51,121 nucleotides of DNA, taken from NCBI GenBank assembly GCA_035532035.1, contig DATKRS010000021.1, positions 1 to 51,121 on the forward strand. The letters are read 5' to 3'. The notes under the pieces are model-generated. The model did not search any database, was not told the DNA's origin, and was given only the letters and a program-made list of their open reading frames with translations. Below, piece after piece: positions 1 through 51,121 of the stretch. Numbering within the stretch: position 1 is the stretch's first letter; every line of letters starts with the position of its first letter. Source of the stretch: Candidatus Dormiibacterota bacterium. Its GTDB lineage: Bacteria > Vulcanimicrobiota > Vulcanimicrobiia > Vulcanimicrobiales > Vulcanimicrobiaceae. The position numbers and the translations under genes are program-made.

Positions 1-75
1 TGGTAGCGCCAACGGGAATCGAACCCGTCTTTCCGCCTTGAAAGGGCGATGTCCTAACCGATAGACGATGGCGCC
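1..75 (-). tRNA. tRNA-Glu (anticodon UUC)
   Basis: Read on the minus strand this folds as a complete cloverleaf. The acceptor is GGCGCCA against TGGCGCT (one G-U pair), the anticodon loop is CTTTCAA giving UUC, and the T loop is TTCGATT with a 5-bp stem. The discriminator is A and CCA is encoded; it ends exactly at the left edge of the window. It reads GAA/GAG codons. The nearest upstream -10-like element is the minus-strand TATACT at 124-129, which would leave a leader of about 40 bases to be trimmed by RNase P. Anything downstream of the gene is outside the window. Confidence 0.95.
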
Positions 76-119
76 GCGGGCAAGAGCTTGGCCCCCAGGG
101 GGCGTGCAGCCTCCCCGGG

Positions 120-128
120 TGGTAGTAT
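120..128 (+). promoter_or_regulatory. extended -10 promoter of ispH (likely leaderless)
   Basis: TGG followed by TAGTAT forms an extended -10 (TGn + hexamer) ending 7 bases before the ispH ATG at 136. Start of transcription would fall at or next to the ATG, and there is no Shine-Dalgarno sequence, so a leaderless mRNA is the simplest reading. No clear -35 is visible. The overlapping minus-strand hexamer TATACT (124-129) could serve tRNA-Glu. This is inference from sequence only. Confidence 0.45.
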
Positions 129-135
129 ACGACAG

Positions 136-1095
136 ATGGGCACCGAGAGCCGCCGTATTCTGCTGGCCAATCCCCGCGGCTTTTGCGCTGGGGTCGATCG
201 GGCGATCCAAATCATCGAGGATCTGCTCGACGTGCACCCGGGAACGCTCTACGTGCGTAAGGAGATCGTCCACAATCGCGACGTCGTCGAACGGCTGCGC
301 GGCCGCGGCGTGGTCTTCGTCGACGAGCTCGCCGAGGTACCCAACGACTCGCTTGCCGTCTTCAGCGCGCACGGCGTCGCGCCCGACGTTCGCCGTCAGG
401 CGGCCGAACGCAACCTGCGCGTGGTCGACGCGACATGCCCGCTCGTCACGAAGGTTCACGTTGAGGCGTTGCGTTTCGCGCGCGACGGCTACTTCGTGCT
501 GCTCATCGGCCACGCTGGGCATGACGAAGTCACGGGTACGCTCGGGCAGATTCCCGGATCGATCGCACTCGTCGAGAACGAAGTGGACGCTGCAACGGTC
601 GCAGTTCCCGATCCGCAGCGCGTCGCCGTCGTCACGCAGACGACGCTGAGTCTCGACGACACCCACGGAATACTCGCCGCGCTCAAGCGCCGCTTCCCCG
701 CGCTCAAGGAGCCGCCGAGCAGCGACATCTGTTACGCGACGCAGAATCGCCAGAACGCCGTCAAGGAGCTCGCCGTCGCCTGCGACGTCGTCCTCGTCGT
801 TGGATCGCAGAACAGCTCGAATGCGCAGCGACTGCGCGATTGCTCGGCGGAAGCCGGGACGCCGGCCTATCTGATCGACGGCCCGAACGAGATCGAGCGC
901 GCGTGGATCGCGCACGCAACGACGATCGGCGTTACCGCCGGTGCATCGACGCCGGAGCATCTCGTCGCGCGCGTGGTCGAACACGTGCGCGCGATCGTCG
1001 GCGATGCCGACGTGGAAGAGTTCGGCAAGCGCGAGCCGACAATCGTCTTTGCGCCGCCGCGCGAGCTCGCGGGCATCATCGCTAGCGGCGAATAA
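136..1095 (+). CDS. ispH: 4-hydroxy-3-methylbut-2-enyl diphosphate reductase (IspH/LytB)
   Basis: Last enzyme of the MEP isoprenoid pathway. It reduces HMBPP to IPP and DMAPP with a [4Fe-4S] cluster in the cytosol. The protein is 319 residues, normal for the family. Cluster cysteines are visible at Cys17 (NPRGFCAGV), Cys101 (DATCPLVTKVH) and in DICYATQNRQ. The substrate-binding histidines at 46 (IVHNRD) and 79 (SAHGV) are present. The start at 136 was chosen because the family begins a few residues before the RGFCAGV motif, and an extended -10 lies just upstream; an in-frame ATG at 88 would place the promoter inside the gene. The product feeds the undecaprenyl pathway also represented here by uppS. 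Confidence 0.95.
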   Translation: MGTESRRILLANPRGFCAGVDRAIQIIEDLLDVHPGTLYVRKEIVHNRDVVERLRGRGVVFVDELAEVPNDSLAVFSAHGVAPDVRRQAAERNLRVVDATCPLVTKVHVEALRFARDGYFVLLIGHAGHDEVTGTLGQIPGSIALVENEVDAATVAVPDPQRVAVVTQTTLSLDDTHGILAALKRRFPALKEPPSSDICYATQNRQNAVKELAVACDVVLVVGSQNSSNAQRLRDCSAEAGTPAYLIDGPNEIERAWIAHATTIGVTAGASTPEHLVARVVEHVRAIVGDADVEEFGKREPTIVFAPPRELAGIIASGE

Positions 1096-1110
1096 TCGCA
1101 AGGAGCAACC

Positions 1111-1455
1111 ATGGTCACCGGCATCGACGTCCACATCTACAACGTCAAAGACTTCGAGCGCGCGCTACGCTTCTACACCGAGTTACTCGGCACGCAGCCC
1201 GAGACGCTGATGGAGGGTTCGTGGGCGGAGTTCGCGCTGCCCGATGGCTCGGCGTTCGCGATCGGAAAGCACGAGAACCACCCGTGGCAACCGGGATACG
1301 CCATCGCCTTTGCCGTTCCGGACGTCAAATCTGCAGTAGAGTTCGTCCGCTCGCACGGCGGCAAGGCAGGCGATCCCGGAGAGTCCCCCGTCTGCCATAT
1401 GTCATTCGGCGAGGACACGGAAGGGAACCAGATCGTACTCCACCACCGTAAGTGA
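1111..1455 (+). CDS. VOC (glyoxalase/bleomycin-resistance-like) family protein
   Basis: This 114-residue protein is a single vicinal-oxygen-chelate unit. It opens with GIDVHIYNVKDFERALRFYTELLG, the usual first beta strand and helix, and closes with a strand carrying a conserved Glu-type pattern (GNQIVLHH). AAGGAG precedes the ATG at good spacing, 15 bases after the ispH stop, so it is probably co-transcribed with ispH. Family members bind a metal and act as lyases, dioxygenases or drug-binding proteins. Nothing here fixes the substrate. It lacks the long insertions of glyoxalase I, so a role against methylglyoxal is not supported. Confidence 0.8.
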   Translation: MVTGIDVHIYNVKDFERALRFYTELLGTQPETLMEGSWAEFALPDGSAFAIGKHENHPWQPGYAIAFAVPDVKSAVEFVRSHGGKAGDPGESPVCHMSFGEDTEGNQIVLHHRK

Positions 1456-1461
1456 CGGCAG

Positions 1462-1533
1462 TGGGCCCGGTAGGATTCGAACCTACGCGCAACCAGTTAT
1501 GAGCCGGCCGCTCTACCGCTGAGCTACAGGCCC
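1462..1533 (-). tRNA. tRNA with CAU anticodon (elongator Met, or Ile2)
   Basis: The minus strand folds into a cloverleaf. Acceptor GGGCCTG pairs with CGGGCCC, the D arm is GCTC...GAGC, the anticodon loop CTCATAA gives CAU, and the T arm is GTAGG/CCTAC around TTCGAAT. The discriminator is A and the next bases are not CCA, so CCA must be added after transcription, unlike the tRNA-Glu at 1-75. The first base pair is G-C, so it is not the typical initiator with a C1 mismatch. CAU can also be lysidine-modified Ile2; identity elements were not resolved. Confidence 0.93.
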
Positions 1534-1556
1534 GCAGCCGCCGCTACGCACGCTTC

Positions 1557-1585
1557 CTTACAAGGGACCGCGGTTCCGCCCTCAA
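1557..1585 (-). promoter_or_regulatory. possible promoter for the CAU tRNA
   Basis: On the minus strand TTGAGG (1585-1580) is followed after 17 bases by TGTAAG (1562-1557). Each box matches four of six consensus positions. It lies in the 54-base gap between the dioxygenase stop and the tRNA, so the tRNA may have its own start rather than depending on read-through from ndk-eno. Confidence 0.35.
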
Positions 1586-1587
1586 GG

Positions 1588-4180
<2,593 letters not shown>

Positions 4181-4223
4181 AGCCTTGCGAAGGTGCGGCG
4201 CGCGGCGCGGATAAGCCTGCCGC

Positions 4224-4949
4224 ATGGGGGGAGCGTTCGCGCGCGTCGTCTACGTCGCGCGCACGGGAAGCACGAACGAGGATGCAGCCGAGCTGCTCGG
4301 CGACGACGCGGCACTCGGGATGACGATCGTTGCCGAAGAGCAGACCCGCGGCGTCGGGCGGAAAGGACGCTCGTGGACGGCGCCGGCGGGGAGCGCGTTG
4401 CTCTTCACCACGATCCTGCCGCGCGAGATCCCGACCGACGATCTCTGGATCGTGCCGTTCTGGGCGGCACTCTGTATCCGCGACGCACTCGCAGGCGCCG
4501 GCGTCGACGCGGCGCTGCACTGGCCGAACGATCTGCTCTTGAACGACAAGAAGCTCGCCGGCATTCTCTGCGCCTCGCGCATCCTTGGCAAGCGCGCGCG
4601 CGTCGCATGCGGCGTCGGCATCAACGTCTTTCGCGCGGCAGGCGCCGCGCTCGATCCGCCGCCCGCGTACTGCGACGACGTGGCCAACGTCGAACGCCCG
4701 GTATTGCTCGCGCGTATCTTGGAGCGATTCGGTGACGAGTTGCGACGGCTCGCGGATACGGGCGCGGTCGCGCGCCGATGGGAGGCCGCCGCGAACGTGC
4801 CAGGCCAGCGGTACCGGCTGCTGCTCGACGGAGAACGCGTGCCGTTCGAGGCGACGGCCGTGGCGCTCGCCGCCGGCGGCGGACTCGTCGTGGAGCGCGA
4901 CGGGCGGCAGGAGACCATCGCGCTTGCCGACGCGCGCTCGCTGCGCTAG
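4224..4949 (+). CDS. birA: biotin--[acetyl-CoA-carboxylase] ligase, catalytic domain only
   Basis: Attaches biotin to the carrier protein of acetyl-CoA carboxylase through biotinyl-AMP. The 241-residue protein has no N-terminal helix-turn-helix, so it is a monofunctional ligase and not a repressor. The biotinyl-AMP loop is GVGRKGRSW (about residues 43-51). The family motif KWPND appears as HWPND, followed by the conserved NDKKLAGIL. A C-terminal SH3-like domain follows (about residues 190-241). No ribosome-binding site is evident. A weak TTGCGA/GATAAG pair with a long 19-base spacer ends close to the ATG. Confidence 0.92.
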   Translation: MGGAFARVVYVARTGSTNEDAAELLGDDAALGMTIVAEEQTRGVGRKGRSWTAPAGSALLFTTILPREIPTDDLWIVPFWAALCIRDALAGAGVDAALHWPNDLLLNDKKLAGILCASRILGKRARVACGVGINVFRAAGAALDPPPAYCDDVANVERPVLLARILERFGDELRRLADTGAVARRWEAAANVPGQRYRLLLDGERVPFEATAVALAAGGGLVVERDGRQETIALADARSLR

Positions 4950-4953
4950 CGCG

Positions 4954-5169
4954 TCATTTCACGACGCCGCCGAGCACGATACCGGCCGTGCTGAGCGCCG
5001 ACGCCGCTTCGCTCTCCACCGCGCCGTCGATGGCAAGGCAAAGATTCGCTGTCGAGTCGACGTTGGCGGGCTTCGGGATCATCTTCGCAGCAACGCCGGC
5101 GTCCTTGAGCGCCTTCGTGGCGATCATTGCGTCGGTGTTGCTAGCGAAAACGAAGATGATCTCGGGCAT
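4954..5169 (-). CDS. DUF3343 family protein (putative Se/S carrier-like)
   Basis: This 71-residue protein begins MPEIIFVFASNTDAMIATKAL, the pattern of the small DUF3343 family, which covers about 70-80 residues. A family link to sulfur or selenium trafficking has been proposed, but the paired cysteines that would support it are absent; only one Cys is present. The second ATG (5169) was preferred over the one at 5175 because AAGGA lies five bases before it. It is the last gene of the operon starting at 8607 and follows the Cache sensor by a few bases. Any role in sensing is inferred from context only. Confidence 0.7.
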   Translation of the reverse strand: MPEIIFVFASNTDAMIATKALKDAGVAAKMIPKPANVDSTANLCLAIDGAVESEAASALSTAGIVLGGVVK

Positions 5170-5177
5170 CGACATCC

Positions 5178-6479
5178 TTATGGGCTCGACTCGCCCGTCA
5201 CGAGCTCGTTTAGCGTCGACGCCACCTCGTTGAGCTCTGCGACGCGTTCGACGGCATCGTGCATGCGGTTGGACATCTCTTGCGCCAGCGTTTCGATCAC
5301 GATCACGTCGCCGTGCAGCTCTGCGTTCAGCTTTTGCAGCTCGGCAACGCTTGCCGGAGCCTCGTCGCCCTTGGCCAGCTCCGCAATCAACTCGCCGCTT
5401 CGCTCCACCGCTCGCCGCGTCGCAGTCACGTGATCTCCGGATACCTCACTTCCGACGACCGTCACGCCCAGCTCCTTCGCGGTCTCGCGAACGCGCCGGC
5501 TGTTTTGCACGAGCGTCTTCGACAGCGCCTGCACGATGGGAACGGCGAGCGCGAGCACGAGTATTACCGCGAGCAGGCCCCACAGCACGAGCGTCCACGT
5601 CGTATGACCGATGATGTTCGTGATCCGTACCATCGGAATGCCGTACCACGACGCCCCGACGATCTGGTTCTGATCGGTCATCAACGGGTCGATGCGAGCG
5701 AGGTACGTCACGCCGCCCTCGGTGTCGCTTCCCACGTACGGTCGCCCCGTGCGAATGACGGCCGCCGTAGCCGGAACTTGGGCGTCGAGGTAGCGCGTGC
5801 CGTCCGGGGTTACGATCGAGCTCGAGACGATCGTGCCATCGTCGATCAATGCGATCGCGCCGCCGATCGCGCGCGTCGCTTCGTCGACCAGATCGTACGA
5901 GTGGTTGAGCACGAGGCCGCCGTAGAGCACGCCGATCGTGCGCTCTTGCGCGTCGCTGATCGGCGTCGCCGAAACGATCGCCAATCCGTCGTGCTGCACC
6001 CCCGCCTGCAGTGCCAATCCTTCGCTCTGCAGGAAGCCGGGTGAAAGGCGTGCGAGCGTGCTGAACGTCTCGCCGTTGAGCGCCCGTTGTACGAGCGGAT
6101 CGTTCGCAAGGGATCCGCCACTGCGCGCGTGCACGCGCGCGAGGACGTGGCCTTGGAGATCGACCGCAGTGAGAAACGAGAGGCCCGAGTTCTCTACGGT
6201 GTTCGAAAGATCGCCGGCGAGCTGCGCTCCGTTGTGGCCTTGCACCGCGATGCGCACGGCATCGCTCGCGGCTTCCTGCGCGACGAGCAGCTGGATTTGC
6301 TTCTTGCGCGACGCCACGTACCCGCCGAAGGCGCTCGCTTCGCTCGTTACCTCCGTGCGCCCGAGCGAGAAGAGGTCGTGAGCCAGCACCGAGCGAGCGG
6401 CGATCAAGCTGCTGACGAAGATGAGCACGACCGCACCGACGATCGCCCCCAGCAGGCGCGTGCGCAGGCTGAACTTCAT
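5178..6479 (-). CDS. Cache-type membrane sensor lacking a signalling domain
   Basis: This 433-residue protein has an N-terminal membrane helix (about 7-29), a large extracytoplasmic region of the double-Cache type (about 30-290; [18 protein letters not shown] and [18 protein letters not shown] are typical strands), a second membrane helix (about 295-317), and a cytoplasmic helical tail of about 110 residues. The tail is predicted coiled coil and has no HAMP-plus-signalling hairpin, kinase or GGDEF output. Its ATG overlaps the stop of the upstream chemoreceptor as ATGA. The simplest reading is that it supplies the ligand-binding half of a receptor whose signalling half is the neighbouring gene. 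The ligand is unknown. Confidence 0.82.
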
Positions 6480-8071
6480 GCGTGTTCTCCCTTTCCGTTC
6501 TCGCTGACCTTGAAGCGGTGCAGATGCTCGTCGATCCGGTCGGCTAACGCGTGCATCTGTTCGATCGATCCGAGCATCCGCTGCGATGCGTCCGTCACCT
6601 CGCGGCTGACGTACGTCAGCACTTCCACCGAGGATGCGTTCTTCTGCGAGATCGATGAGATGTCTGAAAATGCCTGATTGACGCCGTCGGATTGACGCGT
6701 CATCGACTGCGTCGCATTGAGATTCAGCGTCACGGACTTCGCGATCTCTCCGATCGAATGGATCACGAGCTGCGAGTTCGCGCTCATGGCGCGGGCGACC
6801 GCGCTGATCTGACCGATTTGCTCGTTGGCGGCGATCACCGCGTTGACGATCTCTCCGAGCGCCCCGGACGCCGAGTTGGTGCCGGTGACGCCCGCTTCGA
6901 CTCGCTCCATCAGGCGTTGCATCGCCTCGACGACGTCCCCGATGACACTCTGCGTTCCCGCGATGTGTTGTGCGATCTCCTTCGTCGCCGTGACGCTCCC
7001 GTCGGCAAGCTTGCGAATTTCGTTTGCGACGACGGCGAAGCCGCGCCCGTGCTCTCCGGCGCGCGCCGCCTCGATTGCGGCGTTGAGCGCGAGCAGATTC
7101 GTCTGCTCCGCAATCCGATCGATGACTTTGACGATGTCGCCGATCTGCTCTGAGTTCGTGCCGAGCTGACGGATGTCGCCGGCGAGATCCTGGATCGTCG
7201 AGGCGATCGTGCCCATACCGGCGTTGATCGTTTCGATCGCCGTTCCCCCACGCTCCGCCGTGCGTGAGGTCGCCTTCGAAATCGTCGATAGTGCGTCGAC
7301 CTGCACGGTGACCTGCTCGATCGAGCTCGCCATGTTCTCCACCGCCATCGCCGTCTCGTCGAGGCTGCGGGTTTGTTCTTCGGCTGCGGCGGCGATCGAG
7401 GAGATCGCCTCGCCGAGCGCGAGCACTTTGCGCGTCGCCTCTTCGACGATGCGCTGCTGCTCGGCGATGCCCTCGTCGAGCTGCTCGTGGGCGACCGTCG
7501 CGCCTCCGAGCACGGCGAGCGTCGTCGAGGCGGTGCCGCGCAGCTCGGAGCCCGCGCCGGCGAGCTCGGCGGCGTGCCCGGAAAGCTGCGCGAGAAAATC
7601 ACGCATGCCGCCGATCAACCGGTTCAGCGTCTGCACCAGGTCCTGCAGCGCAGGCTCGGCGGCCGCAATGCTCGTCGTGAAGTCGCCCTGGTACACGTCG
7701 TGCAGACCGTCCACGACCGCAATCAGCCCGGGCGTGCGAGGAGTTGGAAGCGCAGCGAGTTCCTTCTCCGGCTGCGCGGCGTCGCGAAACAGCAGGCTCA
7801 CGACGCTCCCAGCGACGAGAACCGGCAGCACCGCGAGCTCCGCGCTCGCGCTGCCGCGCAGCAACCCGGCAGCCAGGCCAGCGATCGCCGCCGCGAGCGT
7901 CGCGAGCAAGCCGTACGGCGAGCCGAGAAACGCCGCCGCCAGGCCGGCAACCGCTGGGACGAGTGCCGCTCCCGGCTCGCCGGTCCAGAACCAGCCGAGT
8001 GCGGCGGCGGTGAGAGCAGCGAGCGCGCCAAGGCCGCCCCGGACGGACGGCGCCGTGCTCGCGCGGACCAT
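6476..8071 (-). CDS. methyl-accepting chemotaxis protein without a sensor domain
   Basis: The 531-residue protein has about four hydrophobic N-terminal helices (roughly residues 12-95) with almost no loop between them, then a short linker and a long helical signalling domain. The hairpin tip that contacts CheA/CheW is clear at about 311-355 ([18 protein letters not shown] then [15 protein letters not shown]). No periplasmic ligand domain is present. The ATG shares a base with the stop of the protease gene (TAATG), and the stop overlaps the Cache sensor's ATG. No cheA, cheW, cheR or cheB lies in the window, so its pathway must be completed elsewhere. Confidence 0.92.
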
Positions 8072-8607
8072 TACCTGTGGGCGCGCCCGACGCGCCGGTC
8101 GCAGGTTTCGCAGAAGTACGACGTCATGTTATCCGTCTCGAAAATCGAGTTCGCGTAATACATGCCGCATCGCGCGTTGAAACAATGCTTCAAGCCGAAG
8201 AGATGCCCCAGCTCGTGCACGCACTCCTTGAGCGTTCGCTGGAACAGAACGTTCGGGTCTCGCTCTTCACCATAGAACTCCGGCCGAAGCCGGTGGAGCG
8301 ACACGACCGCGAGCGACTGCGCCTCGTCTGCGTCGCCGAAGATGAAGCGATGCGACGTCTTATAGAGGTCGAACTCGGTGAGGACGAGGAGCGCGCCGTC
8401 CTGCTCGGGGTACGCGCCCAAGACTTTCGCCGTCAGCGTCGTGAGGAAGAGCTGGCCGCGAGTAGCGTTCAGCGCGCTGCGCGAGAGAGCGAGGGTCCTC
8501 TCCACCTGCGCGCGCGCCAGGAAGCGTTCTTCGAGGCAGAGCGCGAGACGATCGAGAAAGGCGCCGTCGACGGCATTGACCGGAACGATGCGAATCTTCG
8601 ATTCCAT
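8071..8607 (-). CDS. amzA: archaemetzincin-type zinc metalloprotease
   Basis: The 178-residue protein carries the extended archaemetzincin signature. [11 protein letters not shown] gives the three zinc ligands His131, His135 and His141 with catalytic Glu132. It is followed at once by Cys142, Cys147 and Met149, then Cys166-x-x-Cys169 as a second, structural zinc site. Size and lack of a signal peptide match the family, which is common in archaea and scattered in bacteria, with no established physiological substrate. It is the first gene of an overlapping operon with a split chemoreceptor, an association I do not recognise. It is divergent from acpS. Confidence 0.9.
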
Positions 8608-8670
8608 CCCGGACTGATGGTTTCTCCGTCCTCAGCCGGAAAACCCGGCAACCTCTGCGAAGGGCGGCGC

Positions 8671-9057
8671 ATGATCCTCGGCATCGGCCTAGACCTCGCG
8701 GAGGTGGCGCGCTACCGCTTCGACGATCGCGCCCTCGCGTGGTTCGGCCGAAAGATCTATACCGACGAAGAGATGGCCTACGCGCTGCGCAAGCGTAACG
8801 TCGCGGAACGACTCGCGGGCTTCTTCGCGGCGAAGGAAGCCACGCGCAAAGCGTTCGGTCATGCAATCCCCTGGCGGCGCATCGGCGTCACGCACGAGCG
8901 AAGCGGAAAACCTAGCATACGCCTTACCGGTGGGGCGGAGTCTCTCGTTGCCGCGCGCGGCATCGACAGGATACACCTCACCATCACGCACACGCCGGTG
9001 ACGGCGGCTGCCGTCGTCGTGCTCGAAGGGCCGCCCAAGCCATGCTCTACCTCTTAA
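8671..9057 (+). CDS. acpS: holo-[acyl-carrier-protein] synthase
   Basis: Transfers 4'-phosphopantetheine from CoA to apo-ACP. The 128-residue protein shows the Mg-binding Asp8 in MILGIGLDLAEV and the FFAAKEATRKAFG motif with Glu56, as in the trimeric AcpS group. The ATG at 8671 gives the exact family N terminus; longer in-frame extensions run antisense to the protease gene. No strong ribosome-binding site precedes it. The 3' end overlaps nnr by 16 bases, an arrangement also common in other bacteria. Confidence 0.94.
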   Translation: MILGIGLDLAEVARYRFDDRALAWFGRKIYTDEEMAYALRKRNVAERLAGFFAAKEATRKAFGHAIPWRRIGVTHERSGKPSIRLTGGAESLVAARGIDRIHLTITHTPVTAAAVVVLEGPPKPCSTS

Positions 9058-10589
9058 CCCCGCAGGAGATGCGCGAGGCCGACGCCGCCGCAGGCGCGCG
9101 CGTCGGGCACGAAGCGCTCATGCGCAACGCCGGCGATCGCGTTGCCGAGCGCATCCGCACCCTCGTGCCGCGAGCCTGCCGCATCGTCGCGTTCGCCGGC
9201 CCCGGAGACAACGGCGGCGACGCCTTTGCTGCCCTCGCGTCGCTCGATGCCTCGTACGAGCGCATACTCTACGCGGCGGAATCGCGCAAGCCGTCGGCCG
9301 CGCGGGTGGCGGCGGAGAAGCGCGCCGCCGAGGCGGGGGTCGTCGTCGAGCCGCTACCCGATCGCGAGGACGGCGCCGCAGCCGCGTTGGAGGGTGCCGC
9401 GCTCGCGCTCGACGGGCTCTTCGGAACGGGCTCGCGGCTGCCGCTCGGCGAGCGGTTCCTAGCCGCCGCGCGCGCGCTCGACGCCCGGCGTCTGCGCGTG
9501 CTGGCAATCGACATCCCGAGCGGCACCGATGCCGGCACCGGAGCGGTCGGCGACGGCGCCGTGCGCGCGAGCGAGACGCTGACGGTCGCGGCGCTCAAGC
9601 CGGGCCTGCTCCTCATGCCCGCGCGCGAGAATGTCGGCGCGCTGTGGTGCGCGCAGATCGGTATCGACGATGCGACGCTCGCGGCGCACGCGCACACGTA
9701 TGCGACGCTCGACGACGACGCCTTCCTTCATATGGTTCCCCGTCGCGCGATCGAATCCGACAAGCGCAGTGCGGGAGCGCCGCTCGTGATCGCGGGGTCC
9801 GCGCAGTTTCCCGGAGCCGCCGTTCTCTGCGCGCTCGCCGCCGCTCGCGCGGGCGCGGGATACGTGACGGTTGCCGCTCCGGCTTCCGCCGCGCAGGCCT
9901 TGCGCGCCCATCTCGTCGAGCAAGTCGTCGTCGAGCTCGACGAGGCCGCCGCGCCGGGTAAGATCGTCGAATCCATCTGCGAGATCGCGCAACGCAACTC
10001 GTCGATCGCCGTCGGCCCGGGGCTCGGGCTGGAGGATCGCATCGGAGAGATCGTGCGCGGCGTCATCGCCGGCACCGAGCTGCCCGTCGTCGCAGATGCA
10101 AGCGCGCTCTTCCATCTCGGCAAGCATTTGAGCGATTTGCGTCCCTCGAAAGGCTCGGGACCGGATCGCATCGTGCTGACGCCCCATGCCGGCGAGTTCG
10201 CCCGGCTCTCCGGCAAGGGCACGATTCGTCCGGGTGAGCGCGTCGCGCGCCTGCACGAGTTCGTGGACCGCACGCGCATCACGACGCTGCTCAAAGGGCT
10301 CGACACCCTCGTCTACGATGGAACGACGACGTTCGTGAACCCGTCGGGCACGAACGCGCTCGCGACGGCCGGAACGGGCGACGTGCTGACCGGCGTCATC
10401 GCGACGCTCCTCTCGCAAGGGCTTTCCCCGTTCGACGCTGCGTGCGCGGGAGCGTTCTGGCACGGTCTCGCCGCAAAGGTTGCCGCGCAACGCCGCCGCA
10501 CGGGCGTCATCGCGCGCGACGTCATCGACGCGCTGGCGGATGCTTTTCCGAGCAATGCCGAGCACGGGGCGGTGCGCCGCGTGTTCTAG
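9042..10589 (+). CDS. nnr: bifunctional NAD(P)H-hydrate epimerase / ADP-dependent NAD(P)H-hydrate dehydratase
   Basis: Repairs damaged hydrated NAD(P)H. The N-terminal YjeF_N epimerase domain (about 1-215) shows FAGPGDNGGDAFAALASL and DGLFGTGSRLPL. The C-terminal ribokinase-like dehydratase domain (about 225-515) shows APLVIAGSAQFPGAA, the ADP-site LTPHAGEFARL, and NALATAGTGDVLTGVIA. At 515 residues it has the usual length of the fused form. It overlaps acpS, so the two are translated from one mRNA, and it converges on ligA with a 9-base gap and no obvious terminator. Confidence 0.94.
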   Translation: MLYLLTPQEMREADAAAGARVGHEALMRNAGDRVAERIRTLVPRACRIVAFAGPGDNGGDAFAALASLDASYERILYAAESRKPSAARVAAEKRAAEAGVVVEPLPDREDGAAAALEGAALALDGLFGTGSRLPLGERFLAAARALDARRLRVLAIDIPSGTDAGTGAVGDGAVRASETLTVAALKPGLLLMPARENVGALWCAQIGIDDATLAAHAHTYATLDDDAFLHMVPRRAIESDKRSAGAPLVIAGSAQFPGAAVLCALAAARAGAGYVTVAAPASAAQALRAHLVEQVVVELDEAAAPGKIVESICEIAQRNSSIAVGPGLGLEDRIGEIVRGVIAGTELPVVADASALFHLGKHLSDLRPSKGSGPDRIVLTPHAGEFARLSGKGTIRPGERVARLHEFVDRTRITTLLKGLDTLVYDGTTTFVNPSGTNALATAGTGDVLTGVIATLLSQGLSPFDAACAGAFWHGLAAKVAAQRRRTGVIARDVIDALADAFPSNAEHGAVRRVF

Positions 10590-10598
10590 AGGCGGCCA

Positions 10599-15571
<4,973 letters not shown>

Positions 15572-15586
15572 AAAAGTGTCCGTCCC

Positions 15587-16309
15587 CTATGAACCGCGGG
15601 TCGCCGGGAAGGATGCGGCTTCGATGATCGGCCCCACGTCCAGAATGGAGGCGCACGTTGCGTCGGGCGGCCGAGCCCCGCGGGGCAGCTCTTCTCCGCG
15701 CACGTTTACCCAGATGGTGAAAAGCCCGGCTTCGAGCGCGCCCCGGATATCGCGGTCGTAACGATCGCCGACCATGGCAGCGGCTTGGGGCGCGACGCCG
15801 AGCACCCGGCATGCGTGCGCGAAAAGCTGCGGGTCGGGCTTGAGCATGCCGACCTCATCCGCGATGAAGATCGCATCGAGAACGTCGCGGATCTTCAATA
15901 GCGTGATCTTCTCGTGATGTGTTTCCGCGAAGCCATTCGTGACCAAGCCGATGCGCTTGCCCGTGCGGCGAAGCGATCGCAGCAGCTCGAGCGCTCCCGG
16001 AAAGAGGGCGAAATACTCTCGCCGGTACGCGTTGTAATCGCGAGCGCAACGCTCCGCGAGCGCGTCGTCCTCAACGCCGACCGCTGCAAGCGCTCGCGCC
16101 CACAGCCGCTTTCGCACTCCGCCGATCCGCGTCGTCAGATCGTCGGCCGAAAGCCCGCCCCAAAATCCGTGAACCTCCGCCGCATACGCTTCGTCGAGCC
16201 GCGTCGCGTCTATCCCGCGCTCGGCCTCGACGTCGCGCGCGACGCGCAGCGCGGCGCGCCGATAGGCAGCCGTGTCGTCGTGGAGCGTGTCGTCGAGGTC
16301 GAAGAGCAC
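15587..16309 (-). CDS. HAD-superfamily hydrolase (YjjG/phosphatase-like)
   Basis: The 240-residue protein has the HAD motifs FDLDDTLHD (nucleophile Asp and acid Asp), GLVTNG, KPDPQLF with Lys, and [10 protein letters not shown]. An alpha-helical C1 cap lies between motifs I and II. This layout is typical of nucleotide, sugar-phosphate or other small-phosphate phosphatases; the substrate cannot be told. The GTG at 16309 begins two codons before the nucleophile loop and has no good ribosome-binding site, so the true start may lie a few codons upstream. It precedes uvrA by 15 bases on the same strand. Confidence 0.85.
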
Positions 16310-16435
16310 GACCTCGATGGGATTACCCTTCAGCGCCGAGCCGCATTCGGGAGGGCGACGCGAGCGCTCCGGGCGTGGGCCAGCGAGACGGCGAGCAGGA
16401 CGGCGGCGAGCATGCGCTCTAACTTCGGCTCAACG

Positions 16436-18007
16436 ATGCGTATCCTTCGTCTCGTCGCCGCCTTGGCAACGGCCGCGCTCTTGCTCGTGCCGCCTCCGTC
16501 TGCGGCCGCGCGCCCGACGCTCGCTCAGGCGATCGCCCGGCTGACGAGCAATCCGCGGTACGCCCGCGGCTACTTCGGCATCGCGGTCTACGACATCGAC
16601 CATCGCCGCATGCTCTACGCGCGCGACGCGCAGCATCTCTTCGTTCCCGCATCGACGACGAAGACGCTGACCGAAGGAACGGCACTCGGCGTCCTCGGCC
16701 CGAACTTCCGCTTTCGGACGCCGGTCTATCGCACCGGCCCCGTCGCAGGCGGCGTGCTGCACGGCGATCTCGTGCTGGTAGCGTCGGGCGATCCCGATAT
16801 CTCGCAGCGCATTCAGCGCAACGGAACGCTCGCATTCGAGAACGAGGACCATGCGTACGACGGCTCGCCCGAAACCAAAGCCGTACCCGGCGATCCGCTT
16901 GCGGTGCTGCGCGATCTCGCCAAGCAGATCGCGGCGCGTGGAATCCACGCCATCACCGGCCGCGTCTTCGTCGACGCGACGCTCTTCCCCGACGCAGGCA
17001 TGGAAGCGGGTACGGGGACCGACGTCAATCCCATGATCCTCAACGACAACATCATCGACGTGATCGTCGCTCCGGGCGCGCGCGCCGCAGACCCCGCGCG
17101 CGTCGTGTCGATCTCACCGCAGACGCCATACGCGCGCTTCGTCAACGCAGCGAGGACTGCGGGGCCACACACCGACGATACGCTCGCGATGACCGACGCC
17201 GACGACGGGCACGGAGGACGCATCGTCACGATCGCGGGTACCGTCAAGAGTACCGACAAACCGACGCTCTACGCGTATCGCGTTGCGAATCCGCCGCGCT
17301 TCGCCGAAGACGCGCTCACCATCGCGCTGCGCGATGCCGGCGTGGCAATCGAGAATCCGCCGCCGGACGCGCCGTTCGTGCGAGCGGCGTACGCGTCGTC
17401 CTATCTGCCCGCAAATCTCGTCGCCGAGCACGTTTCGCCGCCGTTGCGCGAAGACGTCAGGGTAACGCTCAAAGTAAGCGACAATCTGCACGCGGCAGAG
17501 ATGCCCTACCTTCTGGGCGTCTACGCCGGACACGCCCGGCACGGTCGGCTGCAGGCGGGGTTCGACGTCGAAGCGCGGTTCTTACGCAACGCCGGCATGG
17601 ACCTTTCCGGCGCCTCGCAATCCGACGGCGAGGGCGCGTACGATTACTTCGCGCCTGCGTTCATGGTGCATTACCTCGCCTGGGTGCACTCCCAACCGTG
17701 GTACGGTGATTTCTATCGGGCGCTTCCGATTCTCGGCGTGGACGGAACGCTCGCGGACGTACAGACGGGCGCTCCCGCGCGGGGCAGGGTGCACGCCAAG
17801 ACGGGTGCGTGGGGATGGCCGAACCTTCTCTCGCACGGTGCGGTGTACAGCAGAGGCCTCGTCGGATACGTAACGACGCGCAGCGGCAAGCACGTGGCGT
17901 TCTGCATCTACGTGAACGACATAGCGTTCGGTCACGACGTGGACGGCGTGGCGATTCTGGGTCAGCTGCTCGGCGCAATCGCAAACGCAATCTACGTCGA
18001 CGGCTGA
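16436..18007 (+). CDS. dacB: D-alanyl-D-alanine carboxypeptidase/endopeptidase (PBP4, S13 family)
   Basis: Low-molecular-weight penicillin-binding protein that trims and cleaves peptidoglycan peptides outside the membrane. It is 523 residues with a signal peptide (RILRLVAALATAALLL then PSAAA). The three active-site motifs are present: Ser73-x-x-Lys76 (PASTTK), SDN (KVSDNLHA) and KTG (HAKTGAW). The long insert between the first two motifs is typical of class C PBPs. An in-frame ATG at 16412 is an alternative start that only lengthens the signal peptide's N region. It is divergent from the HAD gene. Confidence 0.93.
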   Translation: MRILRLVAALATAALLLVPPPSAAARPTLAQAIARLTSNPRYARGYFGIAVYDIDHRRMLYARDAQHLFVPASTTKTLTEGTALGVLGPNFRFRTPVYRTGPVAGGVLHGDLVLVASGDPDISQRIQRNGTLAFENEDHAYDGSPETKAVPGDPLAVLRDLAKQIAARGIHAITGRVFVDATLFPDAGMEAGTGTDVNPMILNDNIIDVIVAPGARAADPARVVSISPQTPYARFVNAARTAGPHTDDTLAMTDADDGHGGRIVTIAGTVKSTDKPTLYAYRVANPPRFAEDALTIALRDAGVAIENPPPDAPFVRAAYASSYLPANLVAEHVSPPLREDVRVTLKVSDNLHAAEMPYLLGVYAGHARHGRLQAGFDVEARFLRNAGMDLSGASQSDGEGAYDYFAPAFMVHYLAWVHSQPWYGDFYRALPILGVDGTLADVQTGAPARGRVHAKTGAWGWPNLLSHGAVYSRGLVGYVTTRSGKHVAFCIYVNDIAFGHDVDGVAILGQLLGAIANAIYVDG

Positions 18008-18016
18008 CGCGCGGCG

Positions 18017-18775
18017 CTATCGCAGCGTCGGAAGCTGCTGCGAGACGATCGCCCAGTTGGACGGCTGCACGGCGACGGCGCCGCTGTACGGCGTATCGAA
18101 CTCGCCGATCACGACGAACAGCACCGCCACGATTCCGGCAACGGCGGCGGTCATCGCGAGTTGCGCCGCTCGGTTCGCGGTGCCCAAGAGATACGTGAAG
18201 AAGAGCGTCACGATCCCGCCGGCAACGAGCGCGATCCAAAGGATCGGTGGAACCGACGGCGCGACCTGCGCGAAGCGCCTGCGGCGAGCGTCGAAGACGG
18301 CGTGTAGCTCGCGCATCGCGCTCTGTTGCACGTTTACTTCGCCGGCGTTGCCCGGACGAAACGTGTCGACGTCGTACGCCGCGCGCTCGAGCGAGCTCGA
18401 CGAGCCGATGACGATGCCGCGGCGCATCGCCGGCCACTCGCGCCGGACGACCGACTGCACGTACTCTCGCAGATCGGCACGCACCGCGCCGCGCAGCGGC
18501 TGTGGAAAGCCGGCGGCGACGCGGTAGGCGTCCGCCACTGCGGCGCTTTCTTGTTGCACGTAGTCTTGCGCTGCGGCATAGCGCTGCCAGACGAGCACCA
18601 CGACGAAGCCCAGCAGCACGGCATACGTAACGCCGACGACCGACAGCAAAAACCCCGCGACGTCGTTATGATCCTGAAGCCGGTGGTAGTCGCTGCGGCG
18701 TTGGATGACCGCGTGGATGCCGACGGCGGCCGCAACGATCAGTGCAACGATGAGTATCTCGCCGAGTGCTACCAT
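18017..18775 (-). CDS. DUF4239 (bestrophin-like) membrane protein
   Basis: The 252-residue protein has two N-terminal membrane helices (about 5-25 and 40-65, with [18 protein letters not shown]), a soluble helical middle section of about 110 residues rich in Arg and Glu, and two C-terminal helices (about 178-198 and 205-225). This is the DUF4239 layout, whose function is unknown. The ATG lies within the last codons of uvrB (7-base overlap), so it depends on uvrB translation. The ending [16 protein letters not shown] is cytoplasmic or periplasmic and unremarkable. Confidence 0.8.
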
Positions 18776-20808
18776 GCGGTCTCCTCCAGCGAACGGTCGA
18801 AGATCTTGGGCGCCTTTCCGCCGAAGAGCAGCGACTCGCTCGCCCCGATCTGTTTGCGCAGCTCGACGAGCTCGTCTCGCAGCGCCGCAGCACGCTCGAA
18901 CTCGAGGTTCGACGCGTGCTCGCGCATCCGGCGCTCGAGCTCCGCGATGGTCTTCAGGGCGAGCTCCCGCGGCATGCGCTCGACGCGCTTACCCTCGCGC
19001 GTCTGGGTGCCTCCGCCGACCATGCTCAGGATGTCGCGGATCTCCTTGCGAATCGAGCGCGGCTCGATGCCGTGCTCGCGATTGTACTCGACCTGCATTT
19101 CGCGCCGGCGCCGCGTCTCGCCGATGGCCTTCGCCATCGACTCCGTCACGGTGTCGGCGTACATGATGACTTTGCCCTCGACGTTGCGCGAGGCGCGCCC
19201 GATCGTCTGAATGAGCGACGTCCCGCTGCGAAGATAGCCTTCTTTGTCGGCGTCCAAGATGCCGACGAGCGAGACCTCGGGCAGATCGAGGCCCTCGCGC
19301 AGCAAGTTGATGCCGACGAGCACGTCAAAAACGCCGGCGCGCAAATCCCGCAGGATGGCAACGCGCTCCAGCGTGTCGATCTCGCTGTGCAGATAGCGCA
19401 CGCGCAGCCCCATCTCGACGAGGTAGTCGGCGAGATCCTCGGCCATTTTCTTCGTCAGCGTGGTGACGAGGACGCGCTCCTTGCGCTCCACGCGCACGCG
19501 GATCTCTTCCATCAGATCGTCCACCTGGTTGCGCGTCGGGCGAACGTCGACCTCGGGATCGACCAGACCCGTCGGTCTGATGATCATCTCGACGACCTGC
19601 GACGAACGCGCTACCTCGTACGCTCCGGGCGTCGCGGACACGTATACGACCTGATTGACGTGACGCTCGAACTCGTCGTAGGTCAGCGGCCGGTTGTCGA
19701 GCGCGCTCGGGAGGCGGAATCCGTGCTCAACGAGGACCGCCTTGCGAGCGTGATCGCCCGCGTACATGCCGCGCACTTGCGGCAGCGTCACGTGCGACTC
19801 GTCGACGAACAGCAGCCAATCGCGCGCAAAGAAGTCCAGCAGGCACCACGGCGTCGAGCCAGCCTCGCGCCCCGTCAAGTGCCGCGAGTAGTTCTCGATT
19901 CCGTTGCAGTACCCGACTTCTCGCAGCATCGTGAGATCGTATCTCGTGCGCTGTTCCAGGCGCTGCGCTTCGAGCAGGCCGCCGCGCTCGCGAAACCAGC
20001 GCAAACGCTCGTCGAGCTCGATTTCGATGGCGGCAATTGCGCGTTGAAGCTTCTCGTCCGGCGTAATGAAGTGCTTCGCGGGAAAGATCGTCAGATCGTC
20101 TTTGCTCTCGAGGTACTCGCCGGTCAGCAAGTTCACGACGTTGATCGCCTCGATTCTATCGCCGAAGAACTCGATGCGGTGAACGAGCTCCTCGTCGACG
20201 GCAACGAACTCCAACACGTCACCCCGAACGCGGAAGGTGCCGCGCACGAGGTTCAGATCGTTGCGGCGATACTGCATGTCGACGAGCTTGTGCAGCAGCG
20301 CGTCGCGATCGATCTCCTCGCCGACGTGCACCGAAGCCGACATCTCGACGTAATCCGACGGCGATCCCAAACCGTAGATGCACGAGACCGACGCCACGAC
20401 GAGCGTGTCCGGGCGCGTTAAAATCGCCTGGGTTGCCGAATGGCGCAGGCGCTCGATCTCGTCGTTGATCGAGCTGTCCTTCTCGATGTACGTGTCCGTT
20501 GACGGGACGTACGCTTCGGGCTGGTAGTAGTCGAAGTACGAGACGAAGTACTCGACCGAGTTCTTGGGAAAGAACTCGCGGAACTCCGCGCACAGCTGCG
20601 CTGCCAGCGTCTTGTTGTGGCAGAGCACGAGCGTCGGCTTCTGTACGAGCTCCACGACCCGCGCCATGGCGAGCGTCTTCCCGCTGCCCGTGACCCCCAG
20701 GAGCGTCTGCGCACGGTCGTTGCGCTGCAGCCCCAGCGCGAGCGCGTCGGTCGCCTTGGGCTGATCTCCGGCAAGCGCGTACGGAGCAATGAGTTGAAAG
20801 CGGGGCAT
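18769..20808 (-). CDS. uvrB: excinuclease ABC subunit B
   Basis: Helicase-like subunit that verifies damage with UvrA and recruits UvrC. The 679-residue protein shows Walker A GVTGSGKT, the beta-hairpin region [18 protein letters not shown], the helicase motif DESHVTLPQ, the C-terminal helicase core with QTIGRASRN, and the UVR domain (about 640-675) that contacts UvrC. The ATG at 20808 gives the family N terminus; the in-frame region upstream is low-complexity and crosses into the divergent prs region. It is followed by the overlapping DUF4239 gene. Confidence 0.96.
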
Positions 20809-20923
20809 GGTTACGGTCTGGCTACGCCACCGTGGAAACGGGGTCCCGCCCGCGCGCGCGGCGCGCGGCGCGGGGCGAATGCGCAAGGTGCATCGCCCTT
20901 GAAAACGAACCCTGGGAGGTCGC

Positions 20924-20947
20924 ATGGTATCGGGAGACGCCTCTTGA
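20924..20947 (+). other. possible 7-codon upstream ORF of prs
   Basis: GGGAGG (20914-20919) stands four bases before an ATG that encodes MVSGDAS and stops at TGA 20945-20947. That stop overlaps the TTG start of prs as TTGA. A ribosome finishing this short ORF would sit on the prs start. It may be a translational coupling device, or the relic of an ATG start separated by an indel. Confidence 0.35.
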
Positions 20948-21960
20948 GCAGTAGTCCATTGGTTTTCAGCGGGAGCTCGAACCGGGCGCTCGCCGAGGAA
21001 ATTGCCAAACGCCTCAAGGTGAACGTCGGCAAAGCGCTGGTCGCGAAGTTCAAGAACGAAGAGACGCGCATCGAAATCCAAGAAAACGTTCGAGGCTCGG
21101 AAGTTTTCGTCGTCCAGTCAATTTGCAAGGCGCCCAACGGGAACGGCGTCAACGACGCCGTCATGGAGCTGCTGCTGATGATCGATGCGCTGCGCCGCGC
21201 GTCGGCGTCGCGAATCACTGCGGTGATCCCCTACTACGGGTACGCCAAGCAAGACAAGAAGACAAAAGGCAGAGAGCCGATCTCCGCCAAGGTCATGGCG
21301 AACATCCTGAAGGTCACCGGCGCCAAACGCATCGTGACGATGGACCTGCACGCGGCGCAGATCCAGGGCTTCTTCGACATTCCGGTCGACAACCTAATGG
21401 CGATGCCGACGCTCTGCAACTACCTGAAGAAGGAAGGCCTGTGCGACGACCACATCGTCGTCGTCTCTCCCGACGCGGGCGGCGTGCACCGGGCGGAGCT
21501 GTTCGCCAAGCGCCTCAACAGCTCGCTCGCCATCGTATTCAAGCGGCGTCCCGAACCGGACGTCAACGAGGTAGCGGAGATCGTCGGCGACGTCGAGGGG
21601 CGAGCGGCGATCATCGTCGACGACATGATCTCGACGGGCGGAACGCTCGACAAGGCGGCCCAGGCGATTCGCCAACGCGGCGCGACCCGCGTGCTCACCG
21701 TTGCGACGCACGGGATCTTTGCGGGCGAGGCGGTTGCGGTGCTCGAGAACTCGGCGATCGAGCGCATCGTCGTCACGAACACGATTCCGCTGGTAAACGT
21801 GGATCAACATCCGAAGTTCGTGCAGCTCTCGATCGCACAAACCTTCGCCGACGCGATCGCTCGCATCACTACGAACCGCTCCGTTTCCGAGCTTTTCGGC
21901 GAAGACATCGACCCTTTTGACATTGCAGCCTCGGTGCCGAAACCGGCAGCCGTCGGCTAA
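20944..21960 (+). CDS. prs: ribose-phosphate pyrophosphokinase
   Basis: Makes PRPP from ribose 5-phosphate and ATP for nucleotide, His and Trp synthesis. The 338-residue protein is of the class I type: [16 protein letters not shown] at the start, [12 protein letters not shown] flexible loop, [14 protein letters not shown], and the PRPP-binding [12 protein letters not shown]. The start is TTG at 20944, with GGGAG seven bases before it, because the family sequence begins just after it and no ATG is in frame nearby. It heads prs-rplY-pth, a widespread arrangement. Divergent from uvrB across about 135 bases. Confidence 0.94.
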
Positions 21961-21975
21961 TCCTTTCGGAGTATC

Positions 21976-22641
21976 ATGGCGAACACAGACTTGAAACTTT
22001 CGGTCGAGCACCGTGCCGCGATCGGCACGACCGGCGTGCGCCGGCTGCGCGCGGCGGGGAAAGTTCCCCTCGTCCTCTACGGTCACGGGAGCGTTCCGGA
22101 GCCTCTTGCCGCCGATTTGCGGGCGTTCGAAGAGCTGCTCGTGCGGGGCGGGCGCACCGGCATGATTACGCTCACCGACGACGGCAAGGCGAAGGATACG
22201 GCGCTCGTTCGCGAGATTCAGCGCGATCCCGTATCGCGCAAGATCGTGCATGCGGACCTACTGCGCGTCTCGGCTCACGAGAACGTGCGCACGCGCGCGC
22301 GAATCGTACCGACGGGAACGTCGCGAGGCGTGCGCGAGTTCGGCGGCGTCATGGACGTACTCGCCCACGAAATCGAAATCGAGGGTCCCGTCGACGCACT
22401 TCCGTCGCAGCTCGAGGTGGACGTTTCGGAGTTAGGTATTCACGAGCACGTGGTCGCCGGAGACATCGCGCTGCCGAAGGGCTTCGCGCTCGTCACGCCG
22501 GCCGATACCGTCATCATCGCGATCGAGGCATCGAAGACGGCGCATCAACTCGAAGAAGCGGCCGCGCCCATACTCGAAGAGGCGCAACCCGAGGTCATCG
22601 GAGAGAAAGAGAAGACCGAGGCGGAAGCGCCTAAGGCGTGA
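21976..22641 (+). CDS. rplY: 50S ribosomal protein L25, long CTC form
   Basis: Binds 5S rRNA. The 221-residue protein has the L25 domain (about 1-92, with LRAAGKVPLVLYG and IQRDPVSRKIVHADLLRV) and the C-terminal CTC/TL5 beta domain (about 100-185), followed by an acidic tail rich in Glu and Ala. GGAG precedes the ATG, 15 bases after prs. The stop overlaps pth as GTGA. Confidence 0.94.
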   Translation: MANTDLKLSVEHRAAIGTTGVRRLRAAGKVPLVLYGHGSVPEPLAADLRAFEELLVRGGRTGMITLTDDGKAKDTALVREIQRDPVSRKIVHADLLRVSAHENVRTRARIVPTGTSRGVREFGGVMDVLAHEIEIEGPVDALPSQLEVDVSELGIHEHVVAGDIALPKGFALVTPADTVIIAIEASKTAHQLEEAAAPILEEAQPEVIGEKEKTEAEAPKA

Positions 22642-23240
22642 GGCCCCGCGTCGCGCCTCGCATCGTCGTTGGCCTCGGCAATCCTGGCCGCGAGTACGAA
22701 CGGACGCGCCACAACCTCGGCTTCATGGTCGTCGACGAGCTCGCCGGGCGTTTGGGCGTCGAGCGATGGAAGAGAAAAGACTCCGCACGCCAGGCCTACG
22801 ATTCGGCACGTGGCGTCGTACTCGTCGAACCAACCTCGTTCATGAACTTGAGCGGTGCGCCGGTGCGCCTGATCTCGTCCTGGTACCGCACGCCGGCCGA
22901 AGACGTGCTCGTCGTCGCGGACGACATCGACTTGCCGTTCGGGAAGCTGCGCGCGCGTCCGTTCGGAGGACACGGCGGACACAACGGTTTGCGCTCGATC
23001 ATCGCGACGATGGGCGAGAACTTCCCGCGACTACGCATCGGCGTCGGCCGCCCGAAGTACGACACCGTCGATCACGTGCTCACGCCCTTCGATGAATCCG
23101 AACGCGCCGCACTTTCCGCCATAGTGGCGGCCGCAGCGGACGCCGTACAGGTGTGGCTGAACGAAGGGATCGACGCCGCGATGCGCTTCGCGAACACCTG
23201 GCAGGGTATCGGCTCCCCCGTCAATCGCGGCGGCGATTGA
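22638..23240 (+). CDS. pth: peptidyl-tRNA hydrolase
   Basis: Recycles tRNA from dropped-off peptidyl-tRNA. The 200-residue protein shows IVVGLGNPGREYERTRHNLG with catalytic His25 and Asn15, SFMNLSG, and VVADDIDLPFGKLRARPFGG with the conserved Asp, then GGHNGLRSI. The GTG start overlaps the rplY stop, so the two are coupled. Its stop lies only 3 bases from the convergent M48 gene end, with no terminator visible. Confidence 0.95.
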   Translation: MRPRVAPRIVVGLGNPGREYERTRHNLGFMVVDELAGRLGVERWKRKDSARQAYDSARGVVLVEPTSFMNLSGAPVRLISSWYRTPAEDVLVVADDIDLPFGKLRARPFGGHGGHNGLRSIIATMGENFPRLRIGVGRPKYDTVDHVLTPFDESERAALSAIVAAAADAVQVWLNEGIDAAMRFANTWQGIGSPVNRGGD

Positions 23241-23243
23241 ACC

Positions 23244-24440
23244 CTAAGGGCAGCCCGTCGTCCTGCTGCCGACGGCGAGGGCGTCCTCGCCGAGCGTCGG
23301 CGCGCGATACAAGAACGTGCGGCCGACAGTGCTCGGGCAGACCTGTTCGATCTGCTCGTCGCCCGCGCGCACGAGCGCGCGCAGCGCCGCCGCTCGATTT
23401 CCGGTCATCGCGACGGCCGCGTGCTCGGCCCGCAGGCGCATCGACACCACGGCGGCATGGTCGATCGGTACGGCAACGATATACACGATCGCGAGAAGCG
23501 CACCGACCAGCGTGATGCGCGAGATGGGATCGTCGTCACGCCGAAACGGCACGCGATCGGCGATGAACACCGCGATCGCGATGCCGATGATGGCGATCGC
23601 GGCATCGACGAGCGCGAGATTCAACGGGTCGTGCTTGTCGAGCTGCGCGATCTCCGCGGCGATATAGAACTCGATCTCTTGCGGCGTCGAGGTGTCGACG
23701 ACCGCGTCGGCGAGAACGATGCGCTGCGTAGACCCCATGCCTTCGGTCTTCGCTGCATCCACTGGAATGCGGTCGACGCGATGCTCGACGACTATCGGAA
23801 CGCCGGCGTATCCTTCCCGTGCCGCGAACGCGCGGGCGCGCACGCCGATCGCACCGCCGAGGGGCGCGTAGCGCTCGAAGAGCGGTGCGATCACATATGG
23901 GTCGACGAGCGTTCCCACGAGCGATATGACGATGATGCCCGCGATCGTATAGAGATACCACTGATGCGTGCGCTCGACGAGCCACAGCACGACGACCGCG
24001 ATGCATCCCGCGACGAGCATGCCGATGAGCGTTCCGAGCACGTACTCGTAGGCCCACACTCGCGTCAGCACGTGCGAGAGGCCCATGACGCGTTCGACGC
24101 GCCAGACGTAGAACGACGGCAGAACGGCCGCCGTACGAGCGACGACTGCCAGCGAAGCACCGAATGCAAAGCGGACCGCGGCTTCTCCGCCGAGCGCTGC
24201 ACGGAGCGCGTCGCGCCATCGCGCGGCGCCACCGGCTCGCCAGAAGTAGAGCAGCGCGAGCGCTTGGGCAAAAACGGCGGCGAACCATCCCGGCAGCTCG
24301 AATGCGATGAGCCGGGCGCCCGCCGCTTGCCGGTCGGCGTCGACGAGACGGGCGATCGGCTCGGCAAGCAACCGCGCAGACGGAATCGCATTCACGTACC
24401 GGTCGAGCGCGTCGACCGCAACGGCGAGCAGAAGGCTCAT
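23244..24440 (-). CDS. M48 (Ste24/HtpX-like) membrane protein with lost zinc site
   Basis: The 398-residue protein aligns with CAAX-prenyl-protease-like M48 members: several N-terminal membrane helices, the Ste24 landmark VDPYVIAPLFERYAPL (about 180-195), and MGSTQRIVLADAVVDTSTPQEIE ahead of the catalytic helix. At the position of HExxH, however, the sequence reads AEIAQ (262-266), so both zinc histidines are missing. In the region of the third ligand the family's EADAFA-type motif is replaced by RAEHAAVA. The fold and membrane layout are kept, so it is not obviously a decaying gene. It should be inactive as a zinc protease. Downstream of a diguanylate cyclase, 8-base gap. Confidence 0.8.
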   Translation of the reverse strand: MSLLLAVAVDALDRYVNAIPSARLLAEPIARLVDADRQAAGARLIAFELPGWFAAVFAQALALLYFWRAGGAARWRDALRAALGGEAAVRFAFGASLAVVARTAAVLPSFYVWRVERVMGLSHVLTRVWAYEYVLGTLIGMLVAGCIAVVVLWLVERTHQWYLYTIAGIIVISLVGTLVDPYVIAPLFERYAPLGGAIGVRARAFAAREGYAGVPIVVEHRVDRIPVDAAKTEGMGSTQRIVLADAVVDTSTPQEIEFYIAAEIAQLDKHDPLNLALVDAAIAIIGIAIAVFIADRVPFRRDDDPISRITLVGALLAIVYIVAVPIDHAAVVSMRLRAEHAAVAMTGNRAAALRALVRAGDEQIEQVCPSTVGRTFLYRAPTLGEDALAVGSRTTGCP

Positions 24441-24448
24441 CTCCCGCC

Positions 24449-25417
24449 CTATTCATACAAAGCGAAGCCGGCGCCTTCGACCGCGTATGCGACGCGGTCG
24501 CGCCCGCAGCGTTTGGCGTGGTACATGGCCGCGTCCGCAGTTTCCAGCAGAGCGGCCGCATCGCCGGCGTCGAACGGGAATGCGGCAACCCCGATGCTCG
24601 CGGTCAACTGCATCGGCACGCCGAAATCGTGCGTTCTCACCGCCGCGCAGAACGCACGCGCACGCTCGATCGCTCGCAGCTTTCGAGAGCCGTGCAGGAG
24701 CATGCAGAACTCGTCGCCGCCTTTTCGGCCGACAACGTCGACCCCGGGCACGGCGTGCTCTCCGAGCAACGCCGCCATGCGCTGCAGCACGAGATCGCCC
24801 GCCTCGTGTCCGTACGCGTCATTGATCTCCTTGAAGCGGTCCGTGTCGACGAACCAGAGCGAGAGCACGGCCCCGCTTGTCGAGCGCATGACGTCGTGCA
24901 GCCTCAGGCGAAATGCGCGCGGTGAGAGCGCGCCGGTCAAACCGTCGAAGGTGGCATCCGCGCGATCCGCTTCACGCTCCAGCGCGAGAAGATAGATCTC
25001 CGTCGCGCTCGCGACGATCCGCGTCACGCGCTGCGCATTCGGTAAACCGGCGGCCGTCGCGGTCGCGGCGTACCAGACGCCGCGAACGGCGCGTTCCGAA
25101 ATCATGGGCACGGCGATCGCCGCTCGGTCGCCGGGCATGAGCGCGTCGAGTCGCCGTGAAGAAACGACCGCTTGCGCCACGATCGCCGCGCGCGCGGGCA
25201 GCCGTCCGTCGGCGGCGTGGCGCATCCGCACGCTGCGAAAGTGCTCGGTGCGCGGGCCGCGCGCGTAGACGCAACTCAGGACGCTCTCGTCGCTCGCGAA
25301 GAACAGCGCGGCGTCGAGCTCGGGCTCGGCCGCGCGCGTCGCACAGTCGATCGCCGACAAAACCGCGCTGCTCGATCGGCGTGCTGCGGCAACGAACTGC
25401 GCGAAGGTACCCTCCAC
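24449..25417 (-). CDS. GAF-like plus GGDEF diguanylate cyclase
   Basis: The 322-residue soluble protein has a GAF-like N-terminal sensor region (about 15-150) and a GGDEF domain (about 155-315). The active site is RKGGDEF, with metal ligands in FVDTDRFKEINDAYGH, so synthesis of c-di-GMP is likely. The inhibitory RxxD site normally found upstream reads PGVD, lacking the Arg, so product inhibition may be absent. The GTG start sits within a small inverted repeat (25412-25426). It follows glmU by 29 bases on the same strand. Confidence 0.88.
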   Translation of the reverse strand: MEGTFAQFVAAARRSSSAVLSAIDCATRAAEPELDAALFFASDESVLSCVYARGPRTEHFRSVRMRHAADGRLPARAAIVAQAVVSSRRLDALMPGDRAAIAVPMISERAVRGVWYAATATAAGLPNAQRVTRIVASATEIYLLALEREADRADATFDGLTGALSPRAFRLRLHDVMRSTSGAVLSLWFVDTDRFKEINDAYGHEAGDLVLQRMAALLGEHAVPGVDVVGRKGGDEFCMLLHGSRKLRAIERARAFCAAVRTHDFGVPMQLTASIGVAAFPFDAGDAAALLETADAAMYHAKRCGRDRVAYAVEGAGFALYE

Positions 25418-25446
25418 ATGGTGGAGAGTGCCGTGGGATCCGGGTC

Positions 25447-26790
25447 CTAGGACGGCTTTTTGGGAAGCGGACGGGCGGGATTGCCCGCGACGCGTTCGCC
25501 GGCGGGCACGTCCTTCGTGACGACGGAGCCAGCGCCCGTGAGCGCGTCATCGCCGATCTCGACCGGAGCGACGAGCGACGAATTCGAGCCGATCGAGGCG
25601 CGTTTCCCGATTTTCGTCCTGTTCTTCCGCTTGCCGTCGAAGTTGCACGTGATCGTCCCAGCGCCGACGTTGGCGTCCTCTCCGACGGTGACATCGCCGA
25701 GGTACGAGAGATGGCTGGCCTTGGCACCGCTCTCGAGGCGCGCGTTCTTCAACTCGACGAAGTTCCCGATGCGCACATCGTTTGCAAGAACGCTCTCGCC
25801 CCGCAGATGGGCAAACGGGCCGACGTGCGCGTCGTCTCCGATGACGCTGTCGAGAATCACGCTCTCTCGTACTTCGGTTCGCGCCCCGATCGTCGCGTTC
25901 GAGAGGCGCGCGTTCGGGCCGATCGTGCATCCTTGGCCGATTCGCGAGAGGCGTCCGATCGCGGTGTTCGGGTAGATAACGGTGTCGCGGCCGATCGCAA
26001 GCTCGGGCTCCAAATACGTGCACTCCGGATCGACGATCGTCACGCCGTCGCGCATGTGCTGCATGCAGAGACGCTCGTTCACTCGCGCGCGCGCGATGGC
26101 GAGCTCCGCCCGGTCGTTGACGCCCAGCAGGTTGCGCCCCTCTCGCAGCAAGATCGGGTTGACGCGGTTTCCACCGCTTGCCAGCAGCTCCACCGTGTCG
26201 GTGAGGTAATACTCGCGCTGCGCGTTTTCGTTGCGCAGCGCCGCGAGCGCGCCGCGCGCCTTTCCTTCGTCCATGGCGTAGATGCCGGCGTTCGTCTCCT
26301 CGATTGCCAGCTCGTCCGCGGTTGCGTCGCGCGCCTCGACGATGCGTTCGACGCACTCGCCGCGCCGCACGATCCGCCCGAAGCTCGACTCGGGTCCGGC
26401 ATGCAGCGTGACGAGCGCCATGGCATCCGTGCCCAGCGCGTCGGTTGCCGCCGCGAAGATCTCGCCCGTCACAAGAGGCATGTCGCCGTTGGTCACGAGG
26501 ATACGGCCGCCGCTGCGCGGCTCGAGCGACTCGAGCGCGATACGCAGCGCATGCCCCGTGCCCAACTGCTCCTTCTGCACGACCGCTTCCGCACCGCCGA
26601 GCGCGGCGAAGCCAGGCCGCATCTCCGGCGAGATGACGACGACGACGTCCTCGACGCCGGCCTCGCGCAGCGCGCGCAGAACCCACCACAGCATCGGGCG
26701 GCCGCATAGCTCGTGGAAGACCTTCGGCACCGCGCTTTTCATGCGCGTGCCCTTCCCGGCCGCGAGAACGATTGCGCGAACGCCGCTCAA
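25447..26790 (-). CDS. glmU: bifunctional UDP-GlcNAc pyrophosphorylase / GlcN-1-P acetyltransferase
   Basis: Makes UDP-GlcNAc for peptidoglycan and other envelope glycans. The 447-residue protein has an N-terminal nucleotidyltransferase domain (about 1-225; IVLAAGKGTRMKS, GTGHAL, NGDMPL, NAGIYA) and a left-handed beta-helix acetyltransferase domain (about 240-430; VGPFAHLRGE, ELKNARLESGAKASHLSYLGD, NVGAGTITCNFDGK). The start is TTG, overlapping the gltX stop as TTGA, with GGAGAG seven bases upstream; no other start lies before the nucleotide loop. Confidence 0.95.
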   Translation of the reverse strand: MSGVRAIVLAAGKGTRMKSAVPKVFHELCGRPMLWWVLRALREAGVEDVVVVISPEMRPGFAALGGAEAVVQKEQLGTGHALRIALESLEPRSGGRILVTNGDMPLVTGEIFAAATDALGTDAMALVTLHAGPESSFGRIVRRGECVERIVEARDATADELAIEETNAGIYAMDEGKARGALAALRNENAQREYYLTDTVELLASGGNRVNPILLREGRNLLGVNDRAELAIARARVNERLCMQHMRDGVTIVDPECTYLEPELAIGRDTVIYPNTAIGRLSRIGQGCTIGPNARLSNATIGARTEVRESVILDSVIGDDAHVGPFAHLRGESVLANDVRIGNFVELKNARLESGAKASHLSYLGDVTVGEDANVGAGTITCNFDGKRKNRTKIGKRASIGSNSSLVAPVEIGDDALTGAGSVVTKDVPAGERVAGNPARPLPKKPS

Positions 26791-28280
26791 TGCAGTCTCT
26801 CCAAGGCAGTCTCCAGTCTGCGCAAGGATTCGCTCTTTCCGAGAATCTCCATCGCGTCGAAGAGCGGCAGCGACGTCGGGCTACCCGTGACGGCGACGTA
26901 GTAGACGCGAACGGCGTCGCGAAAACGCAGCCCCTGCGCGAACGGCCACGCATGCTCTGCGACCGCACTCTTCAGTACTCGACCGATCTCGGCTTCGCGC
27001 CAATCGCCATCCGGAAGCTCCGAAAGCCGCGCGAGCGCGAGCTTCAGCGCCTCGGACGCGGCGGAGGGCGGCAGCTTGGCAAGCTCGAGATCGGCCTTCG
27101 AGAGCTGCGGCCGCTCGGCGAGAAACGCGACGAGCGGGCCGAACTCTTCCAACGTTCTGATCCGCTCCATCGCGAGCCGAGCGACGCGCTCGCGCCACGC
27201 GGGCGCGATTGCTTCAGGCCATGCGTAGCCCCAGCCCTGCAGCAGTAAGAGCATCTGCGACGTCGTGTGGCGCCGCAGGTGCTGTCCGTTGAGCCACGTC
27301 AACTTCTCCAGATCGAAGACGGGGCCGCCGAGCGAGATGCGCGTGAGATCGAAGTCCGAGCACATGCGCGTAAGCACGTCGCTCGTCGAGCTGCAGTTCA
27401 GCAACGCTTCGTCGTTGCGGCCGTCGACGAGCGCACCGAGAAAGTGGAGCAGCGCCTCGGGAAGAAAGCCACGCGCGCGATAGTACAGAATGCTCGTCGG
27501 GTTCTTGCGCTTCGAGAGCTTGCTCTTGTCTGGGTTGCGCAAGAGCGGCAGGTGGCAGAACGCCGGAGCGTTGCCGCTCCATCCGAAGTAGTCGTAGAGC
27601 AGCAGGTGCTTGGGCGTCGAGCTGATCCACTCCTCGCCACGAATGACGTGCGTCACGCCCATGAGGTGGTCGTCGACGACGTTCGCAAGATGGTATGTAG
27701 GAAATCCGTCGGACTTCATAAGGACCTGCATGTCGACGGTCTTCCACTCGATCTCGATCCGCCCGCGCAACGCGTCTTCGAATACGCAGACGCCGTCGCG
27801 CGGCACTTTCAAACGAAGCACCGACGGAACGCCCGCGCGTTCGTTCTCGGCGATCGTCTGCTGCGCAAGGTTCAAGCAATGCCCGTCATAGTGCGGCGGC
27901 TCGTGCGCGGCGCGCTGCGCGACGCGCATCTCTTCGAGCCGCTCCGCGCTGCAGAAGCACCTGAAGGCGTGGCCGCCTTGCAGCAGCCGGTTCGCGTACT
28001 CGGCGTAGATCGCGGAACGCTCGCTCTGCCGGTACGGACCGTGCGGGCCGCCTACGTCCGGACCTTCGTCCCACGATAAACCAAGCCAATGCAGCGACGC
28101 GAGGATCGCCTCTTCGGACGCTTGCGTGCTCCGCGTCCTGTCCGTGTCCTCGATGCGCAGGATGAATCGGCCGTCGCTACCGGAGGCGCGCGCAAAGCAC
28201 GCGTTGATGAGCGCGACGTACGCGGTAGCGACGTGCGGGTCGCCCGTCGGCGACGGCGCGACGCGCGTTCGAGCCTTCAA
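26787..28280 (-). CDS. gltX: glutamyl-tRNA synthetase
   Basis: Charges tRNA-Glu, and possibly tRNA-Gln in the indirect pathway. The 497-residue class I enzyme shows the HIGH-type motif in [28 protein letters not shown], the KMSKS-type KLSKRKNP, and a C-terminal anticodon-binding helical region. The TTG start overlaps the mutase small-subunit stop as TTGA. Cofactor-related and translation genes are thus co-translated here, an uncommon pairing. Confidence 0.95.
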
Positions 28281-28687
28281 TTAACCAGCTCGCGCCTTCC
28301 GCACTCGCGTCTGACGAACTCCACGATCTCCCCTAGCGGCGTTCCTGGCGTGAAAATGGCGCGGACACCCATGCGCTTGAGCGCCTTCGCGTCGTCGGGC
28401 GGTATCGTCCCGCCGCCGAAAAAGACGACGTCCTGCGCGTCTTGCGCCTTGAGCTGCTCCAACACCAGCGGAAAGAGCGTCATGTGCGCTCCCGACAGGA
28501 TCGAAAGCCCGATGCCGTCCGCATCCTCTTGAATGGCGGTTTGAACGATCTGCTCCGGCGACTGAAAGAGCCCGGTGTAGATCACCTCCATGCCCGCGTC
28601 GCGCAACGCGCGCGCGATGACCTTTGCTCCCCGGTCGTGGCCGTCGAGACCCGCCTTCGCGACGACGATCCGCAGTGGTCGCGGCAT
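28277..28687 (-). CDS. B12-binding small subunit of an acyl-CoA mutase
   Basis: The 136-residue protein is a free-standing cobalamin-binding domain. The base-off signature is [12 protein letters not shown] (DxHxxG with the axial His), then GLSILSGAH (SxL) and [13 protein letters not shown] (GG). It partners the large subunit encoded at 28837-30534 in 1,2-rearrangement of an acyl-CoA thioester. Its length matches isobutyryl-CoA mutase small subunits and also the small subunits of split methylmalonyl-CoA mutases. The ATG overlaps the stop of the 48-residue ORF as TGATG, and the stop overlaps gltX. Confidence 0.92.
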
Positions 28688-28833
28688 CAGGTGGAGTGCT
28701 TCTCACGGTCGTGGACGGCGAGCATGCAGCGGTCGCGGCGGCGGCTCAAGCGCAACGCTTCTTCCAACTTCTGCTTCACCTCCGATAGGGTGCGGCGCGC
28801 GCGGTGGCGCTGAATCTCGTTCAATCCTTGCAT
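28687..28833 (-). CDS. 48-residue basic ORF between mutase subunits
   Basis: ATG at 28833 lies three bases after the mutase large-subunit stop and reads 48 codons to a TGA that overlaps the small subunit's ATG (TGATG). The product starts [19 protein letters not shown] and is mostly charged and helix-forming, with many Arg and Lys, one Cys and no membrane segment. It fills the whole gap between two genes that normally abut. There is no strong ribosome-binding site, so translation would rely on coupling. I do not recognise a family. It could be a mutase accessory peptide or a spacer that happens to be open. Confidence 0.6.
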
Positions 28834-28836
28834 GTG

Positions 28837-30534
28837 CTAGAATACGCTCCGTTCGACATAGCGCCCGTAGACCTCGACCATCGCATCGACGATCTCGCCC
28901 TCGGTGCAATACGCATTCACGCACGCGATGAGGTGCGGCATGACGTTGTCCTTCGGGTCCCGGCACGCGCCCTGCAGCCGCTCGAGCGCCGCTCGCGCGA
29001 GCCGCGCGTCGCGATGCTCGCGCACGCGCCGCACGCCTTCCGCCTGCTCGGCCTCCGTCTCTTCGGTGATACGCAGCAGCTCGATGTCCGCAAGCTCCTC
29101 ATTTTTCTCGAACGCGTTGACTCCGACGACGACGCGGTCCTTCGCTTCGATCGACCGCTGATACCGGTAGCTGGCCTCCGCGATCTCTCTCTGGAAGAAG
29201 CCCGCCTCGATCGCTTCGACGACTCCGCCGTACTCGGCGATTTGCGCGAAGTATGCTTCGGCTTCTCGCTCGATCTCGTCGGTCAGCGCTTCGACGAAGT
29301 ACGATCCACCGAGCGGATCGACGACGTTCGCGACGTTCGTTTCGTACGCCAGCACCTGTTGAGTGCGCAGCGCGATCTCGGCCGACTTCTCGGACGGGAG
29401 AGCGTGGACTTCATCCATCGAGTTCGTATGCAGCGATTGCGTCCCCCCGAGGACCGCGGCCATCGCTTCGTATGCAACGCGAACGATGTTGTTCTCCGGC
29501 TGTTGCGCGGTCGCGCTGCACCCCGCCGTTTGCGTATGGAAACGCAACTGCCACGACCGCGGATCCTTTGCCCCGTACCGCTCGCGCATGCGACGCGAAT
29601 AGATCCGCCGCGCGGCGCGAAACTTTGCGATCTCTTCGAAAAAATCGATGTGCGAGTTGAAGAAGAACGAGAGTCGCGGGGCGAACGCATCGACGTCCAT
29701 TCCTCGCGCGACGCACGCCTCGACGTACGCGAAGCCGTCGGCCAGGGTAAAGGCGAGTTCCTGCGCTGCGGTCGAACCGGCCTCGCGAATGTGATAGCCC
29801 GAAATCGAAATCGTGTTCCAGCGCGGCATCTCGTCCGTGCAAAATGCGATCATATCGACGATGAGCCGCATGTGTGGCCGCGGGGGAAAGATCCATTCCT
29901 TCTGCGCGATATACTCTTTGAGAATGTCTGCCTGGACGGTGCCACCGAGTACGCGTCGCGAGACGCCTTGCTTCTCCGCGGCGGCGACGTATTGCGCGAG
30001 CGCGATGGCCGCCGGCCCGTTGATCGTCATGGACGTCGTGACCGCACCCATGTCGATGCCGGAAAAGAGCATCTCCATGTCCGCGAGCGAGTCGATCGCG
30101 ACGCCGCATCGGCCCACTTCGCCGCGCGCTTGCGGCGCGTCGGAGTCATACCCCATCAGCGTCGGCATGTCGAAGGCGACGGAGAGTCCCGTCTGCCCCT
30201 GCGCGAGCAAGAACTTGTAGCGCTCGTTCGTCTGGCGCGCCGTGCCGAAGCCGGCGAACTGTCGCATGGTCCACAGGCGATCGCGGTATCCGTTCGGGTG
30301 GAGACCGCGCGTGTACGGATAGAAGCCGGGATATCCGAGATCGCGCTCGACGTCGAGGTTCGCGAGGTCCGCCGGACCGTAGAGCGTCTGCAGTGGCACG
30401 TCGGAGATCGTGCGGTCGACGGCTCCCGAACCGGGGCCGGTGCGGCGCTTCCCTGCTTTGGATGCTTCTTTCCATGCCTGCTCGGAGGAGGCGCGCTCGA
30501 TCATCTTTGCCACGGTCTGTAGGGGTTCACGCAC
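28837..30534 (-). CDS. acyl-CoA mutase large subunit (methylmalonyl-CoA or isobutyryl-CoA type)
   Basis: The 565-residue protein is the catalytic TIM-barrel half of a B12-dependent mutase, separate from its B12 domain. Strong family motifs are [48 protein letters not shown] and [19 protein letters not shown]. Tyr83 appears to match methylmalonyl-CoA mutase Tyr89. The position of the carboxylate-binding Arg207 seems to be Gln211 ([11 protein letters not shown]), which is the isobutyryl-CoA mutase state. Substrate is therefore left open. The start may be GTG 30534 or ATG 30504; neither has a clear ribosome-binding site. It follows meaB by 12 bases. Confidence 0.9.
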
Positions 30535-30546
30535 GGAACCCGCAGG

Positions 30547-31470
30547 TCATTCCTGGATGCCGAGCGCCTCCAGCGCGCGCCCCGCGGCAGCGTACGGGTC
30601 GCCGTCCGCGGCGAGCTCGCCGGCGATCCGCCGCTCGACGAGCTCGCGAATCCGCCCCGCTGCGATTGCCCGCACCTGATGGACGAAGCGGGCGCGCCGG
30701 CGCCCTGCAATCTCGCCGCTTTCGTGCAAGTACGCGGCGTGGCGCTCGATCGCCGACCATAGCTCGTCGATGCCTTCCCCGTGCAACGCTTGCGTCGTCA
30801 CGACCTCGGGAATCCAACCCGTGTACTCCATGATCGCAATCATCGAGCGAATCTCGCGGCGCAGCTGATTCGCCATTGGGTGGTCGCCCTTGTTGACGAC
30901 GAAGACGTCGGCGATCTCCATAATGCCGGCTTTGAGTACCTGAATCGCGTCCCCGCTTCCCGGCTGCAGAGCGACGATCGTCGTCTCGGCCAGCTCCGCT
31001 ATTTCGACCTCGTTTTGGCCCGCGCCCACCGTCTCCACGACGACGAAATCAAAGCCGAACGCGTCCATGAGCAATGCTGCGTCGGCGGTCGCGCCGGCAA
31101 GGCCGCCGAGATGCCCGCGACTCGCCATCGAGCGAATGAAGACGTCGGGATCGGTGAAGTGCTCCGCGAGACGGATGCGATCCCCGAGCAGTGCACCGCG
31201 CGAAAACGGCGAGCTCGGATCGACGGAAATCACACCGACGCGCTTGTTCAAACCGCGCGCCTTGCGGACGAGCGCCGCCGACAGCGTCGACTTACCCACG
31301 CCGGGAGGACCGGTGAGCCCGACCATCGTCGCTCGCCCGCCCAGTGCGTGGAGCGCGGCGATGACCGGCGCGCCAGCACCCGATTCGCACAGCGTTATCG
31401 CACGCGCGAGCGCGCGCGGCTTGCCCGCTCGGAAATCGCGTACGAGCGTCTCGATCGGCTGCTTCGTCAA
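30547..31470 (-). CDS. meaB: MeaB/ArgK-type GTPase chaperone of the mutase
   Basis: G-protein that gates cofactor loading and protects B12-dependent acyl-CoA mutases. The 307-residue protein has Walker A GLTGPPGVGKST, switch-region DPSSPFSRGALLGDRIR and MASRGHLGG, DFVVVETVGAGQNEV, and VNKGD for guanine recognition. TTG at 31470 was chosen: GGAG lies four bases before it, and the longer in-frame ORF would run into the divergent gene starting at 31536. It is the first gene of the long operon meaB to M48. Confidence 0.93.
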   Translation of the reverse strand: MTKQPIETLVRDFRAGKPRALARAITLCESGAGAPVIAALHALGGRATMVGLTGPPGVGKSTLSAALVRKARGLNKRVGVISVDPSSPFSRGALLGDRIRLAEHFTDPDVFIRSMASRGHLGGLAGATADAALLMDAFGFDFVVVETVGAGQNEVEIAELAETTIVALQPGSGDAIQVLKAGIMEIADVFVVNKGDHPMANQLRREIRSMIAIMEYTGWIPEVVTTQALHGEGIDELWSAIERHAAYLHESGEIAGRRRARFVHQVRAIAAGRIRELVERRIAGELAADGDPYAAAGRALEALGIQE

Positions 31471-31535
31471 CGCACTCCAGCATTGCGGTTTCCGCGCCGG
31501 CGGACCTGCTCGGGCGCACGGCGAAACGCGCACGC

Positions 31536-32519
31536 ATGCACGGCATCGCACTCGCTCTCGCACTGACCGCACCGCAGCGGGCGAGCATCGATTCCATCGT
31601 GCGGTACGTCATGGGCGATCATCACGTCCTAGGCCTGTCGCTGGCCGTCGTACGCGACGGGCAGATCGTCTACGCGCACGGCTACGGCTTCGCCGATCGC
31701 AGGCGAACCGTACGGACGACGCCGCATACGGTCTTCGCTATCGCCTCGCTCGAAAAGTCGTTCGTCGCGGCAAGCGTCCTACGGCTCGCCGAACGCGGAC
31801 GCCTTTCCCTCGACGACACGCTCGCGACGTACGTTCCCTGGTATGCGGCCGCTCGCAACGTTACCGTCGCGGAGCTGCTGAAGCACACGAGCGGCATTCC
31901 AGATTACGCGCAGCTGCCCGATTTCGACCGAGGCGCGCGCCAGCCGGTCTCGCCGGAGTCGCTCGTACGTCGCGTCGCCTCGCTTCCGCTCGCGTTCGCG
32001 CCGGGAACGAGCACGCGCTATAGCAACACCGATTACGTTCTGCTCGGCATCATCGTGCAAGACGTGACGCACGTACCGCTGGCAGCGTGGCTGCGGCGCG
32101 ATCTCCTGGCGCCGCTTCGCCTCGACGAAACCGCGAGCTGGAATCCGTTCCTCGACGAGCCGAACCGCGCGCAAGGAAGCGTCGCCGCGGGATCGGCGTC
32201 GCTCGCCTTCGCAGCCGCCGGTTTGGAATCCAGCGCGCTCGACATGGCGCGCTGGATCGACGATCTCTTCGCGCTGCGCGTCGTCGACGCAGCGGATCTC
32301 GCGCGCATGTTCTCGGGCATGGGCTTCTTCAGCGGAAATATCGGTACGCTTCGCGGCGCTTGGCACAGCGGGTACGTCGAAGGATACTCGTCGTACGTCG
32401 CGATCGTTCCGTCACGGCGTTTGGGCGTGGTCCTGCTCTCCAACGCCGACGCGGTTGACCTCGGACCGCTCGCGCAGAGCGTCGTCGAGGACGCGCTTCG
32501 AGGGTCTGCCAAGGAGTGA
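31536..32519 (+). CDS. serine beta-lactamase/PBP-like hydrolase (family S12 type)
   Basis: The 327-residue protein has a short hydrophobic N terminus that may be a signal sequence (MHGIALALALTA). It carries all three catalytic motifs of class C beta-lactamases and related esterases or peptidases: Ser71-x-x-Lys74 (ASLEKS), Tyr162-x-Asn164 (RYSNTDY) and His277-x-Gly279 (WHSGYVEG). It is intact, unlike the homologue at 43499. The family includes D-amino peptidases and esterases, so antibiotic resistance should not be assumed. Its last four bases overlap the mannosidase start. Confidence 0.88.
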   Translation: MHGIALALALTAPQRASIDSIVRYVMGDHHVLGLSLAVVRDGQIVYAHGYGFADRRRTVRTTPHTVFAIASLEKSFVAASVLRLAERGRLSLDDTLATYVPWYAAARNVTVAELLKHTSGIPDYAQLPDFDRGARQPVSPESLVRRVASLPLAFAPGTSTRYSNTDYVLLGIIVQDVTHVPLAAWLRRDLLAPLRLDETASWNPFLDEPNRAQGSVAAGSASLAFAAAGLESSALDMARWIDDLFALRVVDAADLARMFSGMGFFSGNIGTLRGAWHSGYVEGYSSYVAIVPSRRLGVVLLSNADAVDLGPLAQSVVEDALRGSAKE

Positions 32520-33904
32520 GCCTGCTACGAATGCTCTTGGCACCGGCGCTCGCGCTCGCCGTGCTCGCTTCGGCGTGTCCTGCACCGGCGCAAACCCTCA
32601 TCGTCCCGCTGACCGGCAGGCGCCATCGCATGATCGAAGCGCAGACGCTCTTTCACACGCTGTTCGACGACTTCTTTTTGGAAGACGACGACACGACGTA
32701 CGTGCAGACGGGCGATATTCCGGCGATGTGGCTGCGCGACTCGTCGGCGCAGACGATCCCGTATATTCGCTTCGAAGCGTTCTTTCCGGTACTGCGCGAG
32801 CGCACCGCAGGCGTAATCCAGCGAGACGCGCGCAACATCCTCGTCGACCCCTACGCCGAGGCCTTTACCGCGGACTACCACGTCTGGGAGCGCAAGTGGG
32901 AAGTCGACTCTCTCGGCTGGCCCGTCCTGCTGGCGTGGGTGTACTGGCGCACGACGGGCGACCGCTCGATCTTCACCGCCGGCCTGCACGCGGCGCTCCG
33001 CGTCGTCGTATCGACGTATACATGCGAGGAGCGGCACGCGCGCTGCAGCGCGTATCGCTATCCGTATCGCGTCTCCACGCAGGATGCATACAATCCGAAT
33101 ACCGGCATGATCTGGGGCGCGTTCCGGCCGTCCGACGACGCGGTGCGGTATCGTTTCAACATTCCGCAGAATGCGCTTGCAGCCGTGGCGCTGCGCGACC
33201 TTGCGGAGCTTGCAGAGATCGGATACGGCGACCGGCAGCTCGCCCGCGCGGCAACCGTGCTCGGAGAGCGCGTGCAGACGGGAATCGAGCGGTACGGTCG
33301 CATCTACGACGCGCGGCACGGCGGGTGGATCTACGCGTACGAGACCGACGGTCTCGGCCACGACGCTCTGATGGACGACGCCAACGTCCCCAACCTGGTG
33401 ACGCTACCCTACATTGGGTGGTGCTCGGCCTACGACGTTACGTATTTGACCACGCGGGCGTTTGTGTTGAGCCGCGCGGACCCGTACTATTACGAAGGGC
33501 GGTACGCCGCCGGCCTCGGCAGCGCGCACACGCCGCTCGATAACGTCTGGCCGATTGGAATCATCGGCCGCGCGCTTACGGCCACGTCGTCGCTCGAGGT
33601 TGCAACCGCAATCACGACGCTCGCGGAGACCGACGGTGAAGACGGCCTCATTCACGAGAGTTTTTACGACGGCGGGTACTGGCGCTTCACGCGCTCGGAC
33701 TTCGGCTTAGGCAACGCGCTCTACGCGGAGCTGCTCTTCCGGACGCTCGCCGGCGACACCGCTACCCCGTTCGTCCAGCCGGAGGTGATGCTTCCGTTCG
33801 AACGCCGCACGCAGACGCCGACGCTCGTCCCGCTCGTCACGCAGCTAGAAAACGAAGCGATCGTCCTGACCGCACTACGCCGGCTGCTGCATCAGGCGCC
33901 GTAA
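32516..33904 (+). CDS. GH125 exo-alpha-1,6-mannosidase-like glycoside hydrolase, exported
   Basis: The 462-residue protein resembles metal-independent alpha-mannosidases of family GH125: TGDIPAMWLRDSSAQ, ADYHVWERKWEVDSLGWPVLLAWVYW in the first half, YNPNTGMIWGAFRPSDDA and MDDANVPNLVTLPYIGW with the conserved Asp residues, then HTPLDNVWPIGI. A signal peptide is evident (LLAPALALAVLASAC then PAPAQ), and the Cys could make it a lipoprotein. The GTG start overlaps the previous stop (GTGA), with AAGGAG lying across it; ATG 32531 is an alternative. It likely trims mannose-containing glycans outside the membrane. The 3' end overlaps convergent uppS by 13 bases. Confidence 0.88.
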   Translation: MSLLRMLLAPALALAVLASACPAPAQTLIVPLTGRRHRMIEAQTLFHTLFDDFFLEDDDTTYVQTGDIPAMWLRDSSAQTIPYIRFEAFFPVLRERTAGVIQRDARNILVDPYAEAFTADYHVWERKWEVDSLGWPVLLAWVYWRTTGDRSIFTAGLHAALRVVVSTYTCEERHARCSAYRYPYRVSTQDAYNPNTGMIWGAFRPSDDAVRYRFNIPQNALAAVALRDLAELAEIGYGDRQLARAATVLGERVQTGIERYGRIYDARHGGWIYAYETDGLGHDALMDDANVPNLVTLPYIGWCSAYDVTYLTTRAFVLSRADPYYYEGRYAAGLGSAHTPLDNVWPIGIIGRALTATSSLEVATAITTLAETDGEDGLIHESFYDGGYWRFTRSDFGLGNALYAELLFRTLAGDTATPFVQPEVMLPFERRTQTPTLVPLVTQLENEAIVLTALRRLLHQAP

Positions 33905-34608
33905 CGGCGCCGGCGCTCCCCAAACGCCTCAATGGCGCTCGTAAAATCGGCGGCCGTGAAATCGGGCCACATGTGCGGCAGCGTAAGCAGCTCGGTGTAC
34001 GCGAGCTGGTAGAGCAAGAAGTTAGAGATCCGTTGATCGCCGCCGGTTCGCACGAGGAGGTCGGGGTCGGGCGCGTGTGGCGCGTACATGCGCTCGCGCA
34101 GCGCATTTTCATCGACCAGCGACGGCTCGAGCCGCCCCGCCGCGACATCCGCGGCGATGGCGCGGACCGCTCGTAGAATTTCCGCGCGACCGCTGTAGTT
34201 GAGCGCGAGGCTGAGCGTGAGGCGCGTATTGTGCGCCGTGCTGCGGACCAGGTCGCGAAGTGCGGCGCGGACGGGAAACGCGAACCTCTCGAGATCGCCG
34301 ATGAGCTCGACGCGCACTCCTTGCGCCACGAGCAGGGGCTTCTCGCTTCGAGCGCAGGCAGCGCACAGCTGCGTGACGACGTTGACTTCGCGCGCGTCGC
34401 GCGTCCAGTTCTCCGTCGAGAAACCGTAGACGGTAAGGCGGCGCACGCCTGTTTCGAGCGCGCCCTTCACCGCCTCGCGCAAGGCGACGATGCCGCGCCG
34501 GTAGCCCTCGGCGATCGGCAGGCCGCGATCCCGGGCCCAACGGCGATTGCCGTCCATGATGACGGCGACGTGTTCGGGCGCTTCGGCGACGGCGGCAGGC
34601 TGCAACAT
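33892..34608 (-). CDS. uppS: isoprenyl transferase (undecaprenyl diphosphate synthase family)
   Basis: Adds IPP units in cis to make the long lipid carrier for peptidoglycan. The 238-residue protein has HVAVIMDGNRRWA with catalytic Asp19, GFSTENW, and the C-terminal RTGGDQRISNFLLYQLAYTEL. It fits Z-type polyprenyl synthases, so exact chain length is not decided by sequence. AAAGG runs straight into the ATG. A 17-base perfect dyad (34614-34630) sits 5 bases upstream of the ATG and could control it. Confidence 0.94.
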   Translation of the reverse strand: MLQPAAVAEAPEHVAVIMDGNRRWARDRGLPIAEGYRRGIVALREAVKGALETGVRRLTVYGFSTENWTRDAREVNVVTQLCAACARSEKPLLVAQGVRVELIGDLERFAFPVRAALRDLVRSTAHNTRLTLSLALNYSGRAEILRAVRAIAADVAAGRLEPSLVDENALRERMYAPHAPDPDLLVRTGGDQRISNFLLYQLAYTELLTLPHMWPDFTAADFTSAIEAFGERRRRYGA

Positions 34609-34613
34609 CCTTT

Positions 34614-34630
34614 ACTTTGTACTACAAAGT
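34614..34630. promoter_or_regulatory. 17-base perfect inverted repeat between uppS and tricorn genes
   Basis: ACTTTGTA-C-TACAAAGT reads the same on both strands except for the central base. It is AT-rich in otherwise GC-rich sequence, the look of an operator for a dimeric winged-helix repressor (PadR- or BlaI-like sites have this shape, but the family is not determined here). TACAAA on each strand also resembles a -10 box, so it could be a symmetric promoter core, its operator, or both. Confidence 0.55.
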
Positions 34631-34695
34631 GAAGCTCGGCGCAAGCGGTTACGAGCGGGGGGAACGGGATTCTTCGCCAACCTCACCCGGCACGA

Positions 34696-37600
34696 ATGAG
34701 TCAGGGCTACTACCGATATCCGACGATCGCGGGAAACCGGATCGCCTTTGTTTGCGAGGACGACCTCTGGAGCGTCGGCGCCGATGGCGGCACGGCAGTT
34801 CGGCTGACGGTCAGCTTCGGAAGCTGTTCGTTTCCACGCTTCTCTCCAGACGGCGCGTGGATCGCCTTTACGTCGACCGACGAGGGACATCCCGAGGTGT
34901 ACCTGATGCCGTCCGAAGGTGGAAAGCCGCAACGGCTTACCTTTCTCGGCAGCACGATCGCGTCCACGGTCGGATGGAGCGAGGACGGACGAGAGATCGC
35001 CTTCGTCGCCAATCCCGGCGCGTGGTATCCGAACGAGACGCGCGCCTTCCTTGTGCCGCGTGAGGGCGGTACGCCCAGCGAGCTTCCGCTGGGCCATGCC
35101 AAGACGATTGCGTACGGCGGACGAAACGCACTGGCGATCGGTCGCAACTCGACCGACCCCGCGCGGTGGAAGCGCTATCGCGGAGGAACCGCGGGCGAGA
35201 TATGGATCGACGCCTCCGGCGACGGCACCTTCGATCGCCTGGACCTTCCCGACGGAAACCCCACGTGGCCGATGTGGATTGCCGATCGCATCTTCTTCCT
35301 CGCCGATCACGACGGCATCGGCAACGTGTACTCGTGCGCTCTGGACGGGCGCGACATCCAACGGCACACGCACGAGAACGAATACTACGCACGCTTCCCA
35401 TCGTCGGACGGCGGACGCATCGTCTACGCGAGCGGCGGGCGCATCATGCGCTACGACATCATTGCCGACGACACGCGCGAAATCCCCATCGAGACGCATT
35501 CCGCAGCGCCGCAAACCGCGCGTCGCTTCGAGTCCGCCTCCGAGGGGCTGGAACACTTCGCTCCGCATCCGGACGGCACGAGCATCGCGTTGATTTCTCG
35601 GGGGCAGCCGTTCACGATGCCGTTCTTCGAAGGCGCGGCAATCCACCACGGAACCGGCAGCCGCGCGCGTTATCGCCTTGCGGAATGGATGCACGATGGC
35701 AAGCGCTTTATCTGCGTAACCGATCGCAACGGCTATGAGCAGCTGGAGATGCACGATCTCGGCACAACGACGCCCTCGGTGTCGCTGGTCACCGTCGGTG
35801 ACGTCGGGCGAATCACCGAGCTCGCCGCGTCGCCGGCACGCGACATCGTCGCGTTCGCAAACCACCGCTACGAACTGTGCGTACTTGACGTTGCCGACGG
35901 CATCACCCGCACGCTCGACAAGAGCCCCGCGCAGCGGATAACCGATCTCGCATTCTCTCCCGACGGGCGATTCCTCGCGTACTCGTGGTCGCCCGTCGCC
36001 GGAACCTCGATCCTGCGTGTCGCAAAGATCAAATCGGGGCGCGTGCACGACGTGACGCCGCCGCTGCGCGACGATCGTTCGCCGGCGTGGGACCCCGAGG
36101 GGCGGTACCTGTATTTCATCTCGACGCGCGATTTCAACCCGGTGTACGACGCGCTCCAGTTCGACCTGAGCTTCCCGCAGGCGCACCGGCCGTTCGTCAT
36201 CACGCTTCGGGCCGACGTGTCCTCGCCGTTCGTGCCGAAGCCGCGACCGATTCATCGCGACCACGAACCCGCCAAAGCCGAGCGCAACGACAAGCGCGAC
36301 CCCAAGGACGTGACGATCGACTTCGACGGCATTGCCGGCCGCATCTTGGGATTTCCCGTCGAGGAGGGCGACTACCAGCAGATCGTCGCGTCGAAGGAGC
36401 GCGTCCTCTTCACGCGCTTTCCCGTACGCGGGATCAAGCCGTTCGTGCAATCCAGTGAGGAGAACGACGAAGGCGGAACGCTGCTCGCCTATGACTTCGA
36501 CCAGTTGCGTTCGGCAACGATCGCTCACGACGTCAACGAGATCCGCCTGGGTGCGGATGCTCGCACGCTCGTCTACCGTTCGCAACACCGCTTGCGCGCG
36601 ATCGACGCGCAGTGCGAGTTGCCCGAAGACGGCGATGAGCAGAAACCGCCAAACGAGCCGGGCCGCAAGAGCGGTTGGATCGACCTCGATCGCGCGTCGG
36701 TCGAGATCGTTCCACGCGACGAATGGTCGCAGATGTTCCGTGAGGCGTGGCGGCTGCAGACGGAGCAGTTCTGGGTTGAGGACATGAGCGACATCGACTG
36801 GGATCGCGTCTACGACCGTTACCACGCCGTTCTCGAACGCGTGCGCACGCGCACCGATCTCTCCGATGTGATTTGGGAGATGCATGGCGAGCTCGGAACC
36901 TCGCACGCGTACGAGTGGGGCGGAGATTTTCGCGAGCCGCCGCAGTACCAGCGCGGCTTCCTCGGTGCCGACCTCGCGTGGGACGACGCCGAGCACGGCT
37001 ATTGCATCGAGCGCATCTACCGCGGCGATTCGTGGAATCGCGACAGCGATTCGCCGCTCGCCGAGCCGGGTCTCGACGTCGATGCGGGCGACGTGATCGT
37101 CGGAATCGGCGGGCGGGCCGTCTCGCGCGACGTGAGCCCTGAGCGGCTACTCGTCAACGGCGCGGGGAAAGACGTCGCGATCACCGTGCGCCGCGGGCGA
37201 AACGCCGAGCGCAACGTCTTGGTCAAAGCGCTCGCAAACGAGGCGCCGTTGCGATACCGCGCCTGGGTCGAAGCAAAGCGCGCATACGTGCACGAGCGCA
37301 GCGGCGGCCGGGTCGGCTACGTGCACATCCCCGACATGGGGCCGTGGGGCTTTGCCGAGTTCCATCGCGGGTACCTCACCGAGTTCAATCGGCAAGGACT
37401 GATCGTCGACGTGCGCTACAATCGCGGCGGACACGTCTCGCCGCTACTCTTGGAGAAGTTGGCGCGCAGACGCGTCGGGTACGACATTCCACGTTACGGA
37501 GCGCCGATGCCGTATCCGCCGGAGTCGGTCGACGGCCCGATGGTGGCGGTTACGAATCAGTTTGCCGGATCCGATGGCGATATTTTCAGCCACTGCTTCA

Positions 37601-37923
37601 AGCTGTACAAACTCGGGCCGCTCGTCGGAAAGCGCACGTGGGGAGGCGTCGTCGGCATCGCTCCATACCATCATCTCGTGGACGGCACCGTGACGACCCA
37701 GCCGGAGTATTCGTTCTGGTTCGTCGACGTCGGCTGGGGCGTGGAGAACTACGGTACCGAGCCCGATCTCGAAGTCGACATCGCGCCGCACGATTACCGC
37801 GAAGGCCGCGATCCGCAGCTGGACGCAGCGCTTACGCTCATGGACGAAGCGCTTGCGCGTACGGTCCCCGTTCGTCCGGATCTCGCGACGCGCCCGTCGC
37901 TTCCGCTGCCCACGCTCGCGTAA
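34696..37923 (+). CDS. tricorn protease homologue
   Basis: Large self-compartmentalising peptidase that finishes peptide breakdown in the cytosol. The 1075-residue protein has an N-terminal pair of beta-propellers (about 1-290 and 300-620, with repeated FSPDG-type blades), a mixed domain, a PDZ domain (about 765-850) and a C-terminal S41-type peptidase domain. The catalytic set is visible: Ser736-His737 (GTSHAYE), nucleophile Ser959 (FAGSDGD) and Glu1017 (VENYGTEPD). The length agrees with the archaeal enzyme. There is no signal peptide and no clear ribosome-binding site. The interacting aminopeptidases are not in the window. Confidence 0.92.
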   Translation: MSQGYYRYPTIAGNRIAFVCEDDLWSVGADGGTAVRLTVSFGSCSFPRFSPDGAWIAFTSTDEGHPEVYLMPSEGGKPQRLTFLGSTIASTVGWSEDGREIAFVANPGAWYPNETRAFLVPREGGTPSELPLGHAKTIAYGGRNALAIGRNSTDPARWKRYRGGTAGEIWIDASGDGTFDRLDLPDGNPTWPMWIADRIFFLADHDGIGNVYSCALDGRDIQRHTHENEYYARFPSSDGGRIVYASGGRIMRYDIIADDTREIPIETHSAAPQTARRFESASEGLEHFAPHPDGTSIALISRGQPFTMPFFEGAAIHHGTGSRARYRLAEWMHDGKRFICVTDRNGYEQLEMHDLGTTTPSVSLVTVGDVGRITELAASPARDIVAFANHRYELCVLDVADGITRTLDKSPAQRITDLAFSPDGRFLAYSWSPVAGTSILRVAKIKSGRVHDVTPPLRDDRSPAWDPEGRYLYFISTRDFNPVYDALQFDLSFPQAHRPFVITLRADVSSPFVPKPRPIHRDHEPAKAERNDKRDPKDVTIDFDGIAGRILGFPVEEGDYQQIVASKERVLFTRFPVRGIKPFVQSSEENDEGGTLLAYDFDQLRSATIAHDVNEIRLGADARTLVYRSQHRLRAIDAQCELPEDGDEQKPPNEPGRKSGWIDLDRASVEIVPRDEWSQMFREAWRLQTEQFWVEDMSDIDWDRVYDRYHAVLERVRTRTDLSDVIWEMHGELGTSHAYEWGGDFREPPQYQRGFLGADLAWDDAEHGYCIERIYRGDSWNRDSDSPLAEPGLDVDAGDVIVGIGGRAVSRDVSPERLLVNGAGKDVAITVRRGRNAERNVLVKALANEAPLRYRAWVEAKRAYVHERSGGRVGYVHIPDMGPWGFAEFHRGYLTEFNRQGLIVDVRYNRGGHVSPLLLEKLARRRVGYDIPRYGAPMPYPPESVDGPMVAVTNQFAGSDGDIFSHCFKLYKLGPLVGKRTWGGVVGIAPYHHLVDGTVTTQPEYSFWFVDVGWGVENYGTEPDLEVDIAPHDYREGRDPQLDAALTLMDEALARTVPVRPDLATRPSLPLPTLA

Positions 37924-37924
37924 G

Positions 37925-39424
37925 ATGAAGCGCATCGCGTGGATCGCGGCCGGACTGACCTTCCTCGCGCATCTCGTCGCCAATCCGCACTACGGCTTCT
38001 TCCGCGACGAGCTGTACTTTATCGTCTGCGGACGTCACCCCGCGTGGGGCTACGTCGACCAGCCGCCGCTCGTTCCGCTCATCGCAGCGGGATCACAACT
38101 CTTCGGCCTCTCGCTCGTCGCGCTGCGCGCGACCGCAGCGCTCTTTGCCGCAGCCGGCGTCTTCGTCACGTGCAGGCTCGTAGAAGAGTGGGGCGGCAGA
38201 CGCTATGCCCAAGCGTTCGCGGCGCTCCTCGTTGCCGTCACACCCGTACTCTGCGCGTTCGGAGAGAAGGTCGGCCCCGACATGGTCGGCCTGTGGCTCT
38301 GGCCCCTCGCCGCACTCTACGTCGCCCGGCTCGTCAACGGCGCGCATCCACGCTGGTGGCTCGCCGTTGGTGCGGCGCTCGGCGTTTCGTGCGAGGCAAA
38401 ATACAGCGTCATTTTCTTCGGCCTCGCGCTCGTCGCCGGCATCGCGCTCTCACCGTCGCGACGCATTCTGCTCACGCCGTGGTTCGCTGCGGGAATAGCA
38501 CTCGCCGCAGTCGTCGCGTTGCCGAACTTCCTCTGGCAAGCCGCGCACGGATTTCCGATGTGGGAGCTGTTACGCGACGCGCAGCTTACCGGGAAGAACG
38601 TCGTGCTTTCGCCGCCGGCGTACGTCGCGCAGGAACTGCTCATCACGAACCCGCTCCTCGCGCCGATCTGGATCATCGGCGTTATACGCGCCTTCGCGGA
38701 CACGCGTCTGCGCTGGGTCGGATGGACGTACGTGCTGCTCATCGCGATGATGATCGCGCTGCACGGCAAGCACTACTACCCGGCCAACGTCTACCCGCTG
38801 CTCATCGCGAGCGGCGCGCTGACGCTCGCGCAATGGACGCGGCACCTCACGTGGGCGCGCTTCACGATTGCGACCGCGGCTGCCGTCTTCTCGTTGTGGA
38901 TGCTGCCCCTAGTCGAGCCGATTCTTTCCGAGGCGCGCGCCGCGTCGTACGAGACGACGCTCGAGCGCGTGCTGCACACGAGTGCGGCGACGGAGAAGCA
39001 CCGGCCGGTCGCGATCGGGCAGGATTTCGCCGACATGCACGGCTGGCCGCAGTTGGCGGCGCTCGTCGCTCGCGTCTATCGATCGCTGCCGCCGTCAGAG
39101 CGCGCACAGGCGGCGATCGTCGCGAGCAACTACGGTGAGGCCGCCGCGATCGACGTCTTCGGTAGCGCGTACCATCTGCCGCCGGCGCTCTCAGGGCACA
39201 ACAACTACTGGCTGTGGGGAACGCACGGCTACAGCGGCAACGTCGTCATCGACGTCAACGGCGACTGCGGCAGGCGCGAGCATCTCTACCGCTCGAGCCT
39301 CCGCGCCGCGACCTTCGATGCGCCGTGGATCATGTCGTACGAGCAGAACATTCCGATCATGCTCTGCCGCGGCATTCGCATGCCGCTCGCGCAGCTATGG
39401 CCGCGTCTGAAAGACTACATATAG
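37925..39424 (+). CDS. GT39/PMT-like membrane glycosyltransferase
   Basis: The 499-residue integral membrane protein has about ten to eleven hydrophobic helices in the first 380 residues and a C-terminal extracytoplasmic part of about 120 residues. The first loop holds FFRDELYFIVCGRHPAWGYVDQPPL, the Asp-Glu acceptor motif and Tyr-Val-Asp-x-Pro-Pro pattern of lipid-linked sugar transferases (mannosyl- and arabinosyltransferase relatives). It probably moves a sugar from a polyprenyl phosphate donor to an envelope acceptor. The ATG comes one base after the tricorn stop. It converges on tag with a 10-base overlap. Confidence 0.85.
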   Translation: MKRIAWIAAGLTFLAHLVANPHYGFFRDELYFIVCGRHPAWGYVDQPPLVPLIAAGSQLFGLSLVALRATAALFAAAGVFVTCRLVEEWGGRRYAQAFAALLVAVTPVLCAFGEKVGPDMVGLWLWPLAALYVARLVNGAHPRWWLAVGAALGVSCEAKYSVIFFGLALVAGIALSPSRRILLTPWFAAGIALAAVVALPNFLWQAAHGFPMWELLRDAQLTGKNVVLSPPAYVAQELLITNPLLAPIWIIGVIRAFADTRLRWVGWTYVLLIAMMIALHGKHYYPANVYPLLIASGALTLAQWTRHLTWARFTIATAAAVFSLWMLPLVEPILSEARAASYETTLERVLHTSAATEKHRPVAIGQDFADMHGWPQLAALVARVYRSLPPSERAQAAIVASNYGEAAAIDVFGSAYHLPPALSGHNNYWLWGTHGYSGNVVIDVNGDCGRREHLYRSSLRAATFDAPWIMSYEQNIPIMLCRGIRMPLAQLWPRLKDYI

Positions 39425-39996
39425 TCCTTCCGGCGTCCAGGCGTAGCCGCGGCACACGCGGCAACGTGGTCGTTCACCATGCCGACGGCCTGCATGAACG
39501 CGTAGCAGATCGTCGGGCCGACGAACGTGAACCCTCGCGCTCGCAGATCCTTGCTCATCGCCTCGGCCTGGGCCGAGCTCGCCGGGACGTCTGCAGCGCT
39601 GCGCCGTTTGCCGTGCACCGGCTTTCCGCCGACGAACCGCCACACGTACGCATCGAACGAGCCGAACTCGCGCTGGATCTTCACGTAGGCGCGCGCATTC
39701 TTTACCGCCGCCTCCACCTTGGCGCGGTTGCGCACGATGCGCGGGTCCTCGAGGAGACGGGTGATGCGCGCGGGCGTAAAGCGCGCGACGCGTGCCGGAT
39801 CGAAACCGGCAAAGAGCGCACGGTATCCCTCGCGTTTGCGCAGAATCGTTAGCCAGCTCAAGCCGGCCTGTGCGCCTTCGAGCACCAGAAACTCGAAGAG
39901 CCGCATGTCGTCGTGCAGGGGCTTTCCCCACTCGCGATCGTGATACTCGATCATCTCCGGCGTCGTGGCCCACGCGCAACGGCTTCTAGGCGGCAT
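39415..39996 (-). CDS. tag: DNA-3-methyladenine glycosylase I
   Basis: Base-excision enzyme that removes 3-methyladenine. The 193-residue protein has the family N terminus YHDREWGKPLHDD (with a conserved Glu/Trp patch in the substrate pocket), FLVLEGAQAGLSWLTILRKREGYR, the helix-hairpin-helix core, and C-terminal GPTICYAFMQAVGMVNDH. The N-terminal Cys used for zinc with the late His and Cys is matched by Cys near residue 7 (RSRCAW). The ATG lies inside the end of the hydrolase gene (11-base overlap), so the two are co-translated. Confidence 0.93.
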   Translation of the reverse strand: MPPRSRCAWATTPEMIEYHDREWGKPLHDDMRLFEFLVLEGAQAGLSWLTILRKREGYRALFAGFDPARVARFTPARITRLLEDPRIVRNRAKVEAAVKNARAYVKIQREFGSFDAYVWRFVGGKPVHGKRRSAADVPASSAQAEAMSKDLRARGFTFVGPTICYAFMQAVGMVNDHVAACAAATPGRRKDYM

Positions 39997-40840
39997 CGCG
40001 CACCGGATCGACGGCTTCGAGAATCGCAGGATAGACGCGCGCGGCAAGCCTCGGGTTGCGATCCGGCTCGATGATGTCGTGTGACGGCGGCATCCCACGT
40101 AAATCCACGCGCTCGATCCGTGCACCTGCGGCGCGCCAGCGGCGCAGCGTCGCGCGAATAGCGCCATTGCTCACCGAGACTTCGCCGCCGTTGAGGACCA
40201 CGATCACGGCGCGCGCTGCAGGAATCTTCGACGCATCGCGCATCACGGCGCTCGAAAGACGGTACAGCTGCGCCAACGCGTGCGTCGCGTATCGCGGATA
40301 GCCGTCGTCGGGCATCTGGCGCTCTCGCCGAATCGGATCCCACCAGACGAACCGATTCGGGAGGCGTAACAGCACGTTCGCGCCCACGGCCATGAGTGGT
40401 GCCGGCACCGCTGCCGCGCCCAGAAACGGCGCGATCGCCACCGCGCGATCGAACTCGTCGTGCTGCGCCAGCCAAAGCGCGAGCGTTCCTCCTGCAGAGA
40501 AGCCGCCGACCGTCACGCGCGTGCCGAGTGCGCGCGCCGCAACGAGACTCTCGCGCGCCAGCTCGCGCAGGTGCTCCTCGGTCATTCCTGCCAGCGCCTC
40601 CGTGAGACGGTCTCGGTAGCCGTGCCGCGGAAGGCGTGGTACGAGAACGTTGTGCCCGCGGGCGAACAAGTCCGATGCGTAGCGCCGAAACTGTTGGGGC
40701 GTGGCCGTGAGTCCGTGAAAGAGAACGATCGCACGAGGGCGCTCGGCGCCGTGCGAAAGAAGGATCGTTCTGCCGGCCTCGGAGATGCGCTCGTCGTCAC
40801 GCTCGAGCAGATGCTCCAAAGCTGCGGAACGGGGAATCAT
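39986..40840 (-). CDS. alpha/beta hydrolase (carboxylesterase-like)
   Basis: The 284-residue protein has the oxyanion-strand motif VLFHGLTATPQQF, the nucleophile elbow GGFSAGG and a late catalytic His in MPPSHDIIEPD. It belongs with thioesterase/carboxylesterase-like alpha/beta hydrolases; substrate unknown. The ATG at 40840 was chosen because a minus-strand TATGAT box ends 12 bases upstream of it and the longer in-frame extension would overlap rocD. It precedes tag on one mRNA. Confidence 0.85.
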   Translation of the reverse strand: MIPRSAALEHLLERDDERISEAGRTILLSHGAERPRAIVLFHGLTATPQQFRRYASDLFARGHNVLVPRLPRHGYRDRLTEALAGMTEEHLRELARESLVAARALGTRVTVGGFSAGGTLALWLAQHDEFDRAVAIAPFLGAAAVPAPLMAVGANVLLRLPNRFVWWDPIRRERQMPDDGYPRYATHALAQLYRLSSAVMRDASKIPAARAVIVVLNGGEVSVSNGAIRATLRRWRAAGARIERVDLRGMPPSHDIIEPDRNPRLAARVYPAILEAVDPVRDAA

Positions 40841-40848
40841 GAAGAAGA

Positions 40849-40858
40849 TGGTATCATA
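40849..40858. promoter_or_regulatory. shared, near-symmetric -10 element of hydrolase and rocD
   Basis: On the plus strand TGG-TATCAT is an extended -10 ending 8 bases before the rocD ATG at 40866. On the minus strand the same bases read TATGAT, ending 12 bases before the hydrolase ATG at 40840. One element can thus start both genes with very short or no 5' leaders. No clear -35 is seen in either direction. Inference from sequence only. Confidence 0.5.
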
Positions 40859-40865
40859 CGACGGC

Positions 40866-42086
40866 ATGAAGGATCGTGCCCGCGATCTGATCGCGCTCGA
40901 AACGAAGTACGGCGCCCACAACTATCGCCCCCTCGACGTCGTCGTCGAGCGGGCCGAAGGCGTCTGGCTTTGGGACGTAAACGGCCGGCGCTATCTCGAT
41001 TGCGTGAGCGCGTACTCCGCGCTCAACCAAGGACACGCTCATCCGCGCATTCGCGCGACCCTGGTAGAGCAGTCGCAACGTCTATCGCTCTCGTCGCGCG
41101 TCGTGTACAACGACCGACTGCCGCTCTTCCTCGAGAAGCTCGCTGCCGTCACGGGATACGAAGCGGCGCTGCCGATGAACGCGGGCGTGGAGGCGGTCGA
41201 GACGGCGATGAAGCTCGCGCGGCGCTGGGGATACGAGGTCAAAGGCATTCCCTCGAACGCTGCGGAGATCGTCGTCTTTGCAAACAACTTTCACGGTCGC
41301 ACGATTGCCGCCATCTCGGCGAGCTCGACGGCGCAGTACCGCAACGATTTCGGTCCCTTCCTTCCCGGTTTCATCTTCGTGCCGTACGCCGACATCGCAG
41401 CGCTGGAGCGCGCGATCACGCCGCTGACATGCGCGGTGATGATGGAGCCTATTCAAGGCGAGGGCGGCGTCGTCGTTCCGCCCGACGGGTACCTGGCTGC
41501 GGCAGCGACACTCTGCCGCGAGCGCGACGTCCTCTTCGTGGCCGACGAGATCCAGACGGGGCTCGGACGAACGGGCGATCTCTTCGCGTGCGATCGCGAG
41601 CGCGTGCATCCGGACATTCTCATCTTGGGGAAGGCGCTCGGCGGCGGGTATTACCCGGTCTCCGCGGTGGTCGCAAGCCGCGCCCTCATGGACCTCTTCG
41701 GAGCAGGCGACCATGGCAGCACCTTCGGCGGCAATCCGCTCGCAGCCGCGGTCGCCTGCACTGCCCTCGACGTGATCGTCGAAGAACGACTCGCGGAACG
41801 CTCCAGACGCGCGGGCGATCGCCTTCTGGCCGGCCTCCGCGCCGTCACCTCCCCGCACGTACGCGACGTGCGTGGACGTGGTCTCCTGGTGGGGATCGAG
41901 CTCGATCGTCCGGCGCGTCTGCTCTCCGAGGCTCTTCTCGAGCGCGGGATCATCGCCAAAGACACGCATGAAAACGTCCTGCGGGTCGCGCCGCCGCTCG
42001 TTATCGACGACGAGAGTCTCGACTTTCTCGTCGACGGGCTCGGCGAAGCGATTCGCGGCCTCGAAGCCCGGGCCGTCTCCGGTTGA
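40866..42086 (+). CDS. rocD: ornithine--oxo-acid aminotransferase (class III, PLP)
   Basis: Transfers the delta-amino group of ornithine to 2-oxoglutarate. The 406-residue protein begins LIALETKYGAHNYRPLDVV, a hallmark of RocD, and shows PMNAGVEAVETAMKLARRW, FHGRTIAAISAS, EPIQGEGGV, ADEIQTGLGRTG and Lys256 (ILGKALGGG) for PLP. ATG 40866 was picked over 40839 and 40848 because it gives the family N terminus and fits the promoter spacing. Its stop codon overlaps the -35 box of the infC promoter. Confidence 0.92.
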   Translation: MKDRARDLIALETKYGAHNYRPLDVVVERAEGVWLWDVNGRRYLDCVSAYSALNQGHAHPRIRATLVEQSQRLSLSSRVVYNDRLPLFLEKLAAVTGYEAALPMNAGVEAVETAMKLARRWGYEVKGIPSNAAEIVVFANNFHGRTIAAISASSTAQYRNDFGPFLPGFIFVPYADIAALERAITPLTCAVMMEPIQGEGGVVVPPDGYLAAAATLCRERDVLFVADEIQTGLGRTGDLFACDRERVHPDILILGKALGGGYYPVSAVVASRALMDLFGAGDHGSTFGGNPLAAAVACTALDVIVEERLAERSRRAGDRLLAGLRAVTSPHVRDVRGRGLLVGIELDRPARLLSEALLERGIIAKDTHENVLRVAPPLVIDDESLDFLVDGLGEAIRGLEARAVSG

Positions 42087-42111
42087 CACCCCTTCAGGGG
42101 CCTGCTATGCT
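42083..42111 (+). promoter_or_regulatory. sigma70-type promoter of infC-rpmI-rplT
   Basis: TTGACA (42083-42088), a 17-base spacer and TATGCT (42106-42111) make the best consensus promoter in the window. The spacer contains CCCCTTCAGGGG, a small inverted repeat. Transcription would begin near 42118, leaving a leader of about 165 bases before infC. Confidence 0.85.
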
Positions 42112-42123
42112 CTCGGAGCCGAA

Positions 42124-42239
42124 GCAGCACCCTCCCCGTGGGGGCGCTCACCGGATGCCTGCGGGCGATCCGGTTCACGCGCGAGGAGCCGCCGGCCGGT
42201 TCCGCACGGTGGGGTTGCTGCGGCAGCGCCATTTTTTAT
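42124..42239 (+). promoter_or_regulatory. structured infC leader with attenuator-like end
   Basis: The leader ends in a GC-rich helix followed by a run of six T (42232-42237). GCTG/CAGC at 42217-42227 forms a local hairpin. GGCGCT at 42143-42148 can instead pair with AGCGCC at 42225-42230 just before the T run, and GCAGCA at 42124-42129 can pair with TGCTGC at 42216-42221. These mutually exclusive helices look like a terminator/antiterminator switch. Control of this operon by L20 binding to the leader is known in Firmicutes and E. coli; its use here is inference. Confidence 0.55.
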
Positions 42240-42282
42240 TGTACGGGAGGTGTCACATCACGATCGTCACGGGAGGAGCGCC

Positions 42283-42870
42283 ATAGCTCGACCGCTTCGC
42301 GTCAACGATCAGATCCGCATCCGAACGGTGCGCGTCATCGACGAGAACGGCGACCAGCTCGGCATCATGCCGATCGAGGACGCGCAGGCCCGCGCCCGCG
42401 CAGCCGGACTCGACCTGATCGAGATCTCGCCGAACGCCCAGCCGCCGGTCTGCAAGGTCGGCGATTACGGACGGCTCAAGTACGAGCAGTCGAAAAAGGA
42501 CAAGGACGCGCGCAAGAAGCAGCGGCATTTCGAGCTCAAGGAAGTAAAGCTCCGTCCGAAAATCGAGACGCACGATTACGAAACGAAAGCGCGAATGGCG
42601 GAGCGCCTGCTGCAAGACGGGAGCAAGATCAAAGTCACGATCATGTTCCGCGGCCGCGAGATCACGTACGCAGTATTCGGGCGACGTCTACTCGATCGCA
42701 TGGCAGAGGACATGCTGCCGCTTGCGATCGTCGAGCGCGAGCCGCGACTCGAAGGAAAGAACATGTTCATGATTTTGGCGCCGCGCTCGGCACCGACGGG
42801 CCCGCCGAAGTATTCGTTGCCCCCGAAGAAACCGGGGGCTCCAGCCGCAGAGCCGGATGGAAGCGCGTAG
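42283..42870 (+). CDS. infC: translation initiation factor IF-3, apparent ATA start
   Basis: IF-3 checks start-codon and initiator tRNA pairing on the 30S subunit. The 195-residue protein has the N domain (RPLRVNDQIRIRTVRVIDENG), the Lys-rich linker helix (YEQSKKDKDARKKQRHFELKE, split here at about residue 75-95) and the C domain with FRGREI. GGGAGGAG lies four bases before ATA 42283, and the family sequence starts right after it. No ATG, GTG or TTG lies at a suitable place; GTG 42250 is in frame but too close to its own GGGAG. Rare AUU/AUA/AUC starts are known in infC, where they allow self-control. Confidence 0.9.
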   Translation: MARPLRVNDQIRIRTVRVIDENGDQLGIMPIEDAQARARAAGLDLIEISPNAQPPVCKVGDYGRLKYEQSKKDKDARKKQRHFELKEVKLRPKIETHDYETKARMAERLLQDGSKIKVTIMFRGREITYAVFGRRLLDRMAEDMLPLAIVEREPRLEGKNMFMILAPRSAPTGPPKYSLPPKKPGAPAAEPDGSA

Positions 42871-42915
42871 GGGAGTTGACGGTGTGAAGCGCCGTCGTTA
42901 AGAAGGAGAGGACCA

Positions 42916-43122
42916 GTGCCGAAGATTCGAACGCACCGAGGAACCGCCAAGCGCGTCAAAGTGACGGCGAATGGAAAAGTGCTGCATCGCCATCAGTTCG
43001 ATGGCTGCGGTCACATCTTGAGCAAGAAGTCGCAGAAGCGCAAGCGCCATTTTCGTAAGGATCAACCGACGGCTCCGGGCGACATGCGCCGCATCCGTGC
43101 GATGATCCCGTACTTGGTGTAA
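42916..43122 (+). CDS. rpmI: 50S ribosomal protein L35
   Basis: Small basic ribosomal protein of 68 residues. It starts PKIRTHRGTAKRVKVTANGK, continues with HILSKKSQKRKRHFRK, and ends RIRAMIPYLV, all as expected for bL35. The start is GTG, with AAGGAGAGG upstream at good spacing. It lies 45 bases after infC and 12 before rplT in the standard order. Confidence 0.96.
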   Translation: MPKIRTHRGTAKRVKVTANGKVLHRHQFDGCGHILSKKSQKRKRHFRKDQPTAPGDMRRIRAMIPYLV

Positions 43123-43134
43123 GGAGGATTCGAC

Positions 43135-43494
43135 ATGGCACGCGTCAAGCGCGGCGTCGGCGGTATCAAGCACCGCCGGCGCGTGATGAAGCTGGTCAAG
43201 GGCTTTCGCGCGGCTCGCCGCCGCAACTACCGCGTCGCAAACGAGGCGCTGCTCAAATCGCTGGCATACGCGTTTCGCGACCGCCGCGTTCGCAAGCGGG
43301 ACTTTCGATCGCTCTGGATCAGCCGCATCAACGCGGCTGCGCGCCGCGAGGGTCTCTCGTATTCGCTGCTCATGCACGGCTTGAAGAAATCCGGCGTCAA
43401 CCTGAACCGCAAGGCTCTTGCCGATCTTGCGGTGAGCGACGCGAAGGCGTTCGGGACGTTGCTGAGCATGGCGAAACAGGCGGTCGGAAAGTAA
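43135..43494 (+). CDS. rplT: 50S ribosomal protein L20
   Basis: Assembly-initiating rRNA-binding protein of 119 residues, with MARVKRGVGGIKHRRRVMKL, the long basic helix, and SRINAAARREGLSYS in the globular domain. In other bacteria L20 represses its own operon by binding the leader, which makes the leader at 42124-42239 a candidate target. AAGGAGG precedes the ATG at ideal spacing. Confidence 0.97.
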   Translation: MARVKRGVGGIKHRRRVMKLVKGFRAARRRNYRVANEALLKSLAYAFRDRRVRKRDFRSLWISRINAAARREGLSYSLLMHGLKKSGVNLNRKALADLAVSDAKAFGTLLSMAKQAVGK

Positions 43495-43498
43495 TCTC

Positions 43499-44812
43499 TT
43501 GATCGCGATCCTGTCGCTCGCGGCGGTGATCGGCTTCACCCCCGCAACGGCGCACCGCATCGACGCGATCGTCGCCGCGGAGCTACGGGCTCACCGCGCT
43601 CCCGGCGTTGCCGTCGGCGTCGTCGAATCGGGGCGTTTGGTCTACGCGCGAGGCTTCGGAACCGCAAGCCTCTCCCGCCGCGTCGTCGTCTCTCCCGGCA
43701 CCCAGTTCGGCATTGGGCAGATCAGCGTGCAGTTCACGGCCGCAGCGATCCTCCTGCTCGCCCAGGACGGCAAGCTCAAACTCGACGACACGGTGACGCA
43801 GTATCTTCCCGAGGTCACCATCGCGCGATACGTCACGATTCGCGAGCTCCTCGATCAGACGTCGGGACTTCCGAACGTCACGAACTGGGCACATCTGCTG
43901 GCATCGGCAAACGCCGCACGTCCCATGGCGACGCCCGGCGCGTCCTACGCGCCCAATCCCCTGAACGCCATCCTCGCCGGAAAGATCGTCGAGCGCGTCG
44001 CCGGCGAGCCGCTCTCGGATTACGTGCAGCAGCACATCTTCGTTCCGCTCGTGATGGACGCGACGCTCTATGAAGGCGATACCGGTCTCTCCCCCAATCG
44101 CGCCGTCGGATACACGCGCGAGAACGGCCGGTTCGAGCGCGCCCGGCCGTGGAGCGCGACGCGTCTCGACGGCAACGCGGGCATCGTCAGCGACGTGTAC
44201 GATCTTGCAAAATGGGACATCGCGTTTCCGATTCTTTTGCGCGTCGATGCGGTGCGCGAGATGTTCACGCCGGGAATCGCCGGCTCGTACGAGCGGCGCG
44301 GCATGGGCTGGGCAATCGACCGTCGCAGCGGCAGGCGTTTCGTCTGGCAGAACGGCGAGATCCCCGGGTTTCATGCCATGAACGCGGTGCTGCCCGACGA
44401 GCACGTCGCGGTCATCGTGCTGACCAACGTGGATTCCATGCACGAGGCGGCCCTATTGCCGGAGAGCATCGCCGGGCGCATCCTCGACATCGTGGTTCCG
44501 CCGAGCAGGCAGCGTATCGAAAACGGCGTCGTGGAGCGCGCGCGCGAATGGCTCGCGCGCCTGGCGAGCGATCGCATCGATCGCACGCAGCTCACGTCAG
44601 GCTTCAGCGCATACCTGTCAGACGACGTCGTGCGCCGGGCGCAGATCGATCGGCTTGGCCGCGTCGAATCGCTGGTTCCCATCTCGAGCGCTCCGGCACA
44701 GCACGGTACGACGACGTACGAGTTCTTGGTACGCTTCGCAAACGGCGAGCGCCACTATCGCCTGACGCTCACCCCCGACGGGAAGATCGACTTCATCGCG
44801 TTTACGCCGTAG
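43499..44812 (+). CDS. beta-lactamase-fold protein that has lost its active site
   Basis: The 437-residue protein aligns along its first 330 residues with S12 beta-lactamase-like hydrolases (PGVAVGVVESGRLVYARGFG, FTAAAILLLAQDGKLKLDD, LLDQTSGLPN, GMGWAID). Each catalytic motif is altered: SxxK reads Gln74-Ile-Ser-Val77, YxN reads Tyr150-Ala-Pro152, and HxG reads Gln284-Asn-Gly286. A hydrophobic N terminus suggests export. A C-terminal domain of about 100 residues follows. The TTG start is 4 bases after rplT, so it is probably transcribed with it. The reading frame is otherwise well kept, so it may act as a binding protein and not an enzyme. Confidence 0.82.
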   Translation: MIAILSLAAVIGFTPATAHRIDAIVAAELRAHRAPGVAVGVVESGRLVYARGFGTASLSRRVVVSPGTQFGIGQISVQFTAAAILLLAQDGKLKLDDTVTQYLPEVTIARYVTIRELLDQTSGLPNVTNWAHLLASANAARPMATPGASYAPNPLNAILAGKIVERVAGEPLSDYVQQHIFVPLVMDATLYEGDTGLSPNRAVGYTRENGRFERARPWSATRLDGNAGIVSDVYDLAKWDIAFPILLRVDAVREMFTPGIAGSYERRGMGWAIDRRSGRRFVWQNGEIPGFHAMNAVLPDEHVAVIVLTNVDSMHEAALLPESIAGRILDIVVPPSRQRIENGVVERAREWLARLASDRIDRTQLTSGFSAYLSDDVVRRAQIDRLGRVESLVPISSAPAQHGTTTYEFLVRFANGERHYRLTLTPDGKIDFIAFTP

Positions 44813-44860
44813 GGCAACGCGCCCAAAGAGATATGCCACCCTTCGTTCTCGAGACGTTCG

Positions 44861-45142
44861 TTAGATGTCGCTTTCCGCGATGCGGCGGCCGGTGGCTTCG
44901 GTGACTTTCCCGAGCATCGCGACGGCTTCCGCAGGCGATGCATTGCTGAACATGTACCGCAGCCGTTCGTCGGCGTCTTCGACGATGAGCACCGCTCTGC
45001 GGCCCGTGCGAACCGCGTCGATGAGGGAGGCGAGATACGCCTCGTCTTCTGCCGCGAGAACCGAGCGGTCGCTCTTCGCGACCGGGCGCGTGCCGTTCAG
45101 GATACGCTTGAGAACGGCGTCGATGTCACCCGGGATTTCCAC
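44861..45142 (-). CDS. hypothetical 93-residue protein
   Basis: No family is recognised. The product (starting EIPGDIDAVLKRILNG) has a middle strand-like segment RRAVLIVEDADERLRY and a C-terminal helical part FSNASPAEAVAMLGKVTEATG. It has no membrane helix, Cys or clear catalytic motif. GTG 45142 with GGAGGA about ten bases upstream was chosen; a longer ATG start at 45217 would overlap the Nudix gene. It follows the Nudix gene on the same strand, 37 bases away, and converges on the dead beta-lactamase gene. Confidence 0.55.
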   Translation of the reverse strand: MEIPGDIDAVLKRILNGTRPVAKSDRSVLAAEDEAYLASLIDAVRTGRRAVLIVEDADERLRYMFSNASPAEAVAMLGKVTEATGRRIAESDI

Positions 45143-45179
45143 GATTTCTCTTCCTCCGGTTGCACCCCGGTGGGTGCGG

Positions 45180-45749
45180 TCAATCTCTTCTATCGACCGT
45201 TCCACAGCCGAGTTCACCCTCTCCGCACGTCATCCACTGCAAAGCTAGCAGAGTCTTTACATCGGCGATATCTCCAGCCGCCAGGAGATCGCGCGCTCGT
45301 TCGAGCGTAAAGCGGCCTACCTCGATGCGCTCGTCGTCGTCGAGCGATTGCGTTCCCGAGCGCAGATCCTCCGCAACGAAGAAATACATGATCTCGTCGC
45401 AGAAGCCGGGCGTCATGAAGACCGTGCAGAGCGGGCGTATACGCCCCGCGCGATAGCCCGTCTCCTCGGCGAGCTCGCGCAATGCGCCGTCGATCGGCTC
45501 CTCTGCGCCGTCGGCCGTGCCCGCCGGAATCTCCCAGAGAAAACGTCGCACCGGGTGACGGTACTGCCGCACCAGCACGATTTCGCCCGGCGCGGAAAGC
45601 GCGATGATGCCGAACGAACCTGCATGCTCGACGACGTCGCAGCGGTGCGCGCTCGCGTCGTCGTAGCGCAGCTCGTCGATCCGCACGCGAAAGACGGGCC
45701 CCGAGAAAGCGATCTGCGACGACAGGGTCTGCGGAAGGTCTTGCGCCAT
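45180..45749 (-). CDS. Nudix hydrolase, ADP-ribose pyrophosphatase type
   Basis: The 189-residue protein has a complete Nudix box, starting at Gly77 (GTADGAEEPIDGALRELAEE, then TGY), with the metal-binding Glu cluster. The upstream VRQYRHPVRRFLWEIPAG is the hallmark of ADP-ribose/NDP-sugar pyrophosphatases, which form domain-swapped dimers. GAGGA lies four bases before the ATG at 45749, preferred over an in-frame codon 30 bases upstream. It likely removes ADP-ribose or a related nucleotide sugar. Confidence 0.9.
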   Translation of the reverse strand: MAQDLPQTLSSQIAFSGPVFRVRIDELRYDDASAHRCDVVEHAGSFGIIALSAPGEIVLVRQYRHPVRRFLWEIPAGTADGAEEPIDGALRELAEETGYRAGRIRPLCTVFMTPGFCDEIMYFFVAEDLRSGTQSLDDDERIEVGRFTLERARDLLAAGDIADVKTLLALQWMTCGEGELGCGTVDRRD

Positions 45750-45763
45750 GTTATCCTCATGCG

Positions 45764-45976
45764 GTGCGACAGCAGTCAATCCTCGGGGAGCTGGGATGGC
45801 TCGGCTACTTCTTGGTCCTTCTCGTGATCGCGGTCTACGGCGCGAACCTCGTCGCCAATGCCCTCTTCCCGCGCCACTTCAACGATAAGATCGCTGACAC
45901 GCTTGCCGCCATCTTCGCCGCGCTCGTCTTCATCGCAACGCGCGCCTACGCGGCGGCCCGCAGCCGCGCGCGATGA
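45764..45976 (+). CDS. small two-helix membrane protein
   Basis: This 70-residue product has hydrophobic segments at about 12-34 (LGYFLVLLVIAVYGANLVANALF) and 46-62 (TLAAIFAALVFIATRAY) and a basic C terminus. No family is recognised. The GTG start has no ribosome-binding site. Its ATGA overlap with the downstream RNA methylase gene supports it being real. Divergent from the Nudix gene across 14 bases. Confidence 0.65.
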   Translation: MRQQSILGELGWLGYFLVLLVIAVYGANLVANALFPRHFNDKIADTLAAIFAALVFIATRAYAAARSRAR

Positions 45977-46752
45977 CGATGCCGCCGCGGCTCGGAGAGC
46001 GCGCGCCACGCCTCGCCGCTGCGCGTTCGCTCCTCTCCCCCAAGGGGCGCGCCGGCGCACGCCATTTCCTCTTTGAGGGTCCGACGCTGCTACGAGAGGC
46101 GCTGCGCAGCGGCATCGCGATCGACGAGATCTACGTCACCCCCGCCGCGTACGACGCGACGCCGCTCCTCCAGGAGGCGGAGCGTTCGGGCGTTCGCCTC
46201 TGGTCGGTCAGCGAGCGCGCCGCAGGGCGCCTCTCGGACGTCGAGTCGCCGACCGGCATCGTCGTTCTCGCGCGCCGGGCGCCCGGGACCCTGCGAGCCA
46301 TTCTCGATGCCGCCGGCACGGTGCTGCTGCTCGCCGACCTCGCCGATCCCGGCAATGCCGGCAGCCTCCTGCGAGCGGCCGAGGCATTCGGAGCGACCGG
46401 CGTCGTGTTCGGCCGCCGCGGCGTCGATCCGTACCATCCTAAGGTGGTCCGGGCAGCGGCCGGGGCGCTATTTCGCGTCCCCTTCGCCGTTGCGGGCCCT
46501 GACGACGTCGCAAAGGCCATAGGTTCGCTCCCGGTACTCGGCCTCACGGCCGAGGGCGCTCTGCCGGTCTGGGAGTTGCCGGTCGCTCCGAGGGTGCTCG
46601 TCGTGGGTCAGGAGCGCCGGGGGCTCGGGGCCTGGGCCGAGCTCTGCACGGGCAGCGTGCGGATTCCCATGGAGGGGCGTGCCGAGAGCCTCAACGCCGC
46701 CGTGGCGGGCTCGATCGCGCTCTACGAAGCGAGCCGACGCCCCCTCCGCTGA
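45973..46752 (+). CDS. TrmH/SpoU-family RNA 2'-O-methyltransferase
   Basis: SAM-dependent knotted methyltransferase acting on rRNA or tRNA. The 259-residue protein has an N-terminal RNA-binding (L30e-like) domain and the SPOUT core: LADLADPGNAGSLLRAAEAFG, VVRAAAGALFRVP, VVGQERRGL and RIPMEGRAESLNAAVAGSIALYE, the last forming the trefoil knot and SAM site. Genes of this type often stand just before pheST in Gram-positive lineages. Target nucleotide not determined. Confidence 0.92.
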   Translation: MTMPPRLGERAPRLAAARSLLSPKGRAGARHFLFEGPTLLREALRSGIAIDEIYVTPAAYDATPLLQEAERSGVRLWSVSERAAGRLSDVESPTGIVVLARRAPGTLRAILDAAGTVLLLADLADPGNAGSLLRAAEAFGATGVVFGRRGVDPYHPKVVRAAAGALFRVPFAVAGPDDVAKAIGSLPVLGLTAEGALPVWELPVAPRVLVVGQERRGLGAWAELCTGSVRIPMEGRAESLNAAVAGSIALYEASRRPLR

Positions 46753-46799
46753 GGTCAATTGTTCACGGATTGTCAAGACTACCGGGCCTCCGAAACGCG

Positions 46800-46808
46800 T
46801 GGTATACT
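46800..46808 (+). promoter_or_regulatory. extended -10 promoter of the pheST leader
   Basis: TGG-TATACT is an extended -10 with five of six hexamer bases, like the elements before ispH and rocD. No good -35 stands at the usual distance. Transcription would begin near 46815 and give a leader of about 235 bases before pheS. Confidence 0.6.
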
Positions 46809-46867
46809 CACCCCATTCCGGACCGTCGTGCCGGAGCAATCGGTGCAAGAAGGAGACCAGACGCCCA

Positions 46868-46969
46868 ATGGCAACCTGCGATTTCTTCTGGAAACTCTTC
46901 GCTCAAACGGGGTCGATCAACGCCTACCTGGCATATCGACGGACACACGCCGCGCCGAGCCCGAGCTGA
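46868..46969 (+). CDS. YqzL-like microprotein in the pheST leader
   Basis: This 33-residue ORF contains FFWKLFAQTGSINAYLAYRR, which closely fits the YqzL-like small-protein family as I recall it (aromatic-Trp-Lys-x-Phe-x-x-Thr-Gly-x-Ile-x-x-Tyr-Leu). The family's function is unknown. AAGGAG lies 12 bases before the ATG, longer than usual. Three Phe codons fall in the first 11, and a terminator-like hairpin lies between it and pheS, so it could also act as a leader peptide. It is too short for most gene finders. Confidence 0.72.
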   Translation: MATCDFFWKLFAQTGSINAYLAYRRTHAAPSPS

Positions 46970-47004
46970 ACCCACGAAGAGGTCTCGAGGACCTTCAAGA
47001 AAGC

Positions 47005-47034
47005 GCCCGGCATGATGCCGGGCCTTTTCATTTT
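47005..47034 (+). terminator. intrinsic terminator/attenuator ahead of pheS
   Basis: GCCCGGC and GCCGGGC form a 7-bp GC helix with loop ATGAT, followed by CTTTTCATTTT. A smaller hairpin (AGGTC/GACCT, 46980-46994) lies just before it. Since pheS starts 17 bases after the T-rich tail and no other promoter is visible between, it probably lets a regulated share of transcripts through. No T-box consensus is present. Confidence 0.7.
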
Positions 47035-47050
47035 CGGATGACCGATTAGG

Positions 47051-48085
47051 ATGACCGAGCTAGCGACGCTGTTAGGCGCCTTGCGAGAGCGCTTTGCGAC
47101 TGCCGTCCAGGCCGCCGGCGACGAGCGAGCGCTCGACGAAGCACGAATCGCGTATCTCGGGCGCAACGGCGAGGTCACGACGATCAGGCGGAGCATTGGA
47201 AAACTGCCGCCCGACGAGCGTCCGGGAGCCGGTAAGGAGATCAACGACGCCGTTGCCGTAATGGAAGCGCTTCTGCGAGAGCGGCACGAGCAGCTGGAAG
47301 CCAGAGACGTCGAGGCATCGCTCGAGCAGCACGTCGACGTGACGTTTCCGGCGACGATGCCGCAGCTCGGCTCCGTGCATCCGGTGCGCCGCGTCATCGA
47401 GGACGCATGCGGATACTTCGAGCGTCACGGCTTCGCTGTCGTGCTGGGTCCCGAGGTCGAGCCGGACTACTACAACTTCGACGCGCTGAACATTCCGCCG
47501 GAGCATCCGGCGCGCGAAGGGTTCGACTCGTTCTGGATCAACGACTCGCTGCTGTTGCGACCACACACGTCGCCGATGCAGATTCGCACGATGCAGTTGC
47601 ACGCGCCGCCGGTGGCGATCGTTGCACCCGGGCGATGTTACCGGCGCGACGCGGTCGACGCGCGCCACCTCTTTCAGTTTCATCAAATCGAAGGGCTGCT
47701 CGTAGCGACGGGCGTGCATTTCGGGCATCTCAAGGGCATGCTGACGGGGCTCTGCCGCACGCTCTTCGGGCCGTACCAGCAGGTGCGTTTCCGGCCGTCG
47801 TTCTTTCCGTTCACCGAGCCGAGCGCCGAAGTCGACACGACGTGCCCGAAGTGCGCGGGCCGCGCGAACGCATGCGGCATGTGCGGCGGCTCGGGATGGA
47901 TCGAGCTTGGCGGCGCAGGCATGGTGCACCCGAACGTGCTGCGCGAGGTCGGGTACGATCCCGGGGTCGTTTCCGGTTGGGCGTTCGGCTTCGGGGCGGA
48001 GCGACTCGCGCTCGTGCGATACGACGTCGACGACGTTCGCCGATTCGTCGACGGCGATCCCGATTTCCTCGAGCAGCTGGCATAG
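47051..48085 (+). CDS. pheS: phenylalanyl-tRNA synthetase alpha subunit
   Basis: Catalytic class II subunit that charges tRNA-Phe as an alpha2beta2 tetramer. The 344-residue protein has the N-terminal coiled coil (about 1-85), the catalytic core with LGSVHPVRRVIEDACGYF, ARLLLRPHTSP-type motif 2 (SLLLRPHTSPMQIRTM), QFHQIEGLLV, FRPSFFPFTEPSAEVD and motif 3 GWAFGFGAERLALVRY. A four-Cys zinc knuckle (CPKC...CGMC) is inserted before the motif-3 strand, as in many bacterial PheS. A tiny ATG-ACC-GAT-TAG ORF ends one base before its ATG. Confidence 0.96.
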   Translation: MTELATLLGALRERFATAVQAAGDERALDEARIAYLGRNGEVTTIRRSIGKLPPDERPGAGKEINDAVAVMEALLRERHEQLEARDVEASLEQHVDVTFPATMPQLGSVHPVRRVIEDACGYFERHGFAVVLGPEVEPDYYNFDALNIPPEHPAREGFDSFWINDSLLLRPHTSPMQIRTMQLHAPPVAIVAPGRCYRRDAVDARHLFQFHQIEGLLVATGVHFGHLKGMLTGLCRTLFGPYQQVRFRPSFFPFTEPSAEVDTTCPKCAGRANACGMCGGSGWIELGGAGMVHPNVLREVGYDPGVVSGWAFGFGAERLALVRYDVDDVRRFVDGDPDFLEQLA

Positions 48086-50410
48086 ATGCGCATCCCCATT
48101 TCCTGGCTGCGCGAGTACGTCGACTTGCCCGCGGACTCGGAAGCGATCGCCGAACGCCTTGCCATGCTCGGCTTTCCGGTCGCAGAGATCGTGCGGCGCC
48201 CCGCGATCGAGAACGTCGTCGTCGGCCGCATCGCATCGATCGAGCGCCATCCGAACGCAGACCGCCTGAACCTTTGCCGCGTCGACACCGGCGGCGCCGC
48301 ACCGCTGACGATCGTAACGGCGGCAACGAACGTCGTCGCCGGGCAGGTCGTCCCCGTTGCGCAAATCGGCGCGCGCCTGCCGCACCTGACGATCGAGCGG
48401 CGCACGATGCGCGGCGTCGCGTCGGAGGGGATGCTCTGCTCGCCTGACGAGCTCGCACTGCCGCCCGAGTGGTTCGAAGCCGACGGCATCATGCAACTCG
48501 ACGCGGAGTCGACGCCGGGCGAGAACGTCGTTACGATGCTCGGACTCGCCGACGACGTCCTCGACGTCGAAATCACCGGCAATCGCGTCGATGCGATGTC
48601 GGCAATCGGGCTGGCGCGCGAGCTCGCTGCGTCGTACCGCGCTGCGCTGCGCTTGCCGTCGTTCGAAAACCCGGGCACGGGTGAGCCGCAGCCGCCGGCG
48701 CGCGTCGCAATCGAAACGCCGGACTGCTCGCGCTTCGTCCTCCAGCGCTTTGACGGACTGCGCGTGACGCTCGGCCCAGCGCGCACGCGCGTGCGCCTCG
48801 CATTGTGCGGCGTGCGACCGATCAACAACGTCGTCGACGTTTCGAACTACGTCATGCTTGAAACGGCCCAGCCATTGCATTTCTACGACGCGGCCCACGT
48901 CTGCGAGCAACGCCTCGTCGTACGTGACGCGCGGCCGGGGGAACCGCTGCTGACGCTCGACGGCGTCGAACGCCGGCTGACCGCGGCGGCGCTGGTCGTC
49001 GCCGATGCGCAGAACGCTCTCGGCTTGGCGGGCGTGATGGGAGGAGCGGCGAGCGAAGTCGGCGCGGAGACGACCGCGATCCTGCTCGAAGCCGCCACAT
49101 TCGCGGGCCCTCGCGTGCGCCGCACGGCGCAACTCTTCGGTTTGCGCACCGAAGCGTCGACGCGGCACGAGAAATCGATCGCACCGGCGCTTGCGCGAGT
49201 CGCCGCTTCGCGTGCGGCGCAGATGCTCGTCGATATAGGCGCCCGTGCGTACGCTCCCGTCGTAGCCGGCGCGCAGACGACGCCACGCCCGGGTGTCTCG
49301 TTGCGGCGGGACGACGTCACGCGCCTGCTCGGCATCACGCTCGACGACGCGCGCATTGCCGACGATCTGACCGCGCTCGGATGCAATGTCGCAACGCATG
49401 ACGGGCACCTCGAGGTCGCCGCTCCGCCGTGGCGCAACGATCTTGCCATCGCTGCGGACTTCGTCGAAGAGATCGCGCGCATGGAAGGCTACGACGCGAT
49501 CGAGGCCGCGATGCCGGCGGTTGCGTCGCACGAGATTTCGAGCCGCGAGTACGAGCTCGAGGCAGACGCGGCGCGTACGATGTGCGCGCTCGGATACCAC
49601 GAAACGATCACCTACTCGTTGCTCGGCCGGCGCAGCGACGGCGCGGTCGAGCTGCGCAACCCGCTCTCTGAAGAGCACCGCTACCTTCGCACCGAGATCG
49701 CTCCAGCGCTCCTCGCGCAGCTCGCGTGCAACACGCACCCCTACCGGCTCTTCGAGATCGGTCACGTCTTCGCCGACGAGGGCGGTCTCGTCGCAGAGAC
49801 GCCCGTCCTCGCTTTCGCGGTCGCCGCAGAGCGCGGTGAAGATCCGCCGTGGCGCGACGCGGAGTTCCTGCGCTGCAAGGGCGACGTCGAGGCGCTGGTG
49901 CGCGCCCTTACCGGACGCCGGCCGCGCGTCGAACCGGCCGAGCGCCGCGGACTGCACCCCGGAAAGTGCGCGGCGCTGCTCGTCGACGACGTTGCCGTGG
50001 CGGTCTTCGGACGGGTCGACCCCCGCGACGAACGCGCGTACGCCGCCCCCTTCGCGCTCTACGCGGGGTCGGTGCGCCTGGATCGCCTGCCGGAACGCCT
50101 CCTGCCGCGATACCGGGCTCCCTCACGATTCCCCTCGACCTACCGGGATCTCGCCCTCTCGCTCGGGGCAGAGGTAAGCGCCGAGGGCGTCGAAGCAATC
50201 ACTGCGCAGGCCATAGGAGATATCTGTACGGCCGTGCGTGTTTTTGATGAGTATCGCGGCCCGCAGGTTGAACGAGGCCGGAAGAGTTTGGCTGTGCGGG
50301 CGACGATGCGCCGCTTCGACGGCACGATCACGGACGAGGAGGCGGACGCCGCCGTCGCCCGGGCCATAGAAGCGCTCCACAAGCGATTGGGGGCAACGGT
50401 ACGAGTATGA
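48086..50410 (+). CDS. pheT: phenylalanyl-tRNA synthetase beta subunit
   Basis: The 774-residue protein starts directly after the pheS stop. In order it shows a tRNA-binding OB domain (about 40-150; VGRIASIERHPNADRLNLCRVD), the B3/B4 editing domain with the ATP-independent hydrolysis pocket, the B5 domain, a degenerate class II core (GYHETITYSLL, LRNPLSEEHRYLRTEI) and the C-terminal ferredoxin-fold anticodon-binding domain (about 683-774; RFPSTYRDLALSL). Length is normal for the family. The stop overlaps cvpA (ATGA). Confidence 0.96.
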   Translation: MRIPISWLREYVDLPADSEAIAERLAMLGFPVAEIVRRPAIENVVVGRIASIERHPNADRLNLCRVDTGGAAPLTIVTAATNVVAGQVVPVAQIGARLPHLTIERRTMRGVASEGMLCSPDELALPPEWFEADGIMQLDAESTPGENVVTMLGLADDVLDVEITGNRVDAMSAIGLARELAASYRAALRLPSFENPGTGEPQPPARVAIETPDCSRFVLQRFDGLRVTLGPARTRVRLALCGVRPINNVVDVSNYVMLETAQPLHFYDAAHVCEQRLVVRDARPGEPLLTLDGVERRLTAAALVVADAQNALGLAGVMGGAASEVGAETTAILLEAATFAGPRVRRTAQLFGLRTEASTRHEKSIAPALARVAASRAAQMLVDIGARAYAPVVAGAQTTPRPGVSLRRDDVTRLLGITLDDARIADDLTALGCNVATHDGHLEVAAPPWRNDLAIAADFVEEIARMEGYDAIEAAMPAVASHEISSREYELEADAARTMCALGYHETITYSLLGRRSDGAVELRNPLSEEHRYLRTEIAPALLAQLACNTHPYRLFEIGHVFADEGGLVAETPVLAFAVAAERGEDPPWRDAEFLRCKGDVEALVRALTGRRPRVEPAERRGLHPGKCAALLVDDVAVAVFGRVDPRDERAYAAPFALYAGSVRLDRLPERLLPRYRAPSRFPSTYRDLALSLGAEVSAEGVEAITAQAIGDICTAVRVFDEYRGPQVERGRKSLAVRATMRRFDGTITDEEADAAVARAIEALHKRLGATVRV

Positions 50411-50949
50411 ATGGATATGTCGGCTGGCCAGACGTCGTCATCGTCGCCGTGCTGGCGATTGCGGCCATCAAAGGTTTCGCGCGCGGTTTGCTCTCCGAAC
50501 TCGGCGGCGTGGTGGCCGTTCTCCTCGCACTTGCCGTCCCGCTGTACTACAACGGCATGCTCGATGCGATTTTCGAGCAGACGCTCAAGATGAATGCCGG
50601 ATCGGCGCACATCACCGGCATGGTCGTCAGCGGACTAATAGTCTACGGCGTGATCATCGTCTTGCTTGGGATCGTCTCGCGTTATACGAGCCTTCCCATC
50701 CTCGGCGCGGGCAACGCGGTCGGCGGCGGCATCGTCGGCTTTGCAAAGGGTGCGATCCTGCTCTGGGTGGTGCTCTTCGTCGCGCTGCTCTTTCCACTCT
50801 CGACGCAGGTGCGATCCGATCTTCACAAGTCGCATCTCGTCGCGATGCTGGCGCAGCAGAATCAACGCGTCGACAGCGCGATCTACAGCAGGTTGCCGGA
50901 TTTAGTGAAGCCGCTGGTCAAACCAATCCTCGATCGCCAACAGGTCTAG
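50407..50949 (+). CDS. CvpA family membrane protein
   Basis: The 180-residue protein has four membrane helices (about 8-24, 30-47, 68-92 and 100-128) and the family's opening pattern WPDVVIVAVLAIAAIKGFARGLLSELGG. CvpA is named for colicin V production; its relatives affect envelope integrity, and the biochemical role is unknown. It is co-translated with pheT and ends the operon, followed by a strong terminator. Confidence 0.85.
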   Translation: MNGYVGWPDVVIVAVLAIAAIKGFARGLLSELGGVVAVLLALAVPLYYNGMLDAIFEQTLKMNAGSAHITGMVVSGLIVYGVIIVLLGIVSRYTSLPILGAGNAVGGGIVGFAKGAILLWVVLFVALLFPLSTQVRSDLHKSHLVAMLAQQNQRVDSAIYSRLPDLVKPLVKPILDRQQV

Positions 50950-50968
50950 GCGGCGATTCGCCGCGCGC

Positions 50969-51010
50969 AACGAAGAACGTCCGTCTTAGCGCGGGCGTTC
51001 TTCGTTTCTT
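50969..51010 (+). terminator. intrinsic terminator of pheST-cvpA
   Basis: AACGAAGAACG pairs perfectly with CGTTCTTCGTT, and the helix continues inward for about four more pairs (one G-U) to a short loop, followed by TTTCTT. It stands about 20 bases after the cvpA stop. The AAGAAC on the 5' side may also let it work for transcription from the right. Confidence 0.88.
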
Positions 51011-51065
51011 GGCGTGACGCACAACGTATCGGCTGTTAGGCAAAAGCCATAGCGTTAGTGGCCTA

Positions 51066-51094
51066 TTGACAAACACGAGCTAGCGCCGTACCGT
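51066..51094 (+). promoter_or_regulatory. possible promoter leading out of the right edge
   Basis: A perfect TTGACA is followed after 17 bases by a weak TACCGT. It lies in the 110 bases after the terminator, where I see no gene, and would drive a gene beyond the window. Confidence 0.35.
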
Positions 51095-51121
51095 TAGACG
51101 CAACAGCGCTCGCGCACACAC

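Follow-up and report, generated by a model that had tools for sequence, protein, structure and literature searches.

Results

Sensor and signaler are encoded by separate, overlapping genes

Chemoreceptor transmembrane signaling is normally studied in one chain, in which sensor and signaler are inseparable. A locus in a little-known soil bacterium placed in Ca. Eremiobacterota raises the question of whether the two can form one receptor when each is a protein of its own, and whether a protease encoded beside them belongs to that receptor. We analyzed the locus within a 51,121-nucleotide stretch of DNA, which we call the window; all features described are on the minus strand unless stated otherwise. 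ORF and profile searches confirmed all four ORFs named in a preliminary description of this DNA, in the order archaemetzincin, MCP lacking a ligand domain, Cache sensor lacking an output domain, and DUF3343 protein. Two plus-strand genes served as syntenic markers, acpS (holo-ACP synthase, 8671..9057) upstream of the archaemetzincin and birA (biotin-protein ligase, 4224..4949) past the operon end. Of the overlaps that had been described, the TAATG junction between archaemetzincin and MCP (8069..8073, a 1-nt overlap at 8071) and the 4-nt ATGA shared by the MCP stop and the Cache start (6476..6479) are present, while Cache and DUF3343 are separated by a 2-nt gap (TAAGGATG). A promoter scan of the operon found no sigma-70-like site, a result about as low as the chance expectation.

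The MCP (6476..8071, 531 aa) matches MCPsignal (E=3e-42), and a profile search of the ORF found no second convincing domain. Its N-terminal membrane region (7757..8071) has three to four helices; the four helices reported earlier are an approximation, since three pass the hydropathy threshold, the first is weak, and homologues have two to four. This region is the least conserved part of the protein (32% mean pairwise identity among homologues). The MCPsignal domain, placed at 6737..7282 by profile search and alignment, carries an invariant CheA/CheW-binding tip: residues 301-380 show 88% mean identity, and the tip residues are intact and conserved.

The Cache protein (5178..6479, 433 aa; sCache_3_3, E=1e-12) is organized as membrane helix (residues 9-27), Cache region, membrane helix (residues 298-316), and helical tail. 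Its periplasmic region (residues 31-290, 5610..6389) was assigned by Pfam sCache_3_3, with dCache_1 below the cut-off, and by Foldseek, which matched it to the ligand domains of CitA, TlpA, DctB, and CtaA, a set comprising chemoreceptors and sensor kinases. Profile searches of residues 319-433 found no kinase, GGDEF, or other output domain. The cytoplasmic tail (5181..5525; KELGV ... DVxVIxTLxxEM) is as conserved as the sensor domain and is predicted with low confidence to form a helical hairpin; the single-chain structure prediction as a whole is of moderate quality (mean pLDDT 67). By eye, the tail could plausibly be a shortened MCP signaling domain, an idea we discarded because comparison with the MCP profile gave no detectable homology (probability 2%). 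MCPsignal and Cache lie in separate ORFs rather than in one chain, as noted in the preliminary description.

MCP, Cache, and DUF3343 form a conserved unit

The order archaemetzincin-MCP-Cache-DUF3343 is repeated in all 41 related genomes that could be tested, which answers affirmatively the earlier suggestion to look for archaemetzincin beside MCP genes. The MCP/Cache overlap is exactly -4 nt at 62 of 62 loci, representing 37 distinct Cache sequences. Given the repeated order and the exact overlap, the arrangement is far beyond chance. Tight, TAATG-type spacing between archaemetzincin and MCP is found mainly within the window's genus.

We surveyed co-occurrence in 99 genomes of the family, counting genomes with both genes, the first only, the second only, and neither; because these genomes are related, the p-values of such comparisons are not independent. 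The counts were 45/0/14/40 for Cache and MCP, 41/4/10/44 for Cache and CheA, and 44/1/1/53 for Cache and DUF3343. Four Cache-bearing genomes had no detected CheA, three of them 61-88% complete and the fourth (G056) 93% complete. Counted by genus, 19 have the trio with CheA, three have CheA only, 16 have neither, and none has the trio only. About half of the surveyed genomes carry MCP-Cache-DUF3343, and we conclude that the conserved unit is this trio, with the protease excluded.

The genome from which the window comes can supply the downstream pathway: the che genes that the preliminary description proposed to look for elsewhere are there, with CheA, CheW, CheY, CheR, CheB, and CheC all encoded and CheA and CheW on C3. 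A search for a flagellin domain in this genome found none. In a neighboring family (f3), the single MCPs of the two genomes read are one-chain receptors within a che operon. We also searched the phylum for a one-chain Cache-MCP ancestor and found none, the sole match outside the family being a Cache histidine kinase (G005), and plasmid records contained no relative of the Cache protein.

These data bear on whether the two proteins are halves of one receptor or two independent receptors that are merely co-transcribed. In the second case, the MCP would use its own membrane helices to sense, for example, energy state, and the Cache protein would signal elsewhere or modulate only indirectly. Independence would be in keeping with the other two MCPs of the window's genome, which likewise have no recognized ligand domain, with the Cache tail not being homologous to MCP, and with the existence of headless sensors that have no nearby MCP. 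It fits poorly with an overlap that is invariant at all loci, with the finding that, among the 99 family genomes, the Cache gene is always accompanied by an MCP, and with the membrane region being the least conserved part of the MCP, unlike a specific sensor; we consider it unlikely. The invariant overlap, the MCP in every Cache-bearing genome, and CheA in 19/19 genera with the trio instead support the pairing of MCP and Cache. The preliminary description had gone further in proposing that they form one receptor in the membrane; their pairing has this genomic backing, and contact between them is what we infer from it.

The archaemetzincin appears to be a neighbor with its own role

The archaemetzincin (8071..8607, 178 aa) is a typical member of its family. 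It matches Pfam M54 (E=2e-20) and NCBIfam archmetzin (149 bits; cut-off 145 bits) and contains the full zinc and active-site motif (8101..8217), HEXXHXXGXXHCX4CXMX16CXXC, whose last part reads CETC (consensus from PMC3427221). Like the AmzA (M54) archaemetzincins, it has the additional cysteines of the motif, and we found no notable difference from them; its relatives in the PDB are 3lmc, 2x7m, 4axq, and 3zvs. We regard its proteolytic activity as putative.

The preliminary description had tied this protease to the receptor, either as a processing enzyme for the MCP or Cache protein or as a target of receptor control. Consistent with such coupling, the trio always lies beside the archaemetzincin (41/41 testable genomes), the archaemetzincin and MCP genes overlap by 1 nt in the window, and a motif census showed five catalytic-site losses in loci without the trio versus one in a trio locus. 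A mirror-tree comparison of evolutionary rates, with housekeeping genes as controls, also gave a partial correlation of 0.74 for archaemetzincin and Cache in its first run; however, when more housekeeping genes were added in a second run, unrelated pairs gave equally high values (0.65-0.79). The MCP-Cache pair was not set apart from the housekeeping controls either, and with values this high for unrelated genes, the comparison is uninformative. The distribution of the protease argues against coupling: it is found in 91 of 99 family genomes, 36 of which have neither CheA nor MCP, and at the loci read its place within the acpS-birA-ndk block is unchanged whether the trio is there or not. Its distance from the MCP varies across loci, the two genes overlapping at one extreme and lying more than 2 kb apart at the other, and loci with and lacking the trio give similar relative divergence rates for it (0.65 vs 0.69). 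Distribution, spacing, and rate together led us to reject the protease as a part of the receptor, and we judge a functional tie very improbable; the archaemetzincin appears to be a gene neighbor with a role of its own.

The receptor-linked DUF3343 protein has lost the Cys-Gly of its family

The last gene of the operon encodes a 73-aa protein (4954..5175) that matches DUF3343/PF11823 (E=5e-9; 36.1 bits, gathering score 25), a family now named 'Se_S_carrier'. A ferredoxin-like plait is predicted for it, and the Foldseek neighbors of this alpha/beta plait are ACT- and PII-like, none of them below E 0.001. In the alignment, Ala43-Asn44 (5044..5049) replaces the canonical Cys-Gly, and Ala/Ser-Asn occupies this position in 63 of 63 receptor-linked copies. 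The Cys-Gly found in canonical members of the carrier family has thus been lost from the receptor-linked branch.

PF11823 has been proposed to function in Se/S trafficking (PMC5322559), and the protein's score exceeds the curated cut-off, which would favor a carrier as the family name implies, present by chance or giving a redox signal. The sequence data, with the substitution in all 63 copies, already contradict such a carrier, and the distribution of SelD also speaks against it: in the window's genus, 8/8 genomes have the DUF3343 protein and 0/8 have SelD above the cut-off, while genomes of genus g5 have SelD and no PF11823 protein. The genes beside it encode sensors, and neither SelD nor YedF nor Sec lyase is genomically linked to it. 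For want of both Cys-Gly and SelD, we rejected a Se/S carrier role and give this explanation almost no weight. Genomic evidence supports assigning the DUF3343 protein to the receptor unit with MCP and Cache.

Related genomes give further support for a split receptor. In G057, the Cache-DUF3343 pair is duplicated in tandem at a locus with one MCP, and G056 also has a second Cache piece with DUF3343. In six related genomes, a DUF3343 paralogue directly follows a second headless sensor of a six-helix type, whose sensor domain is fused to MCP signaling domains in G097 and G125. We tentatively raise the possibility, which we hold to be less likely than not, that the Cys-less DUF3343 is a dedicated coupling subunit through which diverse headless sensors (Cache, six-helix) signal onto a shared MCP. 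The headless sensors would then have lost an output domain or never possessed one, and the result would be a plug-in chemoreceptor with duplicable or exchangeable sensors and a single signaler.

Discussion

We propose that the operon probably encodes a split chemoreceptor composed of a Cache sensor, an MCP signaler, and DUF3343, with the archaemetzincin standing apart. The proposal builds on observed gene content, order, junctions, domains, co-occurrence, pattern of loss, and loss of the cysteine; the physical complex, the direction of signaling, the role of DUF3343, and the class of ligand are inferred. The Cache protein, spanning the membrane twice, would recognize a small-molecule ligand on the periplasmic side, and its second helix would relay the change to the conserved cytoplasmic tail. 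The poorly conserved N-terminal helices of the MCP would act as a membrane anchor, and control of CheA via CheW would fall to the coiled coil in the cytoplasm, which bears the invariant tip. Translational overlap of 4 nt may lead to production of the two proteins in a fixed ratio, and they would assemble in the membrane such that the sensor helices or tail act on the MCP helices or membrane-proximal region. The small, ferredoxin-like, Cys-Gly-less DUF3343 protein may bind the cytoplasmic side of the sensor as a coupling or stabilizing subunit.

Receptors that pass a signal from a separate protein to an MCP-type transducer include sensory rhodopsin/Htr and Halobacterium BasB/BasT. Their sensor folds are unrelated to the Cache sensor, and we know of no DUF3343 partner for them. 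One-chain Cache chemoreceptors (TlpA, CtaA, Tlp3/CcmL) resemble the Cache protein in that two membrane helices flank a Cache ligand domain, consistent with the Foldseek matches, but the Cache chain of the window has no MCP signaling domain and its signaler is another gene. As for one-chain MCP chemoreceptors, CheA and CheW are available in the same genome to receive the signal.

The preliminary description knew of no described system of this kind. Because two-protein chemoreceptors have been described, namely CetA/CetB of Campylobacter jejuni (PMC2628428) and CetBA2 of Magnetospirillum gryphiswaldense (PMC12442639), the principle of a split receptor is known; the form with a periplasmic sensor and DUF3343 was not found in the literature searched. 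In both known systems, sensor and MCP are separate adjacent genes, which overlap in Magnetospirillum CetBA2 (PMC12442639), and the CetA-type MCP half has membrane helices and no ligand domain (PMC2628428, PMC12442639). The window's MCP is likewise a membrane anchor plus signaling domain without a sensory domain, next to a sensor gene with which it shares the constant overlap and is predicted to be co-transcribed. The sensors differ: CetB is a small PAS protein that contains FAD and resides in the cytoplasm, whereas the sensor here is a periplasmic Cache protein that crosses the membrane twice and has a long helical tail. The system also has a third conserved gene, DUF3343. That protein in turn differs from the Se_S_carrier family it matches in having lost Cys-Gly, in adjoining headless sensors, and in being independent of SelD. 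The best reading is that MCP-Cache-DUF3343 is a split chemoreceptor of the known bipartite type with an extra subunit.

Excluding the protease from the receptor avoids a misleading annotation. If the split-receptor model is true, a periplasmic sensor and a cytoplasmic signaler that are separate membrane proteins would make the coupling step between them directly testable, and the receptor would provide the first functional context for the Cys-less branch of DUF3343, a family whose members have so far been guessed to be Se or S carriers.

The trio and its neighbour

The window's genome (2.25 Mb, 96% complete, Candidatus Eremiobacterota) carries four consecutive genes on the minus strand, each assigned by family match: archaemetzincin (8071-8607; M54, E = 2e-20), an MCP (6476-8071; MCPsignal, E = 3e-42), a Cache protein (5178-6479; sCache_3_3, E = 1e-12), and a DUF3343 protein (4954-5175; PF11823, E = 5e-9). 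This gene set, noted in a preliminary description, is real and conserved, mostly as first described, and the trio of MCP, Cache, and DUF3343 genes recurs in related genomes. Overlaps had been claimed at the junctions: TAATG is present at the first and ATGA at the second, and the third is a 2-nt gap. We conclude that the protease is to be taken out of the explanation of the locus and the DUF3343 protein added to the unit.

To define the neighborhood, we used 37 related contigs, retrieved via archaemetzincin. The same flanking genes, acpS with nnrD to one side and birA with ndk to the opposite side, are found in every contig that extends far enough, and the interval between archaemetzincin and birA holds, in most loci, either the whole trio or nothing. 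The exceptions are three loci with other or unassigned sequence (L035, L039, and L040) and one with a lone decayed MCP (L021:6556-8289), which lies beside archaemetzincin, has lost the GRGF motif of its signaling tip, and is accompanied by no Cache or DUF3343 gene. By position, L021 corresponds to genome G060, whose CheA match is likewise weak. In all 62 loci (37 distinct Cache sequences; some loci are one genome reached via two collections), the overlap of the MCP and Cache genes is exactly 4 nt. The spacing from archaemetzincin to the MCP gene ranges from overlap up to several hundred bases, and exceeds 1 kb in two loci. Read from positions, archaemetzincin lies within about 5 kb of the Cache gene in all 41 genomes in which both share a contig, and four further genomes have the two on separate contigs.

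The trio tracks chemotaxis

We surveyed 149 genomes of the phylum, 99 of them in the window's family. Save for one unrelated Cache kinase among the 149, the Cache protein is limited to this family (45 of 99 genomes). Across the family, Cache and DUF3343 proteins occur together in 44 genomes, singly in one each, and not at all in 53; for Cache and MCP the counts are 45 with both, none with Cache only, 14 with MCP only, and 40 with neither; and for Cache and CheA they are 41 with both, four with Cache only (three of these less than 90% complete), 10 with CheA only, and 44 with neither. Co-occurrence p-values are optimistic because the genomes are related. By genus, 19 have the trio and CheA, three CheA only, 16 neither, and none the trio only. 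This genus pattern nevertheless points the same way: the trio tracks chemotaxis and the protease does not. Archaemetzincin is present in 91 of the 99 family genomes, including 36 without CheA or MCP, and this distribution, together with its variable spacing from the MCP gene, argues against the proposal that the protease processes the receptor or is governed by it. Its zinc motif is intact in the window. Among the loci read, catalytic-site losses were found in five trio-less loci (L091:2361-2900, L031, L032, L035, and L095) and in one fragmentary trio contig. We regard this pattern as only a curiosity because four of the five share a Glu-to-Asp change, which may be one event; in L095 the zinc site is lost.

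As the preliminary description had suggested checking, che genes lie elsewhere in the window's genome: contig C3 carries a cluster encoding CheA, CheW, a CheY-type regulator (assigned by eye), and CheC, and contig C1 encodes CheR and CheB along with a sigma factor. The genome encodes three MCPs, none with a Pfam ligand domain, and a FliO-like protein; a search of the whole genome found no flagellin (N-terminal) domain, so the output may be swimming, pilus movement, or another response. With its che genes, the window's genome can be considered equipped to use such a receptor. Separately, among the loci read, another MCP gene (L045:4643-8663) is directly divergent from putative ftsA and ftsZ.

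Proposed sensor and signaling halves

In the Cache protein, membrane helices span residues 9-27 and 298-316, and family profile matching recognized no domain after the second. Its predicted structure is of moderate confidence (mean pLDDT 67, but close to 90 across much of the stretch up to residue 190). The Foldseek matches of the model were ligand domains, from both chemoreceptors and sensor kinases (TlpA, CtaA, Tlp3, DctB, and CitA; TM-score 0.79 over the target for CitA, 1p0z), and a profile search led to 8py1 and 8py0, both ligand domains of chemoreceptors. At 58-61% versus 55% mean identity, conservation of the cytoplasmic tail (319-433) matches that of the sensor domain; the tail contains the near-invariant motifs VG-x-EVS-x-D and D-x-x-V-x-x-TL and is predicted with low confidence to form long helices with a turn. 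No homology between the tail and the MCP was detected. In a sensor without an output domain, such strong conservation of the tail would be expected if the tail contacts a partner. The N-terminal 100 residues of the MCP are hydrophobic, and no ligand domain was recognized anywhere in the protein. Because the membrane region is the least conserved part of the MCP (32%, compared to 88% at the signaling tip, the highest) and its helix number varies from two to four among relatives, it fits better as an anchor and receiving surface than as a specific binding pocket.

Most likely, periplasmic ligand binding would shift the second membrane-spanning helix in the Cache protein, whose helical tail, with DUF3343 bound, would act on the MCP membrane helices or membrane-proximal coiled coil; the MCP response would then alter CheA activity at the signaling tip, and overlapping translation may fix the subunit ratio. 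The system would work in the manner of CetA/CetB, in which sensor and MCP are likewise separate proteins, the sensor being a PAS protein (PMC2628428, PMC12442639). We do not assign it to the CetA/CetB family because the sensor type differs: a cytoplasmic FAD-PAS protein there, a periplasmic membrane Cache protein here. Within the set of papers searched, queries for split Cache receptors returned only CetBA2 and a one-chain receptor, and none of the four papers mentioning DUF3343 concerned chemoreceptors, as judged by title and abstract.

DUF3343 and multiplied sensors

Every PF11823 protein found in the window's family belongs to the receptor branch. Canonical DUF3343 proteins elsewhere in the phylum carry P-R-...-Cys-Gly, matching the conserved Cys noted previously (PMC5322559); in the 63 receptor-linked copies, the Cys-Gly position is occupied by Ala-Asn or Ser-Asn (one copy fell outside the script's pattern and was read by eye). 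The eight genomes of the genus to which the window belongs all have a DUF3343 protein, yet SelD exceeds its cut-off in none of them. Many selD genes in genomes of family f1 contain an in-frame TGA and may encode selenoproteins. DUF3343 is confidently modeled (pLDDT 83) as a small alpha/beta plait with ACT- and PII-like neighbors, none below E 0.001.

Genus g37 offers another setting: in six of its genomes, a DUF3343 paralog lacking Cys-Gly lies directly 3' of a gene for a 220-aa protein without an output domain, with about six membrane helices, a short coiled coil, and no adjoining MCP gene (L079:3687-4570; also L080-L083 and L105). One-chain MCPs in G097 and G125 use the six-helix domain as their input half, as do annotated MCPs on proteobacterial plasmids; fusions to an MCP signaling domain lie at L134:1426-3072 and L136:466-2118, and in other family members the domain is the input to kinase-like, histidine-kinase, and GGDEF-EAL outputs (L137-L139). 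DUF3343 thus follows an output-less sensor in two settings whose input domains are unrelated. It is not obligatory for six-helix sensors, because three output-less ones have no adjoining DUF3343 gene (L133:1492-2148, L135:1486-2142, and L142:1477-2133).

Cache sensors are themselves duplicated. The Cache–DUF3343 pair is tandemly repeated in G057 (L085:2679-5249), where the locus is spread over two contigs and the one MCP seen is on the archaemetzincin-bearing contig; G056, too, carries an additional Cache piece and an additional DUF3343 gene. In four genera, a distant second Cache paralog, 31-35% identical and without an output domain, lies between archaemetzincin and MCP (L029:6536-7906, L086:4759-6003, and L087:2741-3991). 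In these cases, sensors are multiplied while the MCP remains single.

Follow-up and report, generated by a model that had tools for sequence, protein, structure and literature searches.

The open reading frame at 43499-44812 on the forward strand of the window (the whole stretch of DNA that was analysed, 51,121 nucleotides) starts with TTG and encodes a product of 437 aa, here named P. The genome is 2.25 Mb in 38 contigs and belongs to Eremiobacterota. Upstream of P lie three genes that we take to be infC, rpmI and rplT; these names, as well as pheS and pheT below, are presumed from general knowledge and from the conserved gene order. The features of the locus are as follows.

42083..42111, forward strand: sigma-70-like promoter TTGACA-N17-TATGCT ahead of infC, a consensus match only (10/12)
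42286..42870, forward strand: infC, first gene of a putative operon, assigned by sequence and place
42916..43122, forward strand: rpmI, assigned by sequence and place
43135..43494, forward strand: rplT, 4 nt upstream of P
43499..44812, forward strand: P, predicted S12/PF00144-fold pseudoenzyme, 437 aa, TTG start
44861..45217, reverse strand: orf118, the next gene downstream of P
45180..45779, reverse strand: NUDIX hydrolase, the conserved downstream flank

The initial annotation placed the TTG start 4 bases from rplT, and this is correct: rplT ends at 43494 and 4 nt (tctc) lie between its stop codon and the start of P. The start itself is supported by the genus mates, which begin with ATG, GTG or TTG at the same aligned position, 0-20 nt past rplT; this gap was found in all 6 genomes of the window's genus that have both genes in the DNA examined. 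Judging from the 4 nt gap, the absence of a terminator-like site between rplT and P in the window and the promoter-like site before infC, which was the only such site within 42000-46000, P is probably made from the infC-rpmI-rplT transcript in the window. Expression with ribosomal proteins, as was proposed for P at the outset, is likely in the window's genus on account of the 0-20 nt gap and the lack of a terminator-like site, but it is not general, as many relatives have an ECF sigma/anti-sigma pair between rplT and P. A family-wide rplT-P operon was considered and rejected, the tight arrangement being that of the window's genus while elsewhere the gap is wider or genes intervene. In one g5 group, an opposite-strand ORF lies between rplT and P. 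No RNA families were found near the P locus. The orf118 gene has no Pfam match, yet it follows P at 58-90% identity in nearly every locus examined.

S12-like enzymes need Ser and Lys for acylation. The PF00144 profile matched P over residues 22-316 with an E value of 9e-52 and 176.7 bits, above the curated cut-off of 27, and all of the 32 orthologs scanned also match. The three catalytic motifs, whose names we take from general knowledge, are degenerate in P at these aligned places.

43718..43729, forward strand: degenerate motif 1, QISV for SxxK (residues 74-77), by alignment
43952..43960, forward strand: degenerate motif 2, PNP for YxN (residues 152-154), by alignment
44348..44356, forward strand: degenerate motif 3, QNG for HxG (residues 284-286; His lost, Gly kept), by alignment

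None of the signatures of a catalytic S12 hydrolase or class C beta-lactamase (SxxK, YxN, HxG/KTG) was found in P, and the profile match and the aligned columns bear out the earlier description of a PF00144/beta-lactamase fold without SxxK, YxN and the His of HxG. The letters QISV and QNG had been read correctly, but YAP (residues 150-152) is two residues off; the real column is PNP, which aligns without gaps to the intact orthologs and paralogs (YNN, YSN). The conclusion is left intact, since Tyr and Asn are lost in PNP all the same. A search along the whole chain of P for S-x-x-K found none, so a shifted alignment that conceals a real SxxK elsewhere, which was the objection foreseen by the initial annotation, is ruled out. 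The gene at 31536 in the window, said to retain all three motifs, does so and reads SLEK, YSN and HSG. Also, SxxK is kept in all 6 other PF00144 proteins of this genome, P alone of the 7 being without it, and in each of the 26 non-orthologs among 30 PF00144 proteins fetched from 8 relatives (out of 61 matches; the other 4 are P orthologs). Caution is advisable here, in that PF00144 matches in such genomes should not be taken as beta-lactamases or carboxypeptidases unless the motifs are checked.

The AlphaFold model of P is confident (pLDDT 88.7, pTM 0.84) and has the S12 fold, and so is that of an intact ortholog, with pLDDT 91.1 and pTM 0.85. In VIA-align comparisons P matched Pab87 with Z 40.7 (rmsd 3.9, 349 aligned), FLP with Z 38.5 (rmsd 2.4, 311 aligned) and IS11 with Z 38.2 (rmsd 3.3, 354 aligned). 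The model divides P into an S12 domain and a C-terminal domain.

44516..44809, forward strand: C-terminal domain, about residues 340-437, helices and a beta-sheet, from the model

A Pfam scan of this domain gave nothing over the cut-off, DUF3887 appearing at E 0.12 in 1 of the 32 orthologs. Stand-alone relatives of the domain were also observed as small proteins without an S12 domain, probably exported, for example at L007:1465-1902 (reverse strand) and, in further genomes of the genus, as matches to residues 340-437 of P. Export of P, which had been claimed earlier, is plausible. By crude hydropathy only, the N-terminus has a hydrophobic core with 'ATA' before the mature part, and charged n-regions are seen in several other genera; but the signal is weak in the window's genus, as no Lys/Arg is present ahead of the core in its 6 complete sequences.

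Orthologs of P were found in 38 of the 99 genomes of the GTDB family and in 12 of its 38 genera. Their identity to P is 47-72% (92% for G004, which is an end fragment), and the next best matches have 36-37%. These matches are called orthologs because their identity is well above the next best and they occupy the same genomic place, the order after P in nearly all loci examined being orf118, NUDIX, a small orf, SpoU methylase, pheS and pheT. Seven neighbouring genes gave a species tree whose branching is in broad agreement with that of P. P dates far back in this part of the family, and it was lost in several genera and, inside genus g5, in G018. Intact relatives also occur in the sister family f2, where the DNA examined shows no rplT or sigma genes beside them. 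The relatives are mostly draft or metagenome assemblies, and a single odd residue (e.g. the Ala of L053) could be an error. Fragments L014 and L071 were excluded from all trees; L013, L052, L066, L069 and L070 from alignment A1; and L013 from the conservation count. For the catalytic set, 37 orthologs were long enough to judge.

Directly upstream of P in 14 of these 37, between rplT and P, are genes for an ECF sigma factor and a zinc-finger anti-sigma factor (genera g2, g7, g8, g14, g19, g25, g32 and one of two in g35). Examples of the pair between rplT and P are given here.

L178:5711-6906
L173:5167-6407
L182:6401-7665, reverse strand
L107:3632-4898

The sigma gene matches Sigma70_r2 and r4_2 of Pfam and the anti-sigma gene matches zf-HC2; the anti-sigma factor carries an invariant Hx3Cx2C, its C-terminal part is conserved, and by eye it contains a hydrophobic stretch. 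In several loci the sigma and anti-sigma genes share 4 nt; P begins within tens of bases of the anti-sigma gene in most loci and overlaps it by 4 nt in L182, and a DUF4142 gene is often present ahead of the pair. The adjacent pair is absent from the DNA examined in the other 23 orthologs, among which L013 ends at a contig edge. At E<=1e-10 no anti-sigma match was found in any of the 8 genomes of the window's genus, 7 of which keep a full or near-full P. A relocated pair serving P in this genus was considered and rejected, as the search at E<=1e-10 gave no candidate in any of the 8 genomes. The window gene, having no pair next to it, is best read as a descendant of the sigma/anti-sigma cassette and not a member of it. 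Two genera, g10 and g20, have the pair at the rplT locus without P.

L188:3396-4615, pair without P
L189:3474-4639, pair without P

Several other P-less genera go from rplT straight to orf118 or NUDIX, and in g5 a related pair (anti-sigma >250 bits) is present elsewhere, without P, in 9 of 18 genomes. Several P genes of g5 have a TATAAT-like box just before the start. In L041, L045, L049, L055 and L100 a TATATAAT-like box ends 3-12 nt before the P start codon, and this short distance suggests leaderless P transcripts in genus g5.

A history in the cassette suggests envelope-stress signalling, with P as co-regulator or as output. It is quite possible that P is plain output of the ECF regulon, an envelope protein that was co-transcribed with its regulators, was later freed from them and binds a cell-wall or envelope component. 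P is the last gene of the cassette, and it is retained under other promoters (the TATAAT-like box in several g5, the rplT operon in g1); such a reading refines the explanation that we prefer, a pseudoenzyme acting by binding, and does not oppose it. More doubtful is that P, through its pseudo-active domain or its C-terminal domain, contacts the extracytoplasmic portion of the ECF anti-sigma factor and controls whether this factor is cleaved or released, as a non-catalytic co-regulator and counterpart of PbpP. The third place of P in the cassette, overlapping or close to the anti-sigma gene in 14 of 37 orthologs, and the hydrophobic stretch (by eye) and conserved C-terminal part of the anti-sigma speak for it, as does the precedent of PbpP, whose Ser-to-Ala form activates sigma-P when overexpressed according to excerpts of PMC8092216. 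Yet the 23 of 37 orthologs without an adjoining pair (L013 ending at a contig edge), the window's genus with no anti-sigma match at E<=1e-10 in 8 genomes and a full or near-full P in 7, and the loci of g10 and g20 with the pair but without P stand against it. As P persists in genomes without a close anti-sigma relative, the cassette alone does not give the role of P, and the survival of P in lineages without the pair speaks for an independent role. Extending the co-regulator reading, P would represent a class of beta-lactamase-fold receptors that control ECF anti-sigma factors independently of catalysis, which we consider unlikely. An S12 hydrolase would have been recruited to the cassette, its active site would have decayed repeatedly, only the binding face mattering, and P in the window's lineage would have outlived its own sigma factor and moved under the ribosomal protein operon.

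On examining the catalytic positions, we found the complete set of Ser, Lys, Tyr, Asn, His and Gly (SKYNHG) in only 4 of the 37 orthologs (L035, L040, L064, L065), the remaining 33 being without it. Tyr and His are kept with Ser gone in 3 cases (L042, L043, L053), and in 30 cases Ser, Tyr and His are all missing, with Lys also gone in all of these except L046. Ser is therefore replaced in 33 of 37 orthologs, and the acylatable Ser of a PbpP-type co-sensor is absent from P, which has Gln. The residue that stands in for Ser depends on the lineage: it is Gln in all 7 orthologs from the window's genus, Gly in most of g5, Ala in g7, and Gln or Glu in g32. The QxxV signature by which the initial annotation defined a group thus holds for its Gln, which is fixed in the window's genus (7/7), but the Val belongs to the window protein alone.

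In trees rooted on intact paralogs and intact members of the sister family, the intact and dead orthologs are intermixed. Placing all dead orthologs in one clade costs 40-43 log units, with p-AU of 0.005 and of 0.002, the latter from a second tree in which 8 of the 16 outgroup rows were left out. A single old loss of catalysis is rejected by these AU tests, although the choice of the group to test was made with the first tree already in view. Provided that no ortholog regained the full set, four losses are required on the P tree, namely in g23, in g25, in g32 and in the rest (g1, g7, g8, g14, g35, g5). The fourth could stand for several, since the species tree joins g7 to g2, g25 and g32; in that tree, on the other hand, g25 and g32 could share one loss. 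On removing the motif columns the deep branches of the P tree are weak, and the 27 most decayed orthologs are spread with weak support. An AU test of one clade for these 27, which would mean a single shared loss, gives p-AU 0.586. As far as the sequences tell, catalysis was probably lost four times or more. As to whether the QxxV group is an old clade, the non-catalytic state is old in part, but this state probably arose several times. A single loss followed in the intact orthologs by a return of catalysis, whether regained or brought back through gene conversion with an active paralog, is quite improbable: plain parsimony counts 3 changes if gain and loss cost equal, but up to six specific residues at three separate places would have to return together, and in the P tree the intact rows take up roughly the positions that the species tree gives to their genera.

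NG86 dN/dS is 0.057-0.229 over 12 pairs of dead orthologs, 0.129 and 0.248 in two intact pairs, and 0.135 in one pair that includes a fragment of unknown catalytic state. Among the 27 most decayed orthologs, the columns of the catalytic Ser, Lys, Tyr and His rank at the 77th, 91st, 90th and 89th percentile of entropy, respectively, though they do not vary at all in 12 of 12 paralogs. Eight columns (74, 76, 77, 152, 226, 227, 231, 284) reach 95% conservation or more in the 16 outgroup rows but stay under 60% in the 32 non-catalytic orthologs compared; Ser, Lys, Tyr and His of the active site account for four of them. A further set, which includes S173, D174, Q178, G193, G196, K238, P244, R248, D250, R253 and N342, is conserved to 95% or more among the dead orthologs and rare in the outgroup, and part of it falls in a single segment.

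44201..44257, forward strand: segment DLAKWDIAFPILLRVDAVR, residues 235-253, with ortholog-specific K238, P244, R248, D250 and R253, from the conservation count

In the alignment many of these ortholog-specific residues are already present in the intact orthologs of g2, and fewer in L064 and L065; the set therefore seems to be older than the loss of catalysis, at least for some of the orthologs. In sequence and model, P thus keeps the fold, has lost the catalytic residues and is under purifying selection, as a pseudoenzyme would. P is very probably dead as an S12 enzyme and under selection, and the view of it as non-enzymatic is well supported, with Ser, Lys, Tyr and His lost, those columns varying freely and the rest under purifying selection. 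That P may catalyse something through other residues is very improbable: dead orthologs do retain fold and scaffold, with about 59% pairwise identity across the S12 domain, and DltE has altered motifs 2 and 3, though with SxxK and Tyr kept (excerpts of PMC10241514), but no replacement nucleophile is fixed at the catalytic columns, and most orthologs have none of nucleophile, base, Tyr and His, with differences at these positions even between close relatives. A decaying gene on its way to loss is hardly conceivable, for although P is cleanly missing in G018 and other family genomes, the ortholog matches contain no internal stop codon, the ortholog-specific residues are conserved, and dN/dS of 0.06-0.23 between dead pairs also led us to reject P as a pseudogene.

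The account that we prefer, and hold as a whole to be reasonably likely, is that P is an exported two-domain S12 pseudoenzyme acting by binding, of cassette descent, with catalysis repeatedly lost and the gene now on the rplT transcript. The ancestor of the Eremiobacterota lineage would have had an active S12 hydrolase as the third gene of a sigma/anti-sigma/P cassette in the stretch from rplT to NUDIX. Catalysis would have become dispensable and been lost about four times or more, and the ortholog-specific residues outside the catalytic motifs, together with the C-terminal domain, would have stayed conserved. The window's genus would have lost the sigma/anti-sigma pair, leaving P probably on the infC-rpmI-rplT transcript. 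P would work by binding, to what we infer to be an envelope ligand or a protein partner, and with no acyl transfer. The safest statement is that P is probably a conserved pseudoenzyme which acts by binding. The orthologs at one syntenic place, intact and dead (probably through independent losses), form a natural series for the S12 fold beyond catalysis.

In the open-access literature we found no description of a non-catalytic S12 third gene in an ECF cassette, nor of P; the accessible portions of PMC7406223 and PMC8103513 mention, for the terms searched, neither Eremiobacterota nor penicillin-binding partners. P shares its domain, fold and motif spacing with the PF00144/MEROPS S12 hydrolases (class C beta-lactamases, R61 DD-peptidase, FLP, LACTB), but P has other side chains at the catalytic positions of SxxK and YxN and instead of the His in HxG, and it also has extra conserved residues elsewhere. 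Pab87 (2qmi) and the IS11 esterase (7spn) have, like P, an S12 domain followed by a C-terminal beta domain, and they rank with the best structural matches of P (Z 40.7 and 38.2), whereas in the alignments both have Ser where P has Gln74 and P is without SxxK. According to excerpts of PMC10241514, DltE of Lactiplantibacillus plantarum has an S12-like fold with motifs 2 and 3 altered, as in P (VIA Z 36.3-36.7), but it keeps Ser128, Lys131 and Tyr213, of which P has none. The cassettes of ECF sigma and class I zinc-finger anti-sigma factors correspond to what lies just upstream of P in its relatives, Sigma70_r2/r4_2 and zf-HC2 (Hx3Cx2C), but the pair is absent from the window itself. In the excerpted text of PMC8092216, PbpP of Bacillus thuringiensis is a penicillin-binding protein needed for sigma-P activation, its sensing step is acylation by beta-lactams at S301, and PbpP or its Ser-to-Ala form, when overexpressed, activates sigma-P without beta-lactam. 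Going by that text, this sigma-P/RsiP co-sensor would resemble P in being a PBP-type protein that acts outside the cytoplasm and is linked to a pair of ECF sigma and anti-sigma factors, but most P orthologs are without that Ser, and the tie of P to sigma is one of gene order only. As described there, PbpP is an example of an ECF sigma factor being controlled by a penicillin-binding protein; in a version lacking the Ser, signalling would be separated from acylation.
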